64,000 nt of DNA from Branchipolynoe longqiensis. Lineage: Eukaryota; Annelida; Polychaeta; Phyllodocida; Polynoidae. Made by a program: the position numbers and the translations under genes. The notes beneath the pieces are model-generated. The model ran no database searches, had not been told where the DNA came from, and worked only from the letters and a program-made list of their open reading frames with translations. Location: assembly GCA_030323885.1 (NCBI GenBank), contig JASIRB010000185.1, forward strand, positions 1-64,000, read 5' to 3'. This document shows positions 1 to 64,000 of the stretch, piece after piece; position 1 is the first letter of the stretch, and each line of letters begins with the position of its first letter.

Positions 1-700
1 TCTACATTAACTACTAAACCAACCAGGTTTGTACCATTTTAACTGGTGACGTTATGGTAGTTCATGTTAGCATTCACAATCATCAAGAGTTTATAACTTT
101 TCATGCAGTATTTACTGGTTTACAGCTAATTATGATGTGTCATAACATCGTTAGAACAATACAGTCATTGTTCTTTTGATATGCCACCCCTTGCCGAATG
201 GAGAGATGTTTGGCAGGAGCCATTTCATCGTCAGGATTTAGTTCCTGGGTTTCTCTAAGATTCCGCAATGGTTATTAGGCATACCTCCGAGTCCGGTAGT
301 ATGTTCTTCAACTTGTTGGCAATTAAAGCCACAGGTGGAAAAAGTTTACGGGACAGAGAGTGTGAGAGGAACCATTACACTGGTCCCTACCCCTCATTTG
401 GTTTTGGTTGGCTGTCCATACCGTTTACCTACGACACTTAAATTCCCACATGTCTGTGTTAAAAACGGTTTAAATACGGATTTAACACCATGGTCCACAC
501 TGGGTATAATAATGCTCTATTTACCCTTGTGATGTTTACCTCGAATAATAACTAAACTTTGGTTTTGGTATTTTTCCAGACTCCCCACCATGGCTATGAA
601 GCGGTGTAAAGCTGATGCTCAATGAAGACGAAGACTCACCATCACAGGTTCGAGAACAAAGGTCGCCAGAACGCGTCTGGTACAATTCAAATTAGAGGAG
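1..700. other. Region upstream of the DIRS-like element, no gene seen
   Basis: AT-rich sequence with no convincing coding frame. It abuts the Gag-like region, so it may contain the left terminal repeat and leader of the DIRS-like element, but no matching repeat is visible at the right side, where the element is truncated. The longest open frame (335-532) has no recognisable motif. Confidence 0.4.
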
Positions 701-1907
701 ATGCTCCCTGTGAGACCGAGCACTACTAAGGCTGCTAAGACTGCGACAGTTTCAGAAGAGTCTGAGTGGGAGGACTTTTCCGAGGATCAGATGAGGAGTC
801 CCCCCAGGAAGTGGTTGTGGTTGCGCGCAAACGAAAACACAAGAACAAAGAGCTTTCCTCTAATTGGGATGAGTTCACCAGGGCTTGTAAAAAGAAGCCA
901 CTGGTGAAGAAAAGTAAGAAAAAGAAATTGAAGAAGAGTAAGAAGAGCAAGTCTTCTTCTTCAGACTCATCGTCAGATTCATCGTTGACGAATTCCGACT
1001 CGGACACCCAGCGGGCGGGTAAATACACCAAGCTTAGGGTCAAGGTGGTCAAGAAGTGCAAGACACTTAAGAGAAAGATGATCTAGACCATCACCATGAT
1101 GAGGAAGACTATTCAGGGCCACTTCAATACTTTCAAGCCAGCGGAAGTCATTACGAAGCTGGCAGAAAAGTTCACGGGGATCAAGGGAATCCCGGAATCA
1201 GCGATCAAGGAGATGGACAGTGACGTTAAGTTGAGCGAGGACGGCAAGAAATTTGAAGGGGTCCTACACACCGTACACAAGGCGGTGTTGTCAGCTCTGG
1301 CAGCCATCACACCTACTGCGAATAGGATGATGACCGAGAACAAGTTCTAGTCCCTGTGTGAGGAAATGGACGGGGGGATTGTGCTGCTCACAGCGGCCAG
1401 CAATTTCCTCTCCTACAGATGGTTTGAGAATGTTTTCAAGAGGTCTGTACGGACCCTGGAAAAGGGGTAGCCAGGTCCAAGAAGGTGATGGACAATGATG
1501 GGAAGGAATATACGTTATTCCTGGGCCCCGGGCCAGTGAAAGGCAAGCCTTTGGACAAGACCAAGATGTTCGAAGGTCAACTCCAGTACTTGTTCAAACA
1601 AGTCGAGACCGGGACCAAATGCGGCAAACACATGGAAACCGAAAAAAAGAAATCTGGAGATGCGAATTCTGCCCGCTTCAAGAAGACGAGGCAGGATTTT
1701 CTAAGTCGTCAAACCGGATAGCGAGGAGGCCGGTTGAGGGCGAACTACGGCTATCAGGCCAGGGGAATGGGCCAGAGGCAGTCTTCGGCTGGAACGACGG
1801 GAACAGGCCCTTCAAGAGCGAGTTCACCCCCCAGAAACCATTCCCCCACCCAGGGAACAATTAGAGGTGGCAATGCAGACTCCAGTAAGCAAATTTATAG
1901 TGGGTAA
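701..1907 (+). pseudogene. Gag-like region of the DIRS-like element, broken
   Basis: The Gag-like product begins with an acidic stretch (701-790, SEESEWEDFSED), then shifts frame and continues at 766-1086 with a lysine-rich and serine/aspartate-rich segment. In the same frame, after a stop at 1084, follow 1096-1350 and a further part up to a stop at 1468. The frame then changes to 1485-1721 and, beyond a stop, to an Arg/Gly/Ser/Gln-rich tail ending at 1905-1907. That sums to roughly 400 residues, a plausible Gag length. No zinc knuckle is visible. Identification as Gag rests on position before the RT and on composition, not on a domain match. At least four stops and two frame changes make it a pseudogene. 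Confidence 0.7.
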
Positions 1908-3634
1908 TTTAAATAATTGCCTACCGGAATGGAACAACATTACGGATAATCTAGCTATTCTTAGCTTAGTGGGGTGCATGAGAATTCCACTCTTGCAAGA
2001 GCCTAGGCAAGATAGCATACCCTTTCCTTATCGTTTTGCTACTTCAGAACGGGAGGCAGTGAACGTTCAGGTTCACCAATTTTGTGAGAAAGGCATTATA
2101 GAACCAGCTCTTCATGAGCCTGGGGAATTTATTTCTAATATTTTCATGAGACCCAAGCAAAATGGAAATGTCAGACTAATTTTGGATTTAACAAGGTTAA
2201 ATAAATTAGTTGCGTATAAACATTTCAAAATGTTTTCACTAGAAACGGCTAGAGACTTAATAACTCAAGACTCTTGGCTAGCCAGTGTGGATCTCAGGGA
2301 TGCATACTATCCAGTACCAATTTATAAATCTGATTGCAAATATCTCAGGTTTTGTTGGAATGATAACCTTTATGAGTTTACCTGTATGCCTAACGGGCTA
2401 GCCTGTGCCCCACACATTTTCATGAGGTTGCTTAAACCTGTATTTTCCCACATGGCTAAGAAAGGACATGTTATGTTTCCGTATATTGATGACTCTTTTA
2501 TTGTGGCACAAACAAAACACCATTGTCAGAGCTATGTCAGACATTTAACAAATTAGGCTTCTATATACATGAAGCGAAATCAGTATTAACACCAACAAAG
2601 AAGTTAAAGTTTCTGTGATTCTTTATTGACACCACAGAAATTACCATATCGTTAACTGAACAAAAAGTTGATGAATTTACAACAACAGCAAACCAATTAT
2701 TACAATTGAACAAACCAAAGATAAGGCAAGTGTCAATACTAATAGGAATTATGATAGCTTATGCGTCAGCTATTCTTTACGGTAAGGCACATATTAAATC
2801 ACTAGAAATAGATTGGCTCATACTAAAGGGAATTTTAAACGGCCCATGACCATTTTGCCAGAACGTCTAGATGATATTATGTGGTGGCTAGCAGACATTA
2901 CGAATTCGCTCAACCCTATTAGAATGGGAGAACCCAATACTATGGTTACAACAGACGCTTCGCTAGAGGGTTGGGGGGCTTACAGAGTCCAACAGGCAAC
3001 AGGCGGTCGGTGGATGGAGGATGAAATCTCCGATCAAATAAATGTACTAGAGCTTAGGGCTATTTATCTAGAATTACATAGCCTAGTTCATCTACCTAAA
3101 AATCATGTAAAGGTGTTAACAGATAACAATTCAGATATGGCTTATGTACGTAATATGGGAGGGACTCGTTCCAAACCATGTAACCAGTTAACCAAATTAA
3201 TTTGGGACTGGGCAGAGGACATATGGCTAACGGTAGCACATATCCAAGGCAGTAAAAATACTTTGGCTGACAAGAAAAGTCTACATTTTCACGATCATCT
3301 AGAGTGGTCATTAAATCTGAGTATTTTTAACCAAATTTGTGATAAATGGGGCAAACCAGAAATTGACTTATTTGCATCACGCAACAATAGAAAGTTACCC
3401 AAATATGTATCTTGGCATCCAGAGCCAGAAGCTTGGAGGGTAGATGCATTTTCTCTGATTTGGAATAAAAATAAATTTTATTACATATTCCCACCATTCA
3501 GCATTATTAGCAGAGTGGCCAGGAAGATCAAGATGGATCACTCACACGCAGTACTGATAGTACCAGCATGGGACACGCAACTGTGGCTAGCGGCAGTAAC
3601 CTTAGCAGCAAAAGACATGCTCAGGTTTCCATGA
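1867..3634 (+). pseudogene. Reverse transcriptase-RNase H of the DIRS-like element, frameshifted
   Basis: The first open part (1867-2556) is a reverse transcriptase. The catalytic aspartate lies in VDLRDAYYPVPI (D142) and the YIDD box is at residues 206-209, with the CMPNGLACAP fold motif between them. The polymerase frame then shifts near 2535, continues to a TGA near 2617 and shifts again before the open part at 2813-3634. That part carries RNase H: TTDASLEGWGAY (D48), LELRA (E80), LTDNNSD (D104) and NTLAD (D153) supply the four acidic residues expected. It is followed by the segment EIDLFASRNN...PKYVSW, typical of DIRS-type pol proteins. The start at 2813 in the open frame is arbitrary because the real protein begins upstream. 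No function is expected today. Confidence 0.9.
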
Positions 3635-3674
3635 GAAAGGAACAACCTACAACATCAAGGACCACTGACAGTTC

Positions 3675-4112
3675 ATGGAGACGTGTCAACGAACCTCTTT
3701 TGGCATTCCTTTTTTAAGAAAACATTTAGAACAATATGGTTTAGACAAGATTACACAAAAAATACTTAGTTTACATACCTGGAGGAAAGGAATGGTGAAA
3801 TTATATACAAGTTATTTAAAGAAATGGGGACTTCATTGTCTGATTAAAGGAGTCAAGCCATTAAAACCAACAATAGCCCAAGTTGTAAGATTTCTAAGAA
3901 TATTAGAAGATGAGGGATTGGGATTTGGGGTGATTAATGCAGCAAGATGTGCACTTTCAATTATTCTATCGAGGGTAGATGGACAAACGATTGGAAAGCA
4001 TCAGTTAGTACACTGGTTTATTAGATCAGTGTATGAAAGAAGCCCACTGAAAGAAACCCATCCAAACCCAAGTATAATAGGTTATGGTGAGGGTTTGGGT
4101 GCTGCCATCTAA
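3675..4112 (+). pseudogene. Tyrosine recombinase (N-terminal part only) of the DIRS-like element
   Basis: This 145-residue open frame resembles the SAM-like core-binding half of DIRS tyrosine recombinases. It contains helices such as TWRKGMVKLYTSYLKKWG, followed by a segment ending in GFGVINAARCALS and the IGKHQLVHWF motif that precedes the catalytic domain. The catalytic half, with its Arg-His-Arg-Tyr residues, is missing: homology stops near residue 130 and the frame ends at 4112. The frame follows the RNase H part after about 40 bases, as expected for adjacent or overlapping pol and YR frames. Truncation here suggests a deletion or insertion joined the element to the sequence before R1 at about 4180. 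Confidence 0.82.
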
Positions 4113-4179
4113 TCTAATCACCAAGAACACATCTGTATCCAAAGAAAATTTAAGAAGCATCATAAAGTAATGTGATAGG

Positions 4180-4750
4180 CCACAGACGGCCACCCAGAAC
4201 TTGGCTTACATGCAGTAGACCCCGGGAAGAAGAAGGGACTATGATGTACGCTTCCAACCAGACATTTGCTATCCGGACCACACTTCATCCACACCTCTCT
4301 ATCTCCTTTCTGCTGGCCATGCTCCTCCTTGATAATGTTTGAAAAGAGTTCCAGGGGGGGGGGGGGAGCCCACAAGCATTTCACTTTTTACTCTTACTCT
4401 TTGGCTCGCCGGCTGGTCACCATAGAGCAAAGATACCAGGACCTGTACCTTATTGTTTCTCTCGCTTTGTTCTTGTTGCTGGAAACTGCTGAACCCACCT
4501 TTACCCGTCCCTTCCTCCTGAACCCTTGCTGCTGTTACTGGATACGAGTGCTCTGCTACTGCCGGACCGGACTGTTTCTGGGCTGCCCCAACGATCCGTC
4601 ATCAGATTGTTGTAAAGACATCCCCACCTTCTATAACTGTCCCACCTGAAGATTTATATTCAACCAGAAATTGGACCGATTTATCAGGGCCTTTCTATAT
4701 TGCAGCAGTTCTGCAGTCGGTAACCATCATAAGGTTATAAACAACCCCAA
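4180..4750 (+). repeat. R1 repeat, copy 1 (unidentified, next to the DIRS relic)
   Basis: This segment is shared with 33625-34050 (minus), 61840-62465 and 63680-64000. Common landmarks in order are TCCACACCTCTCTATC, CTCCTCCTTGATA, GAAAAGAGTTCC followed by a G-run, TTTCACTTT-TACTCTTACTCT, CTGGTCACCATAGAGCAAA, and near the end CAGTTCTGCAGTCGGTAACC. No coding frame is conserved between copies, and the open frames here are incidental. It is CT-rich and about 570 bp long. It could be the untranslated or terminal part of a retroelement, possibly of the DIRS itself, but that is only suggested by adjacency in this copy. Confidence 0.7.
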
Positions 4751-5600
4751 AAGCTTCCAACCATTTATTGTTTTGCTCACCGCGGTGTCCACAACCAAGT
4801 GTTCGCCCACTGACCAGCCAGATCCCATGTCACCTCTCAAACACACCTCACAGACACACACAAACACTCACACACAGGTTTACACACACAGACACATACA
4901 CACACAGATATACACACAGACACTCACATACAGACACGCACACACACCCACACACAGACCTGTTGGCTCACACCAACTGAAAGCGATACCAGACGAGGCT
5001 AGTTAGTTCTAGTGATGGAGGTGGAGGTGGAGGTGGTGGTGGAGTGGGCGTACCTCAACCAGCGCCTTTTCCGGTCATGCGCGGTACTACTATGTCACCC
5101 CTACCCTCTCACTCTCTACTCTCACCGTCACCGTCACCCTCCCCCCCCCCCCCCCCCCACCTCTCAGCCACACCACCACTCACCCCCAACCCTCGCTGAA
5201 AACTCTTAACTCCTAGCCCAGTCTTTGACTTACAAAGCAGATTAGCGAGTGCACCTGTACCGACCCTCTGCTTGGAGAGTAAGCCTCGCGCTGCCCGTCA
5301 TGGAGACAGAAAGAAGAGGGGGGGGGGGGGGGGGGTGAGAGCGGGGGCAGGTGGCGTGGCATGGACCAGGGTGCCTTTTTCCTCCCTCCCCCCCCCCCTG
5401 ACCCCTCCCACCTCACCCCCCCCCCATTACTCTGATCACTCCCCATCGGAAGCCAACTCCCGACCACATGTGCCTGCTTTCAGCGGTGCCCATTCAGTGC
5501 TGCAGATTTGCAGCCTTCAGCGCACCAATGCGACTGAAAACTCCCCAAAAACAACAACGGTGGGGAGGAATTGGGGATCCGAGAGTTGAACGCGCAGAGT
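4751..5600. other. Low-complexity stretch: CA-rich tract, poly-C and poly-G runs
   Basis: No gene seen. It holds an imperfect CA/CACACAGA tract (about 4845-4965), a GGTGGA-type tract (5015-5045), a poly-C run near 5140-5158 and a poly-G run near 5318-5334. Open frames here translate to proline or glycine runs. Confidence 0.75.
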
Positions 5601-5644
5601 TTTAGCTTGTAGCTGCGTGCGCATGCGCGTGCGCATAGAGTTTA

Positions 5645-6085
5645 AGGCCGTAATCGATTAACACGACCCGGGCGACTCGGGTCACCCGAGTCGTCAGAAT
5701 TTCAAATCGAACACCGCGAGTGGAGTCGACAAAAACACGTGCCGTGTGCAAAACGACCCGACGCCAGTAACCCACCTCTTGGCTGGGGTTGCTAGGAATG
5801 CCTGAGCTGGTACCTGTAGGATAACAGCTACCACTACAAGTTGTTTTAATGCTTTTTTTTAAATAATCCAGATTGTCAGCTTATACGATCCTAAAATACT
5901 TTATATCCTATTTTGCTGTACTTATATTGGTTATTAAAACAAATAATTAGGTTTTAGATTAAGCCACCATTTTTTCCACCCCGAGCGTGCAGAAGCTTAT
6001 TCGGTTATTTGACCCGAGTCTACAGGATGTGCGCATGCGCCAAAAAGTGGCTCGGGTGACCAGAGTCGATTAATCGATTACGCCC
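5645..6085. mobile_element. Foldback element FB5 with empty site nearby
   Basis: The left end GGCCGTAATCGATTAA is mirrored by TTAATCGATTACGCCC at the right. Both subterminal arms use the words GACCCG, CGACTCGGGT and CACCCGAG. It is flanked by TA on both sides (5643-5644 and 6086-6087). The host sequence around it, GCGCATAGAGTTTA|TGTGTGCATG, occurs uninterrupted at 6749-6770, so the insertion can be defined to the base. No coding capacity is seen, so it is a non-autonomous DNA element with TA duplication. Confidence 0.8.
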
Positions 6086-6224
6086 TATGTGTGCATGGCA
6101 TTTCTCCGCGCTGGGGAGACTGAGAAGTGTGTCGCAGCGAGGTAGGATCTTGGGCACATCGGCCGAGGGACACAACTCTTCTTCTTGTTTGACTGCATAA
6201 TTATTATTCCATCGACGCGTCAAT

Positions 6225-6716
6225 AGCCCTGTTTACACGGGCGATTTAAAACGCTTCATATGAAACCACTTGCCTAGATCGACTCACATTTGGCGTGTAA
6301 ACGCGACTCTGAGGTGTTTCAGGGCTGAATCGATTCATATGAAACGGTTCATCTATACCACCTCGCGAGGTAGTATAGATGAAGCGATTCAGCTGGTTCC
6401 CGGCAGTGTTAGGGCCCGATTAGGCTGAAATCTAGTGAATGTGATCATATTTAACAGAATTACATACTCAAATAATGAAATTTAATTAAATTAACCTTAA
6501 TTTCCAAGCGATATTAACGTAGCAGCTACATCTGCGTCGAATCGACGAGGGTAAACTAAACACATAGCAGTGCTCGCCGGCTACAGGCGCACCACAGGCT
6601 GCTGGTTCCCGGTCGCCGATACACTTTCAAACTCGCTCGTGTAAACGCACCACTACATCGCTTCATATAAATCGATTTGTCTAGATCGTTTCACAATTCC
6701 CAGTGTAAACATGGCT
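6225..6716. mobile_element. Foldback element FB3, copy 1
   Basis: Termini AGCCCTGTTTACACGGGC and CAGTGTAAACATGGCT are inverted, and the flanking AAT (6222-6224 and 6717-6719) is a 3-bp target duplication. The arms repeat words such as CGATTCATATGAAACG and AATCGATTT. Near the centre is a palindrome ACCACCTCGCGAGGTAGT. It has no coding frame. The AT-rich middle (about 6420-6530) is shared, inverted, with the copy at 60888-61441. Confidence 0.8.
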
Positions 6717-6730
6717 AATGTTGAGTTTAG

Positions 6731-6830
6731 GCATGCACATGCGCATGCGCATAGAGTTTATGTGTGCATGTCATTTCTCTGCGCTGGGGAGACTGAGAAG
6801 TGTGTTGCTGTTTGTGCAGGAAGTGGCTTG
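6731..6830 (+). repeat. Duplicate of 5600-5644 plus 6086-6140 (empty-site copy)
   Basis: The words ATGCGCATAGAGTTTATG and CGCTGGGGAGACTGAGAAGTGTG recur here without the FB5 insertion, so this is a local duplication older than that insertion. Confidence 0.75.
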
Positions 6831-7059
6831 AAGTGGAATTACATATATTCAGTCAGCAGTCCCGAGTCCGGATTGAACCCAGACCACTGTGGATTATCTA
6901 TGCACCCACCAGGTTTTTAATTGTTGCTTTATTATTTTGTTAATTATTAATTAATTTCCATTCAAAACTACATACACCAAGGAGTCGAGAAAATAACACA
7001 TACACAAGAAGCAACCACCGTTAATGAATGTGTTGTCTCTGCGCCTGTAGTCATCTAAT

Positions 7060-7350
7060 CTCTCTCTATCGATCTATCTATCTACCTATATGTTTATCTG
7101 TCTATCTATCAACTCACTCACTCATCCCTCTGCCTATCTAACTATCCATCCATCTCTCTCTCTATCTACCTATCTGTTTATCTGTCTATCTATCAACTCA
7201 CTCACTCATCCCTATGCCTATCTAACTATCCATCCATCTCTCTCTATCTACCTATCTGTTTATCTGTCTATCTATCAATTCACTCACTCATCCCTATGCC
7301 TATCTAACTATCCACCCATCTGTCTCTATATCTCTCTTTCTCTCTATATA
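7060..7350 (+). repeat. Minisatellite of CTAT/CATC words, period about 83
   Basis: Three units starting near 7089, 7171 and 7253 repeat the order TATCTGTTTATCTG, TCTATCTATCAA(C/T)TCACTCACTCATCC, CCTATCTAACTATCC. The open frame across it is an artefact of the repeat. Confidence 0.85.
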
Positions 7351-7360
7351 TATAGCTTAA

Positions 7361-7700
7361 CCGGATGCGGGTACTGAATCGGTAGAGCGTGGGCGTCCCA
7401 TGCCGGAGATCGGGAGTTTGATTCCCGTTCGAATCAAACCGATGACTTAAAAATTAATACTAGTCTTGTCGCTACCTAGCTTGGTGCTCGGCATTAATAG
7501 GATAGGACACGGACTGGTTAGCTCAGTGTCAGGATAATGTGACTCAGTGGGATATCGGGTCATGGTGCTGGTGGCCTGATTTCCCACTGGGGCAGCGCTA
7601 TAAAGTTGCCATGATTGCGTACTGTGACTATTCGGTAACCTTCCTGATATGACCTTAGATGTTGTCAGGATGTAAAACTCCAACAAGAATCCAACCAACT
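7361..7700 (+). mobile_element. S1 SINE, a-type head
   Basis: Defines family S1. A tRNA-like head with A-box-like and B-box-like parts (here GTACTGAATCGGTAGAGC and GTTTGATTCCC) is followed by a conserved body: AATGACTTA, a CTTGTCGCTACCTAGC-type block, GCATTAATAGGATAGG, ACTGGTTAGCTCAGTGTC, GATAATGTGACT, CACTGGGGCAGCGCTATAAA, and GATATGACCTTAGATGTT. It ends in a GTAAAAC(T)CCAACAA tail. Full copies are about 320-340 bp. The head is Pol III-type; no protein is encoded. It would depend on a LINE for movement. Confidence 0.88.
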
Positions 7701-7749
7701 AGCCATCCATATCTCTATATCTATATCTATCTCTCTTTCTCTGTATCTC

Positions 7750-7754
<5 letters not shown>

Positions 7755-7805
<51 letters not shown>

Positions 7806-8029
7806 ATATGTGATATATATATATACCACATTCACGTGGATTAATGCCCATGTGTGGGTTAACGCCCACGCCTCACTTGGCCAATATTTCGTAAACACCC
7901 ACTCCTTTAACGCCCATGTGTGGGTAAGCGCCCCCCCCCCCCCCCCCACCCCCCCCCCCCCCCCCCCCCCCTTCCCCCACACTCCAATTTAAACGCCCAG
8001 GGGCATTAACCCAACAAGAATACGGTATG

Positions 8030-8071
<42 letters not shown>

Positions 8072-8072
8072 C

Positions 8073-8115
<43 letters not shown>
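7755..8115. repeat. AT microsatellites and poly-C runs
   Basis: (TA)n at about 7756-7803 and 8028-8115 flank a stretch with poly-C runs at about 7929-7970. Small repeats of GCCCATGTGTGGGT occur between them. Tyr/Ile-alternating open frames are artefacts. Confidence 0.85.
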
Positions 8116-8119
<4 letters not shown>

Positions 8120-8550
8120 TTACCTATCTATACACAGGACACCGCCAAGCACAGACAGAAAGCAGTCTGGTAGGCCCGTACCATAATTAACGATGGATAA
8201 ACTTTTTCCTTTTTTTAACACTAAAAACAGAAATAACTGTGTTACAACGGATTTTAATCGTGCACATTAAAATGTGGTGCCGTTGGACATGCATGGATGG
8301 TATGTCTACCGGGACGTGTGTCCAGGACATGCATGGATGGTCTGTCTACCAGGACGTGTGCGCATAGCGTGTAATGTGTGTTCGAATTACACGTCTGCGA
8401 CCAGACTGGGCGTTTTCACCGATAGACACAGAGGGCGTCCAACTGCTGCTAGCTCGTGCACAGCGGCTGAGTGCGAAGCAGTGTGTGCCGAGCAACTTTG
8501 ATTGGACAGTTTGGGATCCGCGGTGGAGTGTTGTTGTTGGGTTTTTTTTC
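8116..8550. other. Spacer with a 40-bp direct repeat, no gene seen
   Basis: GGACATGCATGGATGGT...TCTACC starts at 8285 and again at 8325. Otherwise nothing recognisable is seen. Confidence 0.6.
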
Positions 8551-8852
8551 TTGAAGATTTATACTGCCTATCATGGATAAGTCTGAATAGACTTGTTTTC
8601 ACCATTATACAGTTTGTCGATAGAAAGCCCGAGCCTACACTTTTAACTACCCAAGGGATTTTTAAGCTCCCATACCACATAGACATGGTATGAGAGCAAC
8701 TGGCTTTTGATGACGCTGTAAGTTATAGACAGCGGTGGAAATCGAAATTGGCAGAGGTGGGAGCATGGGGAATCGAACCACCAACCTTCAGATTAGGAGT
8801 CCGACCTAGAAAAAAGTCAGACACTCTAACCACTCCACCACAGAGAACACCA
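8551..8852 (-). mobile_element. S2 SINE, copy 1
   Basis: Defines family S2. Read on the minus strand it starts GGTGTTCTCTGTGGTGGAGTG-like, then TGGTTAGAGTGTCTGAC, a long variable-arm-like insert, and GGTTCGATTCCCC, resembling a Ser/Leu-type tRNA head. A body follows with CACACCATGTCTATGTGG-type and TTAAAAATCCCTTGGG-type blocks, and it ends CTATCATGGATAAGTCTGAA-type then GGCAGTATAAATCTTCAAG. About 300 bp long. Strand is assigned from the head. Confidence 0.85.
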
Positions 8853-9987
8853 CTGTTGTTGTCGTTGTTGCTGGTGTTGTTTTTGGAACACTCCGATACC
8901 AACTCGAGGCTCCCGGAGAATGACGTGAGATCACCATTGTCGGAACACAAGGTGAGTATATGAATGCGGCGCTGGGTGTTAAATGATATTCTCTTACAAA
9001 TAATAAAGGCGTGATGAAATTAATAAGGGCGCGCAGTAAAAGGATGTCGATGCAGACTAATGTGGTTTTTTTTTTGTACTCTAACAAATGGTGTTTAACA
9101 GGTCTCATTCTACTGTTTATATACCCAAACATGTGCTGGGAGATTGTTAGCAAGTAGACATGGCTGTGGTATGCAGCTTTAAGTGTAAGTGTATATTCAT
9201 GGGTATGCGGGTATTGCAGTACCTCTGATACCTTAGGTGCTAAAATACCACAGGGAGTTTGACGCCCATGCCTTGCAAAGTTGTATACCACTGCCTTGTG
9301 GTACAGGTTCTTGAAAGAACCAAAGGGAGCAAACCCTAACAGAAAACCATATTACCGTGACAGTATTAAGGGGGGTGATGAATGGAGCTCCCAACATCTC
9401 CCGTCCAGGTACTGCAGGGACAAATAGTTTGGGCCTGTATTGACGTGTTCTTACCGTTGTGAGATCTTTATTTGCTCCCAGGGAGAGTGTCGCTAGTAAC
9501 TTGCAAAAGCCAGCAGCACTTCAACATTTTGCAAGCAGCTTTTATGAAATGTACAACCGCATGAAATAACATCATTTTCACAGCAGAGAGCTAAATGGAG
9601 AGCGGCAGTTAAGTAATGAAAGCATTGCGAGTGACAGCATCATGATGATGATGATATTGTATAAATTGCGGGCAAAATCCTCCAGGGGGCACTTTGGTCC
9701 CCCCAGTTCACCCAGTTAGCTATGCAACATGGACCTATGAACATATATGTGAGCAAAGGGGTGAAGGGGGGGGGGGCAACATTGTGCTGAAAATCAAAAT
9801 ATAACATAGCACAAATTACATTACAGAAGGGTAAATAGAACTGGTAAGATTGCATGTAGATTCACCCAAATTCAACATGCACCCCCCCCCCCCTTCTCTC
9901 ACCACTCATCCTCCCTCTCCAACAACTCCACTCTACCTAACACCCCAGCCCCCCGCCCCAACCCCCCGTACAGACAGTACTTCACCC
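8853..9987. other. Spacer without recognised gene
   Basis: Includes a GATGATGAT run near 9643-9655 and G- and C-runs near 9766-9776 and 9884-9893. Nothing else is supported. Confidence 0.5.
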
Positions 9988-10314
9988 AACCGGGCGCCGT
10001 GGCCGAATCGGAAGAGCTCGAACCTCGCGTGCGGGAGATTGGGAGTTTGGTTGCCGGTCGAGTCAAATCAATGACTTATAAAATTGATACTTGTTGCTTC
10101 CTAGCCTGGCGCTTGGCATTAATAGGATATGGTAATGACTGGTTAGCTCAGTGTCAGGGTATTGTGACTGAGTAGGATATTGGGTCATGGTGGCCTGATT
10201 TCCCAGTGGGGCAGCACTATAAAGTCACCATGAGTGTGCACTGTCACAAGAGGGTCCTGTCATTGATATGACCTTACATGTTGTGAGGACGTAAAACTCC
10301 TACAACCAACCAAC
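9988..10314 (+). mobile_element. S1 SINE, a-type head
   Basis: Full-length copy; head CGGGCGCCGTGGCCGAATCG, B-box-like GGTTGCCGGTCGAGTC, body and CCTACAACCAACC tail present. Confidence 0.88.
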
Positions 10315-10545
10315 CTACCTCACCCCCCCCCCACACACACACACACTACCACTGTGCACATAACTCCGCCTTGGATTTCTGCAAAAAGCAGACTAGACCA
10401 GTTGCACTGCTCCCATTTTTAGTTCTGAAGGCAGGGTAGTGGAGTGTGGTGTGTGGTGAGGGGAGATGGGGGGGGGGGGTGCAAGAGAGGCGTAAATAAG
10501 GCTAGCTGTATCTTCTATGTACACATGTAAATCCATTTACATATA

Positions 10546-10660
10546 TACAGTAAAACCTCTCTAACCGACCACCTCCACAGATCGACCACTCCCCTTTATC
10601 GATCGCTTTATTTGGCTCCCAACAATACCATTGTAACCATGTTCTAACTCCTTGAGCCAA
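10546..10660 (+). mobile_element. pogo/Tigger-like MITE fragment
   Basis: ACAGTAAAACCTCTCTAACC followed by GACCACCT matches the general form of pogo-type termini. The interior ATCGCTTTATTTGG and AATACCATTGTAA is shared, inverted, with 25698-25848. The right terminus is missing because the S1 copy starts at about 10663. Confidence 0.65.
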
Positions 10661-10662
10661 CA

Positions 10663-10986
10663 CCAGACGGGATGGCCGAATGAGTTAGAGCGTCCGTCTC
10701 TCATGCTGGTAGATCGTGGGGTCGAACCCTGGTCGAGTCAAACCAATGACTTAAAAAATTGATACTTGTCGCTTCCTAGCCAGGCGCTCGGCATTATTAG
10801 GATAGGACAAGGACTGGTTGGCTCAGTGTCAGGATAATGTCACTGAGTGGGATACCAGGTCATGGTGCTGGTGGCCTGGTTTTCCAGTGGGACAGCACTA
10901 TAAAGTGGCCATGAGTGCGCACTGTCATAAGTTGGTACCCGTCCTGATATGACCTTAGATGTTGTTAGGACATAAAACAACAACAA
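10663..10986 (+). mobile_element. S1 SINE, b-type head
   Basis: Defines the b-type head: ACGGGATGGCCGAATGAG, TTAGAGCGTCCGTCTC, then a TGGTAGATCGTGGGGTC segment. The body is the same as in a-type copies. Tail CATAAAACAACAACAAAA. Confidence 0.88.
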
Positions 10987-11073
10987 AATTAGTTTCGAAC
11001 ATCTTATGCTTGTATCGGATTTTACAACTTCAAGCAATAATATATTTTGTTTAAACACTTAAATACTTTTCCC

Positions 11074-11827
11074 TTACAGTTTCATAGTCTGATGAAAATA
11101 TTAAATATTTGGAACCGTCTAGAATTAATCCCTCATGTCGAACTTAGATACTAGTTCGCTTATTAAAAATGAGTTGTGACACAGACGAGCGAACTAAGTC
11201 TATTTACTAGAACCTGTTTCTGCTGAACTCTATGCTGTCCGGATATCGACAAGAATGCCTAAATTAATTTGACATGGTTAACGCTGGGAAATATATTAGG
11301 TTAAAAACATTTTGATAAAAGTTACTTTAAAGCTGCATAGTCCGATGAAAACATCAAATTTTCAAAACCAAAACACTTATCTAGATTTGATTCTACATAT
11401 CTAACTTAGATACTGGTGCACTTATTAAGCATTTGTTGCTGCATCGAAGGGCATAATAAGACAATTAATGGAAACCGTTACTACTGAAGTCTATGGTGTC
11501 AGAGTTTTGGCATGCTTTCCAAAATTATTTTGGCATGTTTTGATGTCAAATATCTCCAAACTTAGCCATTTAAAATTATAGTTACTTAAAACTAAAGTAA
11601 AGTAGATTATAACGATTAGTATAATATATTTATCTCAGAAAATAGCAAAAACTCAAAAGTATCGGACTATGCAACTTTAAGTTGAAGTAAAGTCGATTGT
11701 AATAATAAACTGAATATATGTATCTTTAATAAACTGGAGTATGGTCAATTATGGCAATAGACCGAATATATTTATCTTTTTGAAAAACGAAGGCAGAAAC
11801 TGAAAACCATCGGACCATGCAACTTAA
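11074..11827 (-). mobile_element. M1 TTAA-MITE, older outer copy split by a younger copy
   Basis: Outer left part 11074-11326 and right part 11681-11827 together form one diverged M1. Its ends CATAGTCTGATGAAAAT and CCATCGGACCATGCAACTT are the two M1 termini. The break point falls in its GTTACTT-AA...AAGTAAAG block. Confidence 0.78.
11327..11680 (-). mobile_element. M1 TTAA-MITE, inner copy
   Basis: Defines family M1: about 350 bp, termini TTAAAG(C/T)TGCATAGTCC and inverted GGACTATGCA(A/G)CTTTAA, with no coding frame. Plus orientation is taken as starting GCATAGTCCGATGGTTTTGA. Internal landmarks include TTCTATTAAATTGACTCA and GTTAGATATGTA. Flanking TTAA could be a 4-bp TTAA or a 2-bp TA duplication, because the ends are AT-symmetric. 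Confidence 0.88.
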
Positions 11828-12626
11828 CCCCCCCCCCCCCCTAGCGGGAATATATTAGCTTTCATCTGCGGCTTTCATCCTGCACCTCGGTATAATGAGC
11901 CCTAGCGGAAACAGAGCGCATCACAACACAAGGGCGGAGTAGTGCTGCCCAACTTCAGCCACATGCCATCTTTAAAAAAATATATATATATTACCACTTC
12001 ACTTTTTAGATTTCTCCCAAACTTGATTTAAAGTCCGCATTGCCCTGAATAGCAGCCACTCCCTTAAAACATGATAATTATTACCAATCAATTACAGAAC
12101 TAACAGACTCACAGAGGGTATGGAGATGTGGAAGAATGCTTACAAATAGAAAGAATGTATGCTGTAGATAGCTACACAGCTGAAAGTAACAAAACTAGGG
12201 GAACCATGAGACCATTACTGACTAGCGGTGAAAATAACTCATTTGAGCATCTGATCGGCACCAGAACATGGCAGAATTAAACACTGGGAGAGAAATATAT
12301 TTGAAATTGCCCAGCATATTTATTTACCATGGCTTTTGCTTTTAAATGTTCTTTTTTTAACAGTAAATATGAAATAAAAATATCGTGTTAAACTATACCT
12401 ATGGCACTGGAAATGGTGCTGCAAATATCAAAATGGTTACATTTTTTTCTCAATAGTATTTGGTCTGTATTATAAATGAATTGTTTGTAGTTCTAGGTTC
12501 GATGTAGGGCCTATGGTTTAATGTGTTTTTTTTAACAGTTTTATGCTCAATGTTTTGGAAGTAATGGCTAAGTCCATACTGTCGCACAGAACATCTAGTC
12601 ATGTATGATACGACCAACATTTTTAC
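11828..12626. other. AT-rich spacer, no gene seen
   Basis: After a poly-C run (11827-11841) the sequence is unique-looking and AT-rich. No frame or repeat family was recognised. Confidence 0.5.
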
Positions 12627-13045
12627 TAGATAAAAGATTCACCTGATACTTGTAGTACACGGGTGAATGACAACGTAGTCTAAATACGGGCGAAAATAGC
12701 GTTAGTATGGAACAATAAGTAGAATGCTTGGCACCAGTGTCAAGTGGTTACTTATGTCAACACAGAGTTGGTGAAAATGGGAGAAAATGAAAAAAGACAA
12801 GATGACGGCCAGAGAACGCCGTCGATTTCACTTTTAAATTGCATTAAAGTATATGTTTCATTATATTTTTCAACTCAAATGTAGCGGGTAAACATGAAGA
12901 CATATACAAATAATAAATGTTCCTTCTTAGATTGTGAAATTAGGCTCTCATAAAGACTCAATTCATTAGCCCGATCTTTCGACCGTTTTTATATAAGGCT
13001 GGTTTTCACCCTTGTACTGGAAGTATGGGGTGAATCTTGTATTTA
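12627..13045. mobile_element. M2 MITE, copy 1
   Basis: Inverted ends TAGATAAAAGATTCACC and GGGGTGAATCTTGTAT. Each end also folds on itself (ACTTGTAGTACACGGGTGAA type). The interior CAACGTAGTCTAAATACGG and TTATATTTTTCAACTCAAA is shared with 22760-23150. Confidence 0.82.
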
Positions 13046-13140
13046 CATTTTTACTTGTTCAACAATGACCGCGAGAGGCACCACCAGAGACTGTCACCGA
13101 TTTTCATGGGAGCTGACCACCTCAAACATTCACGGTCTCT

Positions 13141-13960
13141 GTCCACATGACTACACCTTATGTCCACACAACCTGTCCACCCCTAATCATGACCACACAT
13201 TCACATGACCACACATCCACATGACTACACCTTATGTCCGCACAACCTGTCCACACATAATCATGACCACACATTCACATGACCACACAGACACACGTCC
13301 ACATCACTAGACACCTTCATGTCCTCACAACAACCTGTCCACACTTAATCATGATGACACATTCACATGACCACACAGACAGGTCCACATGACTACACAC
13401 CTTTATGTCCACACAACAACTTGTCCACCCCTAATCATGACCACACATTCACATGACCACACAGACACACATCCACATGACTACACCTTATGTCTGCACA
13501 ACCTGTCCACACATAATCATGACCACACATTCACATGACCACACAGACACACGTCCACATGACTAGACACCTTTATGTCCACACAACAACTTGTCCACCC
13601 CTAATCATGACCACACATTCACATGACCACACAGACACACATCCACATGACTACACACCTTTATGTCCACACAACAACTTGTCCACCCCTAATCATGACC
13701 ACACATTCACATGACCACACAGACACACATCCACATGACTACACCTTATGTCTGCACAACCTGTCCACACATAATCATGACCATACAGACACACGTCCAC
13801 ATGACTAGACACCTTTATGTCCACACAACAACTTGTCCACCCCTAATCATGACCACACATTCACATGACCACACAGACACACATCCACATGACTACACAC
13901 CTTTATGTCCACACAACAACCTGTCCACCCATGATAATCAATACCACAAATTCACCTGAC
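13141..13960 (+). repeat. Minisatellite, about 10 units of 72-90 bp
   Basis: Units contain CCACATGACTA(C/G)AC, TTATGTCC-CACAACA, TGTCCACCCCTAATCATGACC and CACAGACACAC. The word AATCATGA or a variant recurs near 13185, 13259, 13347, 13433, 13514, 13603, 13691, 13773, 13845 and 13935. Two unit types (CTGTCCACACATAATC and CTTGTCCACCCCTAATC) interleave. Open frames here are repeat translations. Confidence 0.9.
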
Positions 13961-14126
13961 CACACAAACACGCGACGGTCCACATGACTGCACACCATAA
14001 TGGCCACACAACAACATGTCCACACATAGTCCACATGACTACATACCCACATGTTTACTCAACCACATGTCTACAAGTACACATCACCACACGTCCCCAT
14101 GATAACCAGGCAACAGTCTCATGTAA

Positions 14127-14440
14127 TATCACCAAAGACCCTATAATACTAAGACAGCTCACTCAGTCTGTACTGTGTAATCAAAATGATCAAACCCACC
14201 ACTTGGTGTGCTGGCTGTTCTCTTGGTTAAACAGTTGCTATATTATATGTATAAATGTATATATGAATGTGAAAGATGTGTGATGATGGCGATTATGATG
14301 ATGATGCTGATGATGATGTGTATTTGTTCAACCAGCAGCCGGGCTGATCAAACCCACCACAAGGTGGCACTGCAAAATGTACATTACCATGGGAGAGATA
14401 GGGAGTGAGCCGTCTTAGTATTATAAGGTCTTTGATATCA
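14127..14440. mobile_element. Foldback element FB12
   Basis: ATATCACCAAAGACC with TATAATACTAAGACAGCTCAC-like sequence at the left is mirrored by GTGAGCCGTCTTAGTATTATA and GGTCTTTGATAT at the right. A second internal word, GATCAAACCCACCAC, occurs at both sides. A GAT-rich microsatellite sits in the middle. Confidence 0.75.
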
Positions 14441-14664
14441 CCCACCACGGAAGGACTGCTCGGTAGAGTAGTTCCGGAAATACCCTCTATGTACCGCAAC
14501 TAGACCAAAGCCCTCTGTGACGCGCCTCACGATGTTCCCGATAGCTGGCGCCACCATATCCTAACCAGGCATGCTATGCATATAGAAAATGGAGAATTCA
14601 CTCAGCAGGACCATGCACTCTGGGATAAAGCAGAAGTTAGAGCAACTGCTCTTCATATTGTTGT

Positions 14665-14755
14665 CATTATTATTATTACTAATATTATTATTATCATCTT
14701 CATCATCATTATTGTCATTATTATTGATATTATTATTAATATTATTATTAAGAAA
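14665..14755 (+). repeat. ATT/ATC-rich microsatellite
   Basis: Imperfect run of ATTATT and ATCATC triplets. Confidence 0.85.
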
Positions 14756-14863
14756 ACATACAATATCAGGTATTAATCTTAATAGTATTTTTCATTCCTT
14801 ATATATCATCTGACATACTCATATTATAGTCAGCTATAATCTTTTTACCTTGCTTACTAAACA

Positions 14864-15182
14864 CACCGGATGCGGTGGCACCAATCGGTAGAGCACAAAC
14901 GTCCCGTGCAAAAGGAAGGGAGTTCGAATCCCAGCCGAGTCAAAGCAGTAGCTTACAAAATTGATACTTTAGCTACCTAGCCTGATGCTTGGCATTACTA
15001 GGATAGGGTAAGCTCAGTACCAGGATAATCTGACTGAGCGGAATATAGGGTCATGGTGCTGGCGGCCTGATCTCCCAGTGAGGCAGCACTATAAAGTCGC
15101 CATGGGTGCACACTGTCACAAGTCGGTACCCTCCTGGTATGACCATAGGTGTTGCTAGGATGTCAAACCCCAACAAACAAAC
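14864..15182 (+). mobile_element. S1 SINE, a-type head
   Basis: Head CGGATGCGGTGGCACCAATCG with an ACC insertion relative to other heads, GTTCGAATCCCAGCC B-box-like block, slightly shortened body, CAACAAACAAAC tail. Confidence 0.86.
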
Positions 15183-15489
15183 CCTCCCATACTCCCCACA
15201 CTTGGTGGTCAAAGATCCAGTTCATATTTCCATCAAACCTGGTTTTCAGAAATAATCTCCAATGACCTCTCTGCAATATTAACCCCCTAACATTTATTAA
15301 TCAAATAATTAATTAATTAAATTTCTAAAAGGTAGTGTTTGATTTAATTGTAGATAGTCCTTTATGCATGTATATGTTATGTGTCTAGCCTACTCCGCTT
15401 TGCACTCGGTCACGTCATCAAAGAAGCTGTCCGGGACGTCATCACACCACTCGTCCAGTGAAGAGGAAGGTGTATTATATTTAGACGTA
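15183..15489. other. Spacer, no gene seen
   Basis: Contains AT-rich sequence with an AATTAATTAATTAA run near 15306-15322. No recognised feature. Confidence 0.5.
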
Positions 15490-15806
15490 GGGAGCGGGAT
15501 GTAACTCAGGCGGTAAAGGGTCCACCTGTGAAGGTGTCGGTCATCCTATCGATCCTGCTCAGTGGACACATTTGCAGTTTGTGCTATTTTCCGTTCCAAC
15601 CAGTGGTACACAACTGGTTCAGCAAAGAATGTGGTATGTGCCGTTCTGTCTGTGGGAAAGTGCATATAAAAGATCCCTTGCTGCTTATTGGGAAAAGTAA
15701 CCTATGTGGCGGCAGCAAGTTTCCTCAAAATAAATATGTCAGAATGGCCATATGTTTGACGTCCAATAGCCGATGATAAAAGGCATCGTTAAATAAAACA
15801 AACTTT
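15490..15806 (+). mobile_element. S3 SINE, copy 1
   Basis: Defines family S3. tRNA-like head GGGAGCGGGATGTAACTCAG, then GATCCTGCTCAGTGGACAC, CCGTTCCAACCAGTGG, GGGAAAGTGCATATAAAAG, TGACGTCCAATAGCCGATGA and tail GTTAAATAAAACAAACTT. I recognise this as the common mollusc-type SINE with an AAACAAACTT tail (knowledge from memory). About 315 bp. Confidence 0.88.
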
Positions 15807-16240
15807 CCTTTATATTAATTTTAGAGGTGGTGCGTGTGTGTATATTGAGAGGGGAGGTGTATGTGAAGGGTGTGTGTAGAGAGGAGGTGTGTGTGTGAAG
15901 GAAGTGTGTGTGTGGGTAGAGCAGAGCTTTTGAGGTGTGTGGAGGTGAAGAAGGGGCGTGTGTGTGATGTTGATGGTGTGTGTCTGCGGTCATGTCTGAC
16001 TGTTGTTGTTTGATGTTTTAGGGGGAGTTTTCAGTATTGTTGGCAAACTGAAGGCTGCAAATTTGCAACACTGTATGGGCACCGCCACAGGCAGTCCCAT
16101 GCGGCCAGGAGTTGGCTTCCGGTGCGAAGTGGTCGGAGAAATCAGGTTGGGGGAGCAAGGGGGCAGGCGGGTGGGTGGCTAGGCAGTGTGAAGGGGCGGA
16201 GAGAGAAAGGTAATCTAGATGTCCAACCCAAGTCCTCTAA
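15807..16240. other. GT-rich spacer, no gene seen
   Basis: 15830-16010 is rich in GAGGTGTGTG words; the rest is unique-looking. No gene is supported. Confidence 0.5.
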
Positions 16241-16836
16241 AGCCGTGTTCACATGGGCAATGTAAATCGATTTGTAGAAATCGACTTGCCTAGTTCGGCT
16301 CACATTTCTCGTGTGAACGGGCGGGTGAGTCGAATTAGGGCTGAATCGATTCCTGTGATCTGGATACTGTAAACTACCTGTCGAGGTAGTTTACATGAGT
16401 CGATTTCTGTGAATCGATTTATTTTGCCCCTGTGAATGCACTGAGGCGGATTAAGGAAGTCACACGCATGCGCAGTGTAGAGCTTACTTTGTTGACTTTC
16501 CGGTCGATCAAAAGTGCATATTATATAATTTGGTCTATGAACCGGATAGAGGTGCACAGATGTTTTTTTTCATCATTTATTTATAGGTTTTCATGGCCCA
16601 GCGGAAGTTTTTATGGTTCCAAAACAATATGATTCAGTCAATACATATCTAGGTCGAACCCACACTCTCTCGTGCCGACGTCGACTAACCGAAACTGGCG
16701 CTGGTTAGTATTGACTTGCTCATGTGCTGATATCGATTGCCGGCCTAAGTACTGCCCGTGTGAACGGGCGGCTAAATCGATTCATATGATTCGCCTTGGC
16801 TGAATCGCTTTAGATTTTGCCCGTGTGAACAAGGCT
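16241..16836. mobile_element. Foldback element FB3, copy 2
   Basis: Termini AGCCGTGTTCACATGGGC and CCCGTGTGAACAAGGCT, flanked by TAA and TTA. A central palindrome CTACCTGTCGAGGTAG is present. The middle (CCAAAACAATATGATTCAGT, GTCGACTAACCGAAACTGG) is shared with 56700-57346, not with the other two FB3 copies, so FB3 has two subgroups. Confidence 0.8.
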
Positions 16837-17060
16837 TTAGAGGGCCGGGGGAGGCTGGTTGGTTGCTGTAGTGTTATGCCCCAGCAAGACCCGAGGCCAT
16901 ACCAGGATGGGTATTGACTTGTGACGGTGCACGCTCATGGCGACTTTGTCATGACGGGTATTATGTGTGTGGTGGTGGGGAGGTGTCTGCGGTCATGTCT
17001 TGTGTTCTGTGGGCAGTGGTGGGGAGGTGTGTGTGTGTGTGTGGTGATGGTGGTGGTGTT

Positions 17061-17355
17061 TCTTTAAGATTTATACTGCCTATCATGGATAAGTCTGAAT
17101 AGACTTGTTTTCACCATGAGACAGTTTGTCGATAGAAAGACCGACCTACACTTTTACCGACCCAAGGTATTTTCAAGCTCACACACCACATAGACATGGT
17201 ATGAGAGCAACTGGCCTTTGCTGCCACAGTAAGTTATACACAGCGGTGGACATCCAAATTGGCATAGGTGGGGGCATGGGGAATCGAACCACCAACCTTC
17301 AGATTAGGAGTCCGACCTAGAAAAAAGTCAGACACTCTAACCACAGAGAACACCA
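17061..17355 (-). mobile_element. S2 SINE, copy 2
   Basis: Head block on minus strand intact (GGTTCGATTCCCC); the tRNA-like 5' end is slightly shortened (CTGTGGTTAGAGTG). Confidence 0.84.
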
Positions 17356-17582
17356 CGTTGGTGGGTGGTGGGGAGGTGTCTGCGGTCATGGCTGGTGTTC
17401 TGTGTGTGGTGGTGGGGGCGGTGTGTGTGTGTGGTGGTGGGGAGGTGTGTGTGTGTAGTGGGGAGGTGTCTGGGCAACCAGCGATAGATAGATAGCAGGG
17501 CATGTCAACAGCGGGCAAACGAACGCGCAGTGGGCGTGACGGCCTGTCACGTGACGGCCTATCACGTGACGTCACATCGTCA

Positions 17583-17826
17583 TTAAAGCTACATAGTCCG
17601 ATGCCTTTCGAATTATTGAATCATTTATTAGATAAATATATCAGGTTGACTATTATAACCTACTATTTATTATTCCTGAGTCATTTCGATGAAAAATGGT
17701 TAATTCTGGAGCAATTTCAGCTGAAAGAACCCAGAACGGCAAGTTTGTCAAAAGTCTTGTTGTGGCCTCGGCACCCGGTAGTATACCACTTCCAAGATAC
17801 CAAATTGGTGTCAACCCGGCCAGTAG
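17583..17826 (+). mobile_element. M1 TTAA-MITE, partial and diverged
   Basis: Starts TTAAAGCTACATAGTCCGATG and keeps similarity for the first third only. It is followed directly by a full M1 copy at 17827. Confidence 0.6.
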
Positions 17827-18172
17827 TTAAAGTTGCATAGTCCGATGGTTTTGAATTTCTGTATTTTTTCTGAGAAAAATATATTAGATCGATCACTAGT
17901 ATCTACTTTACATTAGTTTAAAGTTACTTTTATTTTAAATGGTAAACTTTTGAGATATTTTGAGTGCAAATATGGAAAATTAGTTTTGGCAAGCTTGCCA
18001 AAACTCTGGCACCATAGACTTCTACAGTAACAGGTTCTATTAAATTGACTCAGTATTGCCTTCTATGCAGAAACAAATGCTTAATAAGTGCATCAGTATC
18101 TAAGTTAGATATGTAAAATCAAATTGGTTTGGTTTTGAGAATTTGATATTTCATCGGACTATGCAGTTTTAA
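17827..18172 (+). mobile_element. M1 TTAA-MITE, complete
   Basis: Complete at both ends: TTAAAGTTGCATAGTCC to GGACTATGCAGTTTTAA, with internal GACACCATAG-type and AACAGGTTCTATTAAATTG landmarks. Confidence 0.88.
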
Positions 18173-18194
18173 GGTCCTCGCTTTGAAGCACTGC

Positions 18195-18300
18195 AGCACT
18201 ACACAGACATACACATACACACATACAATCATACATACATAATATAATACACATATATATGCATACATACATACATACATACATACATACATGCATACAT
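18195..18300 (+). repeat. CATA microsatellite
   Basis: ACACATACACACATACAATC grading into an uninterrupted CATA run at about 18263-18300. Confidence 0.85.
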
Positions 18301-18730
18301 TCACCTGGACTGTACCGGACAGCCCCGGATAAAATCGCTATTTTGGTAGTTTTTGGCCTCGCAGTCACACCTACCAGGTTGGGGAAACACCTGAATTGAG
18401 AGTCCGTTGGTACAATCGGGTCCGTTGATGTAATCTAGTATGTTAATTGGTAGGCTTTACTATAGGAAAATGTGTTTTTGGCTATATCCAGTGAACCTGT
18501 ATTATGGGGTGATAAATATTTATATTAATAGAAAGAGCCAAATCTGCTCCACTAATTAAATAAATATTAGCCACATTTGGTGTTTCATTTAAGAGTAATT
18601 AAGGATTGAATTTACATTAAAACAGAAGGATTTTAATGTATTACTATTACATCTCATATCATGGTGGTTTTATTCAACTGGCAAATAATATTCATATCAT
18701 TAAAGAAAACATCTGGTGGTTTTATATTTA
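18301..18730. other. Spacer, no gene seen
   Basis: 18303-18376 already shows FB4-like words (CCGGACAGCCCCGGAT, CAGTCACACCTACC), so an eroded FB4 end may be present. The remainder is AT-rich and unassigned. Confidence 0.45.
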
Positions 18731-18734
18731 TGTG

Positions 18735-19395
18735 ACCAGCGAGACGGTCTAGCCCCCGGTCTACACGGTCTAGCCCCCGGTCTAGCCCCTGGTCTAGCCG
18801 CCAGTCTAGCCAGACCACCCCCGGACAACCCACTGTACCCACGGAGTAGTCAGGGATCAGTCCTGGACTGGAAGTGGAGTTGCTCCTGCTATATATATAT
18901 ATACAAAAATGGGGCTCATCCTGGACTGATCTGTGGTAAACCGGGCTATCCATGGCGATTTGTGGCTAATCCATGGTGATCCGGCATGTACGGGTCTTAT
19001 CCAGGCAGTTCAGGAGTGGTCCGTGGCTACGTCGGGACTAGTCCAGGCAAGTCTGGGGGTGGTCCGGGTTAAACCATGGCTGAACCATGGCTCATCCGGG
19101 GCGAAACAGCCCCGGACCGGGCCGGACGCGGCACGGACTACTCCCAGTCCACCCCGGACCACCCGGACCACCCCCAGACCACCCCCGGATCGCGCTGGAC
19201 TATGCCGGATGTTTTAAACATTTGTTTAAATCGGGGCGGACCCAAGATGAGGCCAGACCAGCCACTGATCATGCCAAATCACACCGGATCACCAAGGACC
19301 AGCCTCGGATGAGCCACGGATCAAACCGGATCGCCACGGACCACGCCGGATGAAGGTCCGGGGCTCGTCCGGCCCCTGATCTGGGTAGGTGTGAC
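18735..19395. mobile_element. Foldback element FB4, copy A
   Basis: Built of the words TCCGG, GGTCCG, CCACGGA and CATCCGG, read mostly one way on the left and mostly the other way on the right. The turn is near GATGTTTTAAACATTTG (about 19206). The right end is GGGTAGGTGTGACTGG. The block CTCCTGC(TA)nCAAAAATGGGG at 18882-18913 is shared with copy B in inverted orientation. Left boundary uncertain. No coding function: open frames here are translations of the words. Confidence 0.75.
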
Positions 19396-19396
19396 T

Positions 19397-19966
19397 GGAG
19401 CTATGCACACTCATGGTGACTTTTTAGTGTTGTCTCACTGGGAAATCAGGCTGCTGGCACCATGACCCGATATCCCACTCAGTCACATTATCCTGACACT
19501 GAGCTAACCTGCCCTATCCTATTAAAGCTGTATAATCCGATGAAAACATCAAATTTTCAAAAACAAGACACTTATCTAGATCTGATTCTACATATCTAAC
19601 TTTAGATACTGCTGCGCTTATTAACATTTGTCATCATATAGAAGGGAATACTGAGTAAATTTAATAGAATCTGTTACTGCAGAAGCCTATGGTGTTACTG
19701 TTAGAGTTTTGGCAAGCCTGCCAAAATTTATTATGCACATTTGCATTTCAAATATCTCAAAAGTTAACCATTTAAAGTAAAAGTTACTTCAAACTAAAGT
19801 AAGGTAGATTATAACCACCAACCTAACATATTTATCTCAGAAAATGACAGAAACTCAAACCCATCGGACTACACAACTTTAATGTCAAGCACCAGGCTAG
19901 GAAGCGACAAGTATCAATTTGATAAGTCATTGGTTTGACTCGACCGGGAACCGAACTCCCGACAAC
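19397..19966 (-). mobile_element. S1 SINE, a-type, split by an M1 insertion
   Basis: Body 19397-19521 and head-proximal part 19883-19966 join at CCTATTAATG, the normal S1 sequence, once the M1 at 19522-19882 and one TTAA are removed. Confidence 0.85.
19522..19882 (-). mobile_element. M1 TTAA-MITE inserted in an S1 SINE
   Basis: Ends TTAAAGCTGTATAATCCGATG and CGGACTACACAACTTTAA; TTAA on both sides belongs to the S1 target. Confidence 0.88.
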
Positions 19967-20637
19967 CAGTGGTCCACAACTGGTTCATCAAAGGGTGTGG
20001 TATCAATTCAAATTCAAATTCGATTCTTTATTTCAGACTCAGGATTATGGTAGTTACATAATTTAGTCCACAGTAGGTAGATATAAAAATTAATGTGAAT
20101 AGGATATAAGTAATAGTATGAATACTACCATACTAACCAATATCAAAATGTTGGTCTACATACAGTAGTTTGTACCAATGCCTCCATATGGCAGACGTAA
20201 ATCTGAGATCACTCTCTTCTATTTTTACAAGTCCCTGTATTATAACATTTTCTGATTTGTCAAGTCTAGTAATAAATTTGAATGTTAGATTCCTGATAAC
20301 AGCCTGGAAGGCTGGCACATCAATATTGGCAAACAGCTGACTAGCACTGTGAAACCTAGGTAGCCGAAGTAATAACCTCATAATGTCATTATATGCTACA
20401 TTCAGTTTTCTAATGCTATACATTCTATAGTTCCACCAAATCTGGGCAGTATGTGCTGTCATGCCTGTGGGAAAGTGCATATAAAAGACCCCTTGATGCT
20501 TATTGGAAAGAATAGCCTATTTGGCAGCAGCAGGTTTCCTAAGAAATATGTTAGAATGACCATATGTTTGACGTCCAATAGCGATGATTCGAAAATCAAT
20601 GTGCTCTAGAGGCATTGTTAAATAAAATCACCTATAC
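19967..20637 (+). mobile_element. S3 SINE, copy 2, split by a LINE 3' end
   Basis: Left piece CAGTGGTCCACAACTGG to GGTGTGGTAT (19967-20005) and right piece from about 20453 (GTGCTGTCATGCCTGTGGG to AAATAAAATC) form one 5'-truncated S3 once the LINE is removed. GTAT flanks both sides of the insert. Confidence 0.82.
20006..20455 (-). pseudogene. LINE 3' end (C-terminal part of a reverse-transcriptase ORF), inserted in S3
   Basis: On the minus strand an open frame (20133-20480, the first dozen residues coming from the SINE) encodes a C-terminal non-LTR retrotransposon segment. It has the characteristic pattern RKLNVAYNDIMRLLLRLPRF, then SASQLFANIDVPAFQAVIRN and a final hydrophobic/basic helix, as seen after the RT domain in jockey/CR1-like LINEs. 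The piece is 5'-truncated, as usual for LINE insertions. Its 3' end, to the left on the plus strand, finishes in a (GAATTT)n-type tail at 20010-20030. A short GTAT duplication flanks it. It is not functional because no RT catalytic motif is present. Clade assignment is not possible from this piece. Confidence 0.8.
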
Positions 20638-20697
20638 AAACTCCCGATCTCCCGAACCGGAGGCCGCGCTCTACCGACTCGGCCACCGCGCCCGCTC
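20638..20697 (-). mobile_element. S1 SINE head fragment
   Basis: GGCCGCGCTCTACCGACTCGG is the reverse complement of an a-type head; no body follows. Confidence 0.7.
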
Positions 20698-21074
20698 GTG
20701 ACAGATGGGTGCAGCTCACGACATATATACATATTCGTAAAAACAGCTCTCCACGCCGAGACTCTGGTGTAATTACAGTAGTTCGACCAGACCGATGTCC
20801 CACAATGCCATTTGTAGTTCCTGCACACCGAGTAACAAACACACACACACACACACACGGGCCGCGTCGCGCTGACCTAGTTAGCGGTGCCTCCACCAGG
20901 GCGTGCTGTGTCGAGTGTGACTTGAATTCCTCTCCATTTGTATTTTGTTGATTCAAATTAAAGCTGCATGGTCTGATGGTTTTTGAGTTCAGTCATTTTC
21001 TGAGATAAACAAATATTAGACTGGTGATCATAATGTACCTTACTTTAGTTCGAAATAACATCGATTTAAACTAA

Positions 21075-21786
21075 TTGAAGCTGCATAGACTGATGGAAGC
21101 ATACACTTGTCAAAACTAAGATACTTAGCTACATTTAATACCACATATTGAACTTATATATGGGTGTACCTGTTAAGCATTTGTTGCTACATAGAAGGTG
21201 AGACTAAACCAATTTATCAGAACCTGTTCTTACTGGAGCCTATGGTGTCAGAGTTTTGACGTACTTGCCCAAAATATGTTGGCATGATTTCACTTGAAAC
21301 ATCTCCAAAGTTAGCCATTTAAAATAAAGGTTACTCGAAACTAAAGTGATGTAGATTATAACAATCAATTGAACATATTTATCTCAGAAAATTCCAGAAA
21401 TTCAATTTGTTTTGTTTGTTGTTGTTTTACGTCCTAGCAACATCTAAGGTCATATCACGACGGGTACCGACTTGTGACAGTGCACACTCATGGCAACTTT
21501 ATAGTACTGTCCCACTGGAAGATCAGGCCACCAGCACCATGACTTGATATCCCACTCAGTCACATTATCCTGACACTGAGCTAAAAAATCCTTGTCCTAT
21601 CCTATTAATGCTGAGCACCAGGCTAGGAAACGACAAGTATCAATTTTTAAGTCATTGGTTTGACTCGACCAGGGTTCGAACCCACGACCCCATGATCTAC
21701 CAACATGGGAGACGGATGCTCTAACTCATTTGGCCATCCGGTCTGGTTGCAGAAATTCAAAATCATTGGACTATGCAACTTTAACT
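21075..21786 (-). mobile_element. M1 TTAA-MITE, inner copy, itself split by an S1
   Basis: Starts TTGAAGCTGCATAGACTGATG and ends GGACTATGCAACTTTAA; the S1 at 21419-21750 interrupts its GAAATTCAAAATCATTGG end. Confidence 0.82.
21419..21750 (-). mobile_element. S1 SINE, b-type head
   Basis: Complete copy; the B-box-like GGTTCGAACCC (plus sense) and the GGCCATCCGGTCTGG head end are visible; a short ATTCAA repeat flanks it. Confidence 0.86.
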
Positions 21787-21937
21787 CAAGAGATATTTTT
21801 GGTGTGAACATGCCGAATTAATGTTGGCTTGCTCGTGCCAAAACCCTCCAAAGGTTTCAGCAGTAACGAGTTCTATGAAATTGACATAATATGCAAATAT
21901 TTGATGAGTGCACCAATATCTAAGTTGGATAATGTTG

Positions 21938-22273
21938 GTTGGTTGGTTGTTGGAGTTTTACATCCAGACAACATTTAAGGTCATATCAAGAAGGATGGGT
22001 ACTGACATGTGACAGTGTGCATTCATAGTAACTTTATAGTGCTGCCCCACCAGAAGATCAAGCCATGAGTACCATGACCTGATATCCCACTCAGTCACAT
22101 TATCCTGACGCTGAGCCAACCAGTCCTTGCACTATCCTATTAATGCCGAGCGCCTGGCTAGGAAGCGACAAGTATCAATTTGTCAATTATTGGTTTGACT
22201 CGACCAGTGGGTTCGAATCCGACGATCTACCAAAACGGGAGACGAATGCTCATTCGGCCATCCCGTCTGGTCG
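21938..22273 (-). mobile_element. S1 SINE, b-type head, in the outer M1
   Basis: Complete body with GGTTGTTGGAGTTTTACATCC tail side and GGCCATCCCGTCTGG head side. Confidence 0.86.
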
Positions 22274-22433
22274 AAGGTGTATATGTAGGTTCAAATCTAG
22301 GTAAATGTTTTGCTTTCGAAAAGTTTATGCTTTTATCGGACTATGCAGCTTTAACGGGAAGTTGCCCACTTTGCGCATGCGCCGACTCGCCCAACAGCCA
22401 GGTAGTGACAGATGGCGCCATTTTCCCGCCAAG

Positions 22434-22755
22434 CTGTTTGTTGGTGTTTTACGTCCTAGCAACTTCTGAGGTCATATCAGAATAGGTACCAACCTGTGAC
22501 AGTGTGAACTCGCTGTCACTTTATAGTGCTGTCCCACTGGCAGACCAGGCCGTTGCCATCACACCCCGATATCCTACTCAGTTATCCTGTTATCCTGATA
22601 TTGCGCAAATCATTCTTTGGTCCGCTAATCCACTAGTACTAATGCAGAGCGCCAGGTTAGGTTGTGACAAACATCAGTTTTGTAACTTATTGGTTTGACT
22701 CGGTCGGGGTTCGAACCCACGACTTCCCATACGGAAAGCCTGTCAAAGCTCTTAT
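22434..22755 (-). mobile_element. S1 SINE, diverged head
   Basis: Body clear (TTTTACGTCCTAGCAACTTC to TTGACTCGGTCGGGGTTCG); the head end is degenerate and merges with the M2 start. Confidence 0.78.
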
Positions 22756-22759
22756 CGAT

Positions 22760-23150
22760 TTAGATAAAGGATTCACCCTGTACTCGCAGTACACGGGTGA
22801 ACGACAACGTAGTCTAAATACGGACGAAAATAGCTTTAGTATGGAACAGGAAGTAGAATGCCTGCCTCCAGTATCAAATGGGTACTTATATCGGCACAGA
22901 GTTGGTGAAATGGGAGAGAATGCTAAAAGACAAGATGGCGGCCATAGATGGCGGCCTATTAAACTATATGTTTTATTATATTTTTCAACTCAAAGGTAGC
23001 GGGGAAATGTTAACACATATATAAAGAATAAACATTGCTTTTTAGATTGTGGATTTAGGCTCTCATTTCATTTCCCTATTTTTCGACAGCTTTTATATAG
23101 GGGTGGTATTCACCAGTGTACTGCGAGTACAGGGTGAATCTGTTATCTAA
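22760..23150. mobile_element. M2 MITE, copy 2
   Basis: Terminal inverted repeats of about 38 bp: TTAGATAAAGGATTCACCC to GGGTGAATCTGTTATCTAA, each with an internal GTACTCGCAGTAC palindrome. Better preserved than copy 1. Confidence 0.86.
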
Positions 23151-23257
23151 TACCGATTCGACCACCGCATCCGGTCTTCATCAAAGCGAACCCGTTGCAA
23201 CGGAAGTTCTGATTATGGCGGCATTGGGTCGAAACTGAAAATTGCAATAGAGTTTGT

Positions 23258-23555
23258 TTCTTTGTTGGGGTTTTACGTCATAGTAACATCTAAGATCACA
23301 CCAGGACTGGTGCACACTTGAGACAGTCCACACTCCTGTCATTCTGCTGGGATTACCATGGTACCAGCACTATGAGCCAATATCCCACTCAGCCACATTA
23401 TCCTGATGCTGAGCAAATCAGTCGTACCCCCTTATCCTAGTAATGCCTAGCACCAGATGAAGTAGTGATAAGTTTTGGTTTCACTCGGTCGGGGTTAGAA
23501 CCTACGATTTTCCCAAACAGGAAGTTCTCTACCCAATAGGACATTTCGCCCCATT
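23258..23555 (-). mobile_element. S1 SINE, diverged
   Basis: GGGTTTTACGTCATAGTAACATC-type tail to ATTTCGCCCC head; many substitutions, so an old copy. Confidence 0.78.
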
Positions 23556-23835
23556 TCTGGAAGAATGCACAGATTATAGAATTATGCATGACATGCATCC
23601 CAAAATTAAATTGTCATATTTTCATTATAAATATCTCAAAATTTAGGCATGCATAATGAATGTTACTTCAAACTAAAACGAGGTAGAATATAAATGATAA
23701 ACCAAATATATTTGTCCATAGAAATATGGAGAAAAAAACCCCAAAAAAACCTCACAGCAGCGGGCTATGGAACTTAATGAATAAATCCGCGCTCTGTGCT
23801 CTGCAATCTGATAGACACTTGCTTCAATCCAGTCC

Positions 23836-24172
23836 TGCCTAGCGCGGTGGCCTAATCGGTAGAGCGTGGGCCTCGCGTCTGGAAGGTCGGGAGTTCGGTT
23901 CCCGGTCGAGTCAAACCATTGACTTTAAAATTGGTACTTGTCACTTCCTAGCCTGGCTCTCGGCATTAATAGGATAGGGTAAGGACTGGTTAGCTCAGTG
24001 TCAGGATAATGTGACTGAGTGGGGCGTCGGGTCATGGTGCTGGCAGCCTGATTTCCCAGTGGGGCAGCACTATAAAATGGCCATGAGTGCGCACTGTCAC
24101 AAGTTGGTACCCATCCTGATATGACCTTAGATGTTGCTAGGATGTAAAACAACAACAAAAAAACAAACAATC
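23836..24172 (+). mobile_element. S1 SINE, a-type head
   Basis: Near-consensus copy with GCGCGGTGGCCTAATCGG head, GGTTCCCGGTCGAGTC B-box-like block and CAACAACAAAAAAACAAAC tail. Confidence 0.9.
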
Positions 24173-24451
24173 AATCCAGTCAATACCAACTTCAGACAAC
24201 TACATCTCTCGTGCTTACCCATATATCGAGCAATAACATGTTAATATTTGAATATCGTTTTGGAAAAAGATACATTGTGGTTTGGAAGCAAGTGTTCCTA
24301 TCACGACATAGCGGACACAAATCATGCACGTCGGAGTACGTTGGCGCGATGCGTCGTAATGTGACAGCCCCTTAGCGCAGGCTTCCGTGTGGAAGGTCCA
24401 GCAGAGTCAAACCAATGACGTAAAACAGCAACACATTACAAACTCAACTAG

Positions 24452-24495
<44 letters not shown>
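24452..24495 (+). repeat. TA microsatellite
   Basis: Uninterrupted TA dinucleotides. Confidence 0.9.
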
Positions 24496-24498
<3 letters not shown>

Positions 24499-24778
24499 TC
24501 AGCCTCACGAAAATGGGCCAATTGGTGGTTTATTTAAGATGTCGGCGTCGCAATTCTTAAAGTGCAGTGCATTTCTTTGTTTTATATTAAATTATCCTAG
24601 AAGCAAATAAGGTTGTTGTATTTTCTCTAACTTTACATTCAGGATAAATTTAAGGACTTTCCAACACCTCTGTCAATGCTAAACTATAAGTATGACGATC
24701 GACGCCGACATCCAATGATCGACGCCGACAACTTCCTCCAATTGGCTCGTTTCGTGATCCTGACCCATATATATATAT

Positions 24779-24825
24779 GAAGAGTTCAGGCGCAAAACAA
24801 CGTAAAGTAACCTACCACCTCCACA

Positions 24826-24887
<62 letters not shown>

Positions 24888-24934
24888 GAAGAGTTCTGGC
24901 GCAAAACCACATAAAGTAACCGACCACCTCCACA

Positions 24935-24988
<54 letters not shown>

Positions 24989-25032
24989 GAGTTCTGGTGC
25001 AAAACCACGTAAAGTAACCGACCACCTCCACA

Positions 25033-25086
<54 letters not shown>

Positions 25087-25130
25087 GAGTTCTGGTGCAA
25101 AACCACATAAAGTAACCGACCACCTCCACA

Positions 25131-25178
<48 letters not shown>

Positions 25179-25222
25179 GAGTTCTGGTGCAAAACCACGT
25201 AAAGTAACCGACCACCTCCACA

Positions 25223-25266
<44 letters not shown>

Positions 25267-25310
25267 GAGTTCTGGTGCAAAACCACGTAAAGTAACCTAC
25301 CACCTCCACA

Positions 25311-25363
<53 letters not shown>

Positions 25364-25412
25364 ATGAAGAGTTCTGGTGCAAAACCACGTAAAGTAACCG
25401 ACCACCTCCACA
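24779..25412 (+). repeat. Compound minisatellite: 7 conserved 55-bp spacers each followed by (TG)n(TA)n
   Basis: GAAGAGTTCTGGTGCAAAACC starts at 24779, 24888, 24986, 25084, 25176, 25264 and 25366. The unit continues ACGTAAAGTAACCGACC and ACCTCCACATGTGTGTG and then a TA run of varying length. Open frames up to 201 residues on the minus strand (24679-25489) are Tyr/Ile runs with a repeated spacer and are not genes. Confidence 0.93.
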
Positions 25413-25697
25413 GATAGACTGACCCTCCCCTCCAAGAAGCTTTTCAAGCCAAGGTACAACAGCTCACTCAGTGGTGCCTTCTTTTTCACAGCGAGTGATA
25501 AACATGTGGAATGAGCTACCGGAAGAAGTGGTGGAAGCAGCTACCATAAATCAATTCAAGAATGCGCTGGACAGGGCTTGGGCCAGAGAAACATTCCTGT
25601 ATGATTTTGAGGCTGCATACCACTAGAGCTGAGAGCTACGAGCTTTGTATAGGCTACCACAAGCCTGCATCAAAGAAGAGGATAATAATAATAATAA
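25413..25697 (+). pseudogene. LINE 3' end with (TAA)n tail
   Basis: In one frame from about 25480 the sequence encodes [20 protein letters not shown] and then NQFKNALDRAW, followed by a stop soon after FEAAYH. This is the typical C-terminal segment of CR1/L2/jockey-type LINE pol proteins, with the W-N-x-L-P motif and the closing FKxxLD helix. A short 3' untranslated part and an (ATA/TAA)n tail at 25681-25697 fit a 5'-truncated LINE. It carries no RT domain and is dead. The same motif recurs at 28215-28400 in a diverged copy. Confidence 0.78.
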
Positions 25698-25848
25698 TAT
25701 TCATCGCTTTATTTGGATCCCAAACGATCACCCATACAATACCATTGTAATGATTTTTTTTAAACTCCCTAAACCGACCACCTGCCTAAATGGACCATTT
25801 AAAGTCGGTCACATGGTCGGTCGATTTAGAGAGGTTTCACTGTCATAT
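25698..25848 (-). mobile_element. pogo/Tigger-like MITE
   Basis: Right end TTTAGAGAGGTTTCACTGTCA is the inverted form of the 10546 terminus; the interior shares ATCGCTTTATTTGG and AATACCATTGTAA with that copy. The left terminus is not clear. Confidence 0.65.
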
Positions 25849-25873
25849 ATACACATATATATATATATTTATA

Positions 25874-25975
25874 TCCTAGCAACGTCTGAGGTCATATCAG
25901 AATAGGTACCAACTTGTGACAGTGTGAACTCACGGTCACTTTATAGTGCTGTCCCACTGGCAGACCAGGCCAGTA
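25874..25975 (-). mobile_element. S1 SINE fragment
   Basis: Only the tail-side third of the body is present (CCTAGCAACGTCTGAGGTC to CAGACCAGGCCA). Confidence 0.8.
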
Positions 25976-26038
25976 ACACCTGCTTGCCCATTGCTGGTTA
26001 AGCGGGTGAGGAATGCAACGCATCGCTCTCCACCAATC

Positions 26039-26330
26039 ACCAGACGGGATGGCCGAATTGGTAAGAGTGCCCGCTGGCTTCCCATATGGGAGATGGTGGG
26101 TTTGTACCCCGGCTGAGTCAAACCAATGACTTACTAAATGTATACTTTTCATTACTTAGACTGGCACTTGGCATCAATAGGATAGGACAAGGACTGATTT
26201 CCCACAGTATCAGGATAATGTGACTGAGTGGGTTATCAGATTATGGTGCTTGTGGCCAGGTCTCCCAGTGTGGCGGCACTATAAAGTCACCGTGAGTGCA
26301 CATGGGCACAAATCAGTGAATTTTGATAGA
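26039..26330 (+). mobile_element. S1 SINE, b-type head
   Basis: GACGGGATGGCCGAATTGG head and diverged body; the 3' tail is lost. Confidence 0.82.
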
Positions 26331-26404
26331 ATATGAACTACTAATAAACAAATAATTATCAACCAAGAAACCATGCCTATAATGAAGATGGACTAGCCAC
26401 ATCG

Positions 26405-26655
26405 AGATAGCTCTAAACACACAAGATGGTTACCATACTGGTTATAGCGTCCGCTTCCCGTGTAGGATTCTGTGAGTTCGATCCGCAGCCAAAGACAAGC
26501 CAAAGACCTTCAAAATTGTCACTTGTCGCTATATTGCTTTGGGCTTGGCAATTCAGGATTATGTCACTGAGCGGGATATCATGGTGCTGGTGGCATGGTG
26601 CCTCCATCGGACAATGCTATAAAGCTACCATGTGTGTACACCATCACACACCAAG
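26405..26655 (+). mobile_element. S1-like SINE, diverged, first half of an inverted pair
   Basis: Head TTACCATACTGGTTATAGC with GAGTTCGATCC, short body with TATGTCACTGAGCGGGATATC and TGCTATAAAGCTACCATG. Confidence 0.7.
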
Positions 26656-26940
26656 TCGGGTATCAACTTATGAAGATGTCCACTGGTGGCGACTTTATAG
26701 TGCTGCCCCATTGGGATACCATGCCACTGGCACCATGGCCCAATATCCCACTCAGTCGTGTTATCCTCATACTGAGCCAAGCAGTCCTTGCCCTACCCCA
26801 GTAATGTTGAGCACCATGCAAGGTTATGAGTGGCAAGTGCCAATTTTGCCCATTTTGAAGTCAAAGGATTAATCTTACGACCTCTCGTGCAGAAAGCATA
26901 TGCTCTACCCAGTCGGTCAGCACGTCTAGTTGCACCTGTA
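26656..26940 (-). mobile_element. S1-like SINE, second half of an inverted pair
   Basis: Reads GGGTATCAACTTATGAAG, CCCAATATCCCACTCAGTC and a diverged head GCTCTACCCAGTCGGTCAG; it meets the previous copy tail to tail. Confidence 0.72.
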
Positions 26941-27234
26941 CGAGACGTTGTGGGGGTGGGTGGGAGGCGGTCGTGGGGGGGGGGGGGACCAATCCGTCAC
27001 GGTTGAGCTGATTTCCCGGGGGCAGGAGGAGGGGGGTTGCAGATCAGCAGCCTACAGTTAGTAAGCGGTTCCCGCCCACCCCGCGCCCCCCCCCCCCGCC
27101 CCCCCCCCCCCCGCCCCCCCCCCCCCCCCCCCAGTCCCCTCCCCAAATCACATGCCCTTCCCGCACCCCTTCACCTCATCCTCACCCCTCCTGAACCAGG
27201 TCCACTTGAGGGTGGAGAGAGGGCTTGGGGGAAG
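26941..27234. repeat. G-run and poly-C tracts
   Basis: G-rich near 26950-26990, long C-runs at about 27085-27132. The 88-residue Pro-rich frame here is an artefact. Confidence 0.8.
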
Positions 27235-27567
27235 GTGTTTGTTTGTTGTAGTTTTACATCCCGGCAACATCTAAGGTCATATCAGGATAGGTACCAACTA
27301 TAGACAGTGCACACTCATAGCAACTTTATAGTGCTTCCCCACAGTGAGACCAGGCCACTGGTAGCACGGCCCGATTAACCACTCAGTCACATTACCCTGA
27401 CACTGAGCCAACCAGTCCTTGCCCTATCCCAGTAATGTCGATCGCCAGGCTAGGTAGCAACAAGTATAAATTTTGTAAGTCATTAGTTTGACTCGACCGG
27501 GAACCAAACTCCCAACCTTCCACCCGGGAAGCTTATGCTCTGCCGATTCGGCCGCCGCATCCGGTTG
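27235..27567 (-). mobile_element. S1 SINE, a-type head
   Basis: TTTGTTGTAGTTTTACATCC tail side to GATTCGGCCGCCGCATCCGG head side; complete. Confidence 0.87.
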
Positions 27568-27589
27568 TGGGGAGGCGTTCTCACCCCAA

Positions 27590-27645
27590 CTCCCACCCTC
27601 CACCACCCACCACCCACCACCCACCACCACCATTCACCACCCCCT
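27590..27645 (+). repeat. CCACCACCCA-type tract
   Basis: CACCCACCACCCACCACC words in tandem. Confidence 0.8.
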
Positions 27646-27764
27646 GTGTACCTCACACCCGCTGACCGCGGGGACCTCGTCAGTCTGCCCCCGACCAACA
27701 TGGCTACAGCGCCTGCGCGTTTCACCCCTCTCACCACCAGCCGGGTGCCAGCGGTAAGTGGCCG

Positions 27765-28135
27765 AGCTGTCAAGCTGTCAAGCTGTCAAGCTGTCAAGCT
27801 GTCAAGCTGTCAAGCTGTCAAGCCGTCAAGCCGTCAAGCTGTCTAGCCATCAAGCTGTCTAGCCATCAAGCTGTCTAGCCATCAAGCTGTCAAGCTGTCT
27901 AGCTGCCAATCTGTTTAGCAGTCATGCTGTCAAGCCATCAAGCATCAAGCTGTCAAGCTGTCTAGCCATTAAACTGTCAAGCTGTCCAGTCGTCAAGCTG
28001 TCAAGCCGTCCAGCTGTCAAGCTGTCTAGCCATCAAGCTGTCAAGCTGTCTAGCCATCCAGCCATCAAGCTGTCTAGCTGTCAAGCTGTCTAGCCATCAA
28101 GCTGTTAAGCCGTCAGGCTGTCAAGCTGTCTAGCT
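27765..28135 (+). repeat. 9-bp minisatellite AAGCTGTCA with TAGCCATCA variants
   Basis: At the left the unit GTCAAGCTGTCAAGCTGTC is exact; further right CTAGCCATC, AAGCCGTC and CTAGCTG variants alternate with it. The frame reading SSCQAVKLSS-type runs is not a gene. Confidence 0.92.
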
Positions 28136-28214
28136 GCTGACTGCCGAACTACCGTGACTAAGTTATAAGAGAAGCAGTTATATAATAACTGAGTTTCACA
28201 ATATCCAACTCAGT

Positions 28215-28460
28215 CACATAAGATCTTCAAGGAGAGGCCCAGGCTTGAGGTCAGGAAACACTCATTTTTCTTTTTAGTGACAGATCCATGGAACAGTCTT
28301 CCAGACCAAGTGGTTGAAGCACCAACGGTAGAAGCATTTGAGAGAAGGCTGGATCGACATTGGAGAGGACACCCACAATTATATGACTTCAAGGCTACAT
28401 CCATCTTCATATATGTATATATGTATGCAAAGGTTTTTTTTTTTTTACCATAATGAGCTG
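28215..28460 (+). pseudogene. LINE 3' end, second diverged copy
   Basis: The plus strand encodes RPRLEVRKHSFFF, then TDPWNSLPDQVVEAPTVEAF and ERRLDRHW. This is the same C-terminal LINE pattern (W-N-x-L-P, then FxxRLD) as at 25480-25630. About 60 residues are preserved without a stop before the frame is lost near 28400; an AT-rich and poly-T stretch follows. It is 5'-truncated with no RT motif. The two copies belong to the same broad type but are too diverged to be one insertion. Confidence 0.75.
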
Positions 28461-28637
28461 GCATTAGAGACCCAATAGGGCCGAGATCAGCCAGAAGAGG
28501 ATCTGTACGTGAATCTGTAAGCTAGTTAACACCTGCGGCTGCCCGGGGGACTGTTGATCCACAGGCAGGATGGGGACTGCAGCGTCCAAGTATTCCGCAC
28601 ACAAACGGTAAGAGCCGAGCGGCGGCGCTGAGCATGA

Positions 28638-28705
28638 CTGTTTGTTTGTTTGTGTTTTGTGTCCTAGAAGCACCTAAGGTCATATCAGAATGGGTACCGA
28701 CTGCG
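28638..28705 (-). mobile_element. S1 SINE tail fragment
   Basis: TGTGTCCTAGAAGCACC and AAGGTCATATCAGAATGGG only. Confidence 0.75.
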
Positions 28706-28905
28706 TGTGTTTGGTGGTGTTTTTTTTAATGAATTCATTTACGCTGCTCATAACGGATAAGTGTGTTAACACTTGTTTTCACCGCTGGGCAGCACTAATC
28801 CAATTTGATTTAACTCTTTTAATTTTGTTTAAAGCTGCATGGTCCGATGAAAATATCAAATTTTCAAAACCAAAACAATTATCTCAATTTGATTCTACAT
28901 ATCTA

Positions 28906-31660
28906 AGGCCCTGTCACACTACGACGTTTCCCCCGGCGCGCCGGGAACGCGCAAAATATTTGCAACCCGTCGAGAAACGAGATGGCCCTGTCACATTACA
29001 ACGTTTCGGCCCAACGAGGCTCGACGGGTGCCGACGTGTTTGTTTTTTTGTCGAAACGTCGGTACATGTCCGGTATGTTTCCGGTGCGTTTCCGGCGCGT
29101 TTCCGGCACGTCGGTACATAGCAACGTGTGAATCTACACGTCGCGGCCGTCGGCGCGCATCGGGTCGCGCTGATTGTTTTGTGCTTGCACAAAACTTTCG
29201 GCGCGGACCGACGCGCGCAACCGTGTTGGAGGGACATTATGGACATGCTACCAACGCGTTGCCAACACGTCGAACCCGTTGGGGGGCCGCCGGCGGAGTC
29301 GGTTAACGTTGGCATTCGGGTAGGGCCAGCACAGCGCCAAGACCCGCCGCCAACGCGTCCAGGCGCGCCGGCAACACGTCCAACGGGCTGAGAAACGCTG
29401 GCGGAGCGCCGACAACGCGCCGATAACACGCTGATGGCATGCTGGGAACCCGCTGGCGGGACGTTGACGCGCGTCGACAAACGCGGGAGTAAACCAGGTC
29501 AAGCGGACTTTTTTTTTTTTTTTTTTACCGCCGCACGTCGACACACGTTCGCAGCGCGTTACTAACATGCTACTCACGCGCTGCGGTTTCGTCAAACTTT
29601 CTCCCAAGACGCCAAAAACTTGGACGTGTCCAGCGTGCTAGCAAATATTGTCCACGTTGCCGGCACGCCGCACAACACGTTCCAATGTGACAGGGGTATA
29701 AAACTTTTCGGCGTGTTGGGGGGTTGTTGGACGGGCGGCAGCGTGTTGGTAGCGTGATCATAGCGTGTTATTAGCGCGCCGTCAACGGGTATCGACGTAT
29801 CGACGTGTGTGTGTCTGTGTCTGTGTGTGTGTCTGTGTGTGTATCTCTGTGTATGTGTGTGTCTCTGTGTCTGTGTGTGTGTCTCTGTGTGTGTCTCTGT
29901 GTCTCTGTGTGTCTCTGTGTGTGTCTCTGTGTGTGCTTGTGTGTCTCTGTGTGTGTCTCTGTGTCTTTTTGTGTGTGTCTCTGTGACTGTGTCTGTGTGT
30001 GTGTGTCTCTGTGTCTGTGTGTGTGTCTCTGTGTCTCTATATGTGTGTCTCTGTGTCTGTATGTGTGTCTCTATGTCTATGTGTGTGTATCTGTGTGTGT
30101 CTGTGTGTGTGTCTCTGTGTCTCAGTGTGTGTATCTGTGTCTCTATGTGTGTCTCTGTCTGTGTGTCTCTGTGTTTGTGTGTGTCTCTGTGTCTGTGTGT
30201 GTGTCTCTGTGTGTGTATTTGTGTCTGTGTGTGCCTCTGTGTCTCTGCGTGTGTCTCTTTGTCTCTGTGTGTGTCTGTGCATGTCTGTGTGTGTGTCTCT
30301 GTATGTGTCTGTGTGTCTGTGTGTCTGTGTCTCTGTGTGTGTCTGTGTGTGTCTGTGTGTGTGTCTCTGTGTCTCTGTGTCTCTATGTGTGTGTCTCTGT
30401 GTGTGTCTGTGTGTGTCTCTGTGTCTATGTGTGTGTCTCTGTGTCTTTGTGTCTCTGTCTCTGTGTGTGTCTGTGTGTGTGTCTCTGTGTCTGTGTGTGT
30501 GTCTCTGTGTCTATGCGTCTGTGTGTGTCTGTGTGTGTGTCTGTGTGTGTGTCTCTATGTGTGTCTGTGTGTGTCTCTGTGTCTGTGTGTGTCTCTGTGT
30601 CTGTGTGTGTGTCTGTGTGTGTGTCTCTTTGTCTCTGTGTGTGTCTCTGTGTGTGTCTCTCTGTGTGTCTGTGTGTCTCTATGTGGGAGAGAGGGGGGAG
30701 AGAGAGAGGGAGGGAGAGAGGAGGGAGGGAGGGAGAGTGTCTGTGTGTGTCTCTCTCAGAGACACACTCAGAGACACAGACACACACATAGAGACACACA
30801 CAGAGACACAGAGTCACACACAGAGACACACACACAGACACACACAGACACACACACAGAGAGACACACACAGACACACATACACACACACAGACAAAGA
30901 GACACACAGAGGCACAGAGACACACACACAGACAGACACACAGACACACAGAGACACAGAGACACACACAGAAACACAGAGACACACGCAGTGACACACA
31001 CATAGACACACACACAGACACACACACAGACACAGAGACACACACACACTGAGACAGAGACAGAAACACAGAGACACACAGAGAAACACAGAGACACACA
31101 CACAGCGACACACAGAGACACACCCAGAGACACAGAGACACACACAGACACACACACAGACACAGAGACACACACAGAGACACACACACATAGACACAGA
31201 GACACACACATAGACACAGAGACACACACAGACACAGAGACACACACACAGACACAGAGACACACACACAGAGACACACACACAAAGACACAGAGACACA
31301 CAGAGACACATATACACACGCAAAGACACAGAGACACACACAGAGACACACAGACACACAGACACACACACACATAGACACACAGACACACACAGACACA
31401 TGACACAGACAGACACATACACACACAGACACACACACCACCACACACAGACACACACACCGACAGATACACAAACAAACACACACACAGACACACACAC
31501 AGACACACACACAGACAGCCCCCTCCAACCCGTCGGCGCGCGTCGTGTACCGACGCGCCGGTAACGCGCCGGTAACGTACCGGACGTGTACCGACGTTTT
31601 GACCAAAAAAGCAACACGTCGACGCGCGTTGGTGGGAAACGTCGTAGTGTGACAGGGCCT
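28906..31660. mobile_element. FB1 giant foldback element, 2.75 kb
   Basis: Ends AGGCCCTGTCACACTACG and its exact inverse CGTAGTGTGACAGGGCCT are flanked by TA. From outside in, GC-rich arms use the words CGCGCCGG, ACGCG and CGACG. They are followed on the left by about 0.9 kb of TGTGTCTC-type repeat (29803-30685) and on the right by about 0.76 kb of GAGACACACA (30757-31518). The repeats are complementary, so the strand can fold into a very long hairpin. A purine-rich GGGAGAGAGG tract marks the middle (30687-30738). No gene: the long open frames (up to 416 residues) are Cys/Val/Ser or Thr/His/Arg runs from the repeat. Confidence 0.85.
28984..29696. mobile_element. FB1 element nested in the left arm of the giant copy
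   Basis: A second pair of ends, GGCCCTGTCACATTACAACG and TTCCAATGTGACAGGGG, encloses 713 bp of ACGCG, CGTCGG and CAACGCG words. It contains the block CAAACTTTCTCCC and CCAAAAACTTGGACG (29590-29630), which is also in the two other FB1 elements. Confidence 0.75.
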
Positions 31661-32009
31661 TAGATACTGGTGCACTTATTAAACATTTGTAGCCACATAT
31701 AAGGGACTACTGAGGCAATTGAATAGAACCTGTTACTGCAGAAGCCTATGGGGTCAGAGTTTTGACAAGCCTGCCAAAATTAATTTTGCATGGTTCCACT
31801 TCAAATATCTCAAAGGTTAGCCACTTAAAATAAAAGTTACTTCAAGCTAAAGTAACATAGATAATAACGATCAACCTAATGTGTTTATCTCAGAAAATTT
31901 CAGAAACTCAAAACCATCGGACTGCGCAACTTTAAGTAACAATTGAGGTTTTCTTGCTTCTTGTTTATGGCGTGTAACTGTTTGTAGATTTCAAACAGTC
32001 CACAATCCA

Positions 32010-32349
32010 GCTTTCATTGACTTGGTCAGGGTTCGAACCCACGACCTCTCGCACGGGAAGCCAGCGAATAAACTGTTTTTTGTCTCATTTGATGGTCCCT
32101 ACGATGGCAGGGAACAATTGGTATGGATGTCCTTTAAAAGACAGGTACTCCCCTGCAACGACAGTCAGAGGCTGGTGGGGGTGGGGGTGGGGGTGGGGGC
32201 GGCGGGAGGGTATTCCGTGTGCGTGATACTGATAAGGGTGGTTTAAATTTTTTTTTTTTTTTACAACCTACGGTTGTCCAAAGCCAGACCTGTTAGTGAC
32301 AGATTATGAATGTGGTCCGAATCGGCTAAGACAAGGCCTTGCCTTATGA
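32010..32349. other. Spacer with a head-like fragment and GGTGGG tract
   Basis: 32020-32070 resembles an inverted tRNA-like head (GGGTTCGAACCCACGACC). GGTGGGGGTGGG words at 32172-32205 and a poly-T run at 32251-32263 follow. 31936-32010 is also present, inverted and diverged, at 38420-38500 (AAACAGTTACAAAACATAAAC). Confidence 0.5.
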
Positions 32350-32590
32350 GGAGTTTGTATGTTGGGGGTTTTACATCCTAGCAACATATGAGGTTATATC
32401 AGGATGAGTACTGACTAGTGACAATGCACACTGATCACAACTTTATAGTGTTGTCCCCTTGGAAGACTGGCTACCGGCACAATTGGTCGATATCACACTC
32501 AGTCACATTATCCTGATACTAAACCAAACAGTCCTTGCACTGCCCTATTAATGCTAAGTGCCAGGCTTGATAGTGACAAGTATACATTTA
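32350..32590 (-). mobile_element. S1 SINE, diverged, interrupted by another S1
   Basis: GGGGTTTTACATCCTAGC to GACAAGTATACATTTA; the head is replaced by the next copy. Confidence 0.8.
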
Positions 32591-32591
32591 G

Positions 32592-32716
32592 ATTGTTTGT
32601 TGTTGCTTTACGTCCTAACAACATCTAAGGTCATATCAGTATGTCAGTGGTTTGACTTGGCCGACATTTGAAGCCAGTCAGCACTCTTACCAATTCGGCC
32701 ATCTCGTCCGGCATGG
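32592..32716 (-). mobile_element. S1 SINE with internal deletion, b-type head
   Basis: Tail side TTGCTTTACGTCCTAAC joins directly to TCAGTGGTTTGACTTGG and a GGCCATCTCGTCCGGC head, so the middle of the body is missing. Confidence 0.78.
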
Positions 32717-33049
32717 TGTTTCTTTTTGTTTTGTTTTTTATTGAGGCTGTATTTGTACTGTCCATAGCATATAGGCATGGGTATTCAGGCGTGTTTTCAA
32801 TGCTGACCAGCTGCTGATAAGGTATATGATTGCCTGCATTTCAGTAGCAGATAGATAGTTGGTTGGTATGGTTAGTAGCCTATGTTAGATTTTCTTGGCA
32901 TATATGTATTTATTTGTTCTACTCCTATTACTAGACTAGCCTACTCCGATTTACATATCATAGGCTTGTACGCATCTGTGTGGTGTGCTATCTGGCTACT
33001 TTTGGCATGGTTACCTTCCATTGGGCGTCCCACTGGTGGGCCGTGACAT

Positions 33050-33530
33050 ATCACATGCCCCTTTGCAGTGCAGCTTAGTGGGTGCTTCCTAGCCTTATTT
33101 TGCACAGATATTTTTTGTATATCTTTAGGTCAGGAATTTGTCGTTCCTTTACCATTTGGGCATTCCACACCTTGGAAGCCATTTCCAGTGTGCTTCTCTC
33201 GTGAGCTTTTATTTGGCTTCTGGTCTGCTTTAGTAGTGGCACATTGTTTGCTCTATTAGACCTTTGCGGTTTTGTTAGGAGTTAATTGTTTTGACTATAG
33301 CTATATGCTAATGTTTTCAAATGATTTATTCTCCTATTTTCTAGCAATTTTACTTTGGTTCGTTTCTGTATGTCATAGGTGGGGTGCAGCTTGTCTACTC
33401 TGAGGCAGATTTTTAGGGCTCTGTTCTGCAGTATTTGCAGTTTTTTAGAAGTTCTTTTTCCACACCCATGTAGTTTACATCTCCATAGTCAAAATAAGGG
33501 AGCACCATGTCTTTGAGGGTGTGCTCCTGG
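33050..33530 (-). pseudogene. LINE C-terminal coding remnant, frameshifted
   Basis: The minus strand reads MVLPYFDYGDVNYMG from 33514, the segment after the LINE RT thumb. After a frame change at a T-run near 33440 follow LQNRALKICLRVDKLHPTYD (to about 33350) and LLENRRINHLKTLAYSYSQ. After a stop near 33280 come further in-frame LINE-like residues, including STLEMASKVWNAQMV, ending at a stop near 33077. This is the classic C-terminal end of a non-LTR retrotransposon pol protein. One frameshift and one internal stop make it a relic. No single intact frame exceeds about 70 residues, which is why it is easily missed. Confidence 0.82.
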
Positions 33531-33624
33531 TGTCTGGGGAGTTTGTAACCTCTCGGTTACTGGCCCCAATACAGCACCGATAAATCGGGCCGAACTTGGT
33601 AAAAGTCATAGACTTGTATGGTAC

Positions 33625-34050
33625 ACAACCAAATCAACTTGAGTCTGGGCGCCGAAGGATTAGAGAGGCAGGAAGGGAAAAGATGTGATTCGCAGTCAAA
33701 GAGAGCAGAGCAGCAGTGAAAACGGAAAAGGGCACCATCCGTGCAAACACACTCCCTTGATCAGCGGGAGAAGTAAGCCTGGGAGAAAAAAAGAAGAATG
33801 GGTATAGTAGGTATGAAGGAAAGAGAAGTGAGGAGAGTTGAGTCAAAAAATTGTGCGTCCTAGCTCGGTGGTGACCAGTCAGCGAGCAGGAGACATAAAT
33901 GGAGTAGTGGCGGTAGAAGCTGAACAGCTGGTCAGCCTCCCTCTGAAATAATATTTTAGATCAATCCAGGAGAGGAGACCGGCAGCTGAGGGGAGATAGA
34001 AGAGGTGGGGACCAAGTGGAGTCCAGACAGCAAGTGTAGGGGGGGGGGGG
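33625..34050 (-). repeat. R1 repeat, copy 2 (inverted)
   Basis: On the minus strand it carries TTTGACTCAACTCTCC, TTTCTCCCAGGC-TACTTCTCCC, GACTGGTCACCA and CACCTCTTCTATCTCCCCTC in the same relative order as the other R1 copies, but more diverged. Confidence 0.65.
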
Positions 34051-34171
34051 GGTGCTCCATACTTGTAAGGGTTTAATACCACGGCGCGGTAGTTTTAAAG
34101 GCACTGCATATAGACTGCATGTATAGGATGGCCAGCTCTGTACTTGACACATGCTGTCCGATATTGATTAT

Positions 34172-34493
34172 GGTTGGTTGTTGGAGTTTTATGTCCTGGC
34201 AACATCTAATGTCATATCAGGACGGATACCGTCTTGTGACAGTGCACACTCATGGCGACTTTATCGTGCTTCCCCACTGGGATATCAGGATGCTGGCACC
34301 ATGAATCGATATCCCACTCAGTCATATTATCCTGACACTGAGCTAACCAGTCCTTGCCTTATCCTATTAATGCAGAGTGCCAGGCTAGGAGGTGACAAGT
34401 ATCAATTTTATAAGTCATTGGTTTGACTCGACCGGGAACCGATCTCCCGCAAGCGAGGCCTGTGCTCTACCGACTCGGCCATGGCGCCCGATG
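34172..34493 (-). mobile_element. S1 SINE, a-type head
   Basis: Complete copy; the head reads CTCTACCGACTCGGCCATGG on the plus strand. Confidence 0.88.
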
Positions 34494-34744
34494 CTGGTAT
34501 TGATTATGCATCCATGGTCATTGGGATAGAACAAAGCTAATGCCAGTTACCTAATGGCTTCAATCCTGCAGTGAATTGTGTGCAGCCACTGTTCAGAATG
34601 GTGTCTGGGTATTTCTTTTCTTTAACTTTTCACTTAGAGTGGTATTTGTATATTAAAAGGTGATAACTTAAAACCGGAATACCGACAACCAGTAAAACAG
34701 AAATTGTATGGTGATAGCTTTATACCGCTTTACATTCTCCCAAC

Positions 34745-35385
34745 ATGTGTTTGGTTATATAAACAGGAACTCTGCCAACTTGGTTTGGTTCTATGAACAG
34801 GGAAAACTTTCCTAATACATGTTTGGTTTTAAGCCCCAGTCACACTACAGCTTGCGACCACTTTGCGACCACCATAGACCAAAGAACCCACACTCACCAG
34901 TGACATCCTTGCAACCAAAACAATGGTTGCCGACGTCTGGGCGTCACTGGTGACTGTGGCTCTTTAGTCTAAAGTGGTTGCAAAGTGGTCGCAAACTGTA
35001 GTGTGACTGGGGAGTTAAGTAAATAGAAAAACTCTCCCAAAGAAAGATTGGTTATATAAACTGGGAAAATTGTCCCAATGCAAATTTGATGACATAAACA
35101 GGGGAAATTCATCCAATACAAGTTTGGTTATATAAACAAGGAAAGCTCTTGCAAATTTGATTACGCCCTAAATAAACAGGGAAAATTCTCCCCACAGAAA
35201 TTTGGTTATATTAACAGGGAAAATTCTCCCAACACAAGTTTGGTTATATAAACAGGGAAAGCTCTTGCAAATTTGATTACGCCCTAAATAAACAGGGAAA
35301 ATTCTCCCCACAGAAGTTTGGTTATATAAACAGGGAAAATTCTCCCAAAACAAGTTTGGTTATATGAACAGGGAAAGCGTAACAA
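34745..35385 (+). repeat. Tandem repeat of AACAGGGAAAATTCTCCC units, period about 38, interrupted
   Basis: Units of GTTTGGTTATATAAACAGGG plus a CTCTCCCAA-type part. From 35130 a larger unit of about 118 bp including TTGCAAATTTGATTACGCCC is duplicated. The array is interrupted at 34833-35014 by an FB2 element. Confidence 0.85.
34833..35014. mobile_element. Foldback element FB2, complete 182-bp copy
   Basis: GCCCCAGTCACACTACAG and CTGTAGTGTGACTGGGG ends, with TTAA on both sides (34829-34832 and 35015-35018). Arms use the word GCGACCAC. The tandem-repeat unit is restored when the element and one TTAA are removed. Confidence 0.87.
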
Positions 35386-35561
35386 AGCCTACTTTGCCTA
35401 ATATTGAATTTGAAGTCCTTTGACTCTGCCTCAACACCGATGTAATTTCACCTATCCCTGTGTGACGTTACATGATGAGTCATTTTTGTTCCAACCCAGT
35501 AGGTAGGGACTGATCTGGCCACGCAGGGCCAACAGATAAAGTAGTTCATGGACATTCTTGG

Positions 35562-35892
35562 TTGGACCCAATGGCCGAATCGGTAGAGTGCAGGTTTCCC
35601 ATGCAGAAGGTCAGGAATTTGATTCCCAGTCGAGTCACATCGCTGACTAATAACATTGATACATGTCGCTATCTAGCTTGGTGCTCAGCATTAATAGGAT
35701 AGGACAAGGACTGGTAGCACAGTATCGGGATAATGTGACTGTGTGGGATATCGGGTCATGTTGCCAGTAACCTAGTCTCCCATTGGGGCAGCACTATAAA
35801 GTTGGCATGAGTGGGTACTGTCACAAGTCGATATCTATCCTGCTATGACCTTAGCTGTTGCTAGAACGTAAAACAACAACAAACAATCATAG
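35562..35892 (+). mobile_element. S1 SINE, a-type head
   Basis: CCAATGGCCGAATCGGTAG head; complete body; AACAACAACAAACAATC tail. Confidence 0.87.
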
Positions 35893-35996
35893 CCATTGTT
35901 AGTATTTCTAAGTTCAAGGCAGTTGATATTTATAGAATATGAATATTTAAAAAAGTTATATTGAATGTTCATGGAAGAGGTAGGTCTACATGTTAT

Positions 35997-36672
35997 GGGG
36001 CTGTCACACTACGACGTAACGATGTCAACGTAGGGAGAACGTGAAGAACGTTGAACTTCTCGGCGTAGTATGCAAATTTGGGCACAAGTTGAACGTGGAT
36101 GCAGCGTAGTGGACGAGAGAGTAACGTCGGTAAAGCGTAGTGATACCGTCGTTCGACGAGAGAGGTCAACGTAATGACGCTGACGGAACGTTATGAACGT
36201 TATTCCATCGTCAGAAGAACGTTACGTGACGTTAGCTACGTCATGAGACGTTGAAGGTACGTTGAATGCACGTTATCCTGACGTTCTCCTGACGTTGTCC
36301 TGACGTTCCCATTACGCCCCGTGGGCATTTGCACTTGGTTTAATGGGGTTCAACGTAGTGGAACGTAGTGGAACGTAGTTGAACGTAGTGAGGAGCGTTG
36401 GAATAACGTCCGTTTAACGTCATTGACGTTCGCTGAACGTGAACAGAACGTACAGCGAACGTAAACCCTTACGTTCGACCTACGTCGAAACTTTTGAACA
36501 TGTCCAAAACCTCGACGGAACTCGACGTAACACGACGTAATGTGACGTAGCTCGACGTCACTCTAACGTCATTATGACGTCATCATAACGTAATCCAACG
36601 TACATCAACGTAATGACGAAATATCACCACGTTAGGCTCACGTTGGCTCATTACGTCGTAGTGTGACAGGGG
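35997..36672. mobile_element. Foldback element FB1, ACGT-word copy
   Basis: Ends GGGGCTGTCACACTACGACG and CGTCGTAGTGTGACAGGGG are flanked by TAT on both sides (35994-35996 and 36673-36675). The tetramer ACGT occurs about 43 times by hand count in 676 bp, in AACGTT, GACGTT, AACGTAG and TGACGT contexts. The block CGAAACTTTTGAACATGTCC at 36486-36505 links it to the other FB1 copies. No coding frame. Confidence 0.85.
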
Positions 36673-36823
36673 TATTAAAGTGACCAAATCTTTAAAAAAC
36701 CCTAAGTGCTATTTCATAAGAGGGTATAAATCTCTGCATTCCACGTTACATAATAGCCTACCCATAGCTATTTGGCCACGTCATGGCGAAAGCTCTTGTT
36801 GTTTAATGGCTAGACATATAGGC

Positions 36824-37188
36824 ACCAGGGCCGCTTTCAGGGTACGTCTCGGAGACGTCTCGGCGACGTCGCGGCGATGCTTTTTGTTCTATTTGCGTTC
36901 AGGGTGCGTCTCGGCGACGTCTCGGCGACGCCTCCCTTTTCAATCAGGAGACAAAAAGCGCCTCGAAAATGGCCGCCGTATCCAGTACTTTCAGCCTATC
37001 ACAGCGAAGCATTTCCAGAGTATCCAGTAGTTTCAGCCTATCACAGCGCAGCTTGTCCATTGCAAATGGCCGCCGCCTATGGGGGCGGCCATTTTCGAGG
37101 CGACCAACTACTGTTGTCGTTCAGACTGGCGTGACGTCATGCCCGTCGCCGAGGCGCCTCCGAGACGGAGCCTGAACGCGGCCCTGGT
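36824..37188. mobile_element. Foldback element FB6
   Basis: ACCAGGGCCGC and GCGGCCCTGGT ends, arms with CGTCTCGGCGACG words, and an inner inverted pair CGCCTCGAAAATGGCCGCC and GGCGGCCATTTTCGAGGCG. A direct repeat TTTCAGCCTATCACAGCG lies between them. Ends resemble hAT termini (CAGGG) but no 8-bp duplication is seen. Confidence 0.8.
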
Positions 37189-37216
37189 ATGTTGTGCCGC
37201 AATAAAGAATCCTACT

Positions 37217-37590
37217 TTAAAGTTGTAGAGTCCGATGGTTCTGAGTTTCTGCAATCTTTGGGATTTAAATATTTTAATTTTATTGTTATAATCTACCATA
37301 CAAGTGTTTTCTACCATAAAGGTTTGAAGTAACTTATATTTTAAATGACTCACTTTTGAGATTCTTAAACTGCAAGCATGCCAAGTTAATTTGCTGCTGA
37401 TTTACAATTAATGTTGGCAAGCAGACGAAAGACTCTGACACCATAGCTTTATTCAGTAACAGGTTGTATTACTTTGACTCAATATTCCCTTCTGTGTGAC
37501 AACAAATGTTTAATAAGTGCACCAGTATCTAAGTTAGATATGTACAATCAAATCTAGATGATTGCTTTAGCTTTGAAAATGTGATGCTTT
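37217..37590 (+). mobile_element. M1 TTAA-MITE, right end eroded
   Basis: Starts TTAAAGTTGTAGAGTCC; runs to GAAAATGTGATGCTTTATA, where the final GGACTATGCA is lost. TATAC(T)A microsatellite follows. Confidence 0.82.
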
Positions 37591-37851
37591 ATATACAATA
37601 CAGCTATAATACTATACTATACTATACAGCTATATAATATTTTGCCGTTGCATCACAAGCACAATTAAAGCCGCATAGCCTGTAAAAGTGTCGTTTGGGT
37701 GATGCAAACAAAGGGACCATTGTGCCTAAAGCAGGATTCGAACCCACACTTCTTGCCATGGTACGTCTGCCGCCATAACCATTTTGTTGTTGTTGTACAT
37801 TAGTTGTTTCAGCAGGGGAAATTTCAATCACAGACGATTGATCTTCCTCAT

Positions 37852-37922
37852 TCCACTTCTCCTTGCCCTATCCTAATAATGCCGAGCGCCTGGCTATAGG
37901 AAGCGACAAGTGTACATTTTTA
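37852..37922 (-). mobile_element. S1 SINE fragment
   Basis: CCTTGCCCTATCCTAATAATG and CGCCTGGCTATAGGAAGCG only. Confidence 0.72.
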
Positions 37923-37999
37923 CTAGGCCACCTGGGCTCCTTGATGCTATCACCCTATCCACTCCTACCTGTCTAGATGGTTTTTTACCTGGGCGGTCA

Positions 38000-38290
38000 C
38001 TATAGACAACTGCAAAAGGATCAAATTTTCCCAACTGAAACACTCACCTAGATTTGATTCTGGTTGGTTGGTTGGTTGTTGGAGCTTTACGTGCTGTATT
38101 TGATTCTAAATATCCAACACAGATTCTGGCGCGCTCATTAAATATTTAGTGCTGCATAAAAGAAATACAAAGTTCAGCTTTTCGATGTGCATGCCGAAAC
38201 TACTTTAGCATATTTTCACTTCAAATATCTCCAAAGTTAATCGGTCTAAAAGTAATGTAGTAAGTTTTAATGATTAATCTATATTTGGAA
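38000..38290 (-). mobile_element. M1 TTAA-MITE, diverged, with a small S1 tail inside
   Basis: GATCAAATTTTCCCAACTG to AAGTAATGTAGTAAG keeps M1 order. At 38060-38096 a GGTTGGTTGTTGGAGC S1 tail interrupts it, with GATTTGATTCT-type sequence on both sides. Confidence 0.7.
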
Positions 38291-38380
38291 TAAACTGCCA
38301 GTTGCAACACGAACTGCATAAAGCGCAGCAGGGTTTAAGAAACTATTAAAAAGTAATGCAACCTAGAAAAACAGATGATG
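38291..38380 (+). pseudogene. Short LINE C-terminal remnant
   Basis: WNKLPVATRTA then, after a stop, SAAGFKKLLKSNAT resembles the end of a LINE pol protein. Very short. Confidence 0.45.
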
Positions 38381-38850
38381 TTTAAATGGACTAACACAAA
38401 ATATAGTGATAGCTCGATTTTGGACTGTTTGCAATCTACAAACAGTTACAAAACATAAACAAGAAGCAAGAAAACCTAAATTATTACTCAAATGAAATTC
38501 AAAAGATTTAAATCAAATTGGATTAGTGCTGCCCAGTGGTGAAAACAAGTGTTAACACACTTATCCGTTATGGTAAATAAATAAAGTAATTCATCACTAA
38601 AAACAAACATTACCCAATATCAAATTAATAGATTTTACCTGTGAAGCACAACAATAAAGTCTATTTTGCAGAGAACAGAGAAAAATTAAATTGGATTTGT
38701 CGATTTTTGCATCTGAGCTCTTCACACACAATGATTACATTATTTGTTAATGTTTATTAAACGAGGGCACTTGTAATATTGTAAATTGGTCTTCTTCCTT
38801 CCGCTCTTCCTAACCATGGGTAATCTCTTTTTGTTCTTTCTTTAAAAAAA
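38381..38850. other. Spacer, partly duplicated elsewhere
   Basis: GGTGAAAACAAGTGTTAACAC and neighbouring bases (38525-38590) are the inverse of 28735-28800. Related sequence ends S2, so this may be the 3' part of another element. No gene seen. Confidence 0.5.
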
Positions 38851-39101
38851 AGAAGATTTATACTGCCTATCATGGATAAGTCTGAATAGACTTGTTTTCA
38901 CCATTAGACAGTTTGTCGATAGAAAGCCTACACTTTTACCGACCCAAGGGATTTTTAACCTCCCACACCACATAGACATGGTATGAGAGCAACTGGACTT
39001 TGATGTCACTGTAAGTTATACACAGCGGTGGAAATCCAATGTGGCAGATGTGGGGGCATGGGGAATCGAACCACTGACCTTCAGATTAGGAGTCCGACCT
39101 G
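38851..39101 (-). mobile_element. S2 SINE, copy 3, head truncated
   Basis: Ends at AGGAGTCCGACCT, so the first part of the tRNA-like head is missing; the interior has a short deletion. Confidence 0.83.
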
Positions 39102-39332
39102 GCTTATGCAATTTGTTTTCCCTCCCTCTTTTCCTAATTACACCAAACAAAATAGTTGGGAAGGACTTGGATGGCTTTTAAGATCTGATGGAAAAGCGGG
39201 TTGACATATTTGCAAAGGGTTGAAGTGGTTCATTTGTGTGAATAGTCTTTGTAATCCTCAGTGCAGACCTGGCCAACTCAGGCCGGGCACGGAAGCCGCT
39301 AAGTGCACAGTCACTGCTTACAGACCAGAGCC

Positions 39333-39542
39333 GATTGGTTGTTGGAGTTTTACATCCGGGCAACATCTAAGGTCATGTCAGGATGGGTACCGACTTGTGA
39401 CAATGCGCGCGTATGACGACTTTATAGTGCTGGTTCAGTGGAAGAACAGGCCGACAGCACCGTGACCTGATATCACACTTAGTCACGTTATCCTGACACT
39501 GTGCTAACGCTAACCATTCCTATTATTCCTTGCCCTATATTA
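39333..39542 (-). mobile_element. S1 SINE cut by an M1 insertion
   Basis: Runs from GGTTGTTGGAGTTTTACATCC to CCTTGCCCTATATTATTAA. The head-side remainder is absent beyond the M1. Confidence 0.82.
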
Positions 39543-39676
39543 TTAAAGTCGCATAGTCCGATGGTTTTGAGTTGCTGTCATCTTCTGAGTTAAATATATG
39601 AAATTGATTGTTATAGCCTCCCTTACTTTAGTTTGAAGTAACTTTTATTTTAATGTCTAACTTTTGAGATATTTGA
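39543..39676 (+). mobile_element. M1 TTAA-MITE, left third only
   Basis: TTAAAGTCGCATAGTCC to TTTGAGATATTTGAAGCGC, then replaced by a C/T-rich tract. Confidence 0.82.
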
Positions 39677-39679
39677 AGC

Positions 39680-40044
39680 GCAACTTCCCCCGCCCCTGCC
39701 CCCTCCCCTTGCCCCCGTCCTCCGTCTCCCTGCCCCCGTCCCCCTGCCCCTTCCCCTCTGATCCCCCTGCCCCCTTCCCCCTGCCCCTTGCCGCATACCC
39801 CTCTCCCCCCCCCCCCCCCCCCCCCCGCCCTCCACCCACAGCCCTGGAGTAACACGTCACACGCACAGACCGGCACGACGCGGGGCCAGCACGGCCTGGA
39901 CGCGCTGTGTCGTCACGCGGAACGCCTGGTCACGTGACGTGAACGCCAACTGAGTTGTGGGTGACGTACGGCCGGTAGACTCAGTCTTTGATCATGGCTT
40001 CCTGTGCGTCGGTGCGCCTGTCACACGCCGGCCTCCACCCTCCA
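39680..40044. repeat. CCCCTGCCCC-rich tract and spacer
   Basis: 39685-39835 is a polypyrimidine tract with a poly-C run; Gly/Arg and Pro frames across it are artefacts. 39836-40044 is unique-looking. Confidence 0.75.
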
Positions 40045-40205
40045 CTACTGGCATGGCCTAGTGGTTAGGGTGCCTGCTTCTTGTCTGACAGGTGCATGGG
40101 GATCGATCACTAAAGCTCCAGTCACACATAGCAAAAGACCATTTAATAACAACTTTTGACAAAGAAAAAAAATCCATAAATATCGGCAAACTTCTTGTGA
40201 CCAAT
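40045..40205 (+). mobile_element. tRNA-like SINE head joined to an FB2-like left end
   Basis: TGGCCTAGTGGTTAGGGTG and GGGGATCGATCAC resemble A and B boxes of a tRNA-derived head. At 40113 AGCTCCAGTCACACATAGC looks like an FB2 left end without its partner. Confidence 0.45.
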
Positions 40206-40206
40206 G

Positions 40207-40552
40207 ACCAAACCGGATGGTCGAATGAGTTGAGCGTCCGTCTCCCATTTTCGTAAATCGGGCGATTCAAACCCACATATTCAAAACCTGGTTGAGTCAA
40301 ACCAATGACTTAAAAATTTATATGTTTTACTACCTTGCCAAGCGTTTTGCATTTAATGGGATAGGGCAAATACTGGTTGGCTCAGTGTCAGGATAATGTG
40401 ACTGAGTGGGATATCAGGTCATGGTGCCGACAGCCTGATTTCCCAGTGGGGCAGCACTATAAACTCACCATTAGTGCACACTGTCACAAGTCGGTACCCA
40501 TCCTGATATGACCCTAGATGTTGCTAAGATGTAAAACTCCAACAACCAACCA
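40207..40552 (+). mobile_element. S1 SINE, b-type head
   Basis: CCGGATGGTCGAATGAGTTG head, complete body, CTCCAACAACCAACC tail. Confidence 0.87.
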
Positions 40553-41520
40553 ATCACCATTGCCCGAGAGTAACAAGGGCCGTCAAAACCATCGGTTCCT
40601 ATGAAAGGCCGATAGGTGGCGGCACAAGTCCTGCCTTAGTCTCTCGATAAACTAGATCACCGTTCCGACTGCACATGCGCTGAAAAAGGTGCTGGCAGCA
40701 AAGCAAAGGCATACAGCCAATGAGTTTGCCGATACACATAAGGTAAAACTTCTATTTTATTCAAAATTAATCAAAATACATAACAATTTGGCACAAACAT
40801 GGATGGATGGATGCAATATAATAATATAATGAATATGTTTAAGACACAACTCTCCATAATTAAGCACTTTTGAGCTAAGAAATATACTATTTCAGTCACC
40901 TTACAGGCTGATGTTTACATCACCATTGATTAGACATAAGTAATTCTTGTTCTAAATATTAAAATGTCAAATGTGTCAACAAAAACTTGTTTCAAAGAAA
41001 TATATAACCAATATCTTATTAACCCTACTCATTTTATTTTTCTACATATATATATATGTCATTAACCATAGGATATAAATAAAAACATGAATACAATAAA
41101 TAAAACTGACTCTGGCTATGGCTCTAACACTAGTCTGAGTGCCCAGATTTGTATAAAGCTAAATGCACATGGTATAAGATGTGCTGATTATATTGCTGTA
41201 AATGTAATGCTGGATAAAAGATTAATATCTTAATTTATTATATATATATTTTTATTTGGTATTCTATGTTTCAAACAAGAGCTGAGATGAGCTGAAACTA
41301 GCACATTTCATAACTGCACCCAGTGTATGAGCATGTGCCATGTGCTTCTGGGGGGTTTGTTTTGCTTTGACGCATCCCACAATGCACCGCGCCGCTGGAA
41401 CCGCGATGTAGTCTATACGGAATGCTGTAAGCAAACTTCTGTACACCCGCTAGGTGGCAGCACAAAGAAACCTAATCCAAATGACTGGCTTTGTCAGTCG
41501 CTTTCGATGTGCTGATTGTG
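40553..41520. other. AT-rich spacer, no gene seen
   Basis: Nearly 1 kb without recognised repeat family apart from a TATATATATA stretch at 41046. Unique-looking. The word TTCCGACTGCACATGC at 40667 recurs at 49551. Confidence 0.5.
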
Positions 41521-41521
41521 A

Positions 41522-41585
41522 GCTGGTTGGTTGGTTGTTGGAGGTTTACGTCCTGGCAACATATAAGGTCATATGAGGACGAGGT
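41522..41585 (-). mobile_element. S1 SINE tail fragment
   Basis: GGTTGTTGGAGGTTTACGTCC and ACATATAAGGTCATATGAGG. Confidence 0.78.
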
Positions 41586-41748
41586 GATTGATTGTGAGTG
41601 TACAGGCACGTGTGTGGTATGGTGAAGGTCAGTAATTTCTAAGTGTATTTGCTGTGTATATAATATGTATAATATTATTATACATATTAATAATACTATT
41701 CTTGTAATACATTAACGAGCAATTTAGGCAAACAATATTACTTTAATA

Positions 41749-42074
41749 CAGTACAACCCCGTTAAACCAAGCTCGGTTAAACCAAACGATCGGTTAATCC
41801 AAACCTTTTTCGGCGGCCCGGCAAAAATACTACCGTTTATCATATAAAAAAGTTGGTTAAACCAAAGTCGGTTAATCCAAAGTATCGGTTAATCCAAACA
41901 AAATTGTCGACCCCAGGCCACTTCCGGTGCAGTTAACCAAACTTTCATGTGGTTTTAAGGTCATCTGAGACTTTTTTATATGATAAATGGTAGTATTTTG
42001 CCAGGTCGCCGAAAAAAAGTTTGGATTAACCGATCGTTTGATTTAACCGAGGTTGGTTTAATGGGGTTAAACTG
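41749..42074. mobile_element. pogo/Tigger-like MITE with about 110-bp inverted repeats
   Basis: CAGTACAACCCCGTTAAACC and GGTTTAATGGGGTTAAACTG ends between TA dinucleotides. The inverted repeats continue inward through CGATCGGTTAATCCAAAC, CGGCAAAAATACTACC and TTTATCATATAAAAAAG. No transposase frame. A fragment of a second copy (GGTTAATCCAGACAA, GGTTTAACAGGGTTATACTG) lies at 42170-42252. Confidence 0.83.
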
Positions 42075-42375
42075 TATATACATAAAAGAAAAACAATAAT
42101 CATAGTGTCCACATTCATTGTACATTCATAATGCACCCCCGTTTTTGCCAAAGCCAAGTCAAAGTCAAAGCTTGGTTAAACAAATGATCGGTTAATCCAG
42201 ACAAATTTATAGGGTCCCTTCAAGTTTGGTTTAACAGGGTTATACTGTACAATGAAAATACTAAGATTATAGTAACATCTAAATCAAATACGAATGAAAG
42301 GTTCAGGTCGAAAGGCCAACAAAAACCACCCGGGCAGAAATGAAGCCAAGACTAGGTTACCACATTAGCACTAAC

Positions 42376-42660
42376 ATGGGTTGTGGCTGAATCGGTAGAG
42401 TGCAGGCCTCACGTGCAGAATGTTGGAAGTTTGGTTCCCGGTGGAGTCAATCCAATGACTTATAAAATTGATACTTGTCGCTTCCTAGCCAGGCACTCGG
42501 CATTAATACTAATAGGATAGGGCAAGGACTGATTAGCTCAGTGTCAGGATATTGGGTCACAGTGCTGGCGGCCTGGTCTCCCAGTGGGGCAGCACTATAA
42601 ATCCGCCATGAGTGCACACTGTCACAAGTCGGTACCCATCCTAATATGACCTTAGGCCAA
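42376..42660 (+). mobile_element. S1 SINE, a-type head, tail lost
   Basis: TTGTGGCTGAATCGGTAGAG head and GGTTCCCGGTGGAGTC block; ends at TATGACCTTAGGCC. Confidence 0.85.
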
Positions 42661-43015
42661 AACATCTGTACTCAACTGTCAATAGACCCACCCCACCAGT
42701 TCAGCTGGGAAGTACCTGTTAGAGTGGTTCTAGATTCTTCCAACAGATGTCACTAGCTTAACTGGAGGGGTGTAATAAATGAAGAGAGCGTCAGTGAAAT
42801 TCCAGAAGAAAAATACAATATACTTGTCTTTTTAAAAAGATATATTACAAGGATGAGAGCTTGAATCATGTTGCGATATGAATAGCTGAATGTAATCAGC
42901 CATTTTATTATTTTTCCAAGCATTCTTTACAGAGTTATAGCATGTGAAGTCATAGGCAGTCGGGGAATGTACCCGACTAGAGTGGTTCCAGATTCTGCCG
43001 ACAGATGCCACTAGC
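42661..43015. other. Spacer with a local duplication
   Basis: GTTAGAGTGGTTCTAGATTC...CACTAGCTTAA (42718-42762) recurs diverged at 42977-43019, where the M1 is inserted. No gene seen. Confidence 0.55.
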
Positions 43016-43271
43016 TTAAAGTTGCATAGTCCGATGCTTTTGAGTTTCTGCCATTTTCTGAGATAAATGCTGATCGTTATGATCTATGTTACGTTAGTTT
43101 GAAGCAACTTTGAATTTAAATGGCTAACTTTGAAGGTATTTGACGTTAAAACATGCCAAATAAATGTTGGCAAGCACCCCAAAACCTTCAGTACTGTAGT
43201 GGTCTGCACTGACCTCTCAGGCAAGTAACCACATAGACAGGTAGGCGTGGGGAGTGTATTGATATCAGGGA

Positions 43272-43344
43272 GCCTAGGTGGTGTAATGGTTAGCACACTG
43301 GCCCGGAATGCAAAGAGATGTGGGTTCGAGTCCCGCTCTAGGCA
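43272..43344 (+). other. tRNA-like sequence in the left LTR
   Basis: A 72-nt cloverleaf plus discriminator: acceptor GCCTAGG with TCTAGGC, D-arm GTGT...GCAC, T-arm GTGGGTTCGAGTCCCGC with a 5-bp stem. The D-arm word TGGTGTAATGGTTAGCAC is that of tRNA-Gln as I remember it. The anticodon stem (CTGGC and GCAAA) pairs at only three of five positions and base 33 is C, so it is unlikely to be a working tRNA. A and B boxes are intact, and TTTT follows at 43357. Confidence 0.75.
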
Positions 43345-43600
43345 CAATATTTCCCATTTTCATCACCCCCACGACACTGGTTGCCGTGATCAGGATCCTG
43401 TACAAGGCAACAAGCTTTGCGCTGTATGGTTGTTGAACCTACCCTGTGTATGTAGGTGTTAGTGCATTGCCTGTATGTATGTAATTGTAAGCATTACAAG
43501 ACTTACAATTCCAGGGGGACGAGTGTAGTGGTCTGCACTGACCTCTCAGGCAAGTAACCACATAGACAGGTAGGCGTGGGGAGTGTATTGATATCAGGGA

Positions 43601-43673
43601 GCCTAGGTGGTGTAATGGTTAGCACACTGGCCCGGAATGCAAAGAGATGTGGGTTCGAGTCCCGCTCTAGGCA
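43601..43673 (+). other. tRNA-like sequence in the right LTR
   Basis: Identical by eye to the left-LTR copy; it shares the same intact acceptor, D- and T-arms and the same broken anticodon stem. Confidence 0.75.
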
Positions 43674-43881
43674 CAGTAATTCCCATTTTCATCACCCCCA
43701 CGACAGTACCATAGCCTCCAGTAGTAACAGGTTCTATTAAATTGACTTATTACGACCTTCTATGCAGCAACAAATGCTTAATAAGTGCACCAATATCTAA
43801 GTTGAATATATAGAATCAAATCTAGATAAGTGTTTTTGGTTTTGAAAATTTGATGTTTTCATCAGACTATGCAATTTTAAC

Positions 43882-44200
43882 TGGCGGGGTCTATTCAGAC
43901 AGGTATCTGGGACACGATGCCTCAAACAGACTGACCCCCAGCGACCCCTAACCCCCCCCCCCCCAACCTCCCTTAAAAACACCCATAAATAAAACATACC
44001 AAAACAACCCACCCAACAACAACAAAAACCTGAGTGGCCGGGGAGATGAACTCTGACCTGTTGCTAAAGCAGATTAATGCATGGCGAACAACACCCGACA
44101 TCGCGAGGCCTTTAATTGGTTGGTGGTCGCGAAAGTCGGCGAAATGAGTTCGAATTGAACATTTTCTCAAATCTGGATGGTTCTGGCCTGTGGCTATATT
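43882..44200. other. Spacer, no gene seen
   Basis: Contains a poly-C run near 43953-43964 and ACAACAACAAAAACC at 44016. Unassigned. Confidence 0.5.
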
Positions 44201-44480
44201 AGGTTGTGTATCCATAGACTGTTCCCTTGTTTTGTGTTCGCTTGTCACGTTGTGGTGCGCCACACAGACAATGAACATGTTCATTCTTTCTATGTTCCTG
44301 GTCACTACATCACATATGACATGCACAAGGCCATGCGGTCCACGGATCCAACCTATGGGAATGGCCACTAAGCAAAACACAGGTTCATTGTCTGTGTGGC
44401 GCGTCACAAGGTTACAGGCGAATATGGAACATGGAACAAGGGAACACGCCACAAGGGAACAATCTATGGATACACTGCCT
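44201..44480. mobile_element. Foldback element FB9
   Basis: GTGTATCCATAGACTG at the left mirrors ATCTATGGATACAC at the right. Arms contain GTTCCCTTGTT, CTTGTCACG and GCCACACAGACAATGAAC words in inverted positions over about 100 bp each. The two frames of 112-159 residues across it are opposite-strand artefacts. Confidence 0.82.
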
Positions 44481-44508
44481 TATGTGCATGTCCATTGCAT
44501 GACACACG

Positions 44509-44735
44509 TGTGTGGTTCCCGCAGGTGACTGTAGGGGGCGTGCTGTTACTAAATTAGGGGCCACCCATTGGATGAGCCGTGTGGGTGGTTCCAGCAGGTG
44601 GCTGTAGGGGGCACACTGTTACTATATTAGGCGGATGCCCTTTGGATGATCCTCGTCTCTGGTTCTGACCGTTGACTGTAGGGGGCGCCTGTAACTATAT
44701 TAGGTGGCCGCCCATTGGATGATCCATGTGGGTGT
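44509..44735 (+). repeat. Tandem repeat of three units, about 70 bp
   Basis: Each unit has GTGG(G)TGGTTC, GACTGTAGGGGGCG, CTATATTAGG and CCATTGGATGA. A partial unit ending CTATATTAGG lies at 44185-44203, so FB9 sits at the edge of this array. Confidence 0.8.
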
Positions 44736-44794
44736 GGGAGGGTGAAATCTGTTGGAGGGGGGAGGGAGTGATGGCTGTTACTGTGTTAGAACAG

Positions 44795-45455
44795 CCAAGG
44801 TGGTGTCCTTGGTGCAAGAGATCGGGAGTTCAATTCCCGGTCGAATCAAACCAATGACTTACAAATTTTATACTTGTTGCTTCCTAGCTTGGCGCTCGGC
44901 ATTAAAGTTGCATAGTCCGATGGTTTTGAGTTTGTGTCATTTTCTGAGATAAATATATCAGATTGATCGTTATAATGTACCTTGTTCTAGTTTGAAGTGG
45001 CTTCTATTTTAAATGGGTAACTTTTGCGATAATTGAAGTGCAAAGATGCTAAATTAATTTTGGCAAGCACGCCAAAACTCTGACACCATAGACTTTTGCA
45101 GTAACAGGTTCTATTAAATTGCCTCAGTATTCCCTTCTATTTGGTGATAAATGTTTAATAAGTGGACCAGTATTTAAGTTAGATATGTAGAATCAAATCC
45201 AGGTGATTGTTTTGATTTTGACAATTTGATGCTTCATCGGAACATGCAGCTTTAATAGGATAGGGCAAGGACTGGTTAGCTCAGTGTCAGGATAATGTGA
45301 CTGAGTGGGATATTGAGTCATGGTGCTGGTGGCCTGATTTCCCAGTGGGGCAGCATTGTAAATTCACCATGAATGCGCACTGTCACAAGTCGGTCCCCAT
45401 CCTAATATGACCTTAGATGTTGCCAGGATGTAAAACTCCAACAACAAACCAACGA
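44795..45455 (+). mobile_element. S1 SINE, a-type, split by an M1 insertion
   Basis: 44795-44901 and 45256-45455 join as GGCATTAATAGGATAGGGC, the normal S1 body, after removal of the M1 and one TTAA. Confidence 0.87.
44902..45255 (+). mobile_element. M1 TTAA-MITE inserted in an S1 SINE
   Basis: TTAAAGTTGCATAGTCC to GAACATGCAGCTTTAA; complete. Confidence 0.9.
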
Positions 45456-45797
45456 AGCAGCCTGATCTATTTGTGTTCATGGCTGCATGACTCACATTCA
45501 GGTGACCATTCTTACCCTCGTTCATAATAGGTGTCTGTAGGTCTTATTGCTGATAATCGTGAACCTCGCCGTCACAAACATCGGGTATTATCCGCAGGCC
45601 TTTGGATAGGTGTCAGTGCAAATAGCATTTTGGACTAGAGTGAATGCCACATAGGATACGCCTATCATAGGTGTGTGTGACAGTAAAGTCAAACAAAAAC
45701 AGTGGAGAACGTTTAATGGTCGTCAAGTTGGCATGGTTTAAAGGGTCAGCAGCATTGTTGTGTAATCTATTATAGATGCAGGTAGCAAGTAGTAATA
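45456..45797. other. Spacer, no gene seen
   Basis: Unique-looking sequence; no recognised repeat or reading frame. Confidence 0.5.
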
Positions 45798-46858
45798 CCC
45801 CTGTCACACTACAACATAACATGCCAGCGAGTGGGCAACGTATAAATCACTTTTTTACGTCAAGATACATCGAGATATGTCGAAATCCTCGGCGTTTCAG
45901 GGCCAAATTGGACATCAGTACAACCTAGTGGGCATAGGCAAAGTGTCGGCCCAACGTAGTTGTAACATGTCTCAACGAATTAGAACGTCAAAAACAAAAT
46001 AGGCCCAATGTAAGGCTAATGAGCCTCCATAGCATGTGGCATCAGCCTAGGGAAACCCTAGGGTTGGCTTAGCATAGGACTCACGTAATTACGCCCACCC
46101 TAACGTAGCTATGTGTGACTGTGACATAATTCATAATGTGAGTCGAAGTCAGGCCCACGAGTGAACAGCGTCAGTCTAATGACAGTCCAGTGTGCTCAGC
46201 ATAAGGACAGCGAGTGCTCAATGTGCTCGATGTAAGCGTAACGGATGCCTTTATATACTTGTAGGAAAAACGTTCGCACCACATTCACACCACGTTCACA
46301 GCGCGTTCGCTTATGTTCAAAGAATGTTGGCGCACGTTACATACGTTACGTGCGCACCAGCCATTCATCAACTACGTCGAATACGTCAAGACACGTTGGA
46401 CTTATGTTAGACTAACGTTAGACACGTTAGACCTACACCGAGATATGTTGTTAACACCAAGGTGTCAGCATGCTGGCTGCACGTTCCTCCAGGCTCTCGG
46501 TCAGTCTACCGTAAGTCGACGTAGCTCAACATAGACCAAGGTAGCTCTAATTAACGTCTAACATATCTCGACGTAAGCCTAACATGAGCACAACATAAGC
46601 CCAACATAAGCCCAACATAAGCCTAACATAGCCCAACGTAACAGCCTTACGTCGAGCTATGTCGAAAGTTTTGGGTATGTCCAAAACCTTGACGTGTGTC
46701 ACCGTATCTCGACGTAACTTGACGTAACTCGACATATCTCAAGGTACCTCGATGTAGGCTTAACGAACGAGTAATGTATCTCGATGTATCTCGACGTAAT
46801 GGCCAAATTTGACCTACATCGGCTTATGCTACCACATTATGTCATAGTGTGACAGGGG
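45798..46858. mobile_element. Foldback element FB1, AACGTA/AACATA-word copy
   Basis: CCCCTGTCACACTACAAC and GTCATAGTGTGACAGGGG ends between TA dinucleotides. Words AACGTAG, ACGTTAG, CAACATA and CTCGACGTA fill 1061 bp. GTCGAAAGTTTTGGGTATG and TCCAAAACCTTGACG (46671-46694) match the block in the 35997-36672 element. Confidence 0.83.
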
Positions 46859-47040
46859 TATAAACTACCTACATTCCTTGCTTGAGGTAGACCAGTGATC
46901 TCCATACTTAAAATGCAGTTTTATTTTGACAAGTGATACTGCTTGTCATATATAATTACCACTTTGGAAGTTCTATATGGGAAATAAACACCAACAAAGT
47001 TTGAGCAATGCTGGTTGTACAGAGATGTTTCTCCACCTTC

Positions 47041-47344
47041 TTGAAGATTTATACTGCCTATCATGGATAAGTCTGAATAGACTTGTTTTCACCATTAGAC
47101 AGTTTGTCGATAGAAAGCCTGAGTCTACACTTTTACCGACCCAAGGGATTTTTAACCTCCCACACCACATAGACATGGTATGAGAGCAACTGGCCTTTGA
47201 TGTCGCTGTAAGTTATACACAGCGGTGGAAATCCAAATTGGCAGAGGTGGGGACACGGGGAATGGAACCACTGACCTTCAGATTAGGTGTCCGACCTAGA
47301 AAAAAGTCAGACACTCTAACCACTCCGCCACAGAGAACACCACC
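47041..47344 (-). mobile_element. S2 SINE, copy 4
   Basis: Complete; the TCTAACCACTCCGCCACAG end (plus strand) is the inverted tRNA-like start. B-box-like region mutated to GGAATGGAACC. Confidence 0.86.
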
Positions 47345-47395
47345 TTCAATGTCCGTCAATGTTGATAACCTAGTTATAATCTTCTAATTTATGAC

Positions 47396-47736
47396 CAGAC
47401 GGGATGGCCGAATGAGTTAGAGCGTCCGTCTCCTGTGTTGGTAGATCGTGGGGTCATGGGTTCGAACCCGGGTCGAGTCAAACCAATGACTTAAACATTT
47501 ATACTTGTCTCTTCCTAGCCTGGCGCTCGGCATTATTAGGATAGGACAAGGACTGGTTGGCTCAGTGTCAGGATAATGTGACTGAGTGGGATATCAGGTC
47601 ATGGTGCTGGTGGCCTGGTCTTCCAGTCGGGCAGCACTGTAAAGTCGTCATGAGTGCGCACTGTTACAAGTCGCTACCCATCCTGATATGACCTTAGATG
47701 TTGCTAGGACGTAAAACAACAACAAACAAACAAATC
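47396..47736 (+). mobile_element. S1 SINE, b-type head
   Basis: Near-consensus: GGGATGGCCGAATGAGTTAG, GGGTTCGAACCCGGG, CAACAACAAACAAACAAA tail. Confidence 0.9.
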
Positions 47737-47749
47737 TAATTTATGCGAC

Positions 47750-47885
47750 CGGACGGCATGTCTTAATCGGTAAGAACACTGAATTCGTGTGGATTCAAAC
47801 CAGGTCGAGTCAAGCCAATGACTTACAAAATTGATACTAGTCGCTACCTAACACGACGCTTAATATTATTAGGATGGGACAATGT
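47750..47885 (+). mobile_element. S1 SINE, head and start of body only
   Basis: GGACGGCATGTCTTAATCGG head; stops after TTATTAGGATGGGAC. Confidence 0.8.
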
Positions 47886-48128
47886 TGGTGGTTTCTTTAT
47901 TTATATCCACATAATCAATTACATAGTACATATATACATGTTGTAGTAGTCCAGACATCGTTCCTTATCGGTTGTAGAACTACTGGCAATTCAAAATTAA
48001 ATTCTTAGTTTTCTGAAAGTTTTTTTTTCCTTTTATAGTTAATACAATTATTTATATTTAGTTCCTTTTTATTCTTTTTATTTCCTTATTTAAACAAAAG
48101 TTGTATGTTCGAATAATTATAGTGTCAA

Positions 48129-48439
48129 GCCCCAGTCACACTATGGCTTGCGACCACTTTACAACCACTTTACAACCACGTACTTTAGATCAAAGAACCT
48201 ACCTCCTTGTGACCTCCTTGTGACCTCCTTGTGACAAAGCAATGGTCGCAGACTTCTGGGTGACCATTTTGGTTTTCAGTGCAGTAGCTGCAACATGCTT
48301 GCGACCAAAATGGTTGCAAGGTCGGCGACCACTGTGAACTACTTTGCAACCACTTGCGACTATTTTGAGACCATTTGCGACCTCTTTGCGGCCACCCATT
48401 TTGTAGGGTCGCAAAGTGGTCACAAGAAGTAGTGTGACC
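48129..48439. mobile_element. Foldback element FB2, longer copy
   Basis: GCCCCAGTCACACTATGGC to GTAGTGTGACC; the last bases are replaced by an S1 head. GCGACCAC, TTGCGACC and TTGTGACC words. A TTGTGACCTCC triplet repeat lies near 48203-48232. Confidence 0.8.
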
Positions 48440-48590
48440 TTCAGCACGGGAATCCTGCGCTCTACCGATTCGGCCACCGCGTCTGTCGCTACCTGGAATC
48501 TATAAGTATTACCTAGTGGTGGCACCGGGTGCGGTGACCGAATCAGTAGAGCGCGGGCCTTGCCTCGGATGCGGGGAGATCAGAATATCG
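48440..48590. mobile_element. Two S1 head fragments, facing each other
   Basis: 48440-48495 is an inverted a-type head; 48525-48590 is a direct a-type head (GGGTGCGGTGACCGAATCAG). Neither has a body. Confidence 0.72.
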
Positions 48591-48725
48591 CCGCCAATGC
48601 AGCGGTAGCCTTAATAATGCTTCGAATTTAGGGTTAATTTGAATAAATTTCACTTATTGCGTATCTAATTCTGTTAAATATGGTCGCATTGAATAGATTT
48701 AAGCCTAATATATGGGTACAGATGC
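48591..48725 (-). mobile_element. Relic of the FB3 middle region
   Basis: TAATTCTGTTAAATATGGTCG and neighbouring bases match the interior of 60888-61441 and, inverted, of 6225-6716; no termini are visible. Strand is arbitrary. Confidence 0.65.
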
Positions 48726-48887
48726 AGAGGGATTTCCCAAATCTATAAATAAATTCTGGTTTAGCTATAATGTAAGTGTTACGCGCTCCTACATATGACT
48801 TGACACAGTTCCCGACGTCGGTGATAGCTAAACGGTAACAGGCTCTAACACTAAACCCCGCTAACACTGACTCCTGCATATGGCCCC

Positions 48888-49158
48888 TGGAGTTGGGTTC
48901 CTGGTCGAGTCAAACCAATGATTTATAGAATTGATACTTGTCACTTCCTAGCCAGGCGTTCGGCATTAATCGGGTAAGACAAGGACTGGTTAGCTCAGAG
49001 TCAGGATAATGTGACTGAGTGGGATATTGGGGTCATGGTACTGGTGGCCTGGTCTCCCAGTGGGCAGCACTATAAGGTTGCCATGAGTGTGCACTGTCAC
49101 AAGTCAGTACCCGTCCTGATATGACCTTACATGTTGCCAGGATGTAAAACTCCAATAG
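48888..49158 (+). mobile_element. S1 SINE lacking most of the head
   Basis: Begins GGTTCCTGGTCGAGTC; the rest of the body is complete to GTAAAACTCCAATAG. Confidence 0.84.
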
Positions 49159-49345
49159 TGCCTGCGTGACGGGAGCTGGCATGATGCCACCAAAGCCCAC
49201 CAGGAGGCAGCACCGGCAGGATTAAGTGATTTGGGGTCAAATGGAAAACACGATGCAAACAACTCACGAATGAGTTGCACTACCGTGTAAGTGGAGGCGC
49301 ATGCGCAGTTTGCCTGATTGCACTGCCATTGCAAACCAACAGAGC

Positions 49346-49936
49346 CGGTGTAGCAGGAAATCGCAAACCCTCTAAATCGCAAACCCCCACTTGTGATTTC
49401 CTAGGAAATCGCAAACCCCCATGCCATATATGGGCATGGGGGTGTTTGCGATTTCCTAGTAAATGACATATCCCCCCTGGACATCACAAACCCCCAAGTT
49501 TGGCAGTCTTTATCCTATTGAAAACATCTTTGCGATAGTCCAATTCGTAATTCCGACTGCACATGCACTGAAAACGGCCTTTATTCACAGATGTCGCCAC
49601 TGTGGCCATTATAAAGGCCAGGTACCAAAGAGGTGTGGCAATATCCTGGTATTATCACTCAGTTTCAGGATCGGCAATGTAAACACTGTCATTAGAAAAT
49701 TGCCTTTTTAGTTCCAACTTCACTCACTACATACAGTAAATAGAACCATTTTATTATTCCAAATTCTTATTTATACATTATTTAAACCATTATTGACTAG
49801 TGTATTAGGTGAATATTACAAAATGCTACAAAGCATGGGGGGATTTGCGATTTCCAGGGGGGGTTTGTGATTTCCTAGGAAATTGCAAACCCCGGGGTGT
49901 GCGATCTCCAGGGGTTTGTAATTTCCTGCTACACCG
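49346..49936. mobile_element. Foldback element FB7, CGCAAACCCC-word
   Basis: CGGTGTAGCAGGAAATCGC and TAATTTCCTGCTACACCG ends. The word GGAAATCGCAAACCCCC and its inverse GGGGGTTTGCGATTTCC recur along both arms. The middle (49500-49800) is AT-rich and unlike the arms. Confidence 0.85.
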
Positions 49937-50061
49937 TCACCACACAAATAACTGTTTAGCCTACAACACTGCCACTACACCCATGCAGCGCACTGCATCC
50001 AATCAGAGCTGCATTCCTGTGAATTGTTTGTCCCATGTTTTGCTAGGTTGTTTAGGTTTAT

Positions 50062-50118
50062 TTAAAGTTGCATAGTCCGATGGTTTTGAGTTTCTCGCTT
50101 TTTCTGAGATAAACTATC
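50062..50118 (+). mobile_element. M1 TTAA-MITE, left end only
   Basis: TTAAAGTTGCATAGTCC to GAGATAAACTATC, then the S1; the rest of M1 does not resume after it. Confidence 0.78.
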
Positions 50119-50451
50119 CGTATCCACCGGGCGCGGTGGCTGAATCGGTAGAGCGTGAACCTCACATGTGGGAGATCTGGAGTTCGGTTCCCAGTCAAGT
50201 CAAATCAATGACTTATCAAATTGATACTTGTCGCTTCCTAGCCTGGCACTCGGCATTAATAGGATAGGGCAAGGACTGGTTGGCTTTAGTGGCAGGATAA
50301 TGTGATTTAGAGGGATATCGAGTCATGGGGGTGGCGGCCTGATTTCCCAGTGGAGCAGCACTATAAAGTCACCATGACTGTGTACTGTCACAAGTGTGCA
50401 CCCATCCTGATATGACTTTAGATGTTGCCAGGACGTAAAACAACCAACCAA
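50119..50451 (+). mobile_element. S1 SINE, a-type head, with AACTATC flanks
   Basis: GGGCGCGGTGGCTGAATCGG head. AACTATC lies at its left (about 50112-50118) and right (about 50449-50456), a likely target duplication. Confidence 0.88.
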
Positions 50452-50456
50452 CTATC

Positions 50457-51303
50457 TGTTGTCACTTCCGGTTTACGATTCGATGAATTTGCATATTTCT
50501 GTGAAATCCATTTGGCCACGTACCAGTGGCTTTGTTTTAACAGGTTGTAAAGACTAGGTGTCCATAAAGTAAAGTTGAATCCTTCCTCCAACTAATAGTT
50601 TTACCACTCGTCGTGGTTGCCAGTATGTAAAGTCTACTGCTCGAATCTGTGGTTTTGTAGGCAGGCTATAGTGAAATCAATACAGGCAAAGAGAAAGGAA
50701 GCGTATAAAGTGTAAAAGAAGAGAGAGAGTCAAGCCCTCTGGTTTATTATTTATATGGTACATGGATTCAGTGTAGAGTATCATCCCAACCTATTCTCCC
50801 AATGAGAAACAAGCATTCTTAGCTCTACCAATAGGGATCCAGCATTCCTGGTCCCCATGGTTACCAGTGATCTGCCCACCACCACCAAGCTGTGGCTCCC
50901 CTCGCCACCACCTGCCTTGAGCCTGAGTGTGGTGATCCTGACTGGCAGAGGGGGGAGGGGTAGGCTCTGAGTGCCCCTTACACACAGCCCTGCCAGCACC
51001 ACTATGTCTATTTACCTCTCAATCAAGCACCACATACATGCACATACATGCACCTGGTCACGTATACCCGATCAATAATAGAACATTTGCATTCCCCCAC
51101 CAATGCATTAAATCAGAATATTTTACAAGGTGACTCGCTGGATGCCACGTTCGGGCTCGTTAATATGAGCAGTGAAAGCCGATTGAAACCGCAGATCTCA
51201 CAGTGTAAATGGATAAATGCAGTCTCTGATCCTCCGAACTCGATGCCGAAGCCGATTTTATCCGAAGCTCTCTTAGCCACAAACTCGATGCTGAGGCACA
51301 AGC
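50457..51303. other. Spacer, no gene seen
   Basis: Unique-looking. Short frames around 50790-51000 (Pro/Gly rich, both strands) and 51048-51300 show no known motif; no exon could be supported. Confidence 0.45.
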
Positions 51304-51640
51304 TTCAGTTGGTAGGTTGTTGGAGTTATACATCCTGGCAATATCTAAGGTCATATCAGGACGGGTACCAACTTGTGACAGTGCACACTCATGGCAACTT
51401 CATAGTGCTGCCCACTGGGAATCCAGGCCTCCAGTACCATGACCCAATATCCCATACAGTCACATTATCTAACACTGTGCTAACCAGTCCCTTGTCCTAT
51501 CCTATTAATGCCGAGCACCAGGCTAGGTAGCAACAAGTATCAATTTGATGAAGTCATTGGTTTGACTCGGCTGGGATTCGAATTCCCGACATTCCACATG
51601 GGAAGCCTGCGCTCTACCGATTCGGCCACCGCGTGCGGTG
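51304..51640 (-). mobile_element. S1 SINE, a-type head
   Basis: GGTTGTTGGAGTTATACATCC tail side to GATTCGGCCACCGCG head; complete. Confidence 0.88.
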
Positions 51641-51742
51641 ACATAGGACGAGGGCAGCGAGAGAAGCAAATATATAGCTAGACTGTAACACCCATGCACA
51701 TCCCGTGGACATGGGAGGGTTTGGGCCTGGGTTGAGAATGAT

Positions 51743-52099
51743 GTGAACGAGTGTTAGAAAAGCTTGTTTTATTAACGTCGCCTTTAGAGTATATTGATTT
51801 TTATCACCGGCTATTGTACATCAAACATATGGTCATTCTGACATATTTCTTTGGAGGAAACACGCTACATACGCTACTCTTTCTGATAAGCAACAAGGAG
51901 TCTTTTATATGCACATTCCCAGAGACAGGACAGCACATGCCACAGCCTTTGATGAACCAGTTGTGGACCACTGGTTGGAATGGAAAATAGCCCAAACTGC
52001 AGATGGGTCCACTGAGCAGGATCGATCAGATAACTGACACCTTCACAGGTGGACACTCTACCGCCTGAGCTACGTCCCACTCCGTGAACGAGTGTTAGA
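51743..52099 (-). mobile_element. S3 SINE, copy 3, with 16-bp target duplication
   Basis: Core 51759-52083. GTGAACGAGTGTTAGA is present exactly at 51743-51758 and 52084-52099. TTTATTAACG tail side and CTGAGCTACGTCCCACTCC head side are intact. Confidence 0.92.
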
Positions 52100-53075
52100 G
52101 ATAGGGCTGGATTCAGGACTGGGCAAGCTGGGCACTTGCCAAGGGGCCTCCACCTATTTCATGAAAAAAAAAAATTTGTGAGGACAAATTTAGGCTTATG
52201 AGGAGAAGGGAAATGACATGTCTGGAACTGATGATTATGTGCAGACACACAATCGTCAACGAAATGTGCGCCTTAATCCATCGGACAATTTTCCTTGAAA
52301 TTGACATTAAACCCATCAGATATAAGTCCCCACTGCAATCTCAGACTTCTGATCCATTCATTAGGCCACACAGTACAAAAAAGACTTGTGATAGGATCCA
52401 ACATGGGCGGGTTTCTTACATTTGGTATTGCTGATTGGATCCAATAATTTGCATATTTGCCCTAGACATATTTGTGTTGGATATATGCTATATGTTTTTT
52501 TAAGAAGATAGAAAAACAAAGGAAGAATGAAATGTTTAAATAAAATTTTAGAATCATGCAATACCATGTGAGGCATATTCACCAAATGCATAATACTTTT
52601 TATTGAACTGGAATTGTATGCAGTTACTATTACAACTAATAGTTCATTTATATTATGTATAATACTTTTATCAAACAGGATTTGCATGTGGTTATGATAT
52701 TATTGCAACTGATAGTTTCATTTATGTACAAACAAATTGTACTGAACGGCTGGAAGACCGGTGCTCTGGCGCTGACAAAAGGCATTATTCACTGAATAAA
52801 CTACATTTTAGTAAAGAAAAACAAAAACAAACAAAAATTTTTTTAAGTTGTCTGAAAATGTTCGAGTCCAGACTTTTCTTCCAGTAATTGTTCAGTTTCT
52901 GAGTTCAGGAGCAAAGATTGGAAGTCTACAAAAACACCGGTTCTCTTTTCGGTTTCTGGTGTAAACTGAAATCACTCGTTTTTTGTGTTTGCTTATTCAG
53001 ATTCTTTCTACTTGAATAAATTTACTTGATCGATGACTGTAACTATGTTTTGTCAGCTTTTTTTTGGTATTCTAT
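52100..53075. other. AT-rich spacer with one local duplication
   Basis: TAATACTTTTTATTGAACTGG...TAGTTCATTTAT (about 52590-52652) is repeated diverged at 52661-52726. No gene or family is recognised. Confidence 0.5.
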
Positions 53076-53428
53076 GGTAGGGTGGGGAGCGGGATGTAGC
53101 TCAAGTGGTACCTGTGAATGTGTCAGTCATCCAATCGATCCTGCTCAGTGGACCCATTTGCAGTTTGGGCTATTTTCCGTTCCAGCCAGTGGTCCACAAC
53201 TGGTCAATCAAAGGCTGAGGTATGTACTGTCCTGTTTGTGGGAAAGTGCATATATAAGGCCCATTGCTGCTTATCGGAAAGAGTTGCTTATATGGCGGCA
53301 GCTGGTTTCCTCCAAAGAAATGTCAGAATGAAAATATGTTTGACGTTCAATAGCCGATGATATGAAAATCAATGTGCTCTAGAGGCATCGTTAAATAAAA
53401 CAAGCTTTTCTTCCTAGGGTAGGGTGGG
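53076..53428 (+). mobile_element. S3 SINE, copy 4, with 11-bp target duplication
   Basis: GGTAGGGTGGG at 53076-53086 and 53418-53428. Head GAGCGGGATGTAGCTCAAG lacks part of the anticodon region; the tail is AATAAAACAAGC. Confidence 0.9.
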
Positions 53429-53654
53429 CTTCCACATGTCTAAATATGGCGCTGGTTAGAGAGATCCAAGAGTGGCGTGCCTTGCTTTACGGATGTCCCA
53501 ATCTGTGAATTACCGAGTCCTCCTCTGGCTCGGAACCATACCCAGCATGCAATGCGCGCACCAAACGTGACTCACACCCCTCAGTTTACTCACCTCCTCA
53601 GAGCCCGGTCCGCACCCGTGCGTCGCCCCGATGACGCAATTCGTCGGAAGCGTC

Positions 53655-54285
53655 GGATATCGGAAGTCGGACGTCGGCTCGATGTTTGAAAATGATCAGA
53701 GATTTGATATGGGAAGCCTGCCAGTGGCCAGATGTTACAAAATGACTGGAAATTTGATATAGAAATTTAGACATTGGCCAGATGTTGCAAAATGAATGGA
53801 AATTTGATATTGGAAGCCTGACAATGGCCAGATGTTGCAAACTGATCGGAAATTTGATAACGGAAGTCTTACATTGGCCAGATGTTGTAAAACGATAGAA
53901 AATTTAACAATGGAAGTGGAAGTCATCAGCCAGATTTGACAAAATGATCGGAAATTTGACATCGGAACTCAGTAGTCTAGTAGTAGAAAGCTGTCATGGG
54001 TGTGTACTATCCCTAATATGACGTCAGAGGTTTGTGAGCACATACCCAGCCATTTAAATGTTGCCAGATAATTGGACATTGAATGCCGGAAGCCTGCTGA
54101 TGATGTTGCAAGATGATATGACATTTTTAATCGGATTTCGTAACATCTGGCTGATGTTAGACTTCCAGCTCCAATGTTAAATTTCCAATCGTTTTGCAAC
54201 ATCTGGCCATTGTCAGGCTTCAAATATTAAATTTCTGATCATTTTGGAACATCTGGCCAGCCTCAGACGTCGGATATCCAACCCA
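53655..54285. mobile_element. Foldback element FB8 built of about 50-bp words
   Basis: Left arm (53655-53965): GGATATCGGAAGTCGGACGTC, then about six imperfect units of GGAAATTTGATATTGGAAG and TGGCCAGATGTTGCAAAATG. The right arm (54120-54285) carries the inverse, with CAACATCTGGCCATTGTCAGG and ending GACGTCGGATATCC. No coding frame. Confidence 0.82.
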
Positions 54286-54291
54286 TACCGG

Positions 54292-54585
54292 GCGCGGTGG
54301 CCGAATCGGTAGAGCGCGGCCCTCGCGTGCAGAAGATCGGGAGTTCGGTTCCTGGTCGAGCCAAACCAATGACTTATCAAATTGATACTTGTCGCTACCT
54401 AGCCTGGCGCTTAGCATTAATAGGATATGGCAAGGACTGGTTAGCTCAGTGTCAGGATAATGTGACTGAGTGGGATATCAGGTCATGCTGCCGGCGGTCT
54501 GATTTCCCAGTGGGGCAGCACTATAAAGTCGCCATGAGTGCGTACTTCACAAGTCGGTACCCACAACCAACCAACTATCCAACCC
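54292..54585 (+). mobile_element. S1 SINE, a-type head, short 3' end
   Basis: GGGCGCGGTGGCCGAATCGG head, complete to CACAAGTCGGTACCCAC, then CAACCAACC without the usual tail block. Confidence 0.88.
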
Positions 54586-54614
54586 ATCTGATCAATTCCG
54601 ATGTCAGGACGACA

Positions 54615-54940
54615 CCCGTCTCGGGATGGCCGAATGAGTTAGAGCGCCCGTCTCCCATGCTGGTAGATCATGGGGTCGTGGGTTCGAACCCTGGTCTAGT
54701 CAAACCAATGACTTAAAAATTGATACTTGTCGCTTCCTAGCCAGGCGCTCGGCATTAATAGGATAGGGCAGGGACTGGTTGGCTCAGTGTCAGGATAATG
54801 TGACTGAGTGGGATATCAGGTCAGTGGGGCAGCACTATAAAGTCGCCATGAGTGCGCACTGTCACAAGTCGGTACCCGTCCTGATATGACCTTAGATGTT
54901 GCTAGGACGTAAAACAACAACAAACAACAAACAAACCCGT
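54615..54940 (+). mobile_element. S1 SINE, b-type head
   Basis: CGGGATGGCCGAATGAGTTAG head immediately downstream of an a-type copy; a short deletion before GTGGGGCAGCACTATAAAG. Confidence 0.88.
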
Positions 54941-55352
54941 CTGCGGCCTGGGTAGTCCCTCCCCTCCCCCCTCTCTTCCCATCCCCCCCTCTCTTCCCTC
55001 CCCCCACCCTCCCCCTCCCGTCCCCCTCCCAACATGGACCGCTCACACTGGCGGGTTGCTTCGTGCTGTCGTGATGTGTTGTCAGGAAATCACAACAAAA
55101 TCAATTGTGACATTTTCAATAAAGTGTCCACTCATAGTTTAACAGGCCGTTATTACTGTAATGTCACACACGAGTCAATACTCCTGGTACCCCACATTCA
55201 TCGAACTCCACATTCCTGGTACCCCACATTCATCGACCCCCACATCCCCCACACATTTCACAGTCGGGGTTTAACGCAGAATGCCTGGTTTTGACCAACA
55301 CGATGTGACGACTACTGACAGTTGACAGTTAATAATTGACAGTTGACAGCCG
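54941..55352. other. CT-rich tract and spacer
   Basis: CCCTCCCC-rich 54957-55030. A two-unit repeat of CATTCCTGGTACCCCACATT near 55180-55240 and TTGACAGTTGACAG words at 55318-55348. No gene seen. Confidence 0.55.
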
Positions 55353-55625
55353 ACCAAGGGTTTGTTTGGTGTTTTATGTCCTAGCAACATCTAAGGGCAT
55401 ATCAGGATGGGTACTGAATTGTGACAGTGTGCAATCATGGCAGCTTTATATTGCTGCCCCACAGGGAGACCAGGCCACCAGCACTGTGACCCAATAACCC
55501 ACTCAGTCACATTATCCTGACACTGAGCCAACCAGTTCTTGCCCCATCCTAATAATGCCGAGCGCCAGGCTAGGAAGCGACAAATATCAATTTTTAAGTC
55601 ATTGGTTTGACTCGACCAGGGTTCG
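55353..55625 (-). mobile_element. S1 SINE, head truncated
   Basis: TGTTTTATGTCCTAGCAAC tail side to GACTCGACCAGGGTTCG; cut before the A-box-like region. Confidence 0.86.
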
Positions 55626-55834
55626 GCCGACCAAGGAAGCTTCAGTCCTTTTGATATGCACTGCACCACCGACAACATGTAGCAGTTGTCAGCCGATTAG
55701 AAAGCGTTCAATGTTACCCAGCCCGCAGTGTGACATCATTCCGATATCGTACTGAGGTCGGGCCCCACGTCGGTGCGATATCGGAGGCCCAGTGTAAATT
55801 AGACACGATTTTGAACATTTGACTTAGCAGGAGT

Positions 55835-56142
55835 CTGTGTTTTGGTTTACCTCATATCAACATCTATGTTATATCAGGACGGGTACCGACTTGTGACAGT
55901 TTGCACTCATGGCGACTTTATAGTGCTGCCCCACCTGCACCATGACCTGATATCCCACACTCACATTATCCTGATACTGAGCTAAGCAGTCCTTGCCCTA
56001 TCCTATTAATGCCAAGCGCCAGGCTAGGAAGCGACAAGTATCAATTTTATAAGTCATTGATTTGGCTTGACCAGGAACCGAACTCCTGATCTCCCGCACG
56101 TGAGACCTGCGCTCTACTGATTCAGTCACTGCATCAGATGCG
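55835..56142 (-). mobile_element. S1 SINE, a-type head
   Basis: Diverged tail (TTTACCTCATATCAACATC), one internal deletion, head CTCTACTGATTCAGTCACTG. Confidence 0.84.
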
Positions 56143-56155
56143 ACATCAGTGATTG

Positions 56156-56400
56156 GTGAATGACAACCATGTCTAAATCTGAGCAAAGCTATAAATAATC
56201 TGCGGAGTCACTGGTTCCTGACGGCAGTGTTTATGTTTGCATATAATTGAGGAACTGGGAGAGAATGCACACAAATCAAGATGGCGGCTACTTGATGATC
56301 TTGATTAAATTGTTATAGTCTATTAATCTACACGATTTCATCAATTATTGACCCCAAAAGTAGCGGGCTATGGTAGATAAGTATTTGAACCATATATTTA
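56156..56400. mobile_element. M2 MITE, diverged fragment
   Basis: GGTGAATGACAACCATGTC, CTGGGAGAGAATGC and CAAGATGGCGGC match the left two thirds of M2. Confidence 0.65.
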
Positions 56401-56699
56401 GCATATTATTATATTGCAAACTGATTTGTTTGTGTCACTTTTCCTATATGGTTTGTTTAACAGCTCTGTACAGTGCAGGACTATGGGAGTAACTAGATAG
56501 CAATGCGCTCTGCTCTGCAACCAGAGCTGTGGATGGGGGAGGGGGGTTACTATGGTTACAAATTAAATCACGGTGTGGGTGACCAGCGTTACCACTCTGT
56601 AACTGGGATGTCACCTTTGTCAGGGAGTCGAGGAGCTGGTGAACACACATACAGGAAGTGATGTTTTATCTAATGGAACAATATTTGCTATGACACTTT

Positions 56700-57346
56700 A
56701 GCCCTGTTCACACAGGGCAGTTAATTTGACTCATATAAATCGACTTGCCTAGTTCGGCTCACATTTGGCGTGTGAACGCACGGCTGAGGCGGTTTAGGGC
56801 TGATTCGAATCATATAAGCCGGAATTTATAAACCACCTCTGTAGGTGGTTTATATGAACCAAATTTTATGATTCGACTTATATCGCCCGTGTGAACGCAA
56901 GCGACTTACTTGAGGCGGATTAAGGATGTCACACGCATGCGCAGTCGAGACTTGAGTTTGTTTATTTTCCGGTCGATCAAAAGCGCATATCATAGAATTT
57001 AGTCTATGAAACCGCTAGCTGCGCGCAGATATTTTTTTCATCATTTATTTTTAGGTTTTCCCTGCCCAGCAAAAGTTTTGATCGTTCCAAAACAATACGA
57101 TTCAGTCCATACATATCTAGGTCGAACCCACACTCTCTCGTGCTGACGTCGACTAACCGAAACTGGCGCTGGTTTGTATGGACTTGCTCATGCGCAGATA
57201 TCGATTTCCGGCTTACGCCGGCCCAAGTACTGCCCATGTGGATGCGACACACTTTCAAACTCGGTCCGTGTGAACACGCCTCTAAATCGATTCATATTAT
57301 TCGCCTTGTCTAAATCGCTTTAAACTTTTCCCGTGTGAACACGGCT
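56700..57346. mobile_element. Foldback element FB3, copy 3
   Basis: AGCCCTGTTCACACAGGGC and CCCGTGTGAACACGGCT ends, TTT on both sides (56697-56699 and 57347-57349), central ACCACCTCTGTAGGTGGTT palindrome. Confidence 0.85.
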
Positions 57347-57553
57347 TTTGACTACAATCTACGTCAGAAACAAATGTATGGCAAGAACCCTAACAAGTTT
57401 GGATATCAGAAACGTGATAATAGGTTCAAAGTAGGTTAAAAGAATAGGTATGTGGTGAATGATAGGGCTGAGAGGCAAGCACACCCACTTCCGGTCATGG
57501 CCTCACGCCGGGTCACAGCTTCAGTCCTCTCCCAGCAACCAGCGGACACCAAA

Positions 57554-57838
57554 TCTGTGGCTGAGTGGATCGAGTGTCTGACATTTTTGTAGGTCTGACT
57601 CCTAATCTGAAGGTTGGTAGTTTGATTCCCCATGCCATCACCTCGGCTGTGTAACACTTACGGTGTCATCAAAGGCCAGTTGCTCTCACACCATGTCTAT
57701 GTGGTGTGGGAGGTTAAAAATCCCTTGGTCGGTAAAAGTGTAGACTTGGGCTTTCTGTCAACAAATTGTCTAATGGTGAAAACAAGACTATTCAAACTTA
57801 TCCATGATAGGCAGTATAAATCTTCAAGAATCTTCAAG
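57554..57838 (+). mobile_element. S2 SINE, copy 5, plus orientation
   Basis: GTGGCTGAGTGGATCGAGTG head, GGTTGGTAGTTTGATTCCCC, and terminal AATCTTCAAG repeated twice. Confidence 0.87.
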
Positions 57839-57869
57839 AAAACTCGTATTACATGTATTGACATCCACA

Positions 57870-58228
57870 CCTGGATGCAGTGGTCAAATTGGTAGAGTGC
57901 AGCCTTCCAATATGGAAGGTTGGGAGTTCGAACCCTGGTTGAGTCAAATCAATGACTTACCAAATTGATACGTGTCGCTTCCTAGCCAGGCGCTTGGCAT
58001 TATAGGGCAAGGACTGGTTAGCTCAGTGCCAGGATAATGTGACTGAGTGGGATATCAGATCATGGTGCTGGCAGCCTGGTCTCCCAGTTGGGTAGCACTA
58101 TAAAGTCACAATGAGTGCACACTGTCACAAGTCAGTACCCATCCTGGTATCACCTTTCACAAGTCGGTACCCGGCCTGATAAGACCTTAGATGTTTCCAG
58201 GACCTAAAACCCCAACAAACATACATCC
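57870..58228 (+). mobile_element. S1 SINE, a-type head, duplicated 3' block
   Basis: Head GATGCAGTGGTCAAATTGG; the CACAAGTC(A/G)GTACCC block near the 3' end occurs twice (58125 and 58158), so this copy is longer than usual. Confidence 0.86.
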
Positions 58229-58498
58229 ACATCATGGATTCCACCACACAATTTGTACAACACACCTACTCTGCACTCGTCAACGGCCTACCACGGGGAC
58301 CAGTGTCACTCCACCCGTACCCAAAACACGCACGCGCCACACCCCGTCCGTCACGGCTCATTGACTGCACCACGTGAGCACCGTTGCCTTGGTAACCATT
58401 CATTTTTAATACGCCCCCTGGTGAGAGAGTTCGATGCCATCTGGTTGGCCAGCGATGGCTAATGCATTGCTTTAACTGGACCGATTCTTGTTTGGTCC
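58229..58498. other. Spacer, no gene seen
   Basis: Unique-looking; overlapping short frames on both strands without motifs. Confidence 0.45.
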
Positions 58499-58500
58499 GA

Positions 58501-58832
58501 AAGAGGGGGTGTAATGACGTCACAAGACAACTTTCGGTGGCCATATTGGATTACATACAGAAGGCTTGCAACTGCCTACACTGTGCTTATTAATGATTTG
58601 TTGGTTTATTTGTCACTATTTTGAGCATTTTGGCCTCAGAAGTTGTTGCTAAAGTGCTGTAAGTAAACACATTGGATGTAAACTGGCCAGAACCTCCCAT
58701 AACACAAGAAAACTCTGTTTTACTGCATCTGAATGCATTCACAACATGGCTAGGGAGGGTGCTCGTAATCCAAGATGGCAGCCCGCTGACCGTTGATTGC
58801 TAAGTAATGATGTGATTTGCACCCCCTCTATC
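58501..58832. mobile_element. Foldback element FB10
   Basis: AGAGGGGGTGTAATGACGTC at the left and GATGTGATTTGCACCCCCTC at the right are inverted. Inside, GGCCATATTGGATTAC mirrors GTAATCCAAGATGGC. Confidence 0.78.
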
Positions 58833-58922
58833 GTTGTTGTAGCCGACTGTTGGGTCTACGTTGGATGAGCTGGTAATGCCTATGATTATTTACTTTAACA
58901 TCCGGTTGAGGAGAGGTGGGCC

Positions 58923-59157
58923 GAGATGGCGCCACCAGTAGTGTTGCGTCTTACGGGGTATAACAATTATCACAATAATAAGTAATATTTCCTTTTGTAT
59001 CTTTATACTCGCATAATATGTTATGCGAGTATAAAGGCGCGGAAGGGAATTAATTATTATTCGTATTATTATTATTCTTCTATCAGTACCTACCATTGTC
59101 CTCGATGTATTCACCTCCTATATCTCTTCCTGCTACTGGTGGCGCCACCTGCGGCCT
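58923..59157. mobile_element. Foldback element FB11 with a 16-bp perfect central hairpin
   Basis: GATGGCGCCACCAGTAG and CTACTGGTGGCGCCACC ends; centre CTTTATACTCGCATAA, loop TATG, then the exact inverse. Confidence 0.85.
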
Positions 59158-59264
59158 CCACCTGTACTACGGGCTCTCCCATTGTCATTCAAGCCCTGGA
59201 ATTTTTCTATATATATGTATGCATATTTATATATATGCTTAATACATATATCATCATATATTAA

Positions 59265-59592
59265 ACCAGACGCGGTGGCCGAATCATTAAAGCCCAGGCC
59301 TCCGGTGCGGAATGTCGGGAGTTCAATTTCCGGTTGAGTTATACCAATGACTTACAAAATTGATATTTGTCACATCCTAGCCATGTGCTTAACATTATTA
59401 GGATAGGGCAAGGACTGGTTGGTTCAGTGTCAGGATAATGTGACTGAGTGGGATATCAGCTCATGGCTGGTGGCCTGGTCTCCCAGTGGGGCAGCACTAT
59501 AAAGTCATCATGAGTGTGGACTGTCACAAGTCGGTACCCATCCTAGTATGACCTTAGATGTTGCCAGGATGTAAAACTCCAACAACAAACAG
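59265..59592 (+). mobile_element. S1 SINE, a-type head
   Basis: GACGCGGTGGCCGAATCATTA head; complete with CTCCAACAACAAAC tail. Confidence 0.87.
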
Positions 59593-59696
59593 AGCACTGA
59601 TTATAGCGAATTAAGCACTGATATCCATATATAATAAGTGTATTACAAGGTGATTGTAAGTTGAAGAACTGGTGGTAGAAGTGTCCTTGGAAAGCC

Positions 59697-60870
59697 TGGG
59701 TCACGCCTACCTGGATGAGGGGCCGGACAAGTCCGACCCGTGGTCCGGTGTGGTCCGCGGCGATCCGGCGTCATCCATGGCTCATCCATGGCTGGTCCTT
59801 GGTGGTCCTTGGTGGTCCTTGGTGATCCGTCGCTGGTCCGGCATCATCCTGGGTCAGCCCCGGATGTTTTAAAATGTTTAAAACATCTGGGGCGATCCGG
59901 GGAATATTGCAATCCGGGGTCGATCTGGCATCATCCGGGTGTAATCCATGACTCATCCGGGTTGTCCGGGGGTAGTCCGGGGGTAGTCCGTGTCCCGTCC
60001 GGGGCAGTCCGGGTCTTTTTTAAACCGGAAGAGCCACGTTTTAGCCACGTTTTAGCCCGACTAGCCTCGGACTAGCCCCGGACTAGCCCTGACAGAGCCA
60101 CGGACCACTCCCGGTCTGCCCGGATAAGACCCGGACAGGCCTGATGACCACGGATTAACCACGGATTGCCACGGATAGCCCGGTTTACCACGGATGAGCC
60201 CAGGATGAGCCCCGTTTTTGTATATATATAGCAGGAGCAAGTCCGGTGACGCAGTTTCAGCCGCCCACCAGTTTCCGCGGCATAGACTCAAACTCAAGGC
60301 ATTGTCAATGGTCGTGAGCAATCTTCATACAGAAAATACAGAAAAAGTGAAATGTCTCTAAAACCACACCACCTATTAACAAATCGCTTGGTACACATAT
60401 AGACAACATCTTTACCAAAAAGATTATATTAAATTTATAAGGTTAGGGTTCTTGATTTCTATTAATTTTGAATAAAACTAAGGTTTTGCACTGCACGTAC
60501 CATCAAACTCAAGGCATTGTCAATGGTCGTGAGCAATCTTCATACAGAAAATACAGGAAAAGTGAAATATCTCTAAAACCACACCACCTAGAAACAAATC
60601 GCTTGGTACACATATAGAAAACATCTTTACCAAAAACATTATATTAAATTTATAAGGTTAGTGATGACGCTGTTAGATTTTGACGCATGTGCATGAAACT
60701 GAAAGGCAGCTGAAACTGACAGGCAGCTGAAAATGCGACACCGGGACTGATCCATGACTACTCCGTGGATACACCGGGTAGTCCGGGGGTGGTCCGGCTC
60801 AGTCCGGGCCGATCCGGACTCTGGTCCATGACTAGACTGTGGCTCGTCCGGATACGTGTGAGAGCGAGCC
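59697..60870. mobile_element. Foldback element FB4, copy B
   Basis: Opposite orientation to copy A. Left end GGGTCACGCCTACCTGGATG and right end CGTCCGGATACGTGTGAGAG. TCCGG-type words on 59700-60230 and 60740-60870, turn at GATGTTTTAAAATGTTTAAA (about 59867). The AT-rich insert 60246-60730 is missing from copy A. Confidence 0.78.
60292..60661 (+). repeat. Direct repeat of about 157 bp inside FB4 copy B
   Basis: 60292-60447 and 60504-60661 share CAAACTCAAGGCATTGTCAA to AAATTTATAAGGTTAG with few differences; 56 bp of unrelated sequence separate them. Confidence 0.9.
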
Positions 60871-60887
60871 AAAAAACGGCTGCCCAA

Positions 60888-61441
60888 AGCCGTGTTTACA
60901 CGGGGAATTGTGAAACGATCTAGACCAATCGATTCATATGAAGCGATGTAGTGGTGCGTTTACACGAGCGAGTTGGAAAGTGTGTCGGCGCCGGGAATCA
61001 GCAGGCGCCTGTAGCCGGAAAGCACTGCTTATTTGTTTAGTTTACACACGTCGATTCGACTCCGATGAAGCTGCTACCTTAATATCGCTTGGAATTTAAG
61101 GTTAATTTAATTAAATTTCATTATTTGAGGATGTAATTCTGTTAAATATGATCGCATTTAATAGATTTCGGCCTAATTGGGCCCTAACACTGCCGGGTAC
61201 AAGCGATTAGTTACTGCTCCCCCTGTTGCTGGCAAGCCATACTATTTTATACTATCGCCGCCCGGGAACCCAGCTGAATCGCTTCAAATAAACCACCTCC
61301 CTAGGTGGTATAGATGAGGCGTTTCATATGAAGCGATTAAGCCCTAAAACGCCACAGCCTCGCGTCTACACGGGAAATGTGAATCGATCTAGGCAAATGG
61401 ATTTATATGAGGCGTTTTAAATGGCCCGTGTAAACACGGCT
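60888..61441. mobile_element. Foldback element FB3, copy 4
   Basis: AGCCGTGTTTACACGGGG and CCCGTGTAAACACGGCT ends with CAA on both sides (60885-60887 and 61442-61444). Arms carry GATTCATATGAAGCG words. Confidence 0.86.
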
Positions 61442-61615
61442 CAAGATGGGTACCGCCTTGTGACAGTGTGCACTCATGATGACTTTATAGTTCCCCACCT
61501 GGGAGACCAGGCCACTTGCACCATGACTCGATTTCCCACTCAGTCATATTATCCCGTTACTGAGCTAACCAGTTCTTACATTATCCTAGTAATGCAAAGC
61601 ACCAGGCTATGTTCA
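61442..61615 (-). mobile_element. S1 SINE fragment
   Basis: GATGGGTACCGCCTTGTGAC to GCAAAGCACCAGGCTATG; the tail side is lost at FB3 and the head is absent. Confidence 0.8.
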
Positions 61616-62465
61616 AAACTGCCTACGCATTAACACAGGCTGCAATCCGGTCGCCTCGAGCAACGTGTACTTGCGATGAACAAGCGGTCTAGTGGTCCTT
61701 ACGGGTGCCTATCATGGTCGAGGCGCAGAGCCGTTAATTATCTGATTACGACGTGTGGATTTATGGCCAATTATGTGAATATCGCGGGAGGTACCCACGC
61801 GGATTGTAGTGTGAATGGCATAAATGCAAAAATACACGAATTGCATGGATGTAGACGCTTGTCCACACCTCTCTATCACCTCTCTGCCGGGTTTGCTCCT
61901 CCTTGATATGTCGGAAAAGAGTTCCCGGAGGGGGAGCGTGCCAGCATTTCACTTTCTACTCTTACTCTGTCCGTGTCTATGGCTCGCTGGTTGGTCACCA
62001 CAGAGCAAATAGACATGGCCCTTTGACTCAACTCTCCCCATTTCTCTTTCCTAGACTCTGCCCTTTCGATTTCTCCCAGGCATACTTCTTCCCCTGACCA
62101 GGGTAGTTGTGTTCTTGGGTGGGGGCCCTTCACCTTTACGATTTCTCTGTCTTGTTCTCATTGCTGGAACCACCGCTGCACCCATCTTTACCCACCCTTC
62201 CTCGAATCCCTTGCTGCTGACTGGATACAAGTGCTCAACTACATCTACCGCTCAACTACCGCCGGACAGAAGAGATTCACTGCCACCCCAATGCCTCGTC
62301 ATTACAACATTGAAAAGATGTCCCCAGCTTCTACAACACTCCCTACTGAAGTTAAATCTTCAACCAAAGATTGGGCCGATTTACCAGAGCCTCTCTATTA
62401 ATGATGCAGTTCTGCAACCAGTAACCATCATAAGGTTACAAACCACCCCAGAATTGGATGTAGAT
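61616..62465 (+). repeat. R1 repeat, copy 3, with unique left flank
   Basis: R1 similarity starts near 61855 (TCCACACCTCTCTATCACC) and runs to CAGTTCTGCAACCAGTAACC (about 62425). 61616-61854 is unassigned and may belong to R1 or not. Confidence 0.7.
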
Positions 62466-62721
62466 CCATACATATGAGGGCATATCTGATTCTATGTATA
62501 AAAAATCCCGCAACAACTATCAATTACTGATTTGTTTGAACAATGTATCATGTATAAGTATGAAAATTACAGTAATAAATGTTTCCTAAAATAGGTTCAA
62601 ATTTGGTAAAGGCTATTCACTATTGTATAACTTTGACATCACTTTTCAGTTTCAGATTGCAATGTATTTTCAGAAGTATGAACTTTAATTTAATGTAAGA
62701 CATTGGTTGCTTGACTAGGGT

Positions 62722-62905
62722 CTGTTTGTTTGTTGTTTTACGTCCTAGAAACATCTAAGGTCATATCAGGACGGGTACCGACTTGCGACAGTGCGCACTC
62801 ATGGTGACTTTATAGTGCTGCCCCACTGGGAGACCAGGCCACCAGCCCCATGATGTGATATCCCACTCAGTCACATTATCCTGACACTGAGCCAACCAGT
62901 TGCTT
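62722..62905 (-). mobile_element. S1 SINE, head half missing
   Basis: TTTGTTGTTTTACGTCCTAG to ACACTGAGCCAACCAG; the rest of the body and head are absent. Confidence 0.85.
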
Positions 62906-62961
62906 GACTGGAAGATCACCTCTTGGGGAATCCATACAGTGATATTACTCCATGTTTGTTG

Positions 62962-63318
62962 TTAAAGCTGCATAGTCCAATGAAGCATCAAATTTTCAAA
63001 ACCAAAATAATTATATATATTTGACTCTACATATCTAACTTAGATATTGATGCACATATTAAGCATTTATTGCCACATAGAAGGGAACACTGAGACAATT
63101 TGATAGAACCTGTTACTGCTGAAGCCTATGGTGTCAGAGTTTTGGCGTGCTTGCCAAAAACTAAGTTTTCATGATTGAATTTCAAATATCTCAAAACTTA
63201 TCCATTTAAAATAAAAGCTTCTTCAACCTGAAATAAGGTAGATTATAACGATCAATTTAATATATTTATCTCAGAAAAATTACCAAAACGCTAAACCTTC
63301 GGACTATGCAACTTTTAA
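62962..63318 (-). mobile_element. M1 TTAA-MITE, complete
   Basis: TTAAAGCTGCATAGTCC to CGGACTATGCAACTTTTAA; adjoins the next copy. Confidence 0.88.
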
Positions 63319-63662
63319 GTTGCATAGTCTGATGAAAATATAAAATATTCAAAACCAAAGCGTTCAAGTAGATTTGATTCTACACACGTAACTTAGATCC
63401 AATCGTTAAGTATTTGCTGCCGCATAGAAGGGGACACTAAGTCAAATTAATAGAACCTGTAACTACCGAAGTCTATGGTGTCAAAGTTTTGGTGTGCTTG
63501 CCTAAATTAATTTGGCATATTTTCACTTCAAATATCTCAAATTTTAGCCATTTAAAACAAAAGTTGCCTTAAATGAAAGTAAAGTAGATTATAATGATTA
63601 ATCTAATGTATCTATCTCAGAATATGTCAGAAACTCAAAACCATCGGACTAAGTAACTTTGA
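63315..63662 (-). mobile_element. M1 TTAA-MITE, same orientation, sharing TTAA with its neighbour
   Basis: TTAAGTTGCATAGTCTGATG to CGGACTAAGTAACTTTGA; the right TTAA is mutated. Confidence 0.85.
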
Positions 63663-63679
63663 ATAAAACTCAACTCAAC

Positions 63680-64000
63680 AGTCACTTGCTATCCAGACCG
63701 CACTCCGTCCACACCTCTCTCTATCTCCTCTCCGCTGGCCTTGCCCCTCCTTGATATGTCTGAAAAGAGTTCCAGGAGGGGGAGCACGTCAACATTTCAC
63801 TTTCTACTCTTACTCTGTCCATGTCTTTGGGTCACCGACTGGTCACCATAGAGCAAATAGACACGGTCCTTTGACCCAACTCTCATTTCTCTTTCCTAGA
63901 CTCTACCCTTTTTTTTTCTCCCAGGCATACTCCTCACCCTGACAAGGGGAGTTGTGTGCTTATGTGGGGCCCTTTACTTTTACGTTTCTCGCTTTGTTCT
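63680..64000 (+). repeat. R1 repeat, copy 4, cut by the window end
   Basis: Begins TTGCTATCCAGACCGCACTCC as copy 1 does (4267) and continues to the window end; the best partner of copy 3 in this window. Confidence 0.78.

Follow-up and report, generated by a model that had tools for sequence, protein, structure and literature searches.

TRIMs whose LTRs carry tRNA-like sequences were named Helenus by Kojima 2024 (PMC10886601), where, in the parts of the paper available to us, they are reported from six animal phyla, fungi and a plant. According to the same text, target-site duplications measure 4 bp in animals, tRNA-His is one of the primers used by bivalve and vertebrate families, and in zebrafish the elements form tandem arrays and reach high copy numbers, the 5,575 LTRs of LTR-11_DR being the largest count given; mobilization by Gypsy elements in animals was deduced there from the likeness of the primer binding sites (PBSs) and from the 4-bp duplications. 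Helenus is also mentioned in the accessible part of a 2026 meeting report. For Cassandra, a plant TRIM with tandem arrays of its own, the partners were called unknown in the available text of Kalendar 2020 (PMC7215508), and the portion of a 2024 Cassandra paper (PMC10853983) at our disposal names no partner. The element that we describe here, from the annelid Branchipolynoe longqiensis, belongs to the Helenus kind, to which it was matched by described features and not by deposited sequences. The original prediction, made from the letters of the locus, had likened the element to Cassandra, a parallel that holds; its suggestion of an independent invention, and hence of novelty, is superseded by the description of Helenus in what we have of Kojima 2024 (PMC10886601).

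The window, which is the whole 64,000-nucleotide stretch of DNA analysed, contains one complete copy of the element (Table 1). Its two LTRs, each of 182 nt, are 99% identical, with two differences, and start with TGTA and end with GACA; the interior, 147 bp in this copy, is ~139 bp in most copies examined. Comparison of the window with itself bore out the predicted architecture of 182-bp repeats differing at two positions, a GTAC duplication and a total of 511 bp devoid of coding capacity, and the expected purine tract and candidate primer site are also present, as AGGGGGACGAG and a PBS for tRNA-His, respectively.

Table 1. Coordinates of the Helenus-kind element and its parts within the window.
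Feature	Positions	Strand	Basis or remark
Complete element	43195-43705	+	511 bp, non-coding LTR element
Target-site duplication GTAC, left copy	43191-43194		Sequence; empty-site paralogue
5' LTR, 182 bp	43195-43376	+	Self-comparison of window
tRNA-like sequence, 5' LTR	43272-43344	+	ARAGORN, Rfam tRNA model, Infernal alignment
A-box-like TGGTGTAATGG	43279-43289	+	Start at LTR position 85; low variation among copies
B box GGTTCGAGTCC	43323-43333	+	Start at LTR position 129; low variation among copies
TTTT, candidate Pol III terminator (putative role)	43357-43360	+	Start at LTR position 163
Interior, 147 bp, non-coding	43377-43523	+	Self-comparison
PBS, complementary to tRNA-His 3' end	43378-43396	+	Sequence; host tRNA-His genes
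Polypurine-tract-like AGGGGGACGAG, one C interrupting (candidate function)	43513-43523	+	Sequence
3' LTR, 182 bp	43524-43705	+	Self-comparison
tRNA-like sequence, 3' LTR	43601-43673	+	ARAGORN, Rfam tRNA model
TTTT of 3' LTR, proposed RNA end (putative role)	43686-43689	+	Sequence
Target-site duplication GTAC, right copy	43706-43709		Sequence

The element is flanked by a repeat of ~350 bp with 21-nt inverted ends (arms at 43016-43036 and 43860-43880). When these flanks are rejoined with a single GTAC they align unbroken across the junction to other copies of the repeat, such as the uninterrupted one at window 11681-11327 (84.6% over 358 bp), and the element together with one GTAC is therefore an insertion. 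Perfect 4-bp duplications surround 27 of 38 distinct complete elements or arrays at loci L001-L050, comprising 20 of 25 two-LTR forms and 7 of 12 three-LTR forms but not the one solo LTR, in a count that excluded identical repeats and chains not starting and ending in a full LTR. The misses include false borders, because the rule cut some arrays (at L004, for example, the right flank is interior sequence). Thus, the predicted LTR-interior-LTR structure recurs in other copies, with one duplication enclosing the whole element, and these are not paired SINEs.

Several other features of the window may be recorded here. The ~350-bp repeat around the element (window about 43016-43880) is MITE-like, and many copies of it occur in the window and in the loci. 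The minus strand at window 38014-37689 carries an old LTR of this kind that has diverged to 74-77% similarity; its tRNA-like part is interrupted by an insert of ~170 bp, and no matching second LTR adjoins it. The plus strand of window 1867-4112 contains the open frames of a reverse-transcriptase element, the first with RVT_1 and the second narrowly exceeding the cut-off of the Dam methylase family, a combination known from DIRS-like elements. Self-comparison also revealed tandem repeats at window 13141-14102 and 24767-25412.

The genome searched comprises 1,850,408,144 bases in 1,914 contigs. Its 45 matches to Wnt exons, Wnt being specific to animals, mark it as an animal genome; a family search for COX1 gave no match, nor did molluscan haemocyanin, whose controls likewise matched nowhere. 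It contains 33,701 matches to the tRNA-like core (60 nt, up to three mismatches), 18,840 to the first 60 nt of the LTR (up to three mismatches) and 8,816 exact copies of the 31-nt junction between interior and 3' LTR, the reversed control giving zero in each case; with thousands of further copies, a chance origin of the structure is excluded. Most of the genome matches listed span 502-503 bp (40 scored of 483 first-look candidates). At loci L001-L080 we counted 52 chains, comprising 31 with two LTRs, 14 with three, one with six, two solo LTRs and four others, chains lying 10 bases or less from the end of a locus having been dropped; the genome search for full-length elements and solo LTRs, proposed with the original prediction, thus recovered both. 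The LTR pairs of the 31 elements differ by a median of 1.6% and are identical in five, which suggests that the family contains young members, although the loci, having been selected for their resemblance to the window copy or for short exact matches, are biased towards young copies. The expectation of a larger autonomous partner with the same LTR ends fared less well. Its candidate, L036, was rejected, the ~950 bp of extra sequence having the appearance of a nested insertion at interior position 94-99, and the PBS led to a different, second LTR family.

Both tRNA-like copies were detected by ARAGORN (43272-43345 and 43601-43674), which calls them tRNA-Ser, and both match the Rfam tRNA model (48.4 bits; gathering score, 29); tRNA is the sole Rfam family to reach its gathering score in the window, where there is no match to 5S rRNA. 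By eye the acceptor, D and T arms pair, and the Infernal alignment contains four non-standard positions, located in the D arm and anticodon stem. The cloverleaf is not the minimum-energy fold of the 73-nt RNA (z -1.21; 23 of 200 shuffles fold at least equally well). The cloverleaf originally predicted is thus upheld by ARAGORN, Rfam and inspection in its arms and in the TTTT that follows, and falls short in its length, which is 73 and not 72 nt, and as a minimum-energy structure.

Variation in the promoter boxes was assessed in 50 distinct LTRs from loci L051-L080, which were picked by an exact polypurine tract plus the first 13 nt of the LTR and hence independently of the tRNA-like part; only near-full-length LTRs were aligned, and the sample is confined to the initial 5.7 Mb of a single chromosome, its copies being related and the members of arrays non-independent. 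Boxes A and B show four rare changes over 23 positions (0.35% per site), compared with rare variants at 2.1% per site over the remaining 146 positions of the same LTRs. Just two of 114 same-spacing placements of two blocks vary as little as the boxes; a permutation over positions gives p 0.00045. TTTT is retained in 48 of the 50. An earlier count, on 92 LTRs, was discarded because part of that sample had been selected via the tRNA-like core. LTR 5' ends (18,840) are fewer than tRNA-like cores (33,701), a deficit that may also reflect constraint on the boxes, truncated copies or relatives being alternative causes. The absence of any other TTTT from the transcript path was rejected as evidence for Pol III, as 61% of shuffles share it.

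The complement of the PBS is the end of host tRNA-His genes. The 22-nt 3' end of tRNA-His has 81 genome matches with up to one mismatch, and four of eight loci cut out from such matches hold tRNA-His according to ARAGORN. The LTR end followed by a longer tRNA-His complement occurs at eight places (up to three mismatches), all of which were inspected. Two of these, L097 and L098, are ordinary elements without the extra T. In three others the LTR is followed by 36 nt (L092), 69 nt with one mismatch (L093) or 34 nt with one mismatch (L094) of tRNA-His complement and then by other DNA, with no second LTR downstream within the 1.3-1.5 kb fetched. All three fusions include the complement of the CCA, which is not encoded in the genome downstream of the tRNA-His genes at L085-L087, and the TGG in the fusions therefore shows that mature tRNA was read. 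L092-L094 are most naturally read as captured plus-strand strong-stop DNA whose synthesis had run on beyond the usual stop, with the primer tRNA as template. At L095 and L096 there is an apparent switch at the T arm, L096 running on into an inverted LTR of the same element family. Common copies carry an extra base in the PBS (TGGTT, in 30 of 31 distinct junction contexts counted), whereas the fusions read TGGTG, and thus the sequence of the primer seems seldom to be inherited. Separately, at about 1270-1720 of L081 (C1:5350888), inverted repeats surround a complete tRNA-His sequence whose ends are CTGG and CCAG; it could be a self-primed copy of another element's strong-stop product, and a flank like that of L081 recurs both in L084 and in the insertion nested in L036.

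The second LTR family, reached through the PBS, has an LTR that contains AATAAA and starts with TGTAGTAGTCTGTAC, compared with TGTAGTGGTCTGCAC in the element described here (13 of 15 positions identical); a tRNA-His-like PBS follows this LTR in L083 and L090. There were 4,801 first-look candidates for the family, 40 of which were scored. One copy, of 7.5 kb, has CTTG on both sides. Eight translated open frames from two of the three fetched pieces of this copy, 1.3 kb of it lying outside the scan, gave no Pfam match (E up to 1 or 10), and the label Gypsy was withheld; one second-family frame had no relatives at E 0.001 among 8,000 protein candidates scored. L089 and L091 (C3:9925100-9930600, minus strand) belong to a 7.5-kb LTR element that is bounded by a 4-bp duplication. 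Their open frames, of up to 291 codons, have no known domain and are gag-like by eye only.

At least five insertions are hybrids of the Helenus-kind element and the second family, and in all five the junction is at the PBS. In L082, the LTR of this element runs into 27 nt of tRNA-His complement, after which come the interior and 3' LTR of the second family. The reciprocal arrangement, a second-family LTR end joined to this element's PBS, was sought with up to three mismatches and matched at 527 places; among the 100 listed, most are variants of this element, and the four hybrids L099-L102 are those that read GGCCATTACA. Each of the four opens with a second-family LTR and passes at the PBS into this element's interior. 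L100, L101 and L102 continue into this element's LTR, to which L102 adds a further interior and LTR, and L099 has 17 nt of that LTR and then other DNA resembling second-family interior. Perfect duplications enclose L101 (GTAT) and L102 (ATAT, in AT-rich DNA); three of four bases agree at L100, L082 has none, and L099 was scored without its far end, which lay beyond the sequence fetched. A search for one form of hybrid at the other end of the interior, the second-family polypurine tract joined to this element's LTR, returned five matches, none of them hybrid by their letters, which are those of variants of this element's own tract. Among the titles and abstract openings listed in searches of the literature, none reports hybrids between such an element and another LTR family.

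We consider it probable that these observations are explained by a non-autonomous LTR retrotransposon of the Helenus kind whose cycle combines Pol III transcription with particles shared with another element. Transcription, presumably by Pol III, would start at the tRNA-like sequence of the 5' LTR, read past the weak TTTT of that LTR and through the interior, and halt at the TTTT of the 3' LTR, and the tRNA-like sequence (about LTR positions 78-166) would form the R region repeated at both ends of the RNA. This RNA would be packaged, and would share its particles with a second LTR element, the one with the Pol II-type AATAAA in its LTR; mature tRNA-His would prime at the PBS, copying would proceed as is usual for LTR elements, and integration would be the work of an integrase producing 4-bp duplications. 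It should be stressed that the TTTT of the 5' LTR ought to stop Pol III early too, which speaks against the proposed cycle. The fusions and the hybrid insertions support three parts of this scheme: tRNA-His as the primer, transfer of strands between the two elements at the PBS, and reverse transcription of both in common particles. A more specific proposal, evenly poised in our judgement between right and wrong when its parts are taken jointly, is that the Pol III-type miniature and the Pol II-type LTR element are co-reverse-transcribed in the same particles, and that the primer site for tRNA-His, which they have in common, allows plus-strand strong-stop DNA made on one of them to transfer to the minus strand of the other, in either direction, yielding reciprocal hybrids; the T arm of the tRNA-like sequence may also be a landing site for template switches, as in the apparent switch from the tRNA-His primer at L095 and L096.

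It might be countered that the tRNA-like sequence is a passenger, an old SINE insertion in the LTR of an element transcribed by Pol II. Kojima 2024 (PMC10886601) proposes, in the text available, a SINE insertion as the origin, and a best RNA fold other than the cloverleaf also favours this view. The boxes, however, show about one-sixth of the variation seen in the remainder of the LTR, and all 30 exact-core loci examined sit within whole or partial LTR copies, with none in a free SINE. Moreover, a search of the window's 5' LTR for AATAAA, ATTAAA and TATAWA found neither a polyadenylation signal nor a TATA box, whereas the second-family LTR has AATAAA, and a passenger is accordingly quite improbable. 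A further alternative is that there is no LTR element at all, but either two adjacent SINE insertions with separate duplications, the contrary reading raised with the original prediction, or a tandem duplication. This alternative draws on the commonness of arrays (14 three-LTR and one six-LTR of the 52 chains). It is refuted by the single duplications that enclose whole elements, of both two and three LTRs, and its remaining probability is negligible; at the window locus there is likewise one duplication, in a repeat that is uninterrupted elsewhere, and the PBS, the polypurine-tract-like sequence and the hybrids formed at the PBS also argue against it.

The hybrids could, in turn, reflect recombination or gene conversion between integrated copies instead of strand transfer during reverse transcription. 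The two families have the PBS in common and agree at 13 of the first 15 LTR nucleotides, L082 and L100 lack a perfect duplication, and the second junction of L099 lies 17 nt inside the LTR, all of which such exchange would accommodate. In contrast, it would not give the perfect duplications around L101 and L102, although two cases are few. The location of the junction at the PBS in all five hybrids, with none recovered in the one search between polypurine tract and LTR, is the pattern predicted by transfer of strong-stop DNA between two templates in one particle, and the LTR-tRNA fusions at three other loci are hard to make except by reverse transcription. Recombination is thus an unlikely source of the hybrids, and we retain strand transfer between co-packaged templates as the preferred explanation.

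SINE2 elements, the tRNA-derived SINEs, resemble the element in their tRNA-like head; we know of no SINE with LTRs, a PBS or a fixed 4-bp duplication, and the family of the window element does not consist of single units that lack LTRs and carry their own duplications. Ajax of nemerteans is, in the available text of Kojima 2024 (PMC10886601), a TRIM with a Pol III-type promoter, as here, but its promoter derives from 5S rRNA and its duplications are of 5 bp. Similarly, Cassandra is a TRIM that forms tandem arrays and bears a Pol III promoter derived from a small RNA in its LTR (PMC7215508, as far as its text is available); its promoter, however, is derived from 5S rRNA, to which the window element has no match. 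With Helenus, as characterized in the sections of Kojima 2024 at hand, the element shares its short, non-coding LTR structure, LTRs that each contain a tRNA-like sequence and its A and B boxes, a PBS, a polypurine tract, 4-bp duplications, tRNA-His and tandem arrays. It differs in abundance, the 33,701 cores counted here exceeding the 5,575 LTRs of LTR-11_DR under different counting rules, and in its hybrids with another LTR family, which are not described in those sections of Kojima 2024 (PMC10886601). Copies of such elements may inflate tRNA gene counts, since ARAGORN calls both copies in the window tRNA-Ser. The kind has been known since 2024, and what may be new is the use of hybrids as evidence on how the element moves. 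The partner of Pol III-type TRIMs is deduced (Kojima 2024) or called unknown (Kalendar 2020) in the accessible parts of these papers; the hybrids provide physical evidence of shared reverse transcription, and similar ones can be looked for in other genomes that contain Helenus or Cassandra.
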